Made by a program: the position numbers and the translations under genes. Positions 1 through 64,000 of a stretch of 64,000 nucleotides of DNA are shown here, one piece after another. The number at the start of each line of letters is the position of its first letter. Within the stretch, counting starts at the first letter, position 1. Location of the stretch: the NCBI GenBank assembly GCA_016222815.1, contig JACRQE010000005.1:62001-126000 (forward strand). The letters run 5' to 3'. This DNA comes from Candidatus Uhrbacteria bacterium (GTDB lineage: Bacteria > Patescibacteriota > Patescibacteriia > 2-12-FULL-60-25). The notes beneath the pieces are model-generated. The model saw only the letters and a program-made list of their open reading frames with translations, was not told the DNA's origin and did no database searches.

Positions 1-520
1 GATCGTCTGGATTTCTCCGGACGGACGCAGAGGGGACGAAGCGACGCCGAAGCGTGCCCAGTCCGATGGAGCTTTACTCTCATGGAGACCCAGTCGAAAC
101 CGGTTCTCATGATTTCTGCCGCCAACCGCCCCGGAACTCTTACGAGCCCGGAACAAGTTCTCTCCTCCACGTCTGTCAGGGGAAATGTCATTGCCAGGGT
201 CACGAAGGGGATGACAGGAGGCCGAAGCCTTTGCCATCCATGGCCGAGTACTGCCAGCGGTGTCAGTTGCCCCGAGGGGCACCAACGAAGCTGGGTTCCA
301 TGGCCATCTGCGACGGATACCTCTAGGAGGTCCACCGCAAGATCTCTCTCCTCCGCGACTCTGGAAACGACTGGAATAACCAAATTGGACGTTTGGAACG
401 TCTCGAGAGTCAGAAAACCGCAGATCACTTGCTTACCTGGCGGTCCCGTCCTCCTCTTCGAGACTCGTCTGGTTGTAAGGTTTTTTTGTTTTGGGCACGA
501 TCAGCCATTTCAGAACTAGC

Positions 521-549
521 CACTATAACACATATCAATCCTTTTGTCA
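521..549 (-). promoter_or_regulatory. Candidate sigma70-type promoter firing leftward
   Basis: Reverse complement reads TTGACA-17 nt (aaaggattgatatgtgt)-TATAGT; drives transcription toward position 1. Confidence 0.5.
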
Positions 550-783
550 AGGGGTAGCGGTCAATATTTATATTAAAAAATTAGGCTAAAATTAGGCAAT
601 AAATATGATAATCTAAAAATGGCTTATTTAACTTGTTTATATGATGCTTTACGGTTTGTGAAGGCTGATAATGACCTAAATAAAGCGAAATTAACGACAT
701 TGGGGGTATTGCCACGACTGAAAATACGTGTTATGTCTGTAGAGTGCTCTTTTTGCCCATAACCTCCATCAGGAGTTCGATCG

Positions 784-1203
784 ATGAGAATCGGTCCACG
801 TCCGGCTTCTGAAAAACGGCCCAATAATACGGGTCAGACCACAAGACGGTCCAGGCACGACGCCCAGTATGGGCGAACCAAGGAAAAAGCCGCAATGTGC
901 GCCCTGGGCTTGCGGGAGTTGCCGCCCTGGCTCAAATCCTATCGCCGCGCCAACCTCAAGGAAGACCTGGAAGGCAAGGACCTGGTCATCGAAACCACGG
1001 CCGGACCCATCTTCATCCAAATCAAGAGTTCGGCAGAGGAATGCTTCAGATTCCGGCAAAAGCCCCGGAATTTCATCTATGACGTGGTGTTGATCAAGTC
1101 GGTCGAAGACCTGGAAGCTATCCGGACTGACCTCCTGAACAGAGCTGAGCGTCTGTATAGGATGCTCTGGCGCGAAATGCGGAAAATGAAGAAAAGTGCG
1201 TGA
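784..1203 (+). CDS. Hypothetical protein with a PD-(D/E)xK-like motif (GKDLVIETTAGPIFIQIKSS)
   Basis: 139-aa ORF with plausible composition; D...QIK arrangement; followed by a GC hairpin at 1212-1238. Confidence 0.6.
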   Translation: MRIGPRPASEKRPNNTGQTTRRSRHDAQYGRTKEKAAMCALGLRELPPWLKSYRRANLKEDLEGKDLVIETTAGPIFIQIKSSAEECFRFRQKPRNFIYDVVLIKSVEDLEAIRTDLLNRAERLYRMLWREMRKMKKSA

Positions 1204-1211
1204 AGACGAGA

Positions 1212-1242
1212 AACCCCGGTACGTCCTGTGCCGGGGTCTTAA
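1212..1242 (+). terminator. Intrinsic terminator-like hairpin
   Basis: accccgg tacgtcctgtg ccggggtctt. Confidence 0.5.
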
Positions 1243-1294
1243 TTTATCCAAAATAACGTAATTTTTGAAAATGACTTGACAAATCCATTCACTC

Positions 1295-1323
1295 TTGACG
1301 TTGGTTTGATTTAATGGCACAAT
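1295..1323 (+). promoter_or_regulatory. Candidate promoter upstream of the rpoB leader
   Basis: TTGACG-17 nt-CACAAT; an overlapping TTGACA lies at 1276. Confidence 0.35.
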
Positions 1324-1478
1324 CCGCGCACGAGACCCGCATGTGGCGGGCACACTGTGCGGCTAGCCAGATGAAGGAAAACCTGCAGAACCTTCACTTG
1401 TCCAGCCGTACCCATCTTAGAGATAGGTTAAGCAACACCCACTCCATACGATGGTTACGCTCCACGCCTAAGCATTAG

Positions 1479-1510
1479 ACTCCTCCGGAAACCGATTCCG
1501 GGGAGTTTTC
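1479..1510 (+). terminator. Strong hairpin plus U-run in the rpoB leader (terminator/attenuator)
   Basis: ACTCCTCCGGAA-accga-TTCCGGGGAGT followed by TTTTC. Confidence 0.55.
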
Positions 1511-1559
1511 GTGTCTAGGCATGGAGAGGCACTCCGTACTTTCAGCTGAAATTATTAAA

Positions 1560-1685
1560 GTTAGGACTTTCGCGTTTGGCGAATAGCTTCGTTGGACGTT
1601 GCGGTGCTCGACGCCGTATGTCGAATACGGCTTTCTCCGCTCCTCACGTCCGCCTTGCTCTTCATCCAAACGCGAAAGTCCTAAC
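1560..1685. repeat. 126-bp foldback element with perfect 20-bp inverted termini
   Basis: gttaggactttcgcgtttgg (1560-1579) is the exact reverse complement of ccaaacgcgaaagtcctaac (1666-1685); internal hairpin gccgtat-gtcga-atacggc. Confidence 0.85.
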
Positions 1686-1789
1686 AACGATGCCCTCCGC
1701 ACCTCGCCGGCGCCTGGTCACACCGCCGGATCTGTCCGTCAGATCCAGGCCCGCGCGGGATCGGAAATCAGCATCTTAGAGACATTTTC

Positions 1790-5251
<3,462 letters not shown>

Positions 5252-5263
5252 ACGACCAACCTT

Positions 5264-9205
<3,942 letters not shown>

Positions 9206-9239
9206 AACGCGTAACATATAGCATGTAACAGAGAGAAAC

Positions 9240-9267
9240 GAAAAAGAGGCGCAAGCCTCTTTTTCGG
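9240..9267. terminator. Bidirectional intrinsic terminator after rpoC
   Basis: gaaaaagaggc-gcaa-gcctctttttc. Confidence 0.8.
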
Positions 9268-9354
9268 TATAAAAAGGACGTCGCAGCGCGACGTCATCTT
9301 TCGAGTATCTTGTCCATCTCTTTCTCCATCAGTCAAAGGTTAATATTTCCGGGT

Positions 9355-9711
9355 TCATTTGCGTTCGATGCCGTCCTGGATGGCGGCGTACAGTTCGTAC
9401 GACTCAAGCTTCTTCTCCAACCGCGCGTAAGTCAGATCGTCCGTGAAGTCCAAGGCGTCATATTCCTCCTTGGTCAGCAGGAAGACGGTTTCGTCGACGA
9501 TGTCTCCACTGCTCACCCACGGATAATCAAAGTCGTCTTCAAAGGTATAGTCAGGAAAGGGGTGGTACCAGTGATGCGACATGCACGGCCGGTAGTTCCT
9601 CCAGAAGACGACAGTCGCCTTGCTTCGGGCAATCTCCTTTTCGACATCAGCCGTCTGTTCGGGGTTGAGAAAACCTTTTTCCGCCAACTGCTCCGAAAGC
9701 GATTTCGCCAT
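9355..9711 (-). CDS. Hypothetical protein (118 aa)
   Basis: MAKSLSEQLAEKGFLNPEQ... ORF; start placed at the internal ATG at 9711. Confidence 0.6.
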   Translation of the reverse strand: MAKSLSEQLAEKGFLNPEQTADVEKEIARSKATVVFWRNYRPCMSHHWYHPFPDYTFEDDFDYPWVSSGDIVDETVFLLTKEEYDALDFTDDLTYARLEKKLESYELYAAIQDGIERK

Positions 9712-9842
9712 GATGGACACTCTCCTTTTTGAGATGTTTGGGATTTGGAAGGAATTAATGAAGATACCAGAAAACGACCTTCTTGTCAATGGTTTGGAGG
9801 GATTGCGAGGTCGACATGATATAATACCGGAAACAAACACAT

Positions 9843-10988
9843 ATGTTAGAAAAAAATAATCCAGTCAATCCGCTCGGCAATGCTTATGCAGCGATGGGTT
9901 TGGCGTTCACGGTCATTTCCATCATCGCCTTGATCGTCATAGTAGACGTCAAGACAAGAGCTGAAATCGTAACACAGAGTACGGGGTCCGCTATCTCCAC
10001 CGGTCTGGACGGAGCGGTCAGCGCCAGCGGAACGAACGACTATCTGCAGGTCGTGAATGCGTCTACGTATTCGTGGTCAGATGGTGCTACTTGGTCAGTT
10101 GACATCCGGGCAGAACCGTCAGTTTTGACCTTGAAGAAAGGGAAAAAAGGCACGGTCACTTATACGGTCACGGCCACCAAGGACCAGGGGCCTGTGACGT
10201 TCGGCGTGGAAGGTATGGTATGCGTGAAGAACAACCACACGATGCCGACCGAAGAATTGGTCATCAAGAATGAAGTCCAGGCACAGGACAGGCCGGAGCA
10301 AAGTTTTTACCCCTACGGCAAGGCTGATGTAGACACGAGCGAAAAACCCGTACTCCAGCCTGGAGAGGATTATTGCTACCCGTATGCCACGAGTTTCGAA
10401 CCGGAGTTAAAGTTGAAATACAGGGATTATTCATTGACCATGATTTCTTCCAAAGTACCGGCAAGCGAGGCGCCTTGCCCGAAACCGTTCGTCTGCACAG
10501 CAGCGGTCGAGGTACCGACTGATTTGAACTATCCGGAAAACATCGATCCTAACCAAAGCTCATCCATAATAGTCGACAGCATCCCGCGCGATTTGGCTGA
10601 TGGGGACGGCACGTGCGATGATGGTGATTGGTTCTGCTTCAACTGGCCTGGGCACAGATATGGCGAACCCGAGGAACATGACAGGAAATGTTTCAAATGG
10701 CGCGGACACCACTATGGGACGGACAATAACGAAGATAAAAACAGCAACGGGATATTCTATCGCATCCAGTCAGTAGGTCGCGAGAAAAACGATAACTCCA
10801 AAGATGAGAATAAATGCAAGGAATTGAATAAGCCGAGCCATACGTGGCAATTTACGGACAGCGGAACACAGGTGTACACCGCGACGTACGAATGCGGCAA
10901 AGATGCCGGAACGCAGACCAACACGGTCATCATCCGCGGAACTGACAAGAAGGCCCTAGCTCAAGTCCTGGTGAATTGCGTAAAGTAA
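9843..10988 (+). CDS. Single-pass membrane/secreted protein with an N-terminal TM helix
   Basis: 381 aa; hydrophobic AMGLAFTVISIIALIVIV; Cys-rich ectodomain with two CFxWxGHxYG motifs. Confidence 0.7.
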   Translation: MLEKNNPVNPLGNAYAAMGLAFTVISIIALIVIVDVKTRAEIVTQSTGSAISTGLDGAVSASGTNDYLQVVNASTYSWSDGATWSVDIRAEPSVLTLKKGKKGTVTYTVTATKDQGPVTFGVEGMVCVKNNHTMPTEELVIKNEVQAQDRPEQSFYPYGKADVDTSEKPVLQPGEDYCYPYATSFEPELKLKYRDYSLTMISSKVPASEAPCPKPFVCTAAVEVPTDLNYPENIDPNQSSSIIVDSIPRDLADGDGTCDDGDWFCFNWPGHRYGEPEEHDRKCFKWRGHHYGTDNNEDKNSNGIFYRIQSVGREKNDNSKDENKCKELNKPSHTWQFTDSGTQVYTATYECGKDAGTQTNTVIIRGTDKKALAQVLVNCVK

Positions 10989-11009
10989 CTTGTAACGACA
11001 ACAGCGCGA

Positions 11010-11042
11010 TGAAGAAAAAGAGGTCTACGCCTCTTTTTCGGT
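11010..11042 (+). terminator. Intrinsic terminator
   Basis: gaaaaagaggtctacgcctctttttcgg. Confidence 0.75.
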
Positions 11043-11120
11043 AAAAGAAAACTCCCCAGCGGCGTGAACGTGTCCGCATGGGGAGGAGATTGGGGGTCTT
11101 ATTGGAGGTCTGACTCCTGG

Positions 11121-11444
11121 TCAGCAGGTAGCCTCAGTGCCGGCGAGGACCGGAGGTGAGGCCGGTTCGGCGCCGAAGACACCGTAATGCTCGAGGATGG
11201 CTTGGGCCGTGCAGTCGCAGTGTGCGTGCCCGCGGTCGCAGATTGCGCAGGTGCAGATGCAGCTGGCGTTGCGACAAACGCGGCAGAGTTTCGGCTTCAC
11301 GACCGGTCGGAGGTGCGTGAAGATGTGGCCGGCCATACGGCCTTGGGCGATAGCACGCTGGATAACCAGCAGCCTTAGGCAGTCATGGCAGAAGGCGCCG
11401 GGGCTATTGAACGGTCGACCGCAGAAAACACAGGGCATCGTCAT
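11121..11444 (-). CDS. Small Cys-rich zinc-ribbon-like protein
   Basis: MPCVFCGRPF...CHDC...CRVCRNASCICTCAIC...HCDC. Confidence 0.6.
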   Translation of the reverse strand: MTMPCVFCGRPFNSPGAFCHDCLRLLVIQRAIAQGRMAGHIFTHLRPVVKPKLCRVCRNASCICTCAICDRGHAHCDCTAQAILEHYGVFGAEPASPPVLAGTEATC

Positions 11445-11537
11445 CCTCCAGACTTGTTTCCAAAAAGAGCTCCGCAAGTCTAGCACGTAAGCCGATTTTG
11501 TCAATCTTGGCCATGTCGGGTAAGCTGAGGGCGAAAT

Positions 11538-12263
11538 ATGTCACGACACTCGAAATGGTCAAAAGTTAAGCAATTCAAGGGTGCGATTGATGCCAAGCGT
11601 TCGGCTTCGTTCACAAAGCTGGCGCGCGAATTGACGGTGGCGGCGCGGGAAAAAGGCGGGGATCCGAATATGAACGTCAGGTTGCGGGTGGCAATCGATC
11701 GGGCGCGAAAAGCCTCGATGCCGAAAGATGCCATCGAACGGGCAGTGGCGCGCGGCACCGGTTCGGGTACGGATGCTGCGGCCATCGTGTCACCGGTTTA
11801 TGAGGCGTACGCACCGGGAGGTACGGCGCTCATCATCGAGTGCCTGACCGATAACAGCAACCGTTCGGCCAACGACGTCAAATTGGCGCTATCCCAAAAC
11901 GGAGCGACATTGGCGAGCCAGGGTTCGGTCACATATCTTTTCCAGCATCTCGGGGTCGTCAGGATCCCGGGAGGCTTACCGGCTGACAGGCGCGAAGAAG
12001 TCGAGCTGGAGCTCATAGACGCTGGTGCATCGGATATCGTGGATTTGGATGATTCGGCGGAAATCAGGTGCGCCATGAACGACCTCTCCAAGGTAGCGGA
12101 AACAGCGCAGAAGTTGGGTTTGAACGTCGAGTCCGCGGAGTTCGAGTGGATTCCGCAGAATCTCGTCGAGACTGATGAAGAGAAGGGGACGCAGGCGGCG
12201 GAGCTTATCGAGGAGCTGGAAGCGCTGGATGACGTGGCGCATGTGTATTCGAATTTGGCGTGA
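11538..12263 (+). CDS. yebC: YebC/PmpR family transcriptional/translational regulator
   Basis: MSRHSKWSKVKQFKGAIDAKRSASFTKLARELTVAAREKGGDPN; full family architecture. Confidence 0.93.
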   Translation: MSRHSKWSKVKQFKGAIDAKRSASFTKLARELTVAAREKGGDPNMNVRLRVAIDRARKASMPKDAIERAVARGTGSGTDAAAIVSPVYEAYAPGGTALIIECLTDNSNRSANDVKLALSQNGATLASQGSVTYLFQHLGVVRIPGGLPADRREEVELELIDAGASDIVDLDDSAEIRCAMNDLSKVAETAQKLGLNVESAEFEWIPQNLVETDEEKGTQAAELIEELEALDDVAHVYSNLA

Positions 12264-12266
12264 TCC

Positions 12267-12315
12267 GTAGGGGCGACGCATGCGTCGTCCAGGGCAAGGC
12301 GTGCCTTGCCCCTAC
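12267..12315. repeat. Family A dispersed repeat (GTAGGGGCG..., two-hairpin foldback)
   Basis: gtaggggcgacgcatgcgtcgtccagggcaaggcgtgccttgcccctac; same architecture at 25277-25325. Confidence 0.75.
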
Positions 12316-12324
12316 AACAAAAAA

Positions 12325-12819
12325 ATGGCATCCATCATACGCATCCTCGGTATCGATCCTGGTTTTGACCGGACGGGTTTTGGCGTAATCGAACAGCAGG
12401 GAGGCGAGGTCAGATGGATTGCGCATGGCTGCATCCAGACGAGCGCTAAGGATGATTATGTCGTACGCCTACAGGCCATGCGGGACGAGCTGAAGGATGT
12501 GGTCGAGAAGTTCAAGCCGGATTGCGTGGCCATGGAGGACCTGTTTTTCCAGACTAATGCCAAGACGGCCATCAAAGTCGGCATGGCGCGCGGCGTGGCA
12601 CTCATTACGCTGGCTGATTCGGGTCTCGAAGTCATCGACGTGACGCCGAGCCAGGTGAAACAGGGTATCGCGGGCTGGGGCAAGGCGGATAAAAAGCAGG
12701 TGCAGGAAATGGTGATGAGGTTCTTGAAGCTGAAAGAGACGCCCAAGCCGGATGATGCGGCGGATGCGTTGGCGATAGCGATAGTCGGCGGGACCATGCG
12801 CAAAACCAGGCGCAGATAG
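12325..12819 (+). CDS. ruvC: Crossover junction endodeoxyribonuclease RuvC
   Basis: ILGIDPGFDRTGFGVIE ... MEDLFFQTNAKTAIKVGMARG ... PDDAADALAIAI. Confidence 0.95.
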   Translation: MASIIRILGIDPGFDRTGFGVIEQQGGEVRWIAHGCIQTSAKDDYVVRLQAMRDELKDVVEKFKPDCVAMEDLFFQTNAKTAIKVGMARGVALITLADSGLEVIDVTPSQVKQGIAGWGKADKKQVQEMVMRFLKLKETPKPDDAADALAIAIVGGTMRKTRRR

Positions 12820-12874
12820 GTTCCAAAGGCAGACCATCTCTACAAGCGCCTTCACATCGCTTATACTACGCAGC

Positions 12875-13093
12875 ATGAAAAAAATCTTGATTCTGGTCGG
12901 CTTGCTCGCCCTGGCTGGAGCCGGTTGTACGGTCAAACGCCAAGGTTACCAGTTCATCATATCGTCCGAAGGCAGCGGGACGGTCGTCGAAGGCCTCCAG
13001 ATCCAGAACGGCCTGCAATCCAGCATGATACCGACGCTTTCAGTGATTCCCGGAGAAGCTCCGACAGATACTTTCAGCATACCTAAGCCATAA
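12875..13093 (+). CDS. Small putative lipoprotein
   Basis: 72 aa; signal peptide with lipobox LAGAGC. Confidence 0.6.
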   Translation: MKKILILVGLLALAGAGCTVKRQGYQFIISSEGSGTVVEGLQIQNGLQSSMIPTLSVIPGEAPTDTFSIPKP

Positions 13094-13096
13094 ATT

Positions 13097-14041
13097 ATGG
13101 GAAAAATGAAAAACCAAATGGTTTGCGATTCAGATGCGCTGCATGCGGCGAACCGTTCATGCCTGACGCGGGATCCTTTGACCGGCGACCTGGTCATCTT
13201 CGCTCCGGGTCGGCGCAAGCGTCCCCAGCCGGGGAGTAAAAAAGCGGATGCGGATCCGCTGTCGGCCGAAAATCTGAATGACGACAAGATTCTGGCCGTT
13301 TATGCCAAAGACGGATTCAGGATAACGGCGGTCGAGAATCTGTATCCGGTTTTCCACAAAGACCGCGAACTGAAAGGACGGCAGGAAATCCTGGTGGAAG
13401 GCGATAGATGTCAGCGGTTCGAGGATTTTTCGGCGACGCAGATGGCGGCTGTGCTGGATGCTATGGCCGATAGGGCGAAAGTTTTGCGGAGCGACCCGGG
13501 ACTCAAATATCTGGTGATGTTCAAGAACGAGGGTCGGGAAGCCGGCGCTTCACTTGTGCATGCCCATTCGCAGGTCTTCGGTTTGTCGTTCGTGCCGGAT
13601 AGGCTCAAGCAGATGCGGACCAACCGACGTAAAATCACTGACTTGCATAGCGCGATGCTGGGTGAAGCGACGAAGGAGAGAGCGGTTTTCAAGGACAAGA
13701 ACATCGTGGCTTTCGCGGATCCATATTCCCGTTTCGCTTACGGCGTGCGTTTGGTCACGCGGCGGCGCCACGATAACATCACGCAGACTTCACCGGCAGA
13801 ACGGAGGTCGTTAGCTAAAGCACTTGCCATGCTCATGCCGCTCATCAAGAAACGCGGTTTTGCTTATAATTTCTACTTTCATGACGTGTTCTCGGATAAG
13901 AATGAATTTTTCGAGATACGTTTCGCGCCCCGGGCCAACACCTGGGCCGGGTTCGAGCTGGACGCAGGCATCGTGGTCAATCCGGTGACGGCCGAGGACG
14001 CGGCGGCGGAATACCTGGACGCGATCAGGGGGAAAAAATAG
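13097..14041 (+). CDS. galT: Galactose-1-phosphate uridylyltransferase-like (HIT superfamily)
   Basis: DPLTGDLVIFAPGRRKRP; FKNEGREAGASLVHAHSQVFG. Confidence 0.85.
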   Translation: MGKMKNQMVCDSDALHAANRSCLTRDPLTGDLVIFAPGRRKRPQPGSKKADADPLSAENLNDDKILAVYAKDGFRITAVENLYPVFHKDRELKGRQEILVEGDRCQRFEDFSATQMAAVLDAMADRAKVLRSDPGLKYLVMFKNEGREAGASLVHAHSQVFGLSFVPDRLKQMRTNRRKITDLHSAMLGEATKERAVFKDKNIVAFADPYSRFAYGVRLVTRRRHDNITQTSPAERRSLAKALAMLMPLIKKRGFAYNFYFHDVFSDKNEFFEIRFAPRANTWAGFELDAGIVVNPVTAEDAAAEYLDAIRGKK

Positions 14042-14141
14042 GTGTTTTTTGAACGGTTTTAAGCCCTGTAAAAGGGTTGTTTTCCTTAGGAGCGCATGTT
14101 ACGATTAGCGGACAAAAATACCTGATTTTCCACACCAGATT

Positions 14142-14789
14142 ATGCAGATTTATTGGCATGGCTATTCCACTGTCCGCATCGAAGCCAAGAGCGGCGACAA
14201 AGACGCGACAATCCTGACTGACCCGTTCCCGAACGAAGCGAGTTTGCGCATGCCGCGGACCGTAGAAGCCGATATCCTGTTGTTGTCGCACCAGGACCGG
14301 AAGCGTTTCAGCATGGAAAATATCCAGGGTACGCCATTCACCATCAGCGACCCGGGAGAATACGAAATCAAGGATGTTTTTATCCAAGGCATCCAAGATC
14401 GGACAGTTGATTCAGGAGAAAAAGACAGGCTGCTCATTTACCGCATCGCGGCTGAAGGCATGAACGTAGCTTTTTTAGGCCAACTCAAGCGCAAGCTCAC
14501 TGATTACGAAGTCGAGGAATTGGATGACATAGATATCCTGCTGTTGCCGGTCGGCGGGGGAGAAGTGATGGATTCCAAATTAGCGAGCGACACCATCTCG
14601 ACCATCGAACCGCGCATCGTGGTGCCTTTGCATTACGACTTGCCGGGTATCAAGACCAAGCTGGCGAATGTGGACACGTTCTGCAAGGCACTGGGGGTAT
14701 GCAAGCGTCAGGACGCGAACAAACTGAAAGTCAGCAAAAAGGATTTGCCGACCGAGGATATGGTGGTGACGGTACTGGAGAGGGCGTGA
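14142..14789 (+). CDS. MBL-fold (UlaG-like) protein with a degenerate metal motif
   Basis: MQIYWHGYSTVRIE..., ADILLLSHQDRKRF in place of HxHxDH; VVPLHYD. Confidence 0.7.
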   Translation: MQIYWHGYSTVRIEAKSGDKDATILTDPFPNEASLRMPRTVEADILLLSHQDRKRFSMENIQGTPFTISDPGEYEIKDVFIQGIQDRTVDSGEKDRLLIYRIAAEGMNVAFLGQLKRKLTDYEVEELDDIDILLLPVGGGEVMDSKLASDTISTIEPRIVVPLHYDLPGIKTKLANVDTFCKALGVCKRQDANKLKVSKKDLPTEDMVVTVLERA

Positions 14790-14831
14790 CGAATTGAGGA
14801 AGCAGGCGGTAGGGAAGTCAAATTCAAAAAT

Positions 14832-15452
14832 ATGGCCATCAAAAGGCAAAACCAAAGTCCCAGACGTGGCACCGCCAAGACGGAAGTTCCGTCCGAGATT
14901 GGCGTCAGCGTCCAGCCGGCGACGAAAGCGACGACTCGCGTCAGACGAGCGCCGTCAAAGCCGCGCGAAGTCCGGAGTCAGACACCGCCGCCTGATACTT
15001 ACCAGTCCAGCACTTTCTTGAGCCGAGAAGAGAAACGCCAGATAATCCTGGCGCACGCCAACATGCGGCGGCCGCATGACCCGGTGCAGATGATGAGCAT
15101 GTGGGCCGGTGTCCTGGCCTGCCTGGTGGTGGTGGCTGTAGGGTGGTGGTGGACGGTGAGGCCGGAGATCGGCAGGCAGATAGAGAGTTCGGTCAAACCG
15201 GCCATGGCCCAGGTCTCGAGCGGCGTCCAGGACATGAGGGCCTCGATCGGAGAAATTTCTCCCGGCGGTCTGACCCAGCCTTTGAAGGAAGTTGACGCCA
15301 AGGTCAAGCAGTTGCGTGACCAAACCAAGGCGCAGAAGGATGCATTGGACGCCATGTCCGAATTGATGGACAGGAACGCGACGGGTACGACACAGGACCA
15401 AGGCAGGGACATATTCACGCCGCAAGCGAATTCGGCAGCGGGCGGAGAATGA
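14832..15452 (+). CDS. Single-TM hypothetical protein
   Basis: 206 aa; TM segment MMSMWAGVLACLVVVAVGWWW. Confidence 0.6.
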   Translation: MAIKRQNQSPRRGTAKTEVPSEIGVSVQPATKATTRVRRAPSKPREVRSQTPPPDTYQSSTFLSREEKRQIILAHANMRRPHDPVQMMSMWAGVLACLVVVAVGWWWTVRPEIGRQIESSVKPAMAQVSSGVQDMRASIGEISPGGLTQPLKEVDAKVKQLRDQTKAQKDALDAMSELMDRNATGTTQDQGRDIFTPQANSAAGGE

Positions 15453-15493
15453 CGAACGAACGATAAATAAACCAGAAACAAGCACCAAAGATT

Positions 15494-17989
15494 ATGGCGG
15501 AAAACAAACAGCAGCAGCCGCTCCAGTATATCGGAGAAGTCGAGCAGCAGGACATCGTGCAGGAGATGCGCAAGTCTTTCCTGGATTACGCGATGAGCGT
15601 GATTGTGGACCGCGCTTTGCCTGACGTACGCGACGGCATGAAGCCGGTGCATCGGCGCATCCTGTATTCCATGTGGATGAGCGGCTTGCGTTCGACGGCC
15701 AAGTTCAAGAAGTGCGCCACGGTCGTCGGCGACGTGCTGGGCAAATACCATCCGCATGGCGATTCCGCGGTCTACGATTCGTTGGTCCGCATGGCCCAGG
15801 ATTTTTCGTTGCGCTATCCGCTCATCCGGGGCCAAGGAAACTTCGGTTCCATCGACGGCGATCCGGCCGCCGCTTACCGCTATACCGAGTCGAAACTCGA
15901 GACCATCGCTGAAGATGTCTTGGTGGATATCGAAAAAGAAACGGTCGATTTCCGGCCGAACTACGACGGTTCGACCAAAGAACCGAGCGTGCTGCCGGCC
16001 AGGTTGCCGAACCTGCTTTTGAACGGCACTTTGGGCATCGCGGTCGGCATGGCCACGAACATCCCGCCGCATAACCTGAAAGAGATCTGCGGCGCCGTGT
16101 GCGCCTTGATAGACGACCCCGAAACCACGGTCGAGGGGCTGATGGAACACGTGACCGGGCCGGATTTCCCGACCGGCGGCATCGTTTACGACATCAACGA
16201 GATAAAGCAGGCCTACGCCACGGGCAAAGGCGGCATCGTGATGCGTGCAAAGACCGAGATCGTGGAGGACAAGGCCGGTCAGTATAAGATCATCGTGAAC
16301 GAGATCCCGTACCAGGTGAACAAGTCCACGCTCATCGAACGCATCGCCGAGCTGGTGCAGGAAAAGAAGATCGAGGGCATCAAGGACTTGCGCGACGAGT
16401 CGAACAAGGACGGCATCCGCATCGTGATCGAACTCAAGAAAGACGCTTATCCGCGCAAAGTGCTGAACCAGTTGTTCAAGATGTCGCAATTGCAGGAGAC
16501 GTTCCACGTGAACATGCTGGCTTTGGTGGACGGCATCTTGCCGCGCGTGTTGACGCTCAAGAACATCCTGGAAGAGTACGTCAAACACCGGCAGTCGGTG
16601 GTCAAGCGCAGGACCGAATATGATTTGGCCCGCGCCCAGGAAAGGGCGCACATCCTGGAAGGTTTGCGCATCGCGCTCCTGAAGATCGACGAGATCATCG
16701 CGACGATAAAGAAATCCAAGGATAAGGATGAGGCCAGGGTCAACCTGATCAAGAAATTCAAACTGTCCGAAATTCAGGCCGGCGCCATCCTCGAGATGCG
16801 CCTGCAACAACTGGCCAACCTCGAACGTCTTAAGGTCGAACAGGAGTACGAGGAGAAGATGAAATTGATACAGGAATTGGAATCCATCCTCAAATCGCCC
16901 AAGAAGATGTTGAGCATAATCCGCGCGGAGGTAACCGACATGTCGGAGAAATTCGGCGACGACAGGCGGACGCAGGTGGTCAAGTCGCCGGTCGGGGAGT
17001 TCGCGAACGAAGACCTGATACCTGATGAACCGACCGTGGTCATGCTGACGGCCGACGGTTACATCAAGCGCGTGCCGCCGGATATGTTCCGTTCGCAAGG
17101 GCGCGGCGGAAAAGGCGTAGCCGGCCTAACGACCAAGGAAGAAGACCAGGTGGAGCATCTTTTCTCGACCAATACCCATGCCGAGGTCATGTTCTTCACC
17201 ACGCGCGGCCGGGTCTTCAGGCTCAAGGCATATGACGTGCCGCAGGGCAGCCGGACGGCCAAAGGCCAGGCTATAGTGAATTTCCTCCAGTTGGCGCCGG
17301 GCGAAAAAGTCGCGACCATCTTGCCGTTCGGCGATATGGATGGCGCTAAACACCTGGTCATGGTGACCGAGCAGGGGACGATCAAGAAAACGGACCTGAC
17401 GGAATTCGAGAACGTCAGGCGCTCTGGATTGATCGCGATAAACCTGCACGAGGGAGATGACCTCAAGTGGGTCAAACCGTCGTCAGGTTCGGATGAGCTC
17501 ACGCTCGTGACCCGGCAAGGCCAATCGATTCGCTTCAAAGAGACGGATATCCGTTCCATGGGGCGGAATGCGGCCGGGGTGCGCGGCATAAACCTCAAGA
17601 AGAAGGGTGACGCCGTGGTGGGCATGGATATCGTGTTGCCGTCACTCATAAAGAAAGGCCATCTCGAACTGTTCACCGTGGCCGAGAACGGATTGGGCAA
17701 GCGCACGAATTTGACTGAATACAAAGTCCAGAAACGCGGCGGCTCGGGCATCCGGACCATGAAAGTCACGCCCAAGACAGGTGGCGTAATCGGCGCGTTC
17801 GTCACCACAAAAGACGAGGATCGCGATATCATCCTGGTGTCCAAGAAGGGGATCGTGATACGCACGCCATTCAAGAACGTACCGAGCCTGGGTCGCGATA
17901 CGCAGGGCGTCCGCATCATGCGCTTCAAGGAAGAGGGCGATTCGCTCTCGAGCGCGGCGCTGATCGGCGGAGGAGAAGAAGAGAAATAG
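15494..17989 (+). CDS. gyrA: DNA gyrase subunit A
   Basis: [29 protein letters not shown]...; [28 protein letters not shown]; 831 aa. Confidence 0.97.
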
Positions 17990-17998
17990 ACGGATAGA

Positions 17999-18032
17999 CA
18001 AAAAACACCGGCCATATCGCCGGTGTTTTTGG
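17999..18032 (+). terminator. Intrinsic terminator after gyrA
   Basis: aaaaaacaccggccatatcgccggtgttttt. Confidence 0.8.
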
Positions 18033-18064
18033 ACTTGACCAGAGTATTCGCGTAACATGCAGGC

Positions 18065-19558
18065 ATGAAAATGAGCCTGCCGGTATCAGCGGCTTTCGTC
18101 AGCGGTTTTGCGGTGATGAGTTTGGAGTTGTTGGAAGCGCGGCTTGTGGCGCCGTATTTCGGCTCTTCAGTCTTGGTCTGGACCAACATCATCGGCGTCA
18201 TCCTCGTGGCGTTGGCCTTGGGCGCCTGGGCAGGGGGAGCGGCGGCTGACAGATATCCGAAGCTGAAGACAGTGGCCGTGTTCTTGTTCGGTGCCGGGTT
18301 ATGGTCGGTGGCTTTGGCGGTCGGCGGACGCGTATTGCTCATGAGCCTGGCCGGAATGCAATCCGGGATTGCGACACCGCTGGCGTCGCTCATCCTGTTC
18401 GCTCCGCCGGCATTCCTGTTGGGGGCGGTCGCTCCGGCAGTGCTGCGGTTGACCGTGGAGAACGTCCAACACAGCGGACATGCGGCCGGCGTGCTTTCGG
18501 CGGTGGGGACGATCGGCAGCCTTTTCGGGACATATGTGACCGGTTACCTGCTTTTGCCGCACTATTCGGTAAGCGAGTTGTTCGTGGGCGTGGGGATAGT
18601 ATTGGTCGTCGAGGCTTTCTTGCTTATTGAACGGAAAAGTTTTTTCAGATCATCCGCGGTCCTGGCCGTGACCGGCATGGTGTCGGTGCCGAGCGTGTTC
18701 ATCGGCGACAGGTTGGTGCCCGGCGAAACGCTGCCTTCGGCTTACGGTCATGTGGCGATTGCGGATTTCGATTATCGGGGTGCCTCGGCTCGAGCGCTGA
18801 TAATCAATGCGGGTTTCCACTCGGCGGCCAGGCCGGATAGCTTGCAGACATCGGTCTTCGATTACGTCACGGCTCTGCAGGCTACGGATGAATTCGTGGC
18901 TGACCCGAAAAACATGCTGTTGATAGGCGGTGGAGGCATGCATGTGGCGGATAGTTTCCTTGAACGACATCCTGACGGGCAGGTGGATGCCATCGAGCTT
19001 GACCAGGCGGTCTATGCAGCGGCGGAAAAAGCGTTCGGCTTGCGCAGTCCGGAAAAAATCCGGATGGTCGTGGATGACGCGCGGCCGGCAGTGGCGCGAC
19101 TGACGAGTGAGTACGACGTGATCGTGGGGGATGCGTTCGGGGGCGACCACTGCGTACCTTGGCAGCTTTTGACGCGCGAAGCCATGGAGCTATACAAAAA
19201 GCACCTGAAGGCAGGCGGTGTGTTCGCCATCAACATCATCATGCCGACGGAGACGAACGGATCAGCCGGACGTCTGTTTGAAGCGCGGCTTGATGCGACG
19301 CTGCGGACGGCTTTCGGTTGGACCATTGCAGTTTCGACCATGAATAACGACAATGCGCAGGATGTGGCGAACGTCATCATCTTCGCCGGGCAGGGACAGA
19401 AGCCGGATGAAGCGAAACTACTATCCGCAATCCAGGAAAAATACGGGCTACCTAAGGCACGTTTGGTGGCGCTGCCGGAAGGCGGCGAACCCTGGACCGA
19501 CGACGCGGGCCCGGCGGACTACGAAAGCCTGGCCATGTACGGGGAAGTTTGGAAATAA
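18065..19558 (+). CDS. Fused membrane-domain / spermidine synthase-like protein
   Basis: 497 aa; N-terminal multi-TM; C-terminal NMLLIGGGGMHVADSFL...VDAIELDQAV...VVDDARPAV. Confidence 0.8.
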   Translation: MKMSLPVSAAFVSGFAVMSLELLEARLVAPYFGSSVLVWTNIIGVILVALALGAWAGGAAADRYPKLKTVAVFLFGAGLWSVALAVGGRVLLMSLAGMQSGIATPLASLILFAPPAFLLGAVAPAVLRLTVENVQHSGHAAGVLSAVGTIGSLFGTYVTGYLLLPHYSVSELFVGVGIVLVVEAFLLIERKSFFRSSAVLAVTGMVSVPSVFIGDRLVPGETLPSAYGHVAIADFDYRGASARALIINAGFHSAARPDSLQTSVFDYVTALQATDEFVADPKNMLLIGGGGMHVADSFLERHPDGQVDAIELDQAVYAAAEKAFGLRSPEKIRMVVDDARPAVARLTSEYDVIVGDAFGGDHCVPWQLLTREAMELYKKHLKAGGVFAINIIMPTETNGSAGRLFEARLDATLRTAFGWTIAVSTMNNDNAQDVANVIIFAGQGQKPDEAKLLSAIQEKYGLPKARLVALPEGGEPWTDDAGPADYESLAMYGEVWK

Positions 19559-19571
19559 GGGTATTAAAAAA

Positions 19572-19650
19572 TGTCGTCCTGAGCGGAGACCGTTTGACGG
19601 TCGAAGTCGAAGGATCTTTCCAAGGGTCCTTCGGCAGGCTCAGGACGACA
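19572..19650. repeat. Family B dispersed foldback repeat (TGTCGTCCTGAGC...GAAGGATC...)
   Basis: tgtcgtcctgagc...gaaggatctttccaagggtccttc...gctcaggacgaca inverted repeat. Confidence 0.85.
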
Positions 19651-19664
19651 ATTATTTTTTGATT

Positions 19665-20279
19665 TTATTTGTTCAGAACCTTGTCGATCAGACCGTACTC
19701 CACAGCTTGTCTGGGGTCCATGAAGTTATCGCGGTCCGTATCGGTCTCGATTTTTTTGATTTGCTGGCTCGTGTGTTTGGCCAGGATCTTGTTGAGCTGT
19801 TCTTTGACGCGGAGCATGCGTTCGGCGCGGATCTTGATGTCCGTGGCTTGGCCTTCGATGCCGCCGAGAGGCTGGTGGATCATGATTTCGGCGTTGGGCA
19901 GGGCGAAGCGTTTGCCTTTGGCACCACCGGCAAGCAAAACCGCGGCCATGGAAGCTGACATGCCGACGCAGACGGTCGAGACATCGCAGGCGATGTGCTG
20001 CATGGTGTCGTAGATGGCCAGGCCGGCGGTGACGCTGCCGCCCGGGGAGTTCAGGAAGAGCTTGATGTCTTTGGTCTTGTCCTGGCTCTCGAGGAACAGC
20101 ATCTGGGCGATGGTGATGTTGGCCACGTCGTCATCGATGGGCGAGCCCAGCATGATGATGCGGTCCTTGAGCAGGCGGGAATAGATGTCATAAGCGCGTT
20201 CGCCAGCTGACGTCTTTTCGATGACCGTGGGTACGAGCCAGGAATCGGAGATTTGCGAAGAGATCTGGTAAGGATTCAT
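19665..20279 (-). CDS. clpP: ATP-dependent Clp protease proteolytic subunit
   Basis: [37 protein letters not shown]; 204 aa. Confidence 0.95.
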
Positions 20280-20305
20280 AGGTTTTAAGCATACATTAAT
20301 GCTCT

Positions 20306-20332
20306 TTAGCAGTCAAAAATGGTGAGTGCTAA
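20306..20332 (-). promoter_or_regulatory. CIRCE (HrcA) operator upstream of clpP
   Basis: TTAGCAGTC-N9-GAGTGCTAA; one mismatch to TTAGCACTC-N9-GAGTGCTAA. Confidence 0.85.
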
Positions 20333-20389
20333 ATATAAGAGGGAGCCAAAAAGCCCATCTTTCAGTCGATGGGCTTATTATGCTGCGCT

Positions 20390-20827
20390 TCATTTTGCCT
20401 TATTTGGTGTATTTTGGGCCCGTCTGGCTGTTGCGAGCGCGCTTTCAGCTTCATTGAACAATCCTTCGTCCCAGATTTTGCCTTGAATTTGCACCATACA
20501 GGCGGCATATTTCTGTTCCGCCAAATCGCCCCAGCGTGAAACCATCGGATCGCTAGAACTTCTGTACATCCTGGCTTCAGACATGCCGGAATCACAAGCC
20601 GCGCGTCTTTTTTGGATATCTTCCGGAGTCTTATCGAGTGAGGCTGCGGTAGGCGCCAGGTTGAGTTCGCTCATGGGAACGAAACAGCCTTGGAGGAAGT
20701 TGAGGGCAACCATGGCTGCCGCCGCTCTGGGGAGATTACGGAGCGCCTCCATTGCGGTTTTTTCGCGCTTCTTCAAATCAGGCTTTTTCTCGGTGGAGAA
20801 AGGCTGGGGCATGGTTTCTTGCGGCAT
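20390..20827 (-). CDS. Hypothetical protein, possible lipoprotein
   Basis: 145-aa ORF; hydrophobic AAAAMVALNFLQGC. Confidence 0.5.
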   Translation of the reverse strand: MPQETMPQPFSTEKKPDLKKREKTAMEALRNLPRAAAAMVALNFLQGCFVPMSELNLAPTAASLDKTPEDIQKRRAACDSGMSEARMYRSSSDPMVSRWGDLAEQKYAACMVQIQGKIWDEGLFNEAESALATARRAQNTPNKAK

Positions 20828-20903
20828 AATGCTTGGATATTATCACGGGTTTGGAGAGCTGGAAATACAAACCCGGATTTTTGGGATCCGGGCGATTGTC
20901 GGC

Positions 20904-21365
20904 TTAAGCGCAGAGGCGTAGGGCTTCCTGGGCGTAGAAACGTATTTGCGGCAGCAGGTTGTAGCGGGGATCATCCAGGTCCGCGGCCGTGAGCCAACGG
21001 ATATCGTCGTGTTCGTGTTCCGCGAGCACGACCCTGTCGGTTTTTGCACGGGCGAAATAGACCATGCCGATATGCTTGTGCGAGGGTGTTATGTCATGGA
21101 TGTCGAGGAAGATTGGCGGGATCAGCATTTGGCCGTTCGTCATGGCGACGTCCGGTCGTGTTCCTAGTAATTCAATCTCCAACCCGCTTTCCTCGCGGAC
21201 TTCGCGCAGGGCGGCGGTCTCCGGGTCCTCATCCAACTCCACATGTCCGCCAACTGCCAGCCAGATCCCCAGGGATTTGTGCTTGATGAACAGGACCTTT
21301 TCGGAATGGACGATGAAGATCGTGACGGCGAAATCAATTTTTTCGTGAATGTGCGGCATGGGCAT
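20904..21365 (-). CDS. NUDIX hydrolase
   Basis: Nudix box GGHVELDEDPETAALREVREESGLE. Confidence 0.92.
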   Translation of the reverse strand: MPMPHIHEKIDFAVTIFIVHSEKVLFIKHKSLGIWLAVGGHVELDEDPETAALREVREESGLEIELLGTRPDVAMTNGQMLIPPIFLDIHDITPSHKHIGMVYFARAKTDRVVLAEHEHDDIRWLTAADLDDPRYNLLPQIRFYAQEALRLCA

Positions 21366-21368
21366 ACC

Positions 21369-22391
21369 TTAATTTGCCTTCGGAGCCGCGTCAACTATCC
21401 GTGGACCGTCGGCAGTCACTTCGATTTTTCCGTTGACGGTGAAACCGGCGGCTTTTTTGTGACCGCCTCCGCCCAGGAGTTTGGCGACTTTGGAGACGTC
21501 GCGGCGCACGCTGCGGAATGAGCCTTTGACCTGGTTGCCCGGGAGTTCGCGCAGGGTCAGGATGGTGTCGCAATCGCCGACCACGCCGTTCAAAAAGTTG
21601 GCCGCACCGTCCACGGTTTCGTTAGGCAGGCCCGCGACGTCGGAGTTCAGGATATAGGTGCTGACCACGTCGTAATTTTCGTTGTAGCTCAAGCGCGACA
21701 GGAGCAAGCCCCAGATGTGGAGCAGATCAACGGATTTGTCGTGCAGGAGGTGCCTCAGGATCTCCTGATGGCGCGCGCCGTTGGCGACCAGGTCGGCCGC
21801 GGCTTCGATGCTGATCGGAGTGGTCGCGGAGTTCGAGAAATTGGAGGTATCGGTATACAAACCGGTCAAGAGCGAAGTCGCCAGCTTTTCATCCAGAGCG
21901 ACGTTGTTGGTCTGGAACATGCGCCAGACGATTTCGCAGGCTGAGGTGGCTTCGGGCAAAACGATGTTCAGGTGACCATAGCGTTCGTTGGTCACGTGGT
22001 GGTCGATGTTGATGAGCAGGTGGCCCGGCTGGAGGCGCGGCATGTGCTCGTGTACGCCGGCATAGCGCAGGTCGCCGGAATCGAAAACAACGACCACGTC
22101 GTATTTTCCGTCAAACACCACGGGGTCGCAACGGTAAAGGTGGATGTTGTCGATGAAGCGGAAGATCTTGGAAGGGGAATCGGCGCAGAACATGGCCACG
22201 TCCTTATCGAGCCCCAGAAGCCAGTTCATGACTGCCGAACTCGCGCCGAGCGTATCGCCATCCGGTTTTTTGTGGGCGACCAAAAGCACGCGCTCCGCCT
22301 GGCGGAGAGCTTCGTAAGCGCGGCCGAATTGGTGGGTGACGGCGTCCATATGGGTGATAAAGGAGCTTAGCACCGATACGGGGGGAGTCAA
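21369..22391 (-). CDS. DHH-family phosphoesterase (NrnA-like oligoribonuclease/pAp phosphatase)
   Basis: HKKPDGDTLGASSA, INIDHHVTNERYG, C-terminal GGGGHKKAAGF. Confidence 0.9.
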   Translation of the reverse strand: MTPPVSVLSSFITHMDAVTHQFGRAYEALRQAERVLLVAHKKPDGDTLGASSAVMNWLLGLDKDVAMFCADSPSKIFRFIDNIHLYRCDPVVFDGKYDVVVVFDSGDLRYAGVHEHMPRLQPGHLLINIDHHVTNERYGHLNIVLPEATSACEIVWRMFQTNNVALDEKLATSLLTGLYTDTSNFSNSATTPISIEAAADLVANGARHQEILRHLLHDKSVDLLHIWGLLLSRLSYNENYDVVSTYILNSDVAGLPNETVDGAANFLNGVVGDCDTILTLRELPGNQVKGSFRSVRRDVSKVAKLLGGGGHKKAAGFTVNGKIEVTADGPRIVDAAPKAN

Positions 22392-22412
22392 GGGTTTGAG
22401 GCTTCAATCTTT

Positions 22413-22487
22413 TGTCGTCCCACGGCTAGACCGGGGGATCTTACAAATGCCCATCGGTAAGGTTCCCGGTTGAACCGGGGAATGACA
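22413..22487. repeat. Family C dispersed repeat pair
   Basis: tgtcgtcccacggctagaccgggggatctta...cggtaaggttcccggttgaaccggggaatgaca. Confidence 0.75.
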
Positions 22488-22505
22488 GAAAATTTTTTAT
22501 GTTCT

Positions 22506-22886
22506 TCAAATTTCGCCTTCGCGTTTTAACTCGTTCAAAGTCTTTTCGATGACGGCGGCGCGGGCTTCAGTGGTATCGAATTCCCAGAACAGGTCGGGGA
22601 TGCGGCGGAGTTCGAGTTCGTGGGCCAGGCCGTCTTTGATGTCGCGTTTGTAATCCTCGAGGGAAATTTTGACGTCCTCGATGCGGTCTTCGGGCAGGAC
22701 GGAAAGCACGGCTTTGGCATGCAGGAGGTCGCGGGTGAGTTTGGCGTCCAGGACGGTCACGAAGACGCCGCGGGGGAATTCCACGCGTTCGGCCAAGACC
22801 GCAGCGAGGGCGTTGCGGAAGTGTTCCATGCCTTGTTCCATGCGAAGTGACATATGCGGGATGTTGTTCGTGAATGACGTTAGCAA
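22506..22886 (-). CDS. rbfA: Ribosome-binding factor A
   Basis: MSLRMEQGMEHFRNALAAVLAERVEFPRGVFVTVLDAKLTRDLLHAKAVLSVLPED. Confidence 0.8.
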   Translation of the reverse strand: MLTSFTNNIPHMSLRMEQGMEHFRNALAAVLAERVEFPRGVFVTVLDAKLTRDLLHAKAVLSVLPEDRIEDVKISLEDYKRDIKDGLAHELELRRIPDLFWEFDTTEARAAVIEKTLNELKREGEI

Positions 22887-22910
22887 TAATATCCTTTTTT
22901 GAAAAGGTGA

Positions 22911-22938
22911 AGCCCGGACGGTCTGGGTGACGGTCCGG
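22911..22938 (-). terminator. Intrinsic terminator-like hairpin
   Basis: aagcccggac...gtccgggctt. Confidence 0.6.
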
Positions 22939-22945
22939 GCTTGCT

Positions 22946-22976
22946 GTAGGGGCGAGGCATACCTCGCTCGTCGTCC
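22946..22976. repeat. Family A partial repeat
   Basis: gtaggggcgaggcatacctcgctcgtcg. Confidence 0.6.
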
Positions 22977-22977
22977 G

Positions 22978-23652
22978 TTAGTGGGACGAGGGCGGGACGG
23001 GCGTGGAAGGGACGGAGCGGCCGACGCCGGTCATGGTCCGGTAGGTGCGTTGGGTGACGCCAATCATGGAGGTGCCGATGGCGTTGCGGTCACGGGCGAT
23101 TTCCTCCGCGTCCTTGGGCGGGAAACCCATGTCGCGCGACACCTTGTCCTTGTCCAAGCCGATGGCGACCAGACAGAGATGGGCACCGGCCTCGAGCGCC
23201 TTGGCCGAGGTCTGGATTAGCTCCTCCTGCTTGTCCGGCGACAAATTGTCGCCTCCGTCGGTGAAGACGGTCAGGTCGAGGTTGACCTTGAATCCCTTGG
23301 CCTCGCTCCTGCTCTTCAGGTCCAGCATGGCCTTCAGGGCTTGGAGCACGGTCCCGTAGAGCAGGGTGTTGCCGTTGGAATCGTACTCAGGCAGAAGCGG
23401 CATGTCCTTGAGCAGTTGGGGCGGGATGTCGAAGGTCGAGGTATCGGCGAAGGTGATGACGAACCCCACTGCATTGCCGGCGTTGGGGTGGGCTTTGAGC
23501 GTCGTGATGTGCTTGTTGATGGCCTCACGGGGCACGTCGCCATGCTGGTTCATGGAACCGGAGCGGTCCATGATGATGGCGAAGATCGTGATTTCGCCCT
23601 TGGCCAAAGCTTCGATGCTCGCGAGGATGATCTGTTCTGCGTTGTTCTTCAT
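22978..23652 (-). CDS. von Willebrand factor A (VWA) domain protein
   Basis: MIDAS-type DRSGSMNQHG ... FADTSTF ... FTDGGDNLS. Confidence 0.85.
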   Translation of the reverse strand: MKNNAEQIILASIEALAKGEITIFAIIMDRSGSMNQHGDVPREAINKHITTLKAHPNAGNAVGFVITFADTSTFDIPPQLLKDMPLLPEYDSNGNTLLYGTVLQALKAMLDLKSRSEAKGFKVNLDLTVFTDGGDNLSPDKQEELIQTSAKALEAGAHLCLVAIGLDKDKVSRDMGFPPKDAEEIARDRNAIGTSMIGVTQRTYRTMTGVGRSVPSTPVPPSSH

Positions 23653-23787
23653 GAAAAGGCCTCTCTTTCCGTACTTCCCCTTATGGGAAGAATATCGCAT
23701 CTAAGCAGTATTTTGGGATTCTGTCAAGAGATGGATATCGGGGTTACCCCCTTCCAATGCGGCGATTTTATAGGTAATCTATTGGCC

Positions 23788-26076
23788 ATGTATTTAAGCC
23801 GATTGGAACTCCAAGGGTTCAAGACTTTCGCCCAGCGAACGGTGCTGGAATTCATGTCCGCCGAGGCCGGCAAACGGGGGGTAACGGGCATCGTAGGGCC
23901 GAACGGGTCGGGCAAATCCAACGTGGCCGATGCGCTGCGCTGGGTCATGGGCGAGCAGAGCATGAAACTATTGCGCAGCAAGAAGTCCGAAGACGTCATC
24001 TTTTCAGGCTCGGCAAAGAAATCCAGGGCGGGTTTCGCAGAGGTCGGCATGACCATCGTGAACGACAATAATTCGGAGATAGATTTGCCGGAAATAGTGA
24101 TCACCAGGCGGCTGTACCGCGACGGGCAATCGGAGTACGAAATCAACAAACAGGCGGCGCGCATGTCGGATGTGGTCATGCTGTTGGCGCAGTGCGGCAT
24201 CGGCCAACGCACCTACAGCGTCATCGGCCAGGGCATGGTGGATGCGGTGCTGACGGCCAGCCCTTCGGAACGCAAGGAATTCTTCGACGAAGCTTCGGGT
24301 CTGCGGCCGTTCCAGCTAAAACGCACTTCGGCCATGAACAAACTGGATGGGGCGCGCGACAATTTGCGCCAGGCTGAGATCTTGATGCGCGAAATTGAAC
24401 CGCGCCTGACTTCGCTCGAACGCCAGGTCAAGCGGCTGAAACAGCGCGAGGCTTTGGAGCAGGAACTCAAACAGTTGGAACGCCAGTATTTCGGCAGCGG
24501 CTGGGCCGAACTCAAAGCCCAACTGGCTGCGGCTACGGCTAATGCGGACAAGCTGAAGACCGAATTCTCGGTCCATAGCAGCGAGGTCGATAAACTCGAA
24601 AGCGAACTCGGACAGATGGAGAAGGCGACTCCGGTGTCGAGCGAATTGCGGGAGATGAGGACCGCCATCGATGCCTTGAAGGAAGAGCGCTCCAAGCTCC
24701 GCGAAAAGCAGATCAGGCTGGAATCGAAACGTGAAGTCAGGCAGGTCGAACAACGCAAGCCGTGGGCGCCTTTGCCGCTCTCGAAGATTATCGAACGCAT
24801 CGAGACATTATCCAAGACACAGGACGAATTGCTGGCCGAACTCGAGGCTAAAGCGCCTGATTGGGACAAGGTGAAGAAGCTGGCACAGAGCGTGAAACAG
24901 GAAAACGAGAAGCTTTTAACCCAGCTCCAACAACCGGCGCCAGAACCGACGAAAGAGGAGAAAGCAGACCCGGAATTGGAGAAGGAATTCGCGGTTTTGG
25001 CCAAAGAGACGTCGGATATCACGAGCAAGATTTCGGATCTGGAAGGCAAACTCCAGGCATTGAACAAGAAAGAAGACGAGAGCCGGGCGCATCTTTTTGA
25101 GCTGCAGCGCCGTCTGACTTCCAAGAGGCATGAAGCCCAGCAGGCCGAACAGCGCGTGTCGTCGGCAGCGGTGGAGATGGCGCGCCTCGAGACGCGGCGT
25201 GACGGTTTTTTGACCGAGCTGCGCCAGCAAGCCGCGGATCTGGAGAAAGACCTTGAGAATATCGCAGGTACGGTCGGTAGGGGCGAGGTTGCCTCGCCTC
25301 AGGGCGGGGATACCCCGCCCCTACAAGGTGAACACCTCCGCTCGCGCATCCAGAAACTGCGGTCACAACTCGAGTGGATCGGCGGTATCGACCCGGAGAC
25401 GGTCAAGGAATACGAGACCACGAGCGCACGCTTTGAGCAGCTTTCTACCCAATCCGCTGATTTGCGCCAAGCCATCACCTCGCTCGAAATGGTAATTTCC
25501 GAATTGGACAAGACAATCAAAGAAAAGGGGGATGTGGCGTTCCGCGAGCTGAATCGAGAGTTCGGGATTTTTTTCAAGAAATTGTTCGGAGGCGGGGATG
25601 CGGAGCTCATAAAAATTGAAAAAGAAGACGTGCCGCGCACCGCGTCCGAAGTGCCGGGTCTGGAAGGCGAAGGGGAGCAGGTGGTTGGCGATGAGGACGA
25701 AGAAAATGTCCAGCCCGCAGGAATTGAGATCCAGGCTACGCCGCCGGGCAAGCGGCTCAAGGCAATCGCTTTGCTGTCGGGCGGAGAGCGGGCTTTGACC
25801 TCCATTGCGCTCATCTGTGCCATCATGGCCATCAACCCTTCACCGTTCGTGGTTTTAGATGAAGTAGATGCGGCCCTGGATGAGGCTAATACCCGTAAAT
25901 TCGCGGAGATCGTGGATTCGCTGTCTGATTGGACCCAATTTATCGTGGTCACCCATAATCGGGCGACCATGGACAAGGCAAATGTCCTGTACGGGGTGAC
26001 TATGGGCGATGATGGCGTATCCCAGCTTTTATCGGTCAAATTAGGCCAATCAGAAGGGTCAGCCATCAAGACTTAA
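23788..26076 (+). CDS. smc: Short SMC-family ATPase (chromosome segregation)
   Basis: MYLSRLELQGFKTFAQRTVLEF, GPNGSGKSNVADALRWVMGEQ, LLSGGERALTSIALICAI, FVVLDEVDAALDEANTRKF; 762 aa. Confidence 0.93.
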   Translation: MYLSRLELQGFKTFAQRTVLEFMSAEAGKRGVTGIVGPNGSGKSNVADALRWVMGEQSMKLLRSKKSEDVIFSGSAKKSRAGFAEVGMTIVNDNNSEIDLPEIVITRRLYRDGQSEYEINKQAARMSDVVMLLAQCGIGQRTYSVIGQGMVDAVLTASPSERKEFFDEASGLRPFQLKRTSAMNKLDGARDNLRQAEILMREIEPRLTSLERQVKRLKQREALEQELKQLERQYFGSGWAELKAQLAAATANADKLKTEFSVHSSEVDKLESELGQMEKATPVSSELREMRTAIDALKEERSKLREKQIRLESKREVRQVEQRKPWAPLPLSKIIERIETLSKTQDELLAELEAKAPDWDKVKKLAQSVKQENEKLLTQLQQPAPEPTKEEKADPELEKEFAVLAKETSDITSKISDLEGKLQALNKKEDESRAHLFELQRRLTSKRHEAQQAEQRVSSAAVEMARLETRRDGFLTELRQQAADLEKDLENIAGTVGRGEVASPQGGDTPPLQGEHLRSRIQKLRSQLEWIGGIDPETVKEYETTSARFEQLSTQSADLRQAITSLEMVISELDKTIKEKGDVAFRELNREFGIFFKKLFGGGDAELIKIEKEDVPRTASEVPGLEGEGEQVVGDEDEENVQPAGIEIQATPPGKRLKAIALLSGGERALTSIALICAIMAINPSPFVVLDEVDAALDEANTRKFAEIVDSLSDWTQFIVVTHNRATMDKANVLYGVTMGDDGVSQLLSVKLGQSEGSAIKT
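25277..25325. repeat. Family A repeat inserted in frame in smc
   Basis: gtaggggcgaggttgcctcgcctcagggcggggataccccgcccctacaa. Confidence 0.85.
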
Positions 26077-26235
26077 CAAAAAAAGGCTTAAAATAGAGGA
26101 AATCAAATATTCCATGGCTAATCTAAGCCATTTTATGCTTACTTGACAGTCATTATTCCATCTGGTTTACTCTTAACAGATCTTTGAAACGGCCTTAGGG
26201 AAGACCGTTTTTTCGTCCCTGCATACGCCGCATGG

Positions 26236-26264
26236 TTGACAATAAAAGCTGGATGTGATATAAA
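26236..26264 (+). promoter_or_regulatory. Consensus promoter for a candidate sRNA
   Basis: TTGACA-17 nt-TATAAA. Confidence 0.7.
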
Positions 26265-26270
26265 TACCAA

Positions 26271-26439
26271 TCAGCAAAAAGAGATTTTGAAAAAGGAATA
26301 ACCGGATTACCACGAGGTCTGTGGCAATCCGCGTCCACGACAAGCATGGAACCTCTTCGTAGGGTGCCGCAGGTCTTCGGACTTGCACTCCCCTATAAAT
26401 AGGTTTCTTGGATGCGGATTACCAGAGCCCTCGTTTTTT
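26271..26439 (+). ncRNA. Candidate structured small RNA, rod-like hairpin plus U-run
   Basis: CGAGGTCTGTGGCAATCCGCGTCCA (26313) pairs with TGGATGCGGATTACCAGAGCCCTCG (to 26433), then TTTTTT; no ORF; apical gcaggtc-ttcg-gacttgc. Confidence 0.65.
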
Positions 26440-26554
26440 GTATCTAAAATTTTTTTCGCTTTCTACTAAACAGGAGAGCGGCCAAGGATGGCTAGTCCGT
26501 CGGCCTGTAACGTCTTTACACTTGAACCGTTTCCGGCTAAGATGGCGCATCAAT

Positions 26555-26764
26555 ATGGTCAAAGCCAAAGTCGTTAAAATCGAAGGTGATAAGGTCGTTT
26601 TGGGCCTGGTGGACGGGCAGTCTTTGGTGTTGCCGGCGGAGTCGATAGAGGGCGAGTGCAAACTGGGCCAAGACGTGTCTGTCGTGGCCGCAGTCCTCGG
26701 AAGTGAAGATGCCGGACGCCAGCGCATAGCTCATCACATCCTCAACGAACTATTGAAAGGGTAG
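26555..26764 (+). CDS. Small hypothetical protein (69 aa)
   Basis: MVKAKVVKIEGDKVVLGLVDGQSLVLPAESI. Confidence 0.65.
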   Translation: MVKAKVVKIEGDKVVLGLVDGQSLVLPAESIEGECKLGQDVSVVAAVLGSEDAGRQRIAHHILNELLKG

Positions 26765-26801
26765 CATAGGAAAAAAAGCGAAAGTCATATAATATACTGA
26801 C

Positions 26802-28634
26802 ATGTCCGAGAAGAAGTCCCGCGTGCAGACACTGAAGATATTTTTGATTTGGACCAACGTAACGGTCGGGATTTTGGGTTTGGGTTGTATCGTGGCCGCA
26901 GGCTCGCTCGTGGCATACGACCGGATGTACGAAGGCAAGTATTTCCCCGGTGTCCGCGTCCTGGGAACCAGGTTGGATGGTTTGACCAAAGATGAGGCTC
27001 GGAAGGCAGTCCAAGATGCGGTGGATGCGGCTATGGCCAAGGGATTGCATTTCAATTACCGCGGTCGCGACGTCACATTGGATGCGATGGCTGTCTCGAC
27101 CGATCCGGATTCTTCGCGTGACCTGGTCAGGTTCGATTATAACCAGGCTTTGGATAAGGCGTTCGAGTTAGGGCACGGTAGCGGCTGGCAGATGAATATC
27201 GCCGAACAGCTCAGGCTCCGGGTGTATCCGATGGATACTCGGGCAATAGTCACCATCGACAGGCCGGCTATCACCGAAGCATTGAAGTTCAACCTTAAAG
27301 ATGACCTGAAGGATTTCAAGAACGCAACCCTGACCATCAATGCGTCGTCGTCGCACCCAGAAGTCACTATCGTCTCCGAACAGGAAGGTCGAACATTGGT
27401 CGTCGAACCGGCATTGGATGAGCTCCAAAAACAGGCTGAAAAATTGGATTTCAAACCCATCAACTTGAGTGACCAAGCCCTCAAACCCACGGTCACGGCG
27501 AGCGATTTGGAACCGGCGATGTCGCAGGTTTTTGGCTACCTTAACCGGCCGACCATCACCTTCATTCATGAAAAGAAGACTTTCGCGGTGACGACTTCCA
27601 CCCTGGCGTCCTGGATAACAGTGACCGGGACAAAGGACCGGATAGGGCTGACCATTGACCCGAGCAAGTTCGCGGCAAGTTTGCCGAACGTGGCGCCGGG
27701 CATCGAGAAAGAGAATAAGAAAGGCACGCTTGTGTTCAAGGATGAGAAGGTGCAGTCGTTCGAGCCGGGCACGGAAGGCGTGGCGTTCGACGCGCCGGCC
27801 ATGCTCGACAAGATTTTGTCCGAATGGCCAACGACTTCGACATTCCCGATTTTGACCAAAATTTTACCCGCGACTTTGGCTGGCGAGGATCCGGAGAAAC
27901 TCGGCATACGCGATCTGCTGGGGGTCGGATATTCGAAGTTCAGCGGTTCGCCGAATAACCGCCGCAAAAATATCGCGCGGGGCACGGAAATCATGAATGG
28001 CCAGATCATCCAGCCGGATGAGGTATTCTCGGTTTCTGAAACCGTGGAGCCGATTGATGCGGCGCATGGGTGGTTCCCGGAGATGGTCATCAAAGGGAAT
28101 GAGACCAAGGCTGAATACGGCGGGGGCTTGTGCCAAATCGGGACCACGGTGTTCCGTGCGGCCATGAAATCCGGCTTGCCCATAATCGAGCGGCAGAACC
28201 ATTCATACCGCGTGGGTTATTACGAACCGGCGGGCACGGATGCCACCATATACGGACCGCATCCTGATTTGCGTTTCAAGAACGACACGGGCCACCCGAT
28301 CTACATCAATGCTTATGGGGTAGGTGATGAGCTGTTCTATGAATTTTGGGGCACCTCGGACGGACGGAAGGGCGAAATCGGACAGTCACATATCTACAAT
28401 CTTGTGCCGCCCCCACCCAAGAAATTGATCGAGACTTTGGATTTGGAACCGGGCAAAAAGAAACGCATCGAGACGGCCCATACGGGCGCTGATGCGGATT
28501 TTACCTACTCAGTGACATTCGCCAGCGGGGAAAAGAAAGAACAGGTTTTCCGCAGCCATTATCGCCCGTGGCAGGAGGTTTGGTTGGTCGGTGTCGAAAA
28601 ACTGTCAGCTACAAGCACAGCCAACGGGGAATAG
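26802..28634 (+). CDS. VanW-family protein with peptidoglycan-binding-like domains
   Basis: NIARGTEIMNGQIIQPDEVFSVSE...EYGGGLCQIGTTVFRAAMKSGLPIIERQNHSYRVGYY; N-terminal TM. Confidence 0.9.
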   Translation: MSEKKSRVQTLKIFLIWTNVTVGILGLGCIVAAGSLVAYDRMYEGKYFPGVRVLGTRLDGLTKDEARKAVQDAVDAAMAKGLHFNYRGRDVTLDAMAVSTDPDSSRDLVRFDYNQALDKAFELGHGSGWQMNIAEQLRLRVYPMDTRAIVTIDRPAITEALKFNLKDDLKDFKNATLTINASSSHPEVTIVSEQEGRTLVVEPALDELQKQAEKLDFKPINLSDQALKPTVTASDLEPAMSQVFGYLNRPTITFIHEKKTFAVTTSTLASWITVTGTKDRIGLTIDPSKFAASLPNVAPGIEKENKKGTLVFKDEKVQSFEPGTEGVAFDAPAMLDKILSEWPTTSTFPILTKILPATLAGEDPEKLGIRDLLGVGYSKFSGSPNNRRKNIARGTEIMNGQIIQPDEVFSVSETVEPIDAAHGWFPEMVIKGNETKAEYGGGLCQIGTTVFRAAMKSGLPIIERQNHSYRVGYYEPAGTDATIYGPHPDLRFKNDTGHPIYINAYGVGDELFYEFWGTSDGRKGEIGQSHIYNLVPPPPKKLIETLDLEPGKKKRIETAHTGADADFTYSVTFASGEKKEQVFRSHYRPWQEVWLVGVEKLSATSTANGE

Positions 28635-28687
28635 TCGAAAGAACCATACTTCGTAGAGCGTCGTATGGGTGCTATACTGTCTTTGTT

Positions 28688-29056
28688 ATGCAGATATTTT
28701 CACCCAATGAATGGGCCAGCACCACGAATGAAGGGCAACTGTCGGTGGACGTGTTCCGCGACGGGGAGGATTTGGTCGTGCGTTCGACCGTGGCCGGAGT
28801 GAAGCCCGAAGATTTGGACATCTCGATCCATGGCGATCTGCTGACCATCAGGGGCAAGCGTTCGATGGTCAAGGAGGTTCCGGAGGACGATTGGTATTAC
28901 CGAGAATGTTTTTGGGGAGCCTTCAGCCGTTCGTTGGTCCTGCCGTACGAGGTGGCTACGGATTTAGCCCAAGCCTCACTCAAGAATGGCGTGCTCGAAA
29001 TCCGCGTCCCGGTGAGGGAACATGGGAAGAAGGTGGATATCGCCTGGGAGGAATAG
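28688..29056 (+). CDS. Small heat shock protein, Hsp20/alpha-crystallin family
   Basis: LSVDVFRDGEDLVVRSTVAGVKPEDLDISIHGDLLTIRGKR ... LKNGVLEIRVP. Confidence 0.9.
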   Translation: MQIFSPNEWASTTNEGQLSVDVFRDGEDLVVRSTVAGVKPEDLDISIHGDLLTIRGKRSMVKEVPEDDWYYRECFWGAFSRSLVLPYEVATDLAQASLKNGVLEIRVPVREHGKKVDIAWEE

Positions 29057-29128
29057 TTAAAACTTGGGTTCATTAAGTTCGAAAAACAAAAAGACGCTGA
29101 TTTCAGCGTCTTTTATGCAAGATGGTCA

Positions 29129-29198
29129 CGTCGTCCTGAACAAGTCGAAGGATCTCAAAAAGGTTTTTCGACTCCGCTTCGTTTCGTTCAAGACGATG
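29129..29198. repeat. Family B repeat copy
   Basis: cgtcgtcctgaacaagtcgaaggatctc...ttcgttcaagacgatg. Confidence 0.65.
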
Positions 29199-29283
29199 TT
29201 CTGGACTACTGCTTTTATATTGACTGATTACACTCCCGATTTTATTTGCGGCATGCTATACTTTTAGCGCTAGATAGACAGCA

Positions 29284-30045
29284 ATGTGGCAGAACGTTGT
29301 CGAACGCTTTAAGTCCCTGACCATGGAACAGAGGATAGCCATGGCTGTTCTTGGAATTTGCGGAATTTTGGCCATGGGTCTGTCGGTTTATCATCTGCAG
29401 AATACAATCCGTTCGCCGTTTTTGGTCGACAGGTCCGTGATTGCGGATGCCAAGAAAATCATCGGCGAAACGGAGTCAGAAAAAATCGCGCGGGAGAAGC
29501 GCACGGATACAGACGGGGACGGCTTGGCGGATTGGGACGAATCGAATATCTACCATACGAACCCGAACCTGCGCGACAGCTGCGGCGACGGTTATGCGGA
29601 TAACGTCCGCGTGCTGACCGGAAAGAATCTGGGCTGCGTCAATTCGCCGAACCAGGGCGGCAACCTTGATTATTCGATGGTTGCGGCATCAAGTTCGGAT
29701 TTGTTCGTCACCCCGGATGGGACGAACCTTTTGAACGGACCGTTGCAGGATGCGAGTTCGTCAGCGGGTCTTGTGCCGGTGGGCGACGTCAGTGCGCAAG
29801 CGGCCGGTGTATTGGCTCGCGATCCGGTCACGATCCGCCAAGCGCTGATCGAAAGCGGCAAAGTCGACATCAACGAAATCAACCAACTAACGGACCAGCA
29901 GCTGCTGGATATCTATGACGCGGCCGTAGAAGCAGATACGCGAAGCCTGAATCCCGCGAATGCGGCACAGGGTACGCAGACCAAACCGGATGCGGGGAGC
30001 CAGCCGTTCCTCGGGATCCCGCAAACAACCACAACCCAAAAATAG
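29284..30045 (+). CDS. Single-TM protein with thrombospondin type 3/dockerin-like Ca-binding repeat
   Basis: RTDTDGDGLADWDESNIYHTNPNLRDSCGDGYADNVRVLTGKNLGC; N-terminal TM. Confidence 0.75.
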   Translation: MWQNVVERFKSLTMEQRIAMAVLGICGILAMGLSVYHLQNTIRSPFLVDRSVIADAKKIIGETESEKIAREKRTDTDGDGLADWDESNIYHTNPNLRDSCGDGYADNVRVLTGKNLGCVNSPNQGGNLDYSMVAASSSDLFVTPDGTNLLNGPLQDASSSAGLVPVGDVSAQAAGVLARDPVTIRQALIESGKVDINEINQLTDQQLLDIYDAAVEADTRSLNPANAAQGTQTKPDAGSQPFLGIPQTTTTQK

Positions 30046-30046
30046 T

Positions 30047-33000
30047 ATGTTCGACCATCGCAAACTGTTCCGCGCGGTAGCTAAGACGGCCATGGCCACG
30101 AGCTTGGTCATGTTGCTCGTGATGTCGTTCGGCCTCACGGCACCGGAAGCCAAGGCGCAGGATGCGGAGGGCGATTATGGGGAGGCGGCACAGGCGGCAT
30201 CGGCAATGGACTGCATGTTTGCTGAAAAAGCGAATGTTGCAGCGCCCTACGGTAACGGAACTTGGATTGCTCACACACGTGAGTGCTATTACCTTGATAT
30301 CGTCAAAGCACGTATCGCCCAAGCGCGCGGCATGTGGCAATTTTTAGTGGTCAAGGCGCTGTTGAGCGTTATGCATAACGCGACCATCGCTTTCAGCCAG
30401 CAGATGGCCAATTGGGCGCTTGAGGGTTTTCACGGAAAACCGGCTTTTTGGGAAAAAGGGTTCAAACAGATGATGCAGGATGCGGCGCTTGAGACCATAA
30501 ACCGATTCATAGATGAGGCTGACAAGAGTTGGGGACTGGGATTGTGCCAAAAACCGGATTTTGCTTTCAAGATGTCGCTCGGTTTGGGCTTGCCGGGAAC
30601 CATCCCGCCTCCTGATTGTACATTGCAGACGATCGCTAAGAATTACACGGAAGTCTATCAATCTCTGTCAGCGCGCGAGGTGGCTACTACCTTGCTCAAG
30701 GGCGTGGACACGGGAGGCAATGACCTGGATGTTTCGTTGCGGGCCCACAGCATGTTGGCTGAGCGCATCAACGATGAGTTGACGGGCGATACTTATGACC
30801 GCAACGAGACGCGCGGCCTTAAGTATGTGAAGAAAGGCCCATTCAGCAATATCATCAAAACTCCGGCAGTGACCGTGGATGAAACTCTTCGGGCATCAAA
30901 TGTCGCCAGAACCACCAAGGAGGTGAACATGGCGGAAATGAACACGTTGGCTTTGTCAGCCATGTGGACCGGCATCAAACAGCTGCCGCTCGTGGCCGGC
31001 ATGACGGTTTTGACAACCGTGGCCAATGCCCTTCTGCAGAAGGCTTTGGCCGCTTTGATGGAACCTGAAGGAAGTTCTGATGATGTCACGGCTCTTGATC
31101 TGACCAGCCCGTTCGCAGAGGTGCAGAACCAGCCGCGCAAAACAAGCGCGCTCCAAAAAGCATTCACGGACATCATCACGCCGAACCTGATAAGCCAGGA
31201 AAATCTGGATTTGATCAGCGAGATGTCTCTCTGCACCGACCCGCGCGGATATTGGAACTGCACCATGGACGAAGGTATGGGTTCAGCACTGCGCGGCGTG
31301 ACCGAAAACGGCGCTTACACCGTACTGCGGGCATCGGGTTTCGGTGGCGGGACCGAATATCTGCATCCGGATTGGGAGCTCATCCCGGTGACGGACACAA
31401 AGAACGATCAGGATGTCGGCTGTTACCAACGCTCCTATTGCGCCTCGAATCTGGCGAAACTCCGGTTCGCCCGCATCCTGCCAATCGGCTGGGAATTGGC
31501 GGCCAATTCACCGTTCAACGTCAAGGCCAACGGCAAGTACGTGACATTAGGCGAGGTCATGGCCGGGTACAACGACTGCAACGCGAACAATGCGGTGGAC
31601 GCGCAGCACAAGTGGTGCCACCTGATAGATCCGGCCTGGGTTTTGACTTCGCCTCCGTTCCAGTGCCAGCTTAAAGGATATGGCGATACTTTGCAGGTTC
31701 CGGACATGAATGTCCGCCTGCAGGAGTGCAGTGATCCGGTTTCGTGTCTGCAACGCGACGATAAAGGAGTGTGCACCGGCGGTTATGGTTACTGCTTATC
31801 TGATAAGACGGTCTGGCGGTTTGCGGCTGATTCGTGCGAAGAGAAATTCGTGAGTTGTCGGACGTACCAGTCACGCGCCGAGGGTTTCCAGCAGGGACAA
31901 ACGGTTTCGTACCTGCGCAACACTTTGGATTACGGGGCGTGCAACCAGGACAACGTGGGTTGTATGTATTACGCCACGATCCATGACGTGAGCACGACGA
32001 CGACCGGCAAATGGCTGAACAACACGGAGTGGGTCAAGAACTCCAAGGGCCTGAACGCAGGGATCATCCTGGACAAGGCCGGCACGTTCGGCACGCCTCG
32101 CGTATATTTCGATTCCAAAGTCCAGGCGTGCAACGCTTCGGCAGACGGTTGTACAAAGGTCATGCAGTTCACACCAGGACAGCCGGCGCTGAACTTGGTG
32201 CGCAACGGATCATTTGAATCAGTCCAACAGAATAAACCTGAATTCCTGGACGGTTGGGTAAAAGGCATAAACGAAGCGCCTTATTCTTCGGACTTGTTCC
32301 AATCGGACAACGGTTTCGTGGCGCAAGACGGCGCACAGAGCCTGGAGATGAAAACGCCGGTTAATTTCTTGGCGATTCCGTGGCAGTGGGTATGGATGGC
32401 TCCGACGAGGAATTACGTCCTGTCGTTCTATGCCAGAGCCAACGATGCGGCTGGAGCGCATAAAGCTTCGGTTTCGGTACTGTTGTACAAGTGGCCGGTC
32501 ATCGCGACCAGCCAGGTGGTGAGCAGCAACACGAAGTATTACCGGAGCGCGAACTGCAATTCAGTGGAGGCCGTGCCGGTCAAGCTGAATAACGTCCAAG
32601 CCACGACAATCTTCAATAGCGCCGGAGTAGGCAGCGAAAATTTGACCGGCGACTGGCAAAAATTCACCTGCGAATTCGTATCAAACAAAGATGCTTATTT
32701 CGGGCAGGTCATCGTGGGCGGAGTGAACGCAGCCATCGACTCGATCCAACTCGAAGAAGGCGATGCGCCTACGGATTTCACGGATGGGTTGGCTTCGGGC
32801 CTCAAATCGACCCACCTGAAATTGGCTCCTGAAGAATATCTGTGCACTGGCGACGACAAAGTGGACCGCAAGGAGTGCGCGAGTTTCGCCCGGGTCTGCC
32901 GCCAGACCGATGCTGGCTGCCAGGGCTACACGGAAGTAGGGGGCGGGGACCAGACAGAAATCCCGGCCATCCTGTCGAGCAACGACGCATGCCCGAATTC

Positions 33001-36000
33001 ATGCGTGGGATATGCCGAATACCGGAAACTGGCTTCAGCCTTTGACCTGGTGAACACGGGAGCGGCTAACCCGGTAAACGACCCGTTGGATGACCCGAAC
33101 GATGATTCCAAGGCGACGTTCGTGCCAAAATATGCCCAATCCTGCACGGCGGCACAGAACGGGTGCGAGGAGTTCACGAACATCGAATCGTCCGCGGCCG
33201 GCGGGGAAGAGAAAATCTACCTGAACTACGCCCGGGCCTGCCAAAAGCCGAGCGATAAATCACAGACCTATTTCACCTGGGAAGGTTCGGAGACCACGGG
33301 ATACCAACTGCGTACCTGGAGTTTGATCAAGGGCTCGAGCGGAGCGCCGGAGCTCCTGCAGAAAGCCGGGCCGGACGGCGTGCTCAAAGATCCGACCGAT
33401 TGCAATGACGTGACATGGAAGGAAGGGGCGGATGCGGATTGCCGTCAGTTCTACGACGAAGTGGGTAAGACCTACTATGCCTACTTCTCGCAGACCATCT
33501 TCTCGTCCGTGGATTGCCGCGATTACCGCAAGAACAATTCCAACACCGATGACTGCAGTAAGACGGGCGGTGATTACCAATCGGGCACCCAGGATTGCAT
33601 CTACCACATCCTAGAGAGCGAGAGCGGCAGGTGCGAAGCGGTGAATGCGGGGTGCCGAGGATATATCGGAACAACGGGACGGAATACTGCGACGGTCGTT
33701 GCCGAACAGTTCGCGAGTGCGACCAAGAGCCAGTTCTACACCGATAGCAATAATACGCAGATCAAGATTTCGACCGAGGCTCTGCAGGTCGGGGACCATT
33801 CGCTACAAATCGGGGGTGTGGGAGTGCTCACGGCTGGTATCGACTTCCCAGCTACGACCAATACCTTATATACGGTCAATTTCTGGTATAAGGGTTTGCC
33901 CCAAATTCCGGCCGACATGGGCAAGACAGTTACTTTGAAAGTGGACGGCGACGTGGTCGGCAGTTTCAAAGCCTCAAATGACTGGCGGCGATTCGAAGTA
34001 GGTCCTTTCCGCGCCAAGGCTACGGCGACCTCGACCCTGGTTTGGGAAGGATTGCCCAACGTGTCTTACTTGGACAACGTGACCGTGGTCCGTCTGCAGG
34101 ACGTGGTGTACGTGAAGAAGAATTCGTGGACCATACCGGCCGAGTGCGACCAGACACCCGAAGGCATACCGCAACCGCAAGCCATGTTGGGATGCCGCGA
34201 GTTCCGCGACCGCATGGGTCGGGTGGCTGATGTGCGCCAGTTCTCGCGGTTGTGCAGATATGCCGACGTGGGTTGCACGGGCTTCATCGATACGCGCAAT
34301 TCGGACGACGCTTACGGACAAGATTTCATACTTAAGGGTTTGGACAAACCGGCGGCTACGGGGAAGTTGTGGGACAATCTATATGCCGGGACGGTCACGA
34401 CGACCCGCGGGGCTGACCGTTACATCTACGTCATCGACGAACCGGCGGCACATTGCAACGCAGACCAGGCTTCGTGCCGGGCTTTCGGCAAGCCGGTGTT
34501 TGATGAGTTCGGCGCGCCGAGTTCGACATACGAAACCGTGTACATGAAGGACGACGTCACGAAGTACGTGGACGGAGGGGGAGAGCCGGACATGCTGTGC
34601 CGACCGAGCGAACTGTTCTGCGACAAGTTCACGAGCGGACCAGTGGTGTCGTATTTCCGCGATCCGTTCAAGCATGTGATGGAATGGAAAGACAGAGTCA
34701 CTACATCTTCGACCAACCCGGTCCTGCCGGAAGGCGAATATTCGGGCTGGTTCGTGAAGGGTATCGAGCCGCCGACCGCAGGATATCCGGACAAGAACGC
34801 CAACGGCAATACTTTCCTGCTGGAATTCGCAGCTTCGCCGGGTTATCGCGGCTGGACGGCCGAATGTCCGGCAGAACAGTCGGAATGCACCGAATACCGC
34901 GATCCGGCCGACGATTCGGACCAGGCCCATCCGTTGGGCAAACCGTATTTCTTCATCGCGAACGACGCTTTGGACACCAAGTCGTGCAACGGGAAGGTGG
35001 ATACCCTATCCGGCTGCGTGCTGTTCCGGGACATGAACAGCAACCAACTGCCGTTCAGCACGGGCGCCAGTTACGCCAAAGCGCATGCCCAGGGCGATTC
35101 GGCCGTGAGTCCGGTGAACTGCACGACCGATCCGGACAGCGACTATTGCAAGAACAGCAAGGGGCGATGCACGAACCTGCGTTATGTCAATTGTGCAGGC
35201 TTGGTCTGCAGCTTGAAAACGTGGGAGAGTTTCATATCAAGCCATTTGGGTGCGAGTTGTGACAGCAATGCTGATTGTTCGAACATGTTGCCGCCCGGCG
35301 CTACGAACGGTTTCGCGGTTTCCGGTACTTGCCAGAAGAACGACGCCAATCTGGTCATCAAAGTAAAAATGGACCGTGATTGTAAGACTTGGCTCGGTTG
35401 TTCTTCGGCCGAAACGGTATATGACCCATCACAACAGAAGTATGTGGATTTGTGCACCAACCTGGCGGTCTGCGACCAGGTCGGAGGATCGGCTAACAAG
35501 AATTTCTGCGGGCATTACGTGGACCGGGTGAACGGGCCGGATAAGGTCTTGGCCCAAGGGCGGTTCCTGGACATCAACAACTACATGTCGCGAGTTACGG
35601 GTTACGGCAAGCCGGATTATTCCGGCTATTCGATACCGAACCACTTCCAGGTCGCGGACTTAGGCATGCGGCGCATGGGGTATGAACTCATGGCGTCACG
35701 TCCGAGCAATATCAAGGACAGGCTGTACAACGATTTCCGGCTGACGGCCAATGTGCCCATGAGTTCGGGAGCCGGAAGTCCGGCTTGGTATGCGGTCGAT
35801 TATCCGGACAATAAATTCCCGTATTTAAGCCTGTGCCGCCAACCGCAGACGGGTCTCATCGGATATAAGGTAGCGGGCGAGCAGCCGGTCATGTGCCATC
35901 TCTCAATCGAGAAACCGTATACGACTTTGCTTAGCGAGATCTTCGGCCAGAGCCAGTCCAACCCGAATAATGTGCAACAGGCTGCGACTGTGTTCGAACA

Positions 36001-39000
36001 GGGCGCGAATCTATCTACCGACAACCAGCTTAATCGCGCTTTCCCGGCAGTGGAATGCCGGGCCCATCCGGACGCCGGTTCGCCGTTCAGCAACAAGTTC
36101 ATCAAAGAATGGGACATGAGCGTGGATCCGCCGGTACCGAAGTCCTATATCGAGGGCTATAACAACATCGATTACTGCCAATACGGCGAGGATTGCGATT
36201 GCAGCTACCGCAAGATTTCGTACAGCGGCAAGCCAAAGTACTTCTCGGCCTTCGGCGGGGGAGCGCCGGCCGGCATCTGCGTGGGCGGCCAGGATGACGG
36301 GAAAGCGTGCGATCCGGGGATCGTGGTTTCGGGACAGCCGGCTGACAGCGGTCTGACGAGAGAAGATACGGAAAAGGGGGAGATCAAAGGTTCGTTGAAC
36401 AATTCAAGCGACCCGAATCCGAGCCTGAATTCATGCCGCCAGGGCAGCTGTATAGCCTACACTTCGGATAGCTTGGTGCGCGGCATACCGGGGCAGTGCT
36501 TGCTCCGCGATTTCAGCCGCAAGTTGGGAGGATCGCCGGACCTGAATCCTTGCCTGATATGGAATCCGACGCCGGTGCTGGTCGGACAAAATGACCGTTA
36601 CCATTACCAGCCCACCGCCGGCTATCTGCCAAATGCGAATTCGGGGGAATATTACTGTTTGGCTAACGCCAAAGAACCGAGGAAATTGGAATCTTCGGCC
36701 CAGAATTGTTTACCGAGCATAAATTTCGATCCAATCAACGGAGGACTGAACGGGTGGTACAACTGCGGCGCGTACGTTGATTCGGACGCAAAACTCGTGG
36801 CAAACGATGCTCCTATGGGCAGCCTCGTGGCCACGCCGCCTGGAAAAATTTCAATCTTCAATTACGACGAATGTCTGGTCATGGATTCGAACGCGGTAAC
36901 CGACGGAAGCGTACCATGGCCTTGGGAGTTCGGGTGGACCCAGCCGGATTGGTATGAGAGATTCTGCGGCGGTGGTGCCTCGACGCTGGATGGCGTGGCC
37001 GCAAACGGAAGCGACAGCGCAATGGCTTGCGCCGGTGTTCGCAACGCTTATGGCGGCGGCGCTTGGGGATTAGCGTCGGATTCGAAGGCCGGACGCTGGA
37101 TAACGACCGGTCGCGGGGCTTCCAGGAATTATGCCGAGTATTTCATCAAGTTCAACCCTGCGGCGTGGGCCAAGTGGCTGTTGAACAATGGGGCGCCGTC
37201 AGCCGAGCAAGTTTCGCAGGCCTCCTATGAGAATAATTTCACCTACTTTGATTTTAAGCCCATGTTCAAGGCGGCGAACGGCGGCGGGACTTGGGCCTGC
37301 GGCATGAGCGGGTGGTGGGTGGATGAGTTTCAGGTGACGGCAAGCGGAGAGGGGTGGAATACGGCCGCCAAGACCATGATCAAAGGTATAATGAACGACT
37401 TCAAGACCCTAACCCCGCAAAACTTCGGTTATCTGAAGGACGAAAAGGGGACCAAGCTTCAGCGACTGCCGTGCATGTTCGAAGAAGATAAGGCCAAGGG
37501 CGCCGACAGCGAGGGACTGTGCTACTACAAATACTGGGAAACCGGATACAGGGCAGAGGGCCAGAGACAGTTCCGGATGTTTTGGGATTCGTTCGGCGGA
37601 CCACAACTTTTGGATCCCAAGAATGTCTTGTTTGCCGAGTCGGATTCGAGCAAGCCGTTCTTCTCTATCCGTGCCATGTTCGAAGATACCTATCAGGAAG
37701 AAAACGCCATACCGGAATCACAGATGGATCCAAGCGGCGTGCAGTTGAGCGGACCTTTCCGTTTCGTGGGTTGGTGGATTACGGCTTCGTTCCCTGGAGC
37801 AGCGAGCGAAAGATATATCTACATGACCATGGATGTGGGCAATGCCGACGTCTGCCGCGAGGTGGCGCGCGTCAAATCGCCGACCTCCAACGAAGACGCG
37901 GCGTTCACTGACCGCATTTGGGAAGGCGGAAATTTCAGCGTGCCGATCCTGGGATTCATCTTCAGCCAGGGTAATTCGCCGTTCGGCGCCGCACTCAACA
38001 CCCGGGACATCGGACAAGAGCCGTTGTACCAACTTGGCGCACAGACCAAGCAACAGACGTATAAAGCGGCGGCCAATCGACCGACTTGGTTGGCGTCGGG
38101 TGCCAGCTATGCGCGAACTTTGCCCATGCCCATCGCTAACTGGGGTTATCTGACCAACATCTTCGCCAAGGTTTATCAGGTCTACAAATATCACGACCAG
38201 CCAGTCGGTCAGTCTTCTTGGGCATGTACGGATGGCCCGCGGTTTGGGGCGCGTTGTCCGGATATGTCTACGGAAAAAGTGTTGGAAGCTGATGGGACCA
38301 CGCATTATAAGGACAAGGCTGAATGCCAATCAACCGGTTGTTCGTTCCCGTTGAAGGCCGATGGATCCACGTCTGCACCGGATATCTCGACCAAATTCTG
38401 CGGTTGGGCCGGCACGTGCAATACTCAGAAGGTAGATCCGGCCCAAGGCCAAGCTTTGTGCAACTCCATGTCTGGCGTAAATGCCGGCCTGGCTTGTTCG
38501 GGAAGTTTGGGCGGTACGCAGAGCTACCATATATGCCATCTCGCGCCTGTTAAGAATGTCGGCGGCGAGTTGGTGCCGCAATATACTTCTTGCGAATTCA
38601 ATTCCAGCGGCTGGGAAAAAGTCGAAGGCCAGGATTTGTATAAGAACAAAGCGGATAATAAACAATGGGGAAGGAAATCGGCCGCGATGCGGGGGGCTTT
38701 CCGCTGCGCCGCAGGAGCTGTCACTATGCCGGATGGGGATTTAGCTTGGTGCCGCGCCGATAGCAGCGGCAAGCCATCGCCGGATTGTCCGGTCCGGGTG
38801 GTTGGAGGGGTAGATTCCAAATGTGATTGTCCGCTTGGTCAAACTGCCGGCGGCCACTGCAAAGATTCTAATGGTAATTCTGGAGGCCCGGCTGGAAAAT
38901 GCACAAACGGGTACGAAATGGCTGCTTGTAAGAAAGATTCGGATTGTCAGTTCACCTGGAAAGAATGGTGGGGCGTGGATTTCAAGAAGAATTCAGGGCC

Positions 39001-41209
39001 TCCAGATAGACCGCAGTACTACTATAAGTCTGGGTATGCAGATGCCGCTAGCAATATCTACGCATGGCAGACGCTTCCGGACAGTAATAACAACCAAAAT
39101 GCTTGGGGTTATACGACAGACTTGAATAACGTGGGTCAGGCGAGGGGTACATTGTGGTGGACCGGAAATTGGTGGTATAAGCAAAATAATTGGTTGGGAA
39201 CGGATTTACAGGATTCAACCGTGGATATTGCTCGCAAGGATTTGACCGGATCGAGACTCGTGTGGCGCGGGTATGATTACGACGGTCCGATAAACACTGA
39301 CGTCCGTTTTCCAGGGGTATATGTAGTCGGTAGACTTTCAGAGATTAAGGGACCGGGAAATAATGACCTCGAAATATTGATTCCCGGCCATTGTGAACGA
39401 CCGCCAGTACAGAGCCCGATCACAGACGCTGAATTGTGCAAGAAGATGGGAAGTAATTTGGATTGCGTCAATTATACGCCTGATTTGCCCTATATATCGG
39501 TCGTATCAGGAACGATATATGATTCAGGAGGCACGTACGATAGGAATAATTCAAGCGGTGCGACTAATGTGGCTCGCTACTATGGCGATCCGGATCAGCC
39601 GTGGAAGTCGGGAACCTGTGATTACGGCGTATACGAAAATCGGAGTTGCAGCCGTGATGCGGATTGTGCGCCGTTCAACACCAGGAAAATCGACCAGAAT
39701 GCCGCCAGCTTCTATTGCAATCCGGTGAGCGTGAAAGATGGACAAGGTAATCTGGTTCCGATTACGGGCGGAGCGACATATTATGAAGGTGATTTGGCGG
39801 GAAAGACCATTGATGTCTACTGCAAAGCAAACCCTGATAAATGCGCCAGTTTGAGCACGAATTGTCTGGCGACGACGGGTGATCCGAAGTCGACGGATCT
39901 GGATAAGGACAACAACATGTGCACCCATTATTCCGGCTACTATCCGCGGCCTGACATCTGCGGAGGCGACCTGAATAAAGCGCAGTGCCTGACGGCTATC
40001 CAACAACAAGATGCTGCCGCAACGACTATCCTGAAGTCATTTGACCTCCGCCAAGTCATGCCGCCGACAGACGTGAGTTCCGGTCTGCATCTGCCGCCGT
40101 ACATAGCTTCAAAGAATCCGGGAGTGGATGCCTCCAAATACGCCGCCAACTACTCATATATCGCTTATTACGCTCCGCGACCGCCGACCATCGCGGCGCC
40201 GGATACGAGCAAACAGTGCCCGGGGGCGGGCCAGTGTCCGATATCCCAGGTCGGAGCCTTCAGCTTGGAGGGTGCGTCGGAAGGCAAAGTGGCGTACGTC
40301 GGCGGCCAGGTGTTGAGCAATATCCGCTTCTACGGCTGGGCCACGGATAACCAGATGGGCATCAAAGATATGTGGGTGGATTGGGGGGATAAGACGATCC
40401 AGGAATTCCATGACGCCCGCATGAAGAACAAGAAACCGATATGCGGCGCAACTAACGAATGCGAATTCATCCCGGGATTGGGCTGCAACACGAGTAATGA
40501 CTGTCCGCCGGCTGGAGGCAAGTGCGTGCCGGTAGGATTCTGCGCGGCCAAACCACAGGTCCAGTGCATGAGCGATACAGATTGTTATGAAGCCGGCGTG
40601 GATACTGGAGATAAGTGCCAAAGCAGACTGACCTTCGGCAACAGCAGCGCGGCATGCGAACAGAATTATTTCGAGTTCGCGCACGTCTACACCTGCCCCA
40701 GGGAGTCAGCGAGCATGTCAGCATGCCAAACCGGCGCAGGGGCAGAAATCAAGAGGTGTTCGCGGGATAACACCAGGACATGCACTTCCGATGCCGGTTG
40801 TGCGATCGGTGACCAGTGTTTGGCAGGGTTGGCTCCTCCGGAAGGTTGCTTCGATAAAGTCAACAACGCCTGCCGCTTTACGCCGCGCGTGCTGATCAAA
40901 GATAACTGGGGTTGGTGTTCCGGCGAGTGCCGCCAGGAGAACCTGGGCGGAGGGAAATTGGGTCCGGGTTTCAACTTCCCGTTGAATCTCTACATCCAGA
41001 CGAATTATAACAACATCCTGCTGCAGAATGGTGGCTGTTATGACGCGACCGGGGAAACGATCAACAGGGCGCCGTCCCAATCGCTGTCGTTGGGCCATAA
41101 CGGGGTGACTACCGGATCGAATATGTGCGATCCGTACAAGACCGCCGGCACAAGTTGGCGACCGTGGATCGTGTTCAAAGGGGCAATGCAACTCGGGGTG
41201 GGGCAATAA
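30047..41209 (+). CDS. Giant secreted Cys-rich modular protein (3720 aa)
   Basis: Uninterrupted frame; signal peptide ending APEAKAQ; repeated C-x6-C-x2-[FY]; NGSFE jelly-roll-like and PKD-like segments; starts right after the 29284-30045 stop. Confidence 0.9.
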   Translation: MFDHRKLFRAVAKTAMATSLVMLLVMSFGLTAPEAKAQDAEGDYGEAAQAASAMDCMFAEKANVAAPYGNGTWIAHTRECYYLDIVKARIAQARGMWQFLVVKALLSVMHNATIAFSQQMANWALEGFHGKPAFWEKGFKQMMQDAALETINRFIDEADKSWGLGLCQKPDFAFKMSLGLGLPGTIPPPDCTLQTIAKNYTEVYQSLSAREVATTLLKGVDTGGNDLDVSLRAHSMLAERINDELTGDTYDRNETRGLKYVKKGPFSNIIKTPAVTVDETLRASNVARTTKEVNMAEMNTLALSAMWTGIKQLPLVAGMTVLTTVANALLQKALAALMEPEGSSDDVTALDLTSPFAEVQNQPRKTSALQKAFTDIITPNLISQENLDLISEMSLCTDPRGYWNCTMDEGMGSALRGVTENGAYTVLRASGFGGGTEYLHPDWELIPVTDTKNDQDVGCYQRSYCASNLAKLRFARILPIGWELAANSPFNVKANGKYVTLGEVMAGYNDCNANNAVDAQHKWCHLIDPAWVLTSPPFQCQLKGYGDTLQVPDMNVRLQECSDPVSCLQRDDKGVCTGGYGYCLSDKTVWRFAADSCEEKFVSCRTYQSRAEGFQQGQTVSYLRNTLDYGACNQDNVGCMYYATIHDVSTTTTGKWLNNTEWVKNSKGLNAGIILDKAGTFGTPRVYFDSKVQACNASADGCTKVMQFTPGQPALNLVRNGSFESVQQNKPEFLDGWVKGINEAPYSSDLFQSDNGFVAQDGAQSLEMKTPVNFLAIPWQWVWMAPTRNYVLSFYARANDAAGAHKASVSVLLYKWPVIATSQVVSSNTKYYRSANCNSVEAVPVKLNNVQATTIFNSAGVGSENLTGDWQKFTCEFVSNKDAYFGQVIVGGVNAAIDSIQLEEGDAPTDFTDGLASGLKSTHLKLAPEEYLCTGDDKVDRKECASFARVCRQTDAGCQGYTEVGGGDQTEIPAILSSNDACPNSCVGYAEYRKLASAFDLVNTGAANPVNDPLDDPNDDSKATFVPKYAQSCTAAQNGCEEFTNIESSAAGGEEKIYLNYARACQKPSDKSQTYFTWEGSETTGYQLRTWSLIKGSSGAPELLQKAGPDGVLKDPTDCNDVTWKEGADADCRQFYDEVGKTYYAYFSQTIFSSVDCRDYRKNNSNTDDCSKTGGDYQSGTQDCIYHILESESGRCEAVNAGCRGYIGTTGRNTATVVAEQFASATKSQFYTDSNNTQIKISTEALQVGDHSLQIGGVGVLTAGIDFPATTNTLYTVNFWYKGLPQIPADMGKTVTLKVDGDVVGSFKASNDWRRFEVGPFRAKATATSTLVWEGLPNVSYLDNVTVVRLQDVVYVKKNSWTIPAECDQTPEGIPQPQAMLGCREFRDRMGRVADVRQFSRLCRYADVGCTGFIDTRNSDDAYGQDFILKGLDKPAATGKLWDNLYAGTVTTTRGADRYIYVIDEPAAHCNADQASCRAFGKPVFDEFGAPSSTYETVYMKDDVTKYVDGGGEPDMLCRPSELFCDKFTSGPVVSYFRDPFKHVMEWKDRVTTSSTNPVLPEGEYSGWFVKGIEPPTAGYPDKNANGNTFLLEFAASPGYRGWTAECPAEQSECTEYRDPADDSDQAHPLGKPYFFIANDALDTKSCNGKVDTLSGCVLFRDMNSNQLPFSTGASYAKAHAQGDSAVSPVNCTTDPDSDYCKNSKGRCTNLRYVNCAGLVCSLKTWESFISSHLGASCDSNADCSNMLPPGATNGFAVSGTCQKNDANLVIKVKMDRDCKTWLGCSSAETVYDPSQQKYVDLCTNLAVCDQVGGSANKNFCGHYVDRVNGPDKVLAQGRFLDINNYMSRVTGYGKPDYSGYSIPNHFQVADLGMRRMGYELMASRPSNIKDRLYNDFRLTANVPMSSGAGSPAWYAVDYPDNKFPYLSLCRQPQTGLIGYKVAGEQPVMCHLSIEKPYTTLLSEIFGQSQSNPNNVQQAATVFEQGANLSTDNQLNRAFPAVECRAHPDAGSPFSNKFIKEWDMSVDPPVPKSYIEGYNNIDYCQYGEDCDCSYRKISYSGKPKYFSAFGGGAPAGICVGGQDDGKACDPGIVVSGQPADSGLTREDTEKGEIKGSLNNSSDPNPSLNSCRQGSCIAYTSDSLVRGIPGQCLLRDFSRKLGGSPDLNPCLIWNPTPVLVGQNDRYHYQPTAGYLPNANSGEYYCLANAKEPRKLESSAQNCLPSINFDPINGGLNGWYNCGAYVDSDAKLVANDAPMGSLVATPPGKISIFNYDECLVMDSNAVTDGSVPWPWEFGWTQPDWYERFCGGGASTLDGVAANGSDSAMACAGVRNAYGGGAWGLASDSKAGRWITTGRGASRNYAEYFIKFNPAAWAKWLLNNGAPSAEQVSQASYENNFTYFDFKPMFKAANGGGTWACGMSGWWVDEFQVTASGEGWNTAAKTMIKGIMNDFKTLTPQNFGYLKDEKGTKLQRLPCMFEEDKAKGADSEGLCYYKYWETGYRAEGQRQFRMFWDSFGGPQLLDPKNVLFAESDSSKPFFSIRAMFEDTYQEENAIPESQMDPSGVQLSGPFRFVGWWITASFPGAASERYIYMTMDVGNADVCREVARVKSPTSNEDAAFTDRIWEGGNFSVPILGFIFSQGNSPFGAALNTRDIGQEPLYQLGAQTKQQTYKAAANRPTWLASGASYARTLPMPIANWGYLTNIFAKVYQVYKYHDQPVGQSSWACTDGPRFGARCPDMSTEKVLEADGTTHYKDKAECQSTGCSFPLKADGSTSAPDISTKFCGWAGTCNTQKVDPAQGQALCNSMSGVNAGLACSGSLGGTQSYHICHLAPVKNVGGELVPQYTSCEFNSSGWEKVEGQDLYKNKADNKQWGRKSAAMRGAFRCAAGAVTMPDGDLAWCRADSSGKPSPDCPVRVVGGVDSKCDCPLGQTAGGHCKDSNGNSGGPAGKCTNGYEMAACKKDSDCQFTWKEWWGVDFKKNSGPPDRPQYYYKSGYADAASNIYAWQTLPDSNNNQNAWGYTTDLNNVGQARGTLWWTGNWWYKQNNWLGTDLQDSTVDIARKDLTGSRLVWRGYDYDGPINTDVRFPGVYVVGRLSEIKGPGNNDLEILIPGHCERPPVQSPITDAELCKKMGSNLDCVNYTPDLPYISVVSGTIYDSGGTYDRNNSSGATNVARYYGDPDQPWKSGTCDYGVYENRSCSRDADCAPFNTRKIDQNAASFYCNPVSVKDGQGNLVPITGGATYYEGDLAGKTIDVYCKANPDKCASLSTNCLATTGDPKSTDLDKDNNMCTHYSGYYPRPDICGGDLNKAQCLTAIQQQDAAATTILKSFDLRQVMPPTDVSSGLHLPPYIASKNPGVDASKYAANYSYIAYYAPRPPTIAAPDTSKQCPGAGQCPISQVGAFSLEGASEGKVAYVGGQVLSNIRFYGWATDNQMGIKDMWVDWGDKTIQEFHDARMKNKKPICGATNECEFIPGLGCNTSNDCPPAGGKCVPVGFCAAKPQVQCMSDTDCYEAGVDTGDKCQSRLTFGNSSAACEQNYFEFAHVYTCPRESASMSACQTGAGAEIKRCSRDNTRTCTSDAGCAIGDQCLAGLAPPEGCFDKVNNACRFTPRVLIKDNWGWCSGECRQENLGGGKLGPGFNFPLNLYIQTNYNNILLQNGGCYDATGETINRAPSQSLSLGHNGVTTGSNMCDPYKTAGTSWRPWIVFKGAMQLGVGQ

Positions 41210-41215
41210 ATATCT

Positions 41216-41244
41216 GTAGGGGCGCGGTTTCCGCGCCCCTTTCG
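41216..41244. repeat. Family A repeat acting as a terminator hairpin
   Basis: gtaggggcgcggtttccgcgccccttt. Confidence 0.65.
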
Positions 41245-41291
41245 TAAAACGCAAATCCCCTCCGAGAAGTGGAGGGGATGGTGGGACTGAT

Positions 41292-42032
41292 TTATCTCAC
41301 GAGCGAGATCGGCGGAACGTTCTTGCGGTTGAGCAAGATGTGGGCGTGCCGGAAGGCGGTGAAGTGCTGGATCGTGAGCGGGCCGGTCGATCGTTGCTGG
41401 ATGTAGCGCTTGAGCGCAGACTTGATGTCGCGCTCCACGGTGATTGTGCCCTCGAATGGCGAGGCAAGCAGGTACTCCATGACCTTGTCGTCGAAATCCG
41501 GGACGCTGCTGCCGTCAGGCATAGAAAGCCGACTGCGGATGAGGGAGATGATCGTGGCGTGATCGGCTTCGCGTTCGGCCCAAGTCGGCCAGGAGAGCGG
41601 CAGAGGGGCGCAGGCGTCGTGGAACTCCTTGATCCAACCGGTGCCGTGGGTGACCTGACTGCTGCCGGGTTGGACCGCCGCTATGACTACGGGAAAGTTG
41701 GCGAGGCGGTAGTCCACGATCAGTTGCTGATGGCTCAAGGGCAATTCTTCGCCTTTGACGATGAGCAGTGAGGTGGATTCGTCGCGTTCCAGCTCGTGGG
41801 TCTTGGGGAGCTTGCCGTTCAGCACGCGGTAGTAGTCGGAGCGGCGGTGGCTGGCCGCGATCTTGGTGAAGAAGCTGATGAGCTCGAGGCGGTTTTCCAG
41901 CGATGCGACCACGGGGATGATCCACGAATGGATGGCATTGGCTTGGGCGTTGCCGACGATCTGCTGCATGGCCTGGCTTTTATCCACCAGCGGAAAGGAT
42001 TTGCTAGGTTTTTCGGGTCCGATCTGATGCAT
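41292..42032 (-). CDS. Hypothetical protein (246 aa)
   Basis: Long ORF with plausible composition, no family recognised. Confidence 0.55.
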   Translation of the reverse strand: MHQIGPEKPSKSFPLVDKSQAMQQIVGNAQANAIHSWIIPVVASLENRLELISFFTKIAASHRRSDYYRVLNGKLPKTHELERDESTSLLIVKGEELPLSHQQLIVDYRLANFPVVIAAVQPGSSQVTHGTGWIKEFHDACAPLPLSWPTWAEREADHATIISLIRSRLSMPDGSSVPDFDDKVMEYLLASPFEGTITVERDIKSALKRYIQQRSTGPLTIQHFTAFRHAHILLNRKNVPPISLVR

Positions 42033-42266
42033 GAGATGTCATTCCGTTGGAAAGGGCCTCCCGGAGCGCCGGGACGTTGATCCGTCGAACGGGTCGATGC
42101 CAAACGATTGGCCGTGGCAGAATATGGCTGATTTCACGAATTGTCAAGCTCCTTGACTAGGTCGATGGAAGGGTGTATCTTGCTTGCATACTCGTTCTGG
42201 ATGAACGAGTTTCTTTTTTACCTAACCCTAAATGCTATCTACTAGCTACTAAATTCTTACAGTCAT

Positions 42267-43610
42267 ATGGCCTCTGCAATCTCCCAAGCGATCCGTCAGG
42301 TGTGTGAAGAAAAGAACCTGACTTACGAATCGGTGCTCGAAACCGTGGAAGCGGCGTTGGCCGCGGCTTTCCGCAAGGATTTCGGCAACAAGAACCAGAA
42401 CATCAAAGTCCAATTCGATCCTGAAGCTTACGACGGAGCCACAGCCGGCATCCGCGTCTTTGACGTCAAAGAAGTCGTGGCCGACATGGAACTGCCGGAA
42501 GACTATTTCGAACGGTTCGAAGCCGCGAACGTGGCTAAGCGCATGGAGGGCAAGAAACCTTTTGAGGCGGCGGTTCCGGCTCCAGTCGCGCCGACGGCCG
42601 AAAAAGCGGAAGGCGAAGAAGAGTTCGCGTTCAACCAGAAGACCATGATCATGCTGTCGGACGCGCGCGACCTCAAACCGGATGCCCAGCTGGCAGACGA
42701 AATCAAAGTCGAATTGAGCGTGCCCGCGGCTTTCGGCCGAATGGCGGCGCAGACAGCCAAGCAGGTCATCATGCAAAAACTGCGCGAAGCCGAACGCAAC
42801 GTCATTTTCAACGATTTCAAGGACCGCGAAGGCGAACTCATGAACGTGACCATCCAGCGCCGCGAAGGCCGGGTGGTGCTCATCGACCTGGGCCGTGCCA
42901 CGGGCGTGCTTTTGCCCGAGGACCAGATCGAGACCGAACGCTACTTCCCGGGGACGCGCATCAAAGCCATCCTGCGCGAAGTCAGCATGACGCCCAAAGG
43001 CCCGGAAATCCGGTTGTCCCGCTCTTCCCCAGGGCTTGTGGCCGCCATCTTCGCCCAGGAAATCCCGGAAGTGGCCAACGGCATGGTAGAGATAAAAAAC
43101 ATCGCCCGCGAAGCTGGTTCGCGCACCAAGGTCGCGGTCACGGCGCATGATGACGCCATCGACCCGATCGGTTCGTGCATCGGACAGCGCGGCACGCGCA
43201 TCCAGACCATCATCCGCGAGCTCGGCGGCGAGAAGGTGGATGTGATCCAATGGTCTGCGGACGAATCGGAATACATCTCCGCGGCTTTGAGCCCGGCCAA
43301 GGTGCTCTCGGTTTCGCTCAAGCAGGCAGACCATCTGGCTATCGTGAAAGTGCCGGCCGACCAGCTGTCGCTCGCCATCGGCAAGGGCGGACAGAACGTC
43401 AGGCTGGGCGCGAAACTCACCAATTGGAAGATCACGATCGCCGAGGAAAGCGGCAAGACCGTGGCTGATTCCGAAGTCGGCGAATTCGTCTCGGAAACTC
43501 CGGAGACGGCGCGGGAAGCGGACATAAAGGAAGTCTCGGCAGACTTGGACGGCGAACCGCTTGAAGGCGCTCAGACAAAGGCGAAAGAAGAGAGCGAAGA
43601 TAAAGCGTAA
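42267..43610 (+). CDS. nusA: Transcription termination/antitermination factor NusA
   Basis: N-terminal domain, S1, KH: IGSCIGQRGTRIQTIIRELGGEKVDVIQW, IGKGGQNVRLGAKLTNWKI. Confidence 0.96.
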   Translation: MASAISQAIRQVCEEKNLTYESVLETVEAALAAAFRKDFGNKNQNIKVQFDPEAYDGATAGIRVFDVKEVVADMELPEDYFERFEAANVAKRMEGKKPFEAAVPAPVAPTAEKAEGEEEFAFNQKTMIMLSDARDLKPDAQLADEIKVELSVPAAFGRMAAQTAKQVIMQKLREAERNVIFNDFKDREGELMNVTIQRREGRVVLIDLGRATGVLLPEDQIETERYFPGTRIKAILREVSMTPKGPEIRLSRSSPGLVAAIFAQEIPEVANGMVEIKNIAREAGSRTKVAVTAHDDAIDPIGSCIGQRGTRIQTIIRELGGEKVDVIQWSADESEYISAALSPAKVLSVSLKQADHLAIVKVPADQLSLAIGKGGQNVRLGAKLTNWKITIAEESGKTVADSEVGEFVSETPETAREADIKEVSADLDGEPLEGAQTKAKEESEDKA

Positions 43611-43612
43611 AT

Positions 43613-44377
43613 ATGACATCAATTTTCAACGCGATCATTCTACAACCGATACTGAACCTGCTCATATGGCTGTATAACGTCATCCCGGGAAACGATTTCG
43701 GTTTCGCCATCATCGCCCTGACGGTGATAGTGAAGCTCATCCTGTACCCGTTGTCGGTCCAGCAGATTAAACAGCAGAAAGCTTTGCAGGACCTCCAGCC
43801 GAAGATTGATGAGATTCGCGCCAGGCTCAAAGACGATAAGGACGCCCAGGCCAAGGAACTGATGGAGCTGTACAAACGTGAGAAGGTGAATCCGGCTTCG
43901 TCCTGTCTGCCGTTGCTCATCCAATTGCCGATCTTCATCGGCTTGTTCCAGGCGTTGCGCGACGGTTTGGCGTCTCACGGCCTGAATCTGCTGTATCCGT
44001 TCATCGCCAACCCGGGGACGATCAACAACATGTTCCTGGGTATCGTGGACTTGTCCAAACCGAACTACGTTTTGGCCGTGCTGTCCGGTTTGATCCAGTT
44101 CTGGCAGTCGTGGCAGATGTTCAGGAAGCCCAGCCCGACCACTCCTCCGCCGTCAGAGGTCAAAGATTCCACAGGCGCCAAGGACGAGTCCATGGCCGCC
44201 ATGATGAACAAGCAGATGATGTACGTGATGCCGGTCGTGACCGTGTTCATCGGCATATCGCTCCCGGGCGGCTTGACCCTGTATTGGCTGACCATGAGCC
44301 TTTTGACCGTTCTGCAGCAGGCGATTTTCCTGCGCAAGCCCCAACCGCCAAAAGTAGAGGCGCAACTGGTGAAATAA
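43613..44377 (+). CDS. yidC: Membrane protein insertase YidC/Oxa1
   Basis: FAIIALTVIVKLILYPLSVQQIKQQKALQDLQPKIDEI; PLLIQLPIFIGLFQALR. Confidence 0.93.
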   Translation: MTSIFNAIILQPILNLLIWLYNVIPGNDFGFAIIALTVIVKLILYPLSVQQIKQQKALQDLQPKIDEIRARLKDDKDAQAKELMELYKREKVNPASSCLPLLIQLPIFIGLFQALRDGLASHGLNLLYPFIANPGTINNMFLGIVDLSKPNYVLAVLSGLIQFWQSWQMFRKPSPTTPPPSEVKDSTGAKDESMAAMMNKQMMYVMPVVTVFIGISLPGGLTLYWLTMSLLTVLQQAIFLRKPQPPKVEAQLVK

Positions 44378-44379
44378 GC

Positions 44380-44467
44380 CGGTAAGATTCCCCGGTTGAA
44401 CCGTGGAATGACAATCGTCGTTATAAGAAAATACTGTCGTCCCCCGGCTTGACCGGGGGACCTTACC
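44380..44467. repeat. Family C repeat pair, inverted order
   Basis: ggtaagattccccggttgaaccgtggaatgaca...tgtcgtcccccggcttgaccgggggaccttacc. Confidence 0.85.
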
Positions 44468-44491
44468 TTTTATCCGGCTTACGGGGTAAGC

Positions 44492-44803
44492 TTGAGCCGT
44501 ATGAACCTCAATTCCAAAGCTTTGGTCGGCGTGCCGGTCAGGACCAAAGCCGGACAGCTGGTCGGAAAGCTCTCGAGCCTGGAGATAGACTCGGAAACAG
44601 GCAGGATTTCGTTACTGCGGGTTAGGGTCAGGGGCATGGTGCCCGGGCTCTTGGATGATGAGGCTTTTGTGGCTTGGTCGCAGGTCGTGTCCATGTCGGA
44701 GAAAGAGATCGTGGTCGTGGATGCATCGGTACCGGCTACGGCGAGATTGGCGAAAAGCGATTTTGCGGCACCGTCGGCCCATCTCAAAGAGCAATCGACT
44801 TGA
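44492..44803 (+). CDS. PRC-barrel domain-like protein
   Basis: SKALVGVPVRTKAGQLVGKLSSLEIDSETGRISLLRVRV. Confidence 0.65.
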   Translation: MSRMNLNSKALVGVPVRTKAGQLVGKLSSLEIDSETGRISLLRVRVRGMVPGLLDDEAFVAWSQVVSMSEKEIVVVDASVPATARLAKSDFAAPSAHLKEQST

Positions 44804-44805
44804 CT

Positions 44806-45750
44806 ATGGAAAGGCAACGGGAAGCGATTTTGAGGACGCTGTGCTTCCACGCGGCCTGGAGCCATGCCCCGACATTGCCGGAGTTGATGTTGACGCTGGA
44901 TGGAGGGGAAATCCAAAATTCGAATGTCGTCCTGAGTTTGTCGAAGGACCTTTCAGAACAAGATGTTTCGGAAGAAATAATTCAGCTTAAGCAAGAAGGA
45001 ATGGTGAGCGAAGAGGATGGCAGACTCGGCCTTGTCAAAGAATTGCCAGAAATAATCCAAAACATCCGCGAACGCGATATCTACCAACCGCGGAAGCGCC
45101 GTCGGGCGGTAAAAGTCGCTCGCTGGCTGGCGGCTTTGGGCGGCGTGCGGTTCGTGGCTTTGGCCAACACAACGGCTCTCGGGTCGGCCCGCGACCAGGG
45201 TGATCTGGATTTTTTTGTGGTGTCTAAAGCCGGGACGATTTGGTCCACGCGGTTGCTCGGCGTGGGACCGTTCAAGCTGGCAGGGCTTTTGCCGACTAAG
45301 GACCGTCGGCGCGATACGATATGCTTGTCGTATTTCATCGCCGATGACGCACTCGACCTGTCGCCGCACATGCTGACCCCGGACGACCCTTATTTCCGGT
45401 ATTGGTTCTTGTCGCTCATGCCGCTGTATGATGATGGGATAGGTCAGGAGATTTGGGAGAAGAATGCGGGTTTACGCCAGCGCCATCCTCTGGCGAGGCG
45501 TTGGAGCGTACCGCCGGACTTCTCTTTTAAGGCGGAGTACCGCGTACCGCGTGCTGCGTACCGCGTATTCGAAACCGTCGCTCGCCCTTTTCAGCGACGT
45601 TGGTTTCCGTCGATAATAAAACAGATGATGAACCTGGATACGCGTGTTATGGTAAACGACAAGGTCCTGAAATTTCACGTGGATGACAGGCGGGCGGAGT
45701 TCCGAGAAAAGTATAGAGATTTATGCAGGAAATACGGAATCGCATCCTGA
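44806..45750 (+). CDS. Nucleotidyltransferase-like protein
   Basis: ALANTTALGSARDQGDLDFFVVSKAGTIW (GSx..DxD-like); carries two repeat-derived inserts. Confidence 0.6.
   Translation: MERQREAILRTLCFHAAWSHAPTLPELMLTLDGGEIQNSNVVLSLSKDLSEQDVSEEIIQLKQEGMVSEEDGRLGLVKELPEIIQNIRERDIYQPRKRRRAVKVARWLAALGGVRFVALANTTALGSARDQGDLDFFVVSKAGTIWSTRLLGVGPFKLAGLLPTKDRRRDTICLSYFIADDALDLSPHMLTPDDPYFRYWFLSLMPLYDDGIGQEIWEKNAGLRQRHPLARRWSVPPDFSFKAEYRVPRAAYRVFETVARPFQRRWFPSIIKQMMNLDTRVMVNDKVLKFHVDDRRAEFREKYRDLCRKYGIAS
44925..44960. repeat. Family B half-repeat inside a CDS
   Basis: tgtcgtcctgagtttgtcgaaggacctttcagaac encodes VVLSLSKDLSE. Confidence 0.7.
45537..45567. repeat. Family D repeat inside a CDS
   Basis: gtaccgcgtaccgcgtgctgcgtaccgcgta encodes YRVPRAAYRV. 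Confidence 0.8.
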
Positions 45751-47054
45751 AACTTTTTAAGGCCATGGCCAACAGTGAACCGACGCGCGTCTTGTTCGAG
45801 ATTTTTTGGCGCGTCTCGATCCTTGCCCTACCTTGGCAGACGCGTTGGTTCGGCGAAGCAGAATTGGCTGGTTGGCCTTGGGAGCAAGGGCGTTGGGTTT
45901 TTTATGCGGCTTGGATACCGATGGCCGCGACGATAATCTTTGGATGGATGGATTCCTGTCGTGAGAATGAAACGAAGAAAGCCATAAGCAGGGGCGATAA
46001 GGTAATGGCTTGGGTAGCTGGTTTCATTTTCATATTTTCTTTCCTGACAGCGGCTTCGTACGTGGCTACGGCCCAATGGTTTGTCCAGGTCGGGTTGCTC
46101 GTCGTGTTTTGCCACATGCTCGGACGGATGAGTATCCCGGTTAAGAGCCTGACGATGTGGTTCGTGGTTTCGCTCCTTCCGCAGGCGGCTTTGGCTTATT
46201 GGCAATACGCAGTCCAACGCGTGGATTCCGTATCCTGGCTGGGCATCGCTTTCCAAAGCCCGAAGCAACTCGGCGTGTCGGTCGTGGAATTTGCGGATCA
46301 GCGTTATCTGCGGGCGTACGGCGGGATGCCGCATCCGAATATCTTGGGAGGTTGGTTGGCTGTTGGCGTTTTGGTCTGTTGGCAGGCGGCGTGGAAAGCG
46401 GCGCATAAATACGAAGCGTTCGCGTGGTCAGCGGCGTCGGCGATTTTGGGCGGTGCACTTCTGTTGACTTACAGCCGTTCGGCTTTTTTGGCCTTGGCTG
46501 TCGGTTTAGCCATTACCATAACGGCGATATTCGTGAAGAGGAAGGACGAGAGATTCAGCGTGCAGTTCGGGATTTTCGCCATGACGGTCATGCTCGCTTT
46601 CGCCGGAATCTTGGCGTTCACGCAGCGCGATGTGCTTTTGGCCAGAGCGGATTCCGGAAACCGGTTGGTTGAACAATCAGGAAGTGCACGTTGGCAAAGC
46701 TTGGTTGACGGCTGGCAGGTGTTCAAGTCGCGGCCGCTGCAGGGGAGCGGACCGAACGCAGAGTTAGCCCGCTTAGCGCGGTCGAGAATGGATACCGAGG
46801 TAAAGAAGCTCCGTCAGCCATTGGAATCACCGCATAATACATTCCTCCTGTTGCTGGTGAACTTCGGCGTATTGGGCGCCGTCGCATCAGCATGGACGCT
46901 GTGGCGATTCAGGAGGGCGTTGTTGCGTCGCTGGTGGATGCTGCCGCCGCTCGTTGTTTTGGCCAGCTTCGACCACTACGTATGGTCATATTGGAGCGGG
47001 ATGTGCCTTGTCGCGATGGTTTGGATAGCGTCTTTCGGATCACCAAAGGATTGA
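45723..47054 (+). CDS. O-antigen ligase/polymerase-like membrane protein
   Basis: Multi-TM; LLTYSRSAFLALAVGLAI; LQGSGPNAELARL...ESPHNTFLLLLVNFGVLG. Confidence 0.8.
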   Translation: MQEIRNRILKLFKAMANSEPTRVLFEIFWRVSILALPWQTRWFGEAELAGWPWEQGRWVFYAAWIPMAATIIFGWMDSCRENETKKAISRGDKVMAWVAGFIFIFSFLTAASYVATAQWFVQVGLLVVFCHMLGRMSIPVKSLTMWFVVSLLPQAALAYWQYAVQRVDSVSWLGIAFQSPKQLGVSVVEFADQRYLRAYGGMPHPNILGGWLAVGVLVCWQAAWKAAHKYEAFAWSAASAILGGALLLTYSRSAFLALAVGLAITITAIFVKRKDERFSVQFGIFAMTVMLAFAGILAFTQRDVLLARADSGNRLVEQSGSARWQSLVDGWQVFKSRPLQGSGPNAELARLARSRMDTEVKKLRQPLESPHNTFLLLLVNFGVLGAVASAWTLWRFRRALLRRWWMLPPLVVLASFDHYVWSYWSGMCLVAMVWIASFGSPKD

Positions 47055-47110
47055 CAAATCTGGCGGATGTGGTTATCTCTTGGCAGTACATTCAGAGCGG
47101 GGAGGAAACC

Positions 47111-47491
47111 ATGACGACGACCATCCCGCCGGACGGGAAGAGCGCTCAAATCGAAGCGGATGCCCAAGCTCCGCGCTTGAAGCCCGAGGAATACCCTCTT
47201 GCCGTGCTGTGGCAAGTCGATTATCGGGACGGCGTGCGCAAACGCGGGATCTGCCTGGTCCATTCACAGGCGGCGATGAACGGGCTGTATCGCTTGCTCG
47301 GGTTCGAACGAGCGGTGACCAAAGCACAAGTCAACCTGAAATTCATGCGGTGCGACAACTTGTCCATCTATCCGCGGTTGGAGAAGCTCTGCGATGAAGC
47401 AAACCACAATCGGCCGGACGTGGCGCAGGGCAACTATTGCTACGAATGCGGCAAGCTGACGCGGCTTGCCAGGATAGTGGAAGACGAATGA
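47111..47491 (+). CDS. Hypothetical protein (126 aa)
   Basis: MTTTIPPDGKSAQIEADAQ... with C-terminal CYECGKL; preceded by gggaggaaacc RBS. Confidence 0.6.
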   Translation: MTTTIPPDGKSAQIEADAQAPRLKPEEYPLAVLWQVDYRDGVRKRGICLVHSQAAMNGLYRLLGFERAVTKAQVNLKFMRCDNLSIYPRLEKLCDEANHNRPDVAQGNYCYECGKLTRLARIVEDE

Positions 47492-47545
47492 CGCTCCTAG
47501 CGTCCCGATGACCACCACGTTGCACGTGGCACTGTCGGGGCGCTG

Positions 47546-48091
47546 TTATTTTTTGCAGGTGAAGACGAACGCGGGCGGGACGTTCAAGGGCGTGAAGCCG
47601 GTATCCACATCGCGGAATATCTTTTTCAGTTCACCCAGAGTCGTGACCGAATATTGGAACATGACGTAACTCCCGTCGTCAGCGAGATGGTCGCGGATGA
47701 GGTTGAAGACGCGTTGGCGCTTGGCTTTGTCCATGGCCGCGAACGGGATGCCGGAGACGATGAAATCGTAGCGCTTGTCGTTGTCGCGCAGGAAATCCTC
47801 GACATCACCATGGTGGACGGCCACGCCAGGGAATTTGGTACGGCAGATTTGCCCGAGGTCGCGGTCGAATTCGATTAATTCCAGTTGGGATGGAGACGAT
47901 AGTTTTTTCAGGATCTGCTGGGTGATGGCGCCTTCTCCGGGACCGAGCTCCAAAACCCGCGCATGAGTCGGTATATCCCGGGTCATGAGCTTGGCCAAGG
48001 ACGGACCACTGGGCGCGACTGACCCGATGACAGCCGGATTTTTTACGAGTTTTTTGAGCCACCACAACATATGGCTGGGAGGATAGGGCAA
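47546..48091 (-). CDS. SAM-dependent methyltransferase (phospholipid/KsgA-like)
   Basis: ARVLELGPGEGAITQQIL...VHHGDVEDFL...YDFIVSGIPF. Confidence 0.8.
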   Translation of the reverse strand: MPYPPSHMLWWLKKLVKNPAVIGSVAPSGPSLAKLMTRDIPTHARVLELGPGEGAITQQILKKLSSPSQLELIEFDRDLGQICRTKFPGVAVHHGDVEDFLRDNDKRYDFIVSGIPFAAMDKAKRQRVFNLIRDHLADDGSYVMFQYSVTTLGELKKIFRDVDTGFTPLNVPPAFVFTCKK

Positions 48092-48186
48092 TAGGAGGGA
48101 AAAGACAAAGAAATGCGGATTTCGGCATGGGTTCGCGCTCTTGACGGATAAGCCGGAGCGTCGCTATAGTTAAGGCCGAACCGTAG

Positions 48187-48213
48187 ATAGCATTCATTAG
48201 GTCGGAGTGCTAA
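48187..48213 (+). promoter_or_regulatory. CIRCE operator upstream of groES
   Basis: ATAGCATTC-N9-GAGTGCTAA; left arm 7/9, right arm 9/9. Confidence 0.75.
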
Positions 48214-48262
48214 ATATGGTCAATTTTTATCAATAATCAGCATAAAAAACTAATCCAACACT

Positions 48263-48553
48263 ATGCAGTTACGTCCACTTGGTGACCGGGTGATCGTCAA
48301 ACCCGCGGCTAAAGAAGAAATGACCAAGGCAGGCATCCTTTTGCCTGATACGGTCGATAAGGAGCGTCCGGAACAAGGCGAAGTCATCGCCGTGGGACCG
48401 GGCAGGCTTTTGGAAAACGGCAACCGAGCCGCCATGTCGCTCAAGGTCGGGGATAAGGTAATGTTCAAGAAATATTCGCCGGACGAGATGAAACTTGATG
48501 GCGTGGAATACCTGGTCATCGCCGAAACCGACGTGATGGCGGTAATCGAATAA
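48263..48553 (+). CDS. groES: Co-chaperonin GroES
   Basis: MQLRPLGDRVIVKPAAKEEMTKAGILLPDT. Confidence 0.96.
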   Translation: MQLRPLGDRVIVKPAAKEEMTKAGILLPDTVDKERPEQGEVIAVGPGRLLENGNRAAMSLKVGDKVMFKKYSPDEMKLDGVEYLVIAETDVMAVIE

Positions 48554-48558
48554 TTTAA

Positions 48559-50199
<1,641 letters not shown>

Positions 50200-50206
50200 G
50201 GTGAAC

Positions 50207-50223
50207 GTACCTCGTACTGCGTA
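50207..50223. repeat. Family D repeat copy (intergenic)
   Basis: gtacctcgtactgcgta. Confidence 0.55.
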
Positions 50224-50236
50224 TAATTGAAGGAAA

Positions 50237-50268
50237 GGGCGGATCCGTTGACGGGCCGCCCTTTTTAG
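50237..50268 (+). terminator. Intrinsic terminator after groEL
   Basis: aagggcgg...ccgcccttttt. Confidence 0.75.
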
Positions 50269-50323
50269 GTGACAGAACCGTCCGTCCGTGCTACCATTCG
50301 GCCAGAATTATTAACCTATTACT

Positions 50324-50674
50324 ATGTCTGAAGAACTCAAAGCAACCGTCAAGCCGTCGTTCGACAAGAAGGACATCGAGGATAACAAGCTGGTCGCAGC
50401 GTTGGCCTATATCGTATTCTTCATCCCGCTCTTGGCGGCCAAGGATTCGAAGTTCGCTAAGGAGCACGCCAAGCAGGGCTTGGTTCTGCTCATCGCCTCG
50501 GTCATCATCTGGATCGCCGGTATGGTCATCCCGGTCATCGGCTGGTTCATCATCGGCCCGTTGGGTTCGATCGCGGTCCTGGTCATAGCTTTGATCGCCA
50601 TCATCAAGACGCTCCAGGGCGAGTTCTGGGAGATCCCGGTCATCGGCCAATACCGCAGCAACTTCAAATTCTAG
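50324..50674 (+). CDS. DUF4870-like small membrane protein
   Basis: KLVAALAYIVFFIPLLAAKDSKFAKEHAKQGLVLLIASVIIWI. Confidence 0.7.
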   Translation: MSEELKATVKPSFDKKDIEDNKLVAALAYIVFFIPLLAAKDSKFAKEHAKQGLVLLIASVIIWIAGMVIPVIGWFIIGPLGSIAVLVIALIAIIKTLQGEFWEIPVIGQYRSNFKF

Positions 50675-50683
50675 TTTTTTTCT

Positions 50684-50771
50684 TGTCGTCCTCCGGCTTG
50701 ACCACGCAGAACGTGGCGCAGCCGGGGGACCTCTGGCGGTAAGATCCCCCGGTTGAACCGTGGGATGACAG
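50684..50771. repeat. Family C repeat pair
   Basis: tgtcgtcctccggcttgacc...gccgggggacc...ggtaagatcccccggttgaaccgtgggatgaca. Confidence 0.8.
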
Positions 50772-50833
50772 AGGAAAAATGTTTGCTAAGAACCAGCACC
50801 CCGGGGTAACATCGGGGTGCTGTTGTTACCCAT

Positions 50834-51964
50834 ATGATCCAAGACCAGCTTAACCGCATCGCGGAATTGCGCGCCAAGACCGAAGAGGCCTGGCGGGTGT
50901 TGGAATTGGATGCGGTGCGCGAGGAGATCGCGGCTTTGGAGGTCGAGGCTTCGGCGCCGGATTTTTGGAGCGACCAGGAAAGGGCGCGGCGCGAATCGCA
51001 GAAACTCTCTGACCTGAAGAAAGACGTAGAAATGTGGTCGGGTCTGCGCGCCGATCTGATGGATCTGGGAGAGATGGCTGAATTGGCAAAGAGCGAAGGC
51101 GATGAATCTATTGAAAAGGATATCGAAAAACGGTTGAAGGAGCTGGAGGAACGGTATTCCAAACAGGAGTTCTCGATGCTTCTTGGCGGTCCGCACGATG
51201 CTTCGAGTTGCGTCCTGTCCATCCACGCCGGAGCCGGAGGGACCGATGCGCAGGACTGGGCCGAGATGCTGATGCGCATGTACTTCCGCTATGCCGAGCG
51301 CAAAGGCTTCAAGGTCCGTTTGGTTGACGAAAGCCGCGGGACTGAAGCGGGAATAAAGTCGGCGACGTTTTTCATGGAAGGGCGATACGCTTACGGCTAC
51401 TTGAAAGGTGAGGCTGGCGTTCATCGTCTGGTTCGTCTTTCGCCGTTCAACGCAGATAGTTTGCGCCAGACGTCGTTTGCGTTAGTTGAGGTTATCCCGG
51501 AGGTTGATGAAGACGTGAGTATTGAGATTAAACCCGAAGATTTGCGCATCGATACATTCACGTCCGGCGGCAAGGGCGGGCAATCCGTCAACACCACATA
51601 TTCGGCCGTGCGCATCGTGCACATCCCGACCGGCATCATCGTGTCGTGCCAGAACGAACGGTCACAGACGCAGAATCGCGAGAACGCCATGAAGGTGTTG
51701 AAGTCGCGTCTGCTTTTGTTGAAAGAAGAAGCTTTGCAGAAAGAAAAGAAAGAACTCCGCGGCGAATACCACAGCGCAGAATGGGGGAGCCAGATTCGTT
51801 CATACGTCCTTCATCCGTACCACATGGTCAAAGACTTGCGCACCGGACACGAGACTTCGGACACGGACGCAGTGCTGGATGGGGATTTGGACGGCTTCGT
51901 GGAAGCGGAGCTAAGGCAGGGCATCAAGCCGGGGGATTTCAGGGAAGAGTTGAATAAGGAATAA
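50834..51964 (+). CDS. prfB: Peptide chain release factor 2
   Basis: LVRLSPFNADSLRQTSFA (SPF), SGGKGGQSVNTTYSAVRI (GGQ). Confidence 0.95.
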   Translation: MIQDQLNRIAELRAKTEEAWRVLELDAVREEIAALEVEASAPDFWSDQERARRESQKLSDLKKDVEMWSGLRADLMDLGEMAELAKSEGDESIEKDIEKRLKELEERYSKQEFSMLLGGPHDASSCVLSIHAGAGGTDAQDWAEMLMRMYFRYAERKGFKVRLVDESRGTEAGIKSATFFMEGRYAYGYLKGEAGVHRLVRLSPFNADSLRQTSFALVEVIPEVDEDVSIEIKPEDLRIDTFTSGGKGGQSVNTTYSAVRIVHIPTGIIVSCQNERSQTQNRENAMKVLKSRLLLLKEEALQKEKKELRGEYHSAEWGSQIRSYVLHPYHMVKDLRTGHETSDTDAVLDGDLDGFVEAELRQGIKPGDFREELNKE

Positions 51965-51967
51965 TGA

Positions 51968-52000
51968 AAAAGCGTCCCGATGTTCATCGGGGCGCTTTTG
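51968..52000. terminator. Intrinsic terminator
   Basis: aaaagcgtcccgatgttcatcggggcgctttt. Confidence 0.8.
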
Positions 52001-52022
52001 AGATTGGAGAGAGAGCGGAACG

Positions 52023-52391
52023 TCAGCGTTTGAGGCGGATGATGACCTCGAAGGGTGGACGATAGCTACCGCTCATCTTGAAGTCACCGCCGACGAAGAG
52101 ACGTAGGCCTTCGCGCTGGCAGTAGTCGAAGAGGAAGAGGGCGCCGTGCTGGAGTTCATCGCGCTCCGGAAAGTACTCACCCTTGTGAGGGGGTATGTCA
52201 TCACCGCGGAATTCACCGACCTCGATTTGCATCTTGCCTTGGCTGGCGGCTGTCTCCATTGCAGCCGGGACTTTGGCGATGATTTCTTCAGCCCAGGCGC
52301 GGCCTTCGGTCTCGAGTCGCTTGGCAGTCTTGGCTCGCGTCGCCGTGATATGTCTCCCCAGTCTCCTGTTCCACTCGTCTGCAAGGGACAT
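52023..52391 (-). CDS. Hypothetical protein (122 aa)
   Basis: MSLADEWNRRLGRHITATRAKTAKRLETEGRAWAEEI. Confidence 0.6.
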   Translation of the reverse strand: MSLADEWNRRLGRHITATRAKTAKRLETEGRAWAEEIIAKVPAAMETAASQGKMQIEVGEFRGDDIPPHKGEYFPERDELQHGALFLFDYCQREGLRLFVGGDFKMSGSYRPPFEVIIRLKR

Positions 52392-52526
52392 GATTAGCCT
52401 TCCTTTCCAGACAGGGTTTAACAATTATCGACTTGATAGTCAAGGCGTTGACAGCCGCTGTGTTTTTTGATATTAGGAATCCAACGTACTTTCACAGCAT
52501 ACCTAGGAGATGGACAGGAGATAGGC

Positions 52527-53042
52527 ATGTACAAAGCCCGAAAAATCAGTCTTGGCCTCCTCACTGTGTTGGCTTGCGCCGCTTGTGAGGAACGGAAGTA
52601 CTGCACCGACCACGAAGGCAAGGAGGTGGAGAGCGACTGCGAGCAAGCCGAAGAGAGGCGCTGCGTGGACAAGGACATGAACGTGGTCGAGGATGAGAAG
52701 TGCCTCAATGCCACGCCGCCCGCAGCATCGTCAGTCGCCGTTTTGGATGATGCCGGAGCGCCGGACGTGTCGCTGACCCCAAGCGAAGCGCGGTCAGGAG
52801 CACCGAGTCAGCCTGACGCTCCGCGCACGGTGCATGCCGGAGGCGGGGGAGGATTCTTCTTCTGGTATTTCGGCGGAGGCGGCGGATATGCTCCAGGCAG
52901 CCGGGCGACCGGCGGAAGTTTCCATCCGACACCCGGTCGGACGTATGTCTCGCGCGGCGTCGGCTTCGGCCACACCGGCGGGCGGACCATCTCGCGCGGC
53001 GGATTCGGCAACACCGGTTCCGGGCGCGCAGCTGGAGCTTGA
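52527..53042 (+). CDS. YgiB/DUF1190-like Gly-rich lipoprotein
   Basis: Lipobox-like LACAAC; C-terminal RTISRGGFGNTGSGR resembles YgiB; overlaps the downstream glutathionylspermidine synthase-like gene. Confidence 0.65.
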   Translation: MYKARKISLGLLTVLACAACEERKYCTDHEGKEVESDCEQAEERRCVDKDMNVVEDEKCLNATPPAASSVAVLDDAGAPDVSLTPSEARSGAPSQPDAPRTVHAGGGGGFFFWYFGGGGGYAPGSRATGGSFHPTPGRTYVSRGVGFGHTGGRTISRGGFGNTGSGRAAGA

Positions 53043-54244
53043 TGATGGAACGAATCCATACCGAACCCAGACCTGATTGGCAGCGTACGGTGGAGAAACA
53101 AGGACTGCTTTTCCATACGAGCGACGAGCTGGTCCTGACCGACACCGGAAACTACCGCGCTGCTCCCAAGTTCGCCTGGCGCAAAATCAAACGCGCCTAT
53201 TGGGACGAGACGGCGTGCTATGCGTTCTCCCTGGATGAGATAACGGCCATCGAAACGGCGACGAACGAACTGCATGCAATGTGCTTGGCTGCAGTGCAAT
53301 ATGTCATCGACAATCGGCTTTACCCGCGTTTGCGCATCCCGGAGCAGTTTGCACCGATGATCGAGCGTTCTTGGGACGAGGATTGGCCTTCGGTCTATGG
53401 GCGGTTCGACCTGTGCGTACAGCCCGGTGCGCGGAGCATCAAGCTCCTGGAATACAACGCGGACACGCCGACGTCGCTACTCGAAGCCGCCGTCATCCAG
53501 TGGTTCTGGTTGCAGGACAAATACCCGAGCCACGACCAGTTCAACTCCCTGCACGAGAGGCTGATCGCCTGCTGGAAACGGCACCGCGGCCTGCTGCCTT
53601 ACCGCGGTCTCCATTTTGCCCACGTCCAGGATCTGGAAGACGAGATGACGGTCGGCTACCTGCGGGATACGGCGGAAAAGGCCGGTTTCCGAACGAGTGC
53701 CATGTGGATTGAGGAGATCGGCTGGGACAGCGCGAAAAACAGATTCGTCGATCCACAGGAAAAGGCCATCGGTCCGATCTTCAAACTATATCCTTGGGAG
53801 TGGATGGTGCGTGAGGAGTTCTCGGCGCAGCTCCTGGCCACAGCCGACCAGACGCGTTGGATCGAGCCTGCCTGGAAGATGGTCTTGTCGAACAAGGCCA
53901 TCCTGCCGCTTCTCTGGGAACTGAACCCCGGACACCGTCTGCTCCTCGAGTGCTACGAAGATGGGCCGCGCGGAATGCAGGCTTACGTCAAAAAACCCAT
54001 CTTCGCCCGCGAAGGTTCGAACGTAAGCATCGTCGCCCCGGGTGTCGCGGTCCAAACAGGGGGCGATTACGGGGAGGAAGGATATATCTACCAGGCATAT
54101 GCCGGGCTGCCGGCTTTCCAGGGCTATCGTCCGGTCATCGGCAGTTGGGTAGTGGACGGCGAGGCAGCCGGCATGGGAATCCGGGAGTCAGCGGGACTCG
54201 TGACGGACAACACAAGCCGTTTCGCGCCCCACTTCATCGTCTGA
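53042..54244 (+). CDS. Glutathionylspermidine synthase-like ATP-grasp protein (YgiC/YjfC family)
   Basis: LLEYNADTPTSLLEAAVIQWFW; HVQDLEDEMTVGYL; YVKKPIFAREGSNV; QAYAGLPAFQGYRPVIGSWVVDGEAAGMGIRES. Confidence 0.9.
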   Translation: MMERIHTEPRPDWQRTVEKQGLLFHTSDELVLTDTGNYRAAPKFAWRKIKRAYWDETACYAFSLDEITAIETATNELHAMCLAAVQYVIDNRLYPRLRIPEQFAPMIERSWDEDWPSVYGRFDLCVQPGARSIKLLEYNADTPTSLLEAAVIQWFWLQDKYPSHDQFNSLHERLIACWKRHRGLLPYRGLHFAHVQDLEDEMTVGYLRDTAEKAGFRTSAMWIEEIGWDSAKNRFVDPQEKAIGPIFKLYPWEWMVREEFSAQLLATADQTRWIEPAWKMVLSNKAILPLLWELNPGHRLLLECYEDGPRGMQAYVKKPIFAREGSNVSIVAPGVAVQTGGDYGEEGYIYQAYAGLPAFQGYRPVIGSWVVDGEAAGMGIRESAGLVTDNTSRFAPHFIV

Positions 54245-54358
54245 ATCGCACAGCGGAAGGGTCTTCTCTTCCGCTGTTTTATTTTACCTTCAATCGTTGA
54301 CGAAGCGGCATTTTTGTGGTATTAACTTCCTTCGCCCTTTTGACATAAGGAGGTGGCG

Positions 54359-56275
54359 ATGGATAAGGATTTAGAGCAGATACTCGAAAATCTGCCCGAT
54401 GAAGAGAAGATTGGAACATGGCAGGTGATGAAGAGCCTGCCGTGGGCTTGGAAGCGTGCATTTCTGACGGATAGGACGGCTACCTGTGTCCTGATGGTCC
54501 TGCCGCTCATCGAAATTCCGAGGACCATGGCCATGGTCCTGATTCCGGGAATGATCGTGAGCGCGGCGCAGAAGTTCATCGCCGGCGATAAGACCGTCGA
54601 AGACAGGATCATCCAACTGCTCGCGGTCTTCGTGGCATTCCAGTCCTTGCAGCTCTTGAGCAGATACCTGAACCGCAAATACGCCCAACGTTTGAGCCTC
54701 GTGTACGGATACGCCATGCGGCGCCAGGTCATGGAGCAGCACGCGGCCCTGCCTTACCAGATCTTGGAACGTAAGGAATTCCGAGAGTTTATGGATAAAC
54801 TGGACCGAAAGACATACGTACCCCAGCAGCTGGTGTGGCAGTCGATCAGGATGCTCTTCAATCTGGCTGCGGTCATAGGTTCTATTTCGGCGTTTTATTA
54901 CATGCCGATCTGGACCTGGGCGTGTGTCTGCGTTTCGGTGCTGATCAACGTCGTAGGTGGTTCGTGGACGGCCAAAAAACATCGCAAGCGGATGAAGGCC
55001 GAGACCCACGAAGGCAAACGGAACAGATACTACGAAAGTACGCTCCGTAACCCGGAGGCGCTTCTGCCCGTAGTCCTGAACCAGGGCGTGCCGGAGTTCC
55101 TCAGCCAGTGGGACAAGAACGCCGGGATCATCAAGGACAAGAACAACGAGGAGAATCTGGCGGGCCTGAAGACCGGCGCTTTGGCAAGTCTGCTCGAGAT
55201 GGCCGGCTACACCGGCGGCTTCATCTACATCCTGCGCAAGATATTGGCTGGCGGCGCAGACCTAGGCCTCTTCGTCATGTTCTCGTCATCCTATGGCCGG
55301 CTATCTGGCTGCCTGCAGGACCTAGTCGAACAGATGTTCTGGCTGCAAATGGAAGGTCCATACATCCCTATCCTGAAAGCGTTTTTCGAACTGCCGAAGG
55401 AGGAACAGACGGGAGAATCGGTGCCGGCCGAGAGCTTGGTCATGGAATTCCACGACGTCTGGTTCCGCTACCCTGGCACCGACAAATGGATCCTGCAGGG
55501 CGCGAGCTTCAAAATCCGCGAAGGCGAACACCTGGCTCTGGTCGGGGAGAATGCCGAAGGCAAATCCACTATCCTGAAGCTCATCGCGGGACTATACCGG
55601 CCGACGTCAGGCAGTATCACGGTCAACGGAATGGACTTGGCGGGCATCAAACCCGTGGAATGGCGGACCGCTATCTCGTACCTGCGCCAGAACATGCCGG
55701 ACTACTACGACCGCGTGGAGGAGCTGATCCGCTACGGCAACCCGAACGCGCCAAAAGACCCGGTGCGGTTCGGGATGGCGCTCGAAGTTAGTACTTTGTC
55801 CAAGATGCTAAACAAGTTCGGGGCGGCCTTGGATAAGGTCTGGGTGGGCAAGCAGTACGCCATGGTCGACTCAAAGGACGAGGTGGCCATAGACCTGTCG
55901 GGCGGCATGAAGAATGCGGTGGACTTGGCGCGTGCCGTATACAAGTTCGCACGGCTGTATATCTTCGACGAGCCGACATCCAACCTTGACCCCCAACGCA
56001 ACAAGGAATTTTTCCGGGAGTTCAAGGCTCATTTCCAGGGGCGGACGACCATCTACGTCAGCCATCGTTTCAGCACCAATTGCCATGCGGACCGGATCGT
56101 CCTCCTGAAAGACGGGAAGGTGATCGAAGAAGGTTCGCATGACAATTTGATGGAGAACGGCCGACACTATCCTGCTTTATTCCTGGCCGAGGCTGGGGAT
56201 TACCTGGAAGCCGTCAAACGCGTCAGCCGAGCGCGTTATGTCGAACTGACCGGCCGACCCATCGGCCAAGCCTGA
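54359..56275 (+). CDS. ABC exporter (TM domain fused to ATPase)
   Basis: GENAEGKSTILKLIAGLYRPTSG; DLSGGMKNAVDLARAV; LYIFDEPTSNLDP; YVSHRFS. Confidence 0.92.
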   Translation: MDKDLEQILENLPDEEKIGTWQVMKSLPWAWKRAFLTDRTATCVLMVLPLIEIPRTMAMVLIPGMIVSAAQKFIAGDKTVEDRIIQLLAVFVAFQSLQLLSRYLNRKYAQRLSLVYGYAMRRQVMEQHAALPYQILERKEFREFMDKLDRKTYVPQQLVWQSIRMLFNLAAVIGSISAFYYMPIWTWACVCVSVLINVVGGSWTAKKHRKRMKAETHEGKRNRYYESTLRNPEALLPVVLNQGVPEFLSQWDKNAGIIKDKNNEENLAGLKTGALASLLEMAGYTGGFIYILRKILAGGADLGLFVMFSSSYGRLSGCLQDLVEQMFWLQMEGPYIPILKAFFELPKEEQTGESVPAESLVMEFHDVWFRYPGTDKWILQGASFKIREGEHLALVGENAEGKSTILKLIAGLYRPTSGSITVNGMDLAGIKPVEWRTAISYLRQNMPDYYDRVEELIRYGNPNAPKDPVRFGMALEVSTLSKMLNKFGAALDKVWVGKQYAMVDSKDEVAIDLSGGMKNAVDLARAVYKFARLYIFDEPTSNLDPQRNKEFFREFKAHFQGRTTIYVSHRFSTNCHADRIVLLKDGKVIEEGSHDNLMENGRHYPALFLAEAGDYLEAVKRVSRARYVELTGRPIGQA

Positions 56276-56345
56276 GCCTCAACCCCCGTGCCAATCGAAT
56301 GGTGCGGGGGTTTTCTTTTTGCATACATCCATTTACCATCAAGCC

Positions 56346-56963
56346 ATGAAAACAGCTGATGCGAGACATGAGACGACGCTGGCGGTCGAGGCGGCCATAC
56401 AGGTCCTGAAAGCCGGCGGTGTCATCGCTTTTCCGACCGAGACGACTTACGGTTTGGGCTGCGATCCGCGCAACGCCTCGGCGCTCTCGAAAATCTATCG
56501 GATGAAAGGACGCGACAAGGCGAAAGCTCTGCCTTTGGTGGCGTGTTCCATGGAACATGTGGAGAGGCTTTTCAAGCTCCCGGAAAAGGCCAAAGAACTC
56601 GCGGACGAATACTGGCCTGGCGCCTTGGCCATGCTGCTCGAGCCGGCGGAATCGGCCTTACGAAAATCCATGCCCGTGTTCAAGGACGGATTGGCTGCAG
56701 TGCGCGTGTCATCGCATCCTTTTGTCCATGAACTTACCTGTACTTATGGCTTCCCGTTGGTCGCGACGTCGGCGAATTTGAGCGGTGATCCGGCGTGTCT
56801 TTCGGCGGAGCAGGTCATGGCCGCGTTCATGGTAAGCGAACCTGAAAACCAACCAGATTTGATCATCAACGGCGGAGAGCTCGAAGCGAGCGAACCTTCG
56901 ACCATAATTAAATTCGACGGAGATGACGTGACGGTGATCCGGCAGGGCTCCGTGAACGTCTGA
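56346..56963 (+). CDS. tsaC: Threonylcarbamoyl-AMP synthase (Sua5/YciO/YrdC family)
   Basis: GGVIAFPTETTYGLGCDPRNASALSKIYRMKGRDKAKALPLV. Confidence 0.93.
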   Translation: MKTADARHETTLAVEAAIQVLKAGGVIAFPTETTYGLGCDPRNASALSKIYRMKGRDKAKALPLVACSMEHVERLFKLPEKAKELADEYWPGALAMLLEPAESALRKSMPVFKDGLAAVRVSSHPFVHELTCTYGFPLVATSANLSGDPACLSAEQVMAAFMVSEPENQPDLIINGGELEASEPSTIIKFDGDDVTVIRQGSVNV

Positions 56964-57057
56964 CCGGGAGGAAATTTTCCGACGGGACGTCTTAGCTTGA
57001 CTAAGGGAGCGAGCGAGCGTAAAAACTAAACGCACATTCAGACAGGGGAGGTGAGAG

Positions 57058-57684
57058 GTGAGCGAAGTCCACATCAGCGTACATCCGCTGGTCAAATGCA
57101 AACTCACGCAGTTGCGTGACAAGGCGACGGGCCCAAAGATGTTTCGGGATCTCGTGCGTGAGCTCTCGATGCTCTTGGCCTATGAAGCATGCGCGGATAT
57201 GGAGGTGGTGCGTAATCAGGTCGCTACCCCGCTCGCGACCATGCTCGGTTGGTACCTCAAGGACAAGGTCGGCCTCGTCCCGATCCTGCGTGCAGGACTG
57301 GGCATGGCGGATGGGGTCCAGGACCTCATTCCCGACGCCCAGGTATGGCATGTCGGCTTGTACCGCGACGAAGAGACGCTTTGTCCGGTGCCGTACTACA
57401 ACAAGCTGCCGGACAAGCCGACCGTCGATGTCTGCATCGTGCTTGATCCCATGATCGCGACCGGCGGTTCAGCGGTGGCCACGGTGGATTCGCTCAAGAA
57501 GTGGGGCGTGAAACGCATCAAGTTCATCGGACTCATCGCAGCCAGCGAAGGAGTCAGGAACCTGAACGAGTCGCACCCAGATGTGCCGATCTACCTGGCC
57601 TCGCTCGATGAATGCCTGAACGAATTCGGCTATATCCTGCCCGGTTGCGGCGACGCAGGCCACCGTCAGTTCGGCACAGGCTGA
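57058..57684 (+). CDS. upp: Uracil phosphoribosyltransferase
   Basis: VGLVPILRAGLGMADGVQDLIPDAQVWHVGLYRDEET; VLDPMIATGGSAVATVDSLKKWG; GTG start. Confidence 0.95.
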   Translation: MSEVHISVHPLVKCKLTQLRDKATGPKMFRDLVRELSMLLAYEACADMEVVRNQVATPLATMLGWYLKDKVGLVPILRAGLGMADGVQDLIPDAQVWHVGLYRDEETLCPVPYYNKLPDKPTVDVCIVLDPMIATGGSAVATVDSLKKWGVKRIKFIGLIAASEGVRNLNESHPDVPIYLASLDECLNEFGYILPGCGDAGHRQFGTG

Positions 57685-57689
57685 AACTC

Positions 57690-57726
57690 GAATCCCGGAG
57701 GGAGAAAACTCTCCGGGATTTATCTT
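57690..57726 (+). terminator. Intrinsic terminator after upp
   Basis: aatcccggagggagaaaactctccgggattt. Confidence 0.75.
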
Positions 57727-57754
57727 TTAGGGCAAACCGTGTTTTAATGCTGGC

Positions 57755-58609
57755 ATGAACCCTGCAGAAATAAAACTAGCCTTGGCTACGCTCGGCGGCC
57801 GGCCAAATAAAGGTTTGGGCCAGAATTTTTTGATAGATAAAAAGACTTTGGAGGTGATTGTGGAGACGGCGGATATCAAAACCGGGGATTTGGTTTTGGA
57901 GATAGGACCGGGGTTGGGCGTGTTGACACGGGCGCTGCTGGATAAGGGTGCGGAAGTCACGGCTATCGAGCAGGATAGGAGATTCGTGGAATATCTAGAA
58001 AAGCCGTACCGCGTACCGCGTACCTCGTACTTGAAAATTGTGCAGGGTGATGCGGCAATCGTGCATTGGCACGAGCTGATCGGAGAGAGGTCGTGGAAGT
58101 TCGTTTCCAATTTGCCTTACTCCATAACCTCCTTGGCTCTGCGTAAGGCTCTTTGGGCGCCGAAACCGCCGGATAACCTCGTCGTACTGGTACAGAGGGA
58201 GGTGGGGGAGAGGGCTACGGAGGTCGCAAGCGACGTGGCGGGCCGTAAAAAAGGAAAGACATCTTTGCTCTCTTTGATGGTGGCATTGTCGTCTGAATCG
58301 GCGAGGGTTGTGAGGCGGGTGCCGGCAGGTTGTTTTTATCCTGCGCCGAGAGTCGAATCAGTGATCTTGCAGATCGTGCCGATGCCGTGGGTCGAACGCG
58401 AAAAGAAGTGGGGAATCCATCCGGATAAGATCATGGAAGTAGCGAAAATGGGTTTCGCACATCCAAGGAAGAAATTGGCGTCGAATATCGCGACGATTGT
58501 ACCGCGTACCGCGTACCGCGTATTTAAGGAATTAGGATTGGATGAGAATATCCGTGCCGAGGATTTGTCGCCGGAGGATTGGGCGAGGTTGGCGAAGGAA
58601 TTGTTATAA
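57755..58609 (+). CDS. rsmA: 16S rRNA (adenine1518/1519-N6)-dimethyltransferase
   Basis: KGLGQNFLIDKKTLEVIVETADI...VLEIGPGLGVLTRALL...SNLPYSITSLALRKAL. Confidence 0.94.
   Translation: MNPAEIKLALATLGGRPNKGLGQNFLIDKKTLEVIVETADIKTGDLVLEIGPGLGVLTRALLDKGAEVTAIEQDRRFVEYLEKPYRVPRTSYLKIVQGDAAIVHWHELIGERSWKFVSNLPYSITSLALRKALWAPKPPDNLVVLVQREVGERATEVASDVAGRKKGKTSLLSLMVALSSESARVVRRVPAGCFYPAPRVESVILQIVPMPWVEREKKWGIHPDKIMEVAKMGFAHPRKKLASNIATIVPRTAYRVFKELGLDENIRAEDLSPEDWARLAKELL
58006..58030. repeat. Family D repeat inside rsmA, copy 1
   Basis: gtaccgcgtaccgcgtacctcgtac encodes YRVPRTSY. Confidence 0.8.
58499..58522. repeat. Family D repeat inside rsmA, copy 2
   Basis: gtaccgcgtaccgcgtaccgcgta encodes VPRTAYRV. 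Confidence 0.8.
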
Positions 58610-58679
58610 AAAGAAACAGACCGATGCAGGATGCACCGGTCTGTGATAGACGTGGCGGGGGCGAGCCGCCGGGAGGCCG

Positions 58680-59726
58680 TTAGCCGTTGGCTGCCTTGCC
58701 GCCGCCGAGCGCCTTCTGGAGAGCGAGACCCATGGCCGTTTCGGGCTGGGTCGTCGCGTCGACAGAGAGCGCCAGGAGGGGCTTGGCAGGCTCCTTCGCA
58801 GGCTTCTCAGCCTTCTTCGGAGCGGGCTTCTGCGCCGCGGGCTTGGGCTTGGCTGCCTCGGGCTTCGGGGTCTGGGGCTTGGGAGCGCTCGCGCGATCCT
58901 TCGCTGCCATGACCTCTTCACCTCGCTGCATCCAGGCCGCCGCCTCGCGCTCGGCCTCGGTCAGTCTCCCCGACGCCTTGAAGTAGGTATTCGTGACTTC
59001 GGCCTTGATCGCATCCTTGAGGGACACGATCTCGGTCGCGGAGTACGAACCCGACTTCGCGTCGTCGTGGACCAACCGGAAGACGAACCGGCACGCTGCG
59101 AGCTTGGCCTCGGCCTCGGAGTCCTCGTCGCCCACGCGCTTCCGGGACTCGGAAGCGATGAGCGCCGTGACCCCTTCGGGCGTGCGGCGGCGGCTCTGCT
59201 GCGGCTTGGCGACCTCGGCGGGGGCTTCGGCGTTGCCCAGGGCAGCGGCCTCGAGGGCGTTGCGCGCCGCTCGACGGGCTTCGCGAGCCTGGCGCTGAGC
59301 CTCGGTCTCGATCCGCTCCTTGGCTTCGCGCTCGCGACGGGCCTCGTCCTGCTCGATCTGGACGCACCGCTTGTGCGCCGAGACGAATGCCCCGTGGATT
59401 GACGTCAACACCATGTTGACGAAGTTTCCACGACGCTCGGCGGCCTGGTCGCCGGCCTTGGCGAGCTCACGCAACTTACCGAGGTCCATCTGCTGGGCCT
59501 CGATATTGCAGAGAGCGCGGGCGAAGTGCGGCCAGCTCCCGGGCGCGTGGAGCACACCTTCGACGGCGAAGGGCTTGGAGCCCGGCCTGACGAACGGAGG
59601 GGCAATCCCCAAGCTGATGGCAGCCGCGATCGGCGCCAACGCGTCGTTCGTGACGCGTCCGTCCTTCAGACAGGCAGCGATGGCGGACACGGCGACGGAC
59701 AGACACTCGATCTTGGCACTCGACAT
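58680..59726 (-). CDS. Hypothetical protein with a Lys/Ala/Pro-rich C-terminal tail
   Basis: 348-aa frame; APKPQTPKPEAAKPKPAAQKPAPKKAEKPAKEPAKP tail; unusually GC-rich. Confidence 0.65.
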   Translation of the reverse strand: MSSAKIECLSVAVSAIAACLKDGRVTNDALAPIAAAISLGIAPPFVRPGSKPFAVEGVLHAPGSWPHFARALCNIEAQQMDLGKLRELAKAGDQAAERRGNFVNMVLTSIHGAFVSAHKRCVQIEQDEARREREAKERIETEAQRQAREARRAARNALEAAALGNAEAPAEVAKPQQSRRRTPEGVTALIASESRKRVGDEDSEAEAKLAACRFVFRLVHDDAKSGSYSATEIVSLKDAIKAEVTNTYFKASGRLTEAEREAAAWMQRGEEVMAAKDRASAPKPQTPKPEAAKPKPAAQKPAPKKAEKPAKEPAKPLLALSVDATTQPETAMGLALQKALGGGKAANG

Positions 59727-59957
59727 GGGAATCCTCCTAGCTAACGGTTGTGGAAAGCACAGCCTGGAACCCTTTCCAGACTGCACCTGTTGTGAACGAA
59801 CGATTCTTTATATCACAAAACAGAAAAAATGTCAAGGGATGACTTGACACGATATACGAATATGGCGCTAAAGGGTTGTTTTAGGCTTGGTTTTGATGAT
59901 TTTTAGAATTGACAGATTGTGCGGTTTTAGCCGGTCAAAAGCTCGGATTCTGGTCTC

Positions 59958-59986
59958 TTGACACTCATTCCGGAATGCTGTAATCT
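59958..59986 (+). promoter_or_regulatory. Candidate 16S rRNA promoter
   Basis: TTGACA-17 nt-TAATCT. Confidence 0.55.
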
Positions 59987-60263
59987 TTCGGCACGTCCAA
60001 ACCGTAGTAATACGGGGCTTAAAAAGGAGAGACAAATCCACGCCAAAAGCGTGGTTTAGCAATCCTCGGACAAATGAACTTCGACAACAGAAGAGTGACC
60101 ATGAATCCCATCGCTTAAATGCGGTGGGACACAAATTGAATCGGGTCCAAATCCTGTCAGACAATGTCTGGCAGGTAAAAAATTGATTGATCCCTCCGAA
60201 CCAACCAGGGTCGGAGAGGGTTTATAAAATGGGCTAGCGAATCCACAAGATTCGTGAAACCAT

Positions 60264-61771
<1,508 letters not shown>

Positions 61772-61867
61772 TAGGGAGAACATATATTATCTCGATTCAC
61801 TTCGGGATTAGATTCCCAGGTCGTACCCGTTCAATTTCATGGTCACTTTTCTGAGTTCGAAGCATAA

Positions 61868-61894
61868 GATGCCCCGATGAGGGGTGTTTTTTGT
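61868..61894 (+). terminator. Terminator-like hairpin downstream of 16S
   Basis: gatgccccgatgaggggtgttttttg. Confidence 0.55.
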
Positions 61895-61963
61895 TGTTCG
61901 ATGGGTTGACTAATAGGACTAAAGGTGATAATTACGGAGAGCTCATTCTGGAAGGAGAGGAAA

Positions 61964-62269
61964 ATGGCGGATGAATTTTTCGGAGCTGTCACCGGTTTGG
62001 AACGCGGCCACGCGTTGGTCACATCGGCACATGCCATCATCAAGATGTATGACGGTCAATTGAGGGGCGTCCATATCGGCTGCGACGAGCCGATCGTCTA
62101 CGAACTCAAGACGGTCCGATCAGCGGTGGACTGGATGGAGAAGTGGAAGATGAATCTCTGGCCGTCGGCGGCTGAAATCACGCGCCAGATCCCCATGGAC
62201 ATGGACGAGGTGGACTATTGCATCCGCATCCTGCTTTCGGGATTCGATAAGCAGGCAGTCGAGGGATAG
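61964..62269 (+). CDS. Hypothetical protein (101 aa)
   Basis: MADEFFGAVTGLERGHALVTSAHAIIKMYDG; preceded by ggagagg RBS. Confidence 0.6.
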   Translation: MADEFFGAVTGLERGHALVTSAHAIIKMYDGQLRGVHIGCDEPIVYELKTVRSAVDWMEKWKMNLWPSAAEITRQIPMDMDEVDYCIRILLSGFDKQAVEG

Positions 62270-62280
62270 AGCTCAAGCGA

Positions 62281-62312
62281 CATACGCACCGCGCTACTCC
62301 AGCGCGGTGCTT
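62281..62312 (+). terminator. Intrinsic terminator-like hairpin
   Basis: gcaccgcgctactccagcgcggtgcttt. Confidence 0.6.
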
Positions 62313-62355
62313 TACGTTTGCCCGGGTGCGTGCCCGATGCTACTTTGTGTGCATT

Positions 62356-63144
62356 ATGGATACGGAATTGCGTCAAACCATTTTAGAGGCGAATTTGGAT
62401 CTGCATCGAGACGAAGCGGGGCTTTATGACCGGATCCATCCGGAGCTGAACAATGAGGAGGAGTGGTCACGGTTGGACCGCATGTTGGGGGTTGCTTTGA
62501 ATGGATTGCCGTCAGATGCGCCCAAGCTGGCTTTGGACGTGGGTGCGGGGACGGGTTTCGTGACCGGGCGCCTGCTAAAACTTGGTTTCAAGGTCCAAGC
62601 CGTGGATATCTCGAACGAGATGCTGGGGATGCTGTCGTCCAAATTCGCGGCAGATGTCCAAGCCGGAAAAGTTTCAACCATGGCGCAAGACATCGATTCG
62701 TTCTTGGGCGAATGTGCAGATGGATATTCCATCATAACCATAAGTTCGGTGCTCCATCATTTGCCGGATTATGTGGCGACCTTGGGGCGTTTGGCGCAAA
62801 GATTGATCCCGGGCGGAGCGTTGGTCATTTTCCATGAGCCGACCGGCGGAGAGCTGTCGTGGATGGAGAAGATTCTGTTGAGTCTGGATTGGAAGTTTTC
62901 ATGGAGGTTCCAGACATCAAGCCATGACCGCGAGTTCATCAAATCGAAGAGACTGGATTACGGCATGGCGGATTACCATGTGACACACGGTTTCGATGAA
63001 GAGAGGGTCCGAGAGGCGCTGAAGGCCGAAGGTCTGAAGATTGATGTGGTCGAGATGTATGCTACGGCCAAGACGAAGCCGATAAGGTTACTCTTGAGGG
63101 TTTTAGGTATGAAGCGGACATGGTGCCTGTCAGCAAGGAAATAA
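62356..63144 (+). CDS. Class I SAM-dependent methyltransferase
   Basis: LALDVGAGTGFVTGRLLKLGFKVQAVDISNEML; SVLHHLPDYVATLGRLAQRLIPGG. Confidence 0.85.
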   Translation: MDTELRQTILEANLDLHRDEAGLYDRIHPELNNEEEWSRLDRMLGVALNGLPSDAPKLALDVGAGTGFVTGRLLKLGFKVQAVDISNEMLGMLSSKFAADVQAGKVSTMAQDIDSFLGECADGYSIITISSVLHHLPDYVATLGRLAQRLIPGGALVIFHEPTGGELSWMEKILLSLDWKFSWRFQTSSHDREFIKSKRLDYGMADYHVTHGFDEERVREALKAEGLKIDVVEMYATAKTKPIRLLLRVLGMKRTWCLSARK

Positions 63145-63188
63145 TCGTTCGGATATAACAAAACACCCTCGGTCAAGGGTGTTTTGCG

Positions 63189-63265
63189 TGGTGGACGGCA
63201 GAGGAGTCGAACCTCTGACCTTCACAATGTCAATGTGACGCTCTAACCAACTGAGCTAGCCGTCC
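63189..63265 (-). tRNA. tRNA-Val(GAC) with encoded CCA
   Basis: Reverse complement ggacggctagctcagttggttagagcgtcacattgacattgtgaaggtcagaggttcgactcctctgccgtccacca folds as a cloverleaf with loop TTGACAT. Confidence 0.95.
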
Positions 63266-63344
63266 ATGTTTTGCCTGTATTCGGCCAAAATCCGTAGACC
63301 GAAATGTAAAATATTTGCGGCAGTTTGTCAATCGGAATGATGCC

Positions 63345-63366
63345 GTACCTCGTACAGCGTGCCGCG
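63345..63366. repeat. Family D repeat copy (intergenic)
   Basis: gtacctcgtacagcgtgccgcg. Confidence 0.5.
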
Positions 63367-63451
63367 AGGGCATTTCGGGAACATCGCCTAGCTTCATGAG
63401 GGTATGCTATACTGGCGCCAGCTAACAATTCATTGTTTTATTTGCGTCCCT

Positions 63452-64000
63452 ATGGAAAATAAATCGCCAAAACAAAAAAAGCTCGTCCGCAGGATCAAGG
63501 CCGGCTCAACGCCTATCCCGCAGGGGCCGACTGGCGGATTATCGGCGGAAGCGGAAAACACGTGCGGCCATATGGGTTGCGGCGGAGGCAAATGCAATGT
63601 CCGTTACGTGGGTCCGGTGACACCAGTCCGCGACCACCACATCGTGCATGCGGCGCGTCACGCTTCGCATATCTGGTCCGCGGCCATCGTATCCGGTCTG
63701 GCGGTCGTTTTAACCGGCGCAATAGGGTACGCAGCCTTCGGAGCCGAAGCCACGAATCCGGGAGGGACGATGTATGGAGAATTCCAGCAGATCAACCAAC
63801 GGTTGGATAAGATCGAAAACATGCTGAGCACTTTGTTGGACAGAGGGCAGACTCCCAAGCCCGGTACGGGGGCGTCAGAAATGCCAGCTGCAGCACCAGA
63901 TGCTAATCAGTGCATGGAGAAGTGCAAAAAGGAATTCGGCGATAATATCGATGGCGTGAACAGCTGTTATAAGGTGCGTTGCAGCCAGCCAGCCCAACCG
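63452..64000 (+). CDS. Single-TM hypothetical protein, truncated by window end
   Basis: MENKSPKQKKLVRRIKAGSTPIPQGPTGG...CGHMGCGGGKCNVRYVGP...TM SAAIVSGLAVVLTGAIGYAAF; no stop before 64000. Confidence 0.7.
   Translation, partial: MENKSPKQKKLVRRIKAGSTPIPQGPTGGLSAEAENTCGHMGCGGGKCNVRYVGPVTPVRDHHIVHAARHASHIWSAAIVSGLAVVLTGAIGYAAFGAEATNPGGTMYGEFQQINQRLDKIENMLSTLLDRGQTPKPGTGASEMPAAAPDANQCMEKCKKEFGDNIDGVNSCYKVRCSQPAQP

What the first reader, a model, noticed from the sequence alone, without database searches (positions are those of the whole stretch)
30047..41209. Giant 3,720-aa secreted Cys-rich protein with a recurring C-x6-C-x2-[F/Y] motif
One uninterrupted 11.2 kb frame takes about 17% of the window in a genome otherwise full of compact genes. 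Between about 31937 and 34896 I read nine C-x6-C units (CNQDNVGC, CNASADGC, CRQTDAGC, CTAAQNGC, CEAVNAGC, CRYADVGC, CNADQASC, CRPSELFC, CPAEQSEC). Eight are followed by x2 then F or Y (MYY, QGY, EEF, RGY, TGF, RAF, DKF, TEY). Segments resembling jelly-roll binding modules lie between them (NLVRNGSFESVQ...DGWVKG; SYLDNVTV). With a signal peptide and no obvious C-terminal anchor, it could be an exported surface or host-contact protein. The function is inference.
Basis: partly seen in the sequence, partly recalled or inferred. Interest (0 to 1): 0.88.

Follow-up and report, generated by a model that had tools for sequence, protein, structure and literature searches.

The report
Giant cysteine-rich protein of ABY1 bacteria
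Nearly every member of one large class of tiny, probably host-dependent bacteria carries a single copy of this huge, disulfide-rich secreted protein, and in most lineages its gene sits at the head of their type IV secretion operon, so it is a strong candidate for the still-missing part that touches the host cell.

Summary
ORF 30047-41209 encodes 3,720 aa with a Sec signal peptide, 142 Cys and no other membrane segment or anchor. C-x6-C-x2-[FY] occurs 9 times against 0.35 in shuffles. The 'jelly-roll' guess is right: two CBM4/16/22-like modules.

This is a single-copy family found in 180 of 192 genomes of its class (ABY1) and in none of 267 genomes of other classes, apart from the generic carbohydrate-binding module. 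Every locus checked has a small membrane-anchored calcium-repeat (TSP3) gene just upstream. In 16 of 21 genomes outside the window's family, the giant lies within 5 kb upstream of the chromosomal T4SS operon (VirB6-like, PrgI/VirB3, TrsD, VirB4), sometimes 7-10 bp away. In the window's own family the pair has moved next to nusA, but the T4SS is kept elsewhere. All relatives tested encode several DsbA-like oxidases, usually with VKOR.

Best reading (about 0.55): a disulfide-stapled, glycan-binding extracellular component of the ABY1 T4SS that mediates host contact. Adhesion and direct T4SS function are inferred. The structure predictions failed (pLDDT 35-39).

The parts
29284..30045 (+). orf253: N-terminal TM segment, TSP3/EF-type Ca-binding repeat (DTDGDGLADWDE...), C-terminal small helical L-R-x-x-L/'LTDQQLLDIYD' segment; probable membrane tether or partner, co-transcribed with the giant
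   Evidence: Pfam TSP3_bac 24.7 bits vs cut-off 25. A homologue lies directly upstream of the giant at every locus with the upstream end assembled; in L056 only a short variant without the TSP3 repeat.
30047..41209 (+). giant 3,720-aa Cys-rich secreted protein
30047..30157 (+). Sec signal peptide (AKA|Q after residue 37)
   Evidence: hydropathy and motif; no dedicated signal-peptide predictor was available
30284..31336 (+). N-terminal mainly helical domain (residues ~80-430), class-wide but poorly conserved (22% mean column identity)
   Evidence: alignment A2; helical in a low-confidence model; no Pfam or PDB relative
31184..31972 (+). most conserved block (residues ~380-642): KLRxARIIPIGWELAANS, HLIDPNWVL, YGYC, Cys cluster 540-604
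   Evidence: alignment A8; matches only ABY1 genomes outside the CBM part
31940..31972 (+). C-x6-C unit 1, CNQDNVGCMYY (residue 632)
32129..32161 (+). C-x6-C unit 2, CNASADGCTKV (residue 695)
32186..32806 (+). CBM4/16/22-like jelly-roll module 1 (residues ~714-920, NLVRNGSFE...)
   Evidence: PDB profile hits, best E=5.7e-4; Pfam CBM_4_9 in 7/20 relatives, best E=1.2e-7
32897..32929 (+). C-x6-C unit 3, CRQTDAGCQGY (residue 951)
33143..33175 (+). C-x6-C unit 4, CTAAQNGCEEF (residue 1033)
33632..33664 (+). C-x6-C unit 5, CEAVNAGCRGY (residue 1196)
33686..34102 (+). CBM4/22-like jelly-roll module 2 (residues ~1214-1352)
   Evidence: PDB profile hit 4xup E=4e-9; Foldseek 4xup, 4xuo, 2zex on the only part of the model with pLDDT 60-76; Pfam CBM_4_9 in 7/19 relatives, best E=1.5e-9
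34253..34285 (+). C-x6-C unit 6, CRYADVGCTGF (residue 1403)
34454..34486 (+). C-x6-C unit 7, CNADQASCRAF (residue 1470)
34598..34630 (+). C-x6-C unit 8, CRPSELFCDKF (residue 1518)
34865..34897 (+). C-x6-C unit 9, CPAEQSECTEY (residue 1607)
34964..39943 (+). variable central/C-terminal region (residues ~1640-3300), lineage-specific lengths; one relative carries an inserted PA14 domain
39944..41182 (+). partly conserved C-terminal region (residues 3300-3712) with VDWGDG ... FxFxHxY, PKD-like by eye only, and DNWGWC
   Evidence: alignment A6; no Pfam or PDB hit
41255..41279 (.). stem-loop after the giant, possible terminator (the scan called it on the - strand); a further GC-rich hairpin at about 41216-41241 was read by eye
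   Evidence: (number of terminator-like sites not above shuffles)

Best explanation
The gene encodes a disulfide-rigidified extracellular protein that works with the chromosomal MPF_FATA-like type IV secretion system of the class ABY1. It leaves the cell through Sec (a signal peptide is present). DsbA/VKOR-type oxidases then close its many Cys pairs into short staples. It stays at the cell surface next to the T4SS, probably held by its membrane-anchored, Ca-binding partner orf253. Its CBM-like jelly-roll modules bind glycans of a host or neighbouring cell and bring the secretion channel into contact. Shown: the sequence, the conserved Cys pairs, the CBM-like modules, the class-wide single-copy distribution, the conserved orf253-giant pair, the linkage to the T4SS operon, and the presence of oxidases. 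Inferred: disulfide pairing, location on the surface, tethering by orf253, glycan binding, and function in host contact or secretion.
For: Class-wide single copy: a match in 180/192 ABY1 genomes; all 12 misses are assemblies of 50 or more contigs; one copy in the own genome. Class-specific: 24/24 sampled ABY1 genomes and 0 of 267 other-class genomes outside the CBM module. T4SS linkage: a VirB6-like gene within 5 kb downstream in 16/21 genomes outside the window's family and 5-8 kb in 2 more; gaps of 7 bp (L077), 10 bp (L088), about 40 bp (L052) and about 70 bp (L048); the operon continues with PrgI, TrsD-like, VirB4, then in several loci a small TM protein and ComF. T4SS genes have the same distribution: VirB4 in 56/58, VirB6-like in 55/58. 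In G054, scored as lacking the giant, a giant fragment lies at one contig end and virB6 at another. Glycan modules; a PA14 insertion in one relative. Oxidative folding: 2-7 DsbA-like matches in 24/24 and VKOR over the cut-off in 16/24 genomes, including a VKOR-DsbA fusion in the own genome. Cys pairs are never half-lost. Literature: no PrgB-like adhesin was found in Patescibacteria T4SS loci, and T4SS genes are essential for epibiotic growth in a Saccharimonadia epibiont (PMC12102498).
Against: No homology to any known T4SS component or adhesin. In the window's own family the gene is unlinked from the T4SS, next to nusA. ksgA/rsmA, a housekeeping gene, lies in the same ancestral block, so adjacency alone does not prove shared function. 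Three of 21 genomes show no linkage in the DNA available. AlphaFold gave no usable model except for one CBM. No expression, localisation or binding data were found.
Confidence: 0.55

Rival explanations
1. It is a structural cell-envelope protein of ABY1 (S-layer-like or wall-associated scaffold) with no direct role in T4SS; its place beside the T4SS is an inherited gene order.
For: Class-wide single copy, a large Cys-rich rigid ectodomain and carbohydrate-binding modules fit envelope or polysaccharide binding. The linkage is lost in the whole window family, and ksgA shares the block. In that family it lies between envelope-type genes (VanW, orf253) and nusA/yidC.
Against: Repeated near-zero spacing to virB6 across deeply divergent families. 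No SLH, LysM or other wall-binding domain. S-layer proteins are usually far smaller and not so Cys-rich (own knowledge).
Confidence: 0.25
2. It is an extracellular structural part of the T4SS channel itself (a giant VirB5/TraN-like tip or conduit), rather than a separate adhesin.
For: It is the first gene of the T4SS operon in many lineages. The mature N-terminus of several members reads (G)LPV(I/V)D, by eye like VirB5/TrbJ family proteins. F-type TraN is a Cys-rich mating-pair protein with 20 conserved Cys (PMC7555446).
Against: No VirB5/TrbJ or other T4SS profile matches in 21 N-termini or in the NCBIfam scan. The (G)LPV(I/V)D resemblance is absent from the window protein.
Confidence: 0.12
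3. It is a secreted substrate of the T4SS or Sec pathway (an enzyme or effector released to the host), not a surface fixture.
For: Signal peptide and no anchor; carbohydrate-binding modules often accompany glycan-active enzymes (general knowledge).
Against: No catalytic domain in any relative. Co-occurrence with a membrane-anchored partner suggests retention. Very strong conservation and single copy are unusual for effectors.
Confidence: 0.06

Closest known systems
T4SS of Patescibacteria, MPF_FATA-like (Quinonero-Coronel et al. 2025, PMC12102498)
   Same: The neighbouring operon is this system: PrgI/VirB3, TrsD-like, VirB4 (NF045971 348 bits), VirB6-like, ComF nearby.
   Different: The paper's T4SS repertoire and context sections, which I read, list no such protein; it reports that no adhesins such as PrgB were detected. 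A giant without annotation would fall among its unannotated grey genes (figure not seen).
Large Cys-rich extracellular proteins of Peribacteria (PMC4736985)
   Same: Large, exported, very Cys-rich, proposed to act in attachment; also a CPR lineage with one disulfide-formation protein.
   Different: Average 1,655 aa, several per genome, with strain variation, weakly similar to Myxococcus Cys-rich repeats. Here there is one conserved single-copy 2.4-4.6 kaa family, and the phylum sample shows no homologue outside ABY1.
PrgB and other Gram-positive conjugation adhesins
   Same: Surface adhesin encoded with an MPF_FATA system; proposed role in cell contact.
   Different: No LPxTG sorting signal at the C-terminus, no recognisable adhesin domain, two or more times larger (PrgB size from own knowledge), Cys-rich.
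TraN of F-type conjugation systems
   Same: Cys-rich T4SS-associated recipient-contact protein that depends on disulfides (20 conserved Cys, PMC7555446).
   Different: TraN is an outer-membrane protein of about 600 aa in diderms; no sequence relation.
CBM families 4/16/22 (Pfam CBM_4_9)
   Same: Two modules of this family lie inside the giant.
   Different: Here they are embedded in a non-enzymatic Cys-rich protein rather than attached to a glycoside hydrolase.

Membership tests
Component of the Patescibacterial MPF_FATA-like T4SS | Encoded near virB4 / in the T4SS operon | tested here: met
   VirB6-like gene within 5 kb in 16/21 genomes outside the window's family; unlinked in the window's own family
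Component of the Patescibacterial MPF_FATA-like T4SS | Homology to a known T4SS subunit profile | tested here: not met
   no T4SS family in Pfam or NCBIfam scans of the giant and its relatives
Component of the Patescibacterial MPF_FATA-like T4SS | Physical or functional association with the secretion channel | not testable with these tools
   needs co-purification or genetics in an ABY1 co-culture
CBM_4_9 (CBM4/16/22) modules | Sequence and fold match of the jelly-roll module | tested here: met
   profile vs PDB E=4e-9; Foldseek E~1e-6 for residues of pLDDT 60-76; Pfam CBM_4_9 in 7/15 full-length relatives, best E=1.5e-15, but not in the window protein as a whole
CBM_4_9 (CBM4/16/22) modules | Conserved sugar-binding residues | not tested
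   the model is too poor to place them
PrgB / AgI-II adhesins | LPxTG sortase anchor at the C-terminus | tested here: not met
   none at the C-terminus in 31 giants; one LPMTA about 120 residues before the end of L056 only
PrgB / AgI-II adhesins | Adhesin domain recognised by profile | tested here: not met
   no Pfam family other than CBM_4_9 and PA14 at E<=0.01
TraN (F-type) | Conserved multi-Cys pattern | tested here: inconclusive
   41 Cys conserved in >=30/31 giants, but no alignment to TraN was made
VirB5/TrbJ | Match to a VirB5/TrbJ profile in the N-terminal domain | tested here: not met
   no such hit in 21 N-termini at E<=0.5
Peribacteria large Cys-rich proteins | Common ancestry with those proteins | tested here: inconclusive
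   no homologue outside ABY1 among 267 sampled genomes; Peribacteria were not singled out
Disulfide-stapled C-x6-C domain | Cys of a unit paired with each other | tested here: inconclusive
   pairs kept or lost together in 31 sequences, but the models are unusable

The most novel reading that the evidence does not exclude
The giant is an obligatory, class-defining extracellular module of the ABY1 type IV secretion system: a 2.4-4.6 kaa disulfide-stapled, glycan-reading contact protein that, with its TSP3 membrane partner, replaces the adhesins and outer parts known from other T4SSs and sets the host range of these epibionts through its variable inserted domains.
Probability: 0.35. Interest if true: 0.88.

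Novelty: new variant of a known kind. Interest (0 to 1): 0.72.

Why it matters
How ABY1 bacteria, a large part of the Candidate Phyla Radiation, contact their hosts is unknown, and a survey of Patescibacterial T4SSs reported no adhesin. A single-copy gene kept at 2.4-4.6 kaa in genomes of about 1 Mb, at the head of the T4SS operon in most lineages, gives one concrete protein to label, purify or block. It would also give a class-specific surface marker for imaging and enrichment of uncultured cells.

Tried and rejected
(1) AlphaFold of residues 930-1645 and 30-740 with 6 and 5 sequences: mean pLDDT 39 and 35; only the CBM region reached 60-76. The tool admits only the window and the search for related loci sequences, so the deep alignments could not be used. 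(2) VirB5/TrbJ identity of the N-terminus, suggested by (G)LPVxD mature ends: no profile support. (3) Viral collection: none found. (4) HlyC match in the scan of the giant: 11.9 bits against a cut-off of 25, ignored. (5) PKD-like C-terminal region: by eye only, no Pfam or PDB hit. (6) Co-loss test with G054: not a loss but a contig break. (7) Foldseek hits to toxin-binding components, phage fibres and ephrin receptors reflect the generic jelly-roll and were not taken as relatives. (8) Homologues in other CPR classes: only the CBM module matched.

Full report
OBSERVATION. The 30047-41209 frame encodes 3,720 aa with 142 cysteines. The ATG at 30047 follows the stop of the upstream gene by one base, and homologues start at the same place. 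The only hydrophobic segment is the signal peptide, with a likely AKA|Q site after residue 37; there is no lipobox and no sortase motif. C-x6-C-x2-[FY] occurs nine times against 0.35 expected from shuffles.

RELATIVES. A search with residues 1-2918 found a relative in 55 of 58 genomes of the same family and class. Named records with close matches are Uhrbacteria, Kerfeldbacteria and 'Parcubacteria', which I place in class ABY1 from my own knowledge of GTDB. With a profile of the conserved block, 180 of 192 class genomes match, four of them only weakly (E>1e-13). The 12 without a match are all assemblies of 50 or more contigs. In 291 genomes spread over the phylum, all 24 class members match. 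Of the 267 others, 25 match, but only in the carbohydrate-binding part of the profile. The family is single copy and 2,358-4,641 aa long.

CYSTEINES. In 31 giants from 20 families, 41 cysteines of the window protein are conserved in at least 30. Each of the nine pairs is kept whole in 31/31, except unit 695, which one protein has lost whole; no unit is half-lost. Several other variable cysteines come and go as perfect pairs (459/465, 933/944, 1170/1184, 1930/1950). This is what disulfides would give, but invariant columns carry little information and AlphaFold was no help. The own genome has a VKOR-DsbA fusion and five DsbA-like matches; all 24 relatives have at least two DsbA-like matches, and 16 have VKOR over the cut-off. 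The cells therefore can form disulfides outside the membrane.

DOMAINS. Two CBM4/16/22-like jelly-roll modules lie at residues ~714-920 and ~1214-1352. They are supported by profile hits to solved CBMs, by Pfam CBM_4_9 in relatives and, for the second, by Foldseek on the best part of the model. One relative has an inserted PA14 domain. The N-terminal domain (60-430) and the very conserved 380-640 block match nothing in Pfam or the PDB. No catalytic domain was found.

NEIGHBOURHOOD. Every locus with its upstream end assembled has a small gene with one TM segment, a TSP3-type Ca repeat and a small helical C-terminus directly before the giant. The one exception in form is L056, where the gene is short and lacks the repeat. 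In 21 genomes outside the window's family with enough DNA, a VirB6-like gene follows within 5 kb in 16, at 5-8 kb in two, and is not found in the available stretch in three. The operon goes on with one or two unknown proteins, PrgI, a TrsD-like protein, VirB4 and often a small TM protein and ComF; PrgI and VirB4 were confirmed by Pfam or NCBIfam. The closest spacings are 7 and 10 bp, which suggests co-transcription. In the nine fetched members of the window's own family the pair lies near nusA/yidC or other genes, not at the T4SS. In the window's genome the T4SS operon is on another contig (L058 8078-16370). VirB4 is present in 56/58 and the VirB6-like protein in 55/58 of the same genomes.

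INTERPRETATION. Patescibacterial T4SSs derive from monoderm conjugation machines, mostly lack relaxases and are essential for epibiotic growth where tested, yet no adhesin was found in them (PMC12102498). Large Cys-rich extracellular proteins thought to act in attachment are known from Peribacteria (PMC4736985). The giant joins these two themes: one conserved, Cys-rich, glycan-module protein per ABY1 genome, with T4SS synteny. I put about 0.55 on a T4SS-associated contact protein, 0.25 on an envelope scaffold with inherited synteny, 0.12 on a channel or tip component, and 0.06 on a released product.

LIMITS. Synteny partly reflects an ancestral block that also holds ksgA. The 21 genomes are related, so they are not independent trials. 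Family labels are anonymous. Signal peptide and topology rest on motif and hydropathy. The literature search covers open-access papers only; absence there is not proof that the family is undescribed.

Noticed in passing
G000:C6 ~291763-302000 (L095 5764-16002): A second giant secreted ORF in the same genome, at least 3,412 aa, Cys-poor (10 Cys), with a weak CBM-like match, preceded by three other secreted ORFs (310, 331 and 1,122 aa).
   Followed up: partly
L096 2254-3369 (G000:C2): VKOR-DsbA fusion (371 aa) and five DsbA-like matches in a 1.3 Mb genome: a large oxidative-folding capacity for a reduced genome.
   Followed up: partly
L058 12690-15726 (G000:C8): The VirB4 gene of ABY1 is in two parts, a 226-aa TrsD/VirB4-N-like protein and a 633-aa VirB4 ATPase, in nearly all loci examined.
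   Followed up: partly
L058 15729-16370 and homologues (L059 2433-3065, L060 3284-3916): A ~210-aa single-TM protein after virB4, possibly the divergent VirB8 that PMC12102498 reports mainly in ABY1; not tested.
   Followed up: no
L078 552-2801, L080 12503-14239, L058 10868-12688 (ORF606 group): Unknown protein(s) of 330-750 aa between the VirB6-like and PrgI genes, conserved across ABY1, fused in some lineages and split in two in others, no Pfam family.
   Followed up: no
window 41292-42032 (-): 246-aa ORF between the giant and nusA, homologous (30-34%) in two congeners, no Pfam match.
   Followed up: partly
window 9843-10988 (+): 381-aa exported-looking protein with only sub-threshold Fn3-like/invasin-like hits.
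   Followed up: partly
window 26802-28634 and 28568-29056: VanW/PG-binding protein and an Hsp20-like protein keep their place next to orf253-giant through most fetched members of the window's family, sometimes inverted.
   Followed up: no

What the first reader, a model, noticed from the sequence alone, without database searches (positions are those of the whole stretch)
45537..45567. Same Family D peptide (YRVPRAAYRV) in an unrelated nucleotidyltransferase-like gene
gtaccgcgtaccgcgtgctgcgtaccgcgta encodes YRVPRAAYRV, nearly the peptide found in RsmA, in a protein with no relation to it. Convergence at DNA and protein level points to a mobile or amplifying DNA element.
Basis: seen in the sequence. 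Interest (0 to 1): 0.7.

Follow-up and report, generated by a model that had tools for sequence, protein, structure and literature searches.

The report
Scattered seven-base repeat inside a gene
The odd peptide is a short run of a seven-letter DNA repeat that recurs across this tiny bacterium's genome, inside essential genes and between genes, and close relatives carry different seven-letter repeats at the same spot, so it is a DNA-level repeat rather than a protein motif.

Summary
The 31 bases are real: 4.4 tandem copies of a 7-bp unit, GTACCGC (consensus CGTACYK), in frame in an unnamed nucleotidyltransferase-like gene. RsmA in the same window holds two more copies. The genome has 18 exact double units against 0 for the control pattern, and 37 tolerant arrays in the stretches read. 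They lie on both strands, inside conserved genes (TrmD, TsaD, DnaE, LigA, TruB, Dus, RpsE) and between genes. Arrays peak at four cores (62 of 89 in three congeners, tolerant count), and all 14 close opposite pairs are convergent. In a phylum sample only 4 of 379 genomes match, nearly all hits in one genus. At the focal site the simple-insert picture fails: relatives share xR[LIV]P there, net length differs by 0-2 residues in the genus, and two relatives carry other heptamer arrays at the same site, AGCTACY and GAATANA. The same architecture (heterogeneous heptamers, mostly four units, convergent pairs) is published for Xanthomonas and ascribed to G-quadruplexes (PMC4692102); these units have no G-tracts. 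So: a new variant of a known, unexplained kind of DNA repeat. The generating mechanism remains inference.

The parts
45537..45567 (+). focal heptamer array, (GTACCGC)4.4, one unit GTGCTGC; read in frame as YRVPRAAYRV
44806..45750 (+). host gene: unnamed protein family with a nucleotidyltransferase-like core; matched in 17 of 19 genomes searched, own included
   Evidence: name weak
57755..58609 (+). rsmA (ksgA), host of two further arrays
58005..58030 (+). heptamer array, four exact CGTAC cores, inside rsmA
58498..58523 (+). heptamer array, four cores, inside rsmA near its 3' end
50206..50224 (+). three-core array just after the stop of the ORF 48571-50199 (GroEL-like by eye)
63344..63362 (+). 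weak three-core array, no ORF of 100 aa over it

Best explanation
The peptide is the by-product of a dispersed DNA repeat: an arm of about 26 bp made of four CGTAC cores spaced 7 bp apart (CGTACYK units), alone or as a convergent pair around a short loop. Arms have been generated and spread by a DNA-level process (shown: dispersal, fixed period, four-core size, convergent geometry, turnover of the unit between species). I infer a replication- or repair-linked copying process, such as slippage and template switching through a hairpin, or annealing of short repeat-bearing single strands that overwrites or extends local sequence. Copies survive in genes because the array has no stop codon in any frame and lands in loops that tolerate change. 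No benefit from the peptide is needed.
For: Own genome 18 exact double units, control 0. Arrays in unrelated conserved genes, ten checked with Pfam, plus rsmA, on both strands. Core count peaks at 4: 62 of 89 tolerant arrays in three congeners; with exact cores none exceeds 4 of 85 with two or more; a geometric law fits poorly. 14 of 14 close opposite pairs convergent, 0 divergent. Eight paired copies fold with z -2.8 to -4.5; the solo focal array does not (0.35). Sampled phylum: 4 of 379 genomes, two of them with one hit. A sister family of units, AGCTACN, is in 5 of 19 genomes, 22 hits in G008, controls 0, and a related array holds the focal site in G003; GAATANA holds it in G009. Two sites differ by exactly +7 residues (three heptamers): TsaD second site against G001 and G002, RsmA first site against G003.
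Against: No writing or copying enzyme is identified. Net length at many sites is not a multiple of three units (focal site +2, +2, 0; LigA 0, -1; Elp3 varied), so clean insertion is not shown there. Spacer dinucleotides of paired arms do not mirror each other, so the pair is not a freshly copied perfect hairpin. Some arrays are old and vertically shared (TruB, TsaD first site), so ongoing spread is not shown.
Confidence: 0.6

Rival explanations
1. Plain slippage in place: each array grew from a chance double of native codons, with 7 bp favoured by the replication machinery; no copying between sites.
For: At the focal site the array covers codons of a conserved xR[LIV]P motif, and G009's GAATANA array also ends in YRIP. 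Heptamers are reported as over-represented repeats in bacteria and polymerase slippage was proposed (PMC4692102, passages and Discussion read). +7 residues at two sites.
Against: The same unit recurs at dozens of unrelated sites in one genus and hardly elsewhere in 379 genomes; 14 of 14 close opposite pairs convergent; core count peaks at 4 instead of falling off.
Confidence: 0.2
2. REP/REPIN-like non-autonomous element moved by a Y1 (RAYT-type) transposase.
For: Convergent arms, short loop, many copies, solo arms as well as pairs.
Against: No Y1_Tnp match in G002 although it carries arrays; the Y1 matches of G000 lie at contig ends, and none of the five Y1 loci read has a heptamer pair; a single arm does not fold; about half of the arrays are genic by my reading.
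Confidence: 0.08
3. A functional cis site: an array of protein-binding or RNA-regulatory motifs, as proposed for TAACTGA repeats in Beggiatoaceae.
For: Fixed core number and orientation; many copies just upstream of genes by my reading; three units span 21 bp, about two helical turns.
Against: About half of the copies lie inside unrelated genes on either strand; the unit differs between close relatives; no common function among the host genes.
Confidence: 0.1
4. A selected peptide motif (convergence at protein level).
For: The same residues in NT and RsmA.
Against: Both strands and several peptides (RTAYRVP and RGTRYAV), intergenic copies, and different peptides at the same site in relatives.
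Confidence: 0.02

Closest known systems
GGGAATC (GGGANTN)n and GGGGA(C/T)T heptamer repeats of Xanthomonas and Nostoc (Rehm et al. 2015, PMC4692102; passages, sections 10 and 16 read)
   Same: Heterogeneous heptamers with fixed and free positions, majority of four units, scattered genome-wide, convergent close pairs (70 and 75 cases), neighbouring genes of all kinds
   Different: There 89-93% intergenic and able to form G-quadruplexes, which was offered for the four-unit preference; here the units have no G-tract, about half are inside genes in frame, and the unit changes between close relatives
TAACTGA direct repeats of Beggiatoaceae, Cyanobacteria, Bacteroidetes (MacGregor 2015, PMC4679880; abstract, outline and section 15 read)
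   Different: Mostly just upstream of starts, carries stop codons in forward frames, related heptamers rarely repeated, one indirect repeat reported
Cyanobacterial short tandemly repeated repetitive sequences (STRR; Calothrix heptanucleotides, as cited in PMC4692102; otherwise recalled)
   Same: Heptanucleotide tandem repeats dispersed in a genome
   Different: Sequence, lineage, and in-gene placement
REPINs and Rickettsia palindromic elements (recalled; PMC3116915 seen only as a search listing)
   Same: Short inverted elements in many copies; the Rickettsia ones sit in frame in genes
   Different: Arms here are period-7 arrays, not unique palindromes; no Y1 transposase partner found

Membership tests
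Heterogeneous heptamer-array repeats (Xanthomonas/Nostoc type) | 7-bp tandem unit with some free positions | tested here: met
   CGTAC core, spacer mostly YK: 97 of 109, 80 of 92, 45 of 63 in G000, G001, G002
Heterogeneous heptamer-array repeats (Xanthomonas/Nostoc type) | Most arrays have four units | tested here: met
   62 of 89 tolerant arrays; with exact cores 27 of 85 have four, none more
Heterogeneous heptamer-array repeats (Xanthomonas/Nostoc type) | Close opposite pairs convergent | tested here: met
   14 of 14 in three congeners
Heterogeneous heptamer-array repeats (Xanthomonas/Nostoc type) | G-tracts able to form G-quadruplexes | tested here: not met
   Units CGTACYK and AGCTACN hold no run of three G on either strand (read)
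Heterogeneous heptamer-array repeats (Xanthomonas/Nostoc type) | Strong intergenic bias | tested here: not met
   By my reading, 19 of 37 arrays in genes; 14 of them in 11 genes with Pfam or NCBIfam support
REPIN/RAYT | Y1 transposase in the genome, usually flanked by the repeat | tested here: not met
   0 in G002; none of five Y1 loci has a heptamer pair
REPIN/RAYT | Each arm itself a palindrome | tested here: not met
   Focal arm z 0.35; other single arms not folded
Reverse-transcriptase-written repeats | A reverse transcriptase in array-bearing genomes | tested here: not met
   RVT_1: 0 matches in G000 and G002, 2 in G001, 1 in G003

The most novel reading that the evidence does not exclude
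Bacteria of several phyla possess a sequence-agnostic process that writes four-unit, 7-bp arrays, in convergent pairs, with a unit that is set per species and replaced over time; at one site of one gene three relatives show three different units. The four-unit preference would then come from the writer and not from G-quadruplexes.
Probability: 0.15. Interest if true: 0.85.

Novelty: new variant of a known kind. Interest (0 to 1): 0.5.

Why it matters
It shows the four-unit, convergent heptamer architecture of Xanthomonas in a sequence without G-tracts, inside essential genes of a tiny-genome lineage, and with different units at the same site in relatives. That separates the period and size of such arrays from their sequence, which makes the open question of how bacterial heptamer repeats arise testable. 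It also warns that odd peptides in these proteins (YRVPRTA, RGTRYAV) are repeat DNA in translation, not motifs.

Tried and rejected
Clean insertion at the focal site: rejected after (xR[LIV]P shared; net +2, +2, 0 in the genus). Y1 transposase as mover. Reverse transcriptase as writer: no correlation. Phage origin: the four-unit YK pattern is in 1 stretch of the viral collection. Mirrored spacer dinucleotides in paired arms: not found in five pairs. GAATANA as a genome-wide family of G009: not established, 4 hits against 11 in the reversed control. A Pfam, NCBIfam or PDB name for the host gene: none firm. Literature: searches listed nothing that I recognised as CGTACNN arrays or as heptamer arrays inside conserved genes of Patescibacteria; only the listings were judged, apart from two papers opened.

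In that set some taxa have far longer arrays (up to 12 cores). For AGCTACN units the two close pairs read (L389, L392) run - then +, which is convergent only if the unit is read as GTAGCTN.

Full report
WHAT IS THERE. The reported bases are present and in frame. They are a tandem array of a 7-bp unit, GTACCGC, 4.4 copies, with one unit changed to GTGCTGC. Because 7 and 3 share no factor, three units give a 7-residue cycle (RTAYRVP, or RGTRYAV from the other strand) in every frame, without a stop codon; this explains the repeated peptide in unrelated proteins without any protein-level cause. In the window RsmA has two more arrays, and two weaker ones lie outside long same-strand genes.

GENOME-WIDE. 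The window is part of a 1.3 Mb genome in 8 contigs. GTACCGCGTACCGC occurs 18 times, its reversed control 0 times; GTACCGCGTACCGCGTA with up to 3 mismatches 87 against 12. In the genus, exact hits are 18 in G000, 22 in G001, 0 in G002 and 0 in G003, but the tolerant form shows that G002 has its own arrays with other spacers (41 against 4 control) while G003 shows none of this unit above control (3 against 16). The core is CGTAC with a two-base spacer, mostly YK (97 of 109, 80 of 92, 45 of 63); CG dominates in G000 and G001, CT in G002. In an even sample of the phylum, CGTACNNCGTACNNCGTAC is found in 4 of 379 genomes: 31 hits in G000, 21 in G002, and one each in two others (G001 and G003 were not drawn).

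ANATOMY. Allowing one mismatch per core, 62 of 89 arrays in the stretches read from G000 (window included), G001 and G002 have four cores, 16 three, 9 five, 2 six; a geometric law fitted to these counts predicts about 22 fours. With exact cores and at least two of them, the counts are 35 twos, 23 threes, 27 fours and no longer array (stretches only, window left out), as expected of a four-core unit that decays. All 14 close opposite-strand pairs are convergent and none divergent (8, 4, 2 in G000, G001, G002; one same-strand neighbour pair in G001). Eight paired copies fold as DNA hairpins with z from -2.78 to -4.54; the solo focal array does not (0.35). Spacers in the two arms do not mirror each other in five pairs looked at.

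IN GENES. Arrays lie inside TrmD, TsaD (two), DnaE, a radical SAM protein (pair), LigA, PrmC, TruB, Dus, a glycosyltransferase and the C-terminus of RpsE, all with Pfam support, and RsmA (two). By my own reading of the ORFs, 19 of 37 arrays are in genes; starts of a few genes are uncertain. RsmA of G001 has an array at a third, different loop (GRTAYRVPRSG). TruB and the first TsaD site carry related arrays in G000, G001 and G002, so these are inherited. At Dus, G000 and G002 carry arrays in opposite orientation at the same place.

THE FOCAL SITE. Between a conserved PDF-type motif and a conserved E..A motif the family keeps xR[LIVF]P or a close form. G000 has ...AEYRVPRAAYRVFE, G001 and G002 are two residues shorter with FRLPLPMW and VRLPLPTF, G003 has the same length as G000. 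In G003 the DNA here reads AGCTGCC AGCTACC AGCTACT AGTTACC, and in G009, another genus, GAATATA GAATAAA GAATAGA GAATATA GAATCCC. Both pass the lag-7 criterion that local shuffles of the window passed 0 times in 20. Thus three relatives carry three different heptamer arrays at one site; the other eight sequences printed show none by eye. AGCTACN is itself a scattered family: 22 hits in G008, 5 in G003, 4 in G009, 3 in G002, 1 in G007, 0 in the other 14, controls 0; it also peaks at four cores, 10 of 17 listed with one region listed twice. At the second TsaD site G003 likewise has another heptamer (AATTCAN) where G000 has CGTACCG and G001, G002 have nothing and are exactly 7 residues shorter. 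Period 7 is the commonest lag in sampled orthologous loci of the family, though loci of G000 and G003 were partly chosen for arrays.

MECHANISM. Shown: dispersal, fixed period, four-core arm, convergent pairing, tolerance in loops, turnover of the unit. Inferred: a replication- or repair-linked copying process. A mix of exact +7 residue changes (TsaD second site; RsmA first site against G003, but 0 against G001 and G002) and zero or odd changes (LigA, MFS, focal site) suggests that arrays both insert and overwrite, or that later indels blur the record; this cannot be settled with the genomes held. Transposase (Y1) and reverse transcriptase do not track the arrays. The arrays are not phage-borne in the viral collection searched (one stretch).

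KNOWN OR NEW. Rehm et al. 2015 (PMC4692102, passages and two sections read) describe GGGAATC heptamers of Xanthomonas: heterogeneous, mostly four units, 70 and 75 convergent close pairs, 89-93% intergenic, and read the four-unit preference through G-quadruplexes. MacGregor 2015 (PMC4679880) describes TAACTGA heptamers. The present arrays share the Xanthomonas architecture but not the G-tracts, the intergenic bias or the constant unit. I therefore call it a new variant of a known, unexplained kind.

Noticed in passing
44931-44947 (+): A second, different repeat in the same gene: palindrome-like GTCCTGAGTTTGTCGAAGGAC, read as VLSLSKD, in a segment about 11 residues longer than in orthologs G001 and G002; exact once in the window, 4 places at up to 3 mismatches against 0.31 expected.
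   Followed up: partly
L243, L260, L314 (relatives G006, G009, G001): Other in-frame inserts in variable loops of relatives, e.g. FLPCRQAGEF in NT, GAGLKPAPTR in RsmA, TPAFAWAGTRPAPT in Dus, which look like translated palindromic repeats.
   Followed up: no
L085, L087, L088, L089: Y1 (IS200-like) transposase fragments sit at the very ends of four contigs of the window's genome, so this element probably breaks the assembly.
   Followed up: no
G161 and G310 (phylum sample): The reversed control pattern CATGCNNCATGCNNCATGC matched 20 times in G161 and 7 times in G310, hinting at further heptamer families.
   Followed up: no
L127, L152, L199, L212, L220 and others: In rabbit Akkermansia MAGs CGTACNT arrays, nearly always four cores, are followed at once by 'ataggc' or 'atgggc' and a short palindrome such as GGCGGCGTCAGCCGCC: a composite repeat.
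   Followed up: partly
G009 genome: Reversed control of GAATANA matched 11 times on one strand, so G009 holds another AT-rich period-7 array.
   Followed up: no
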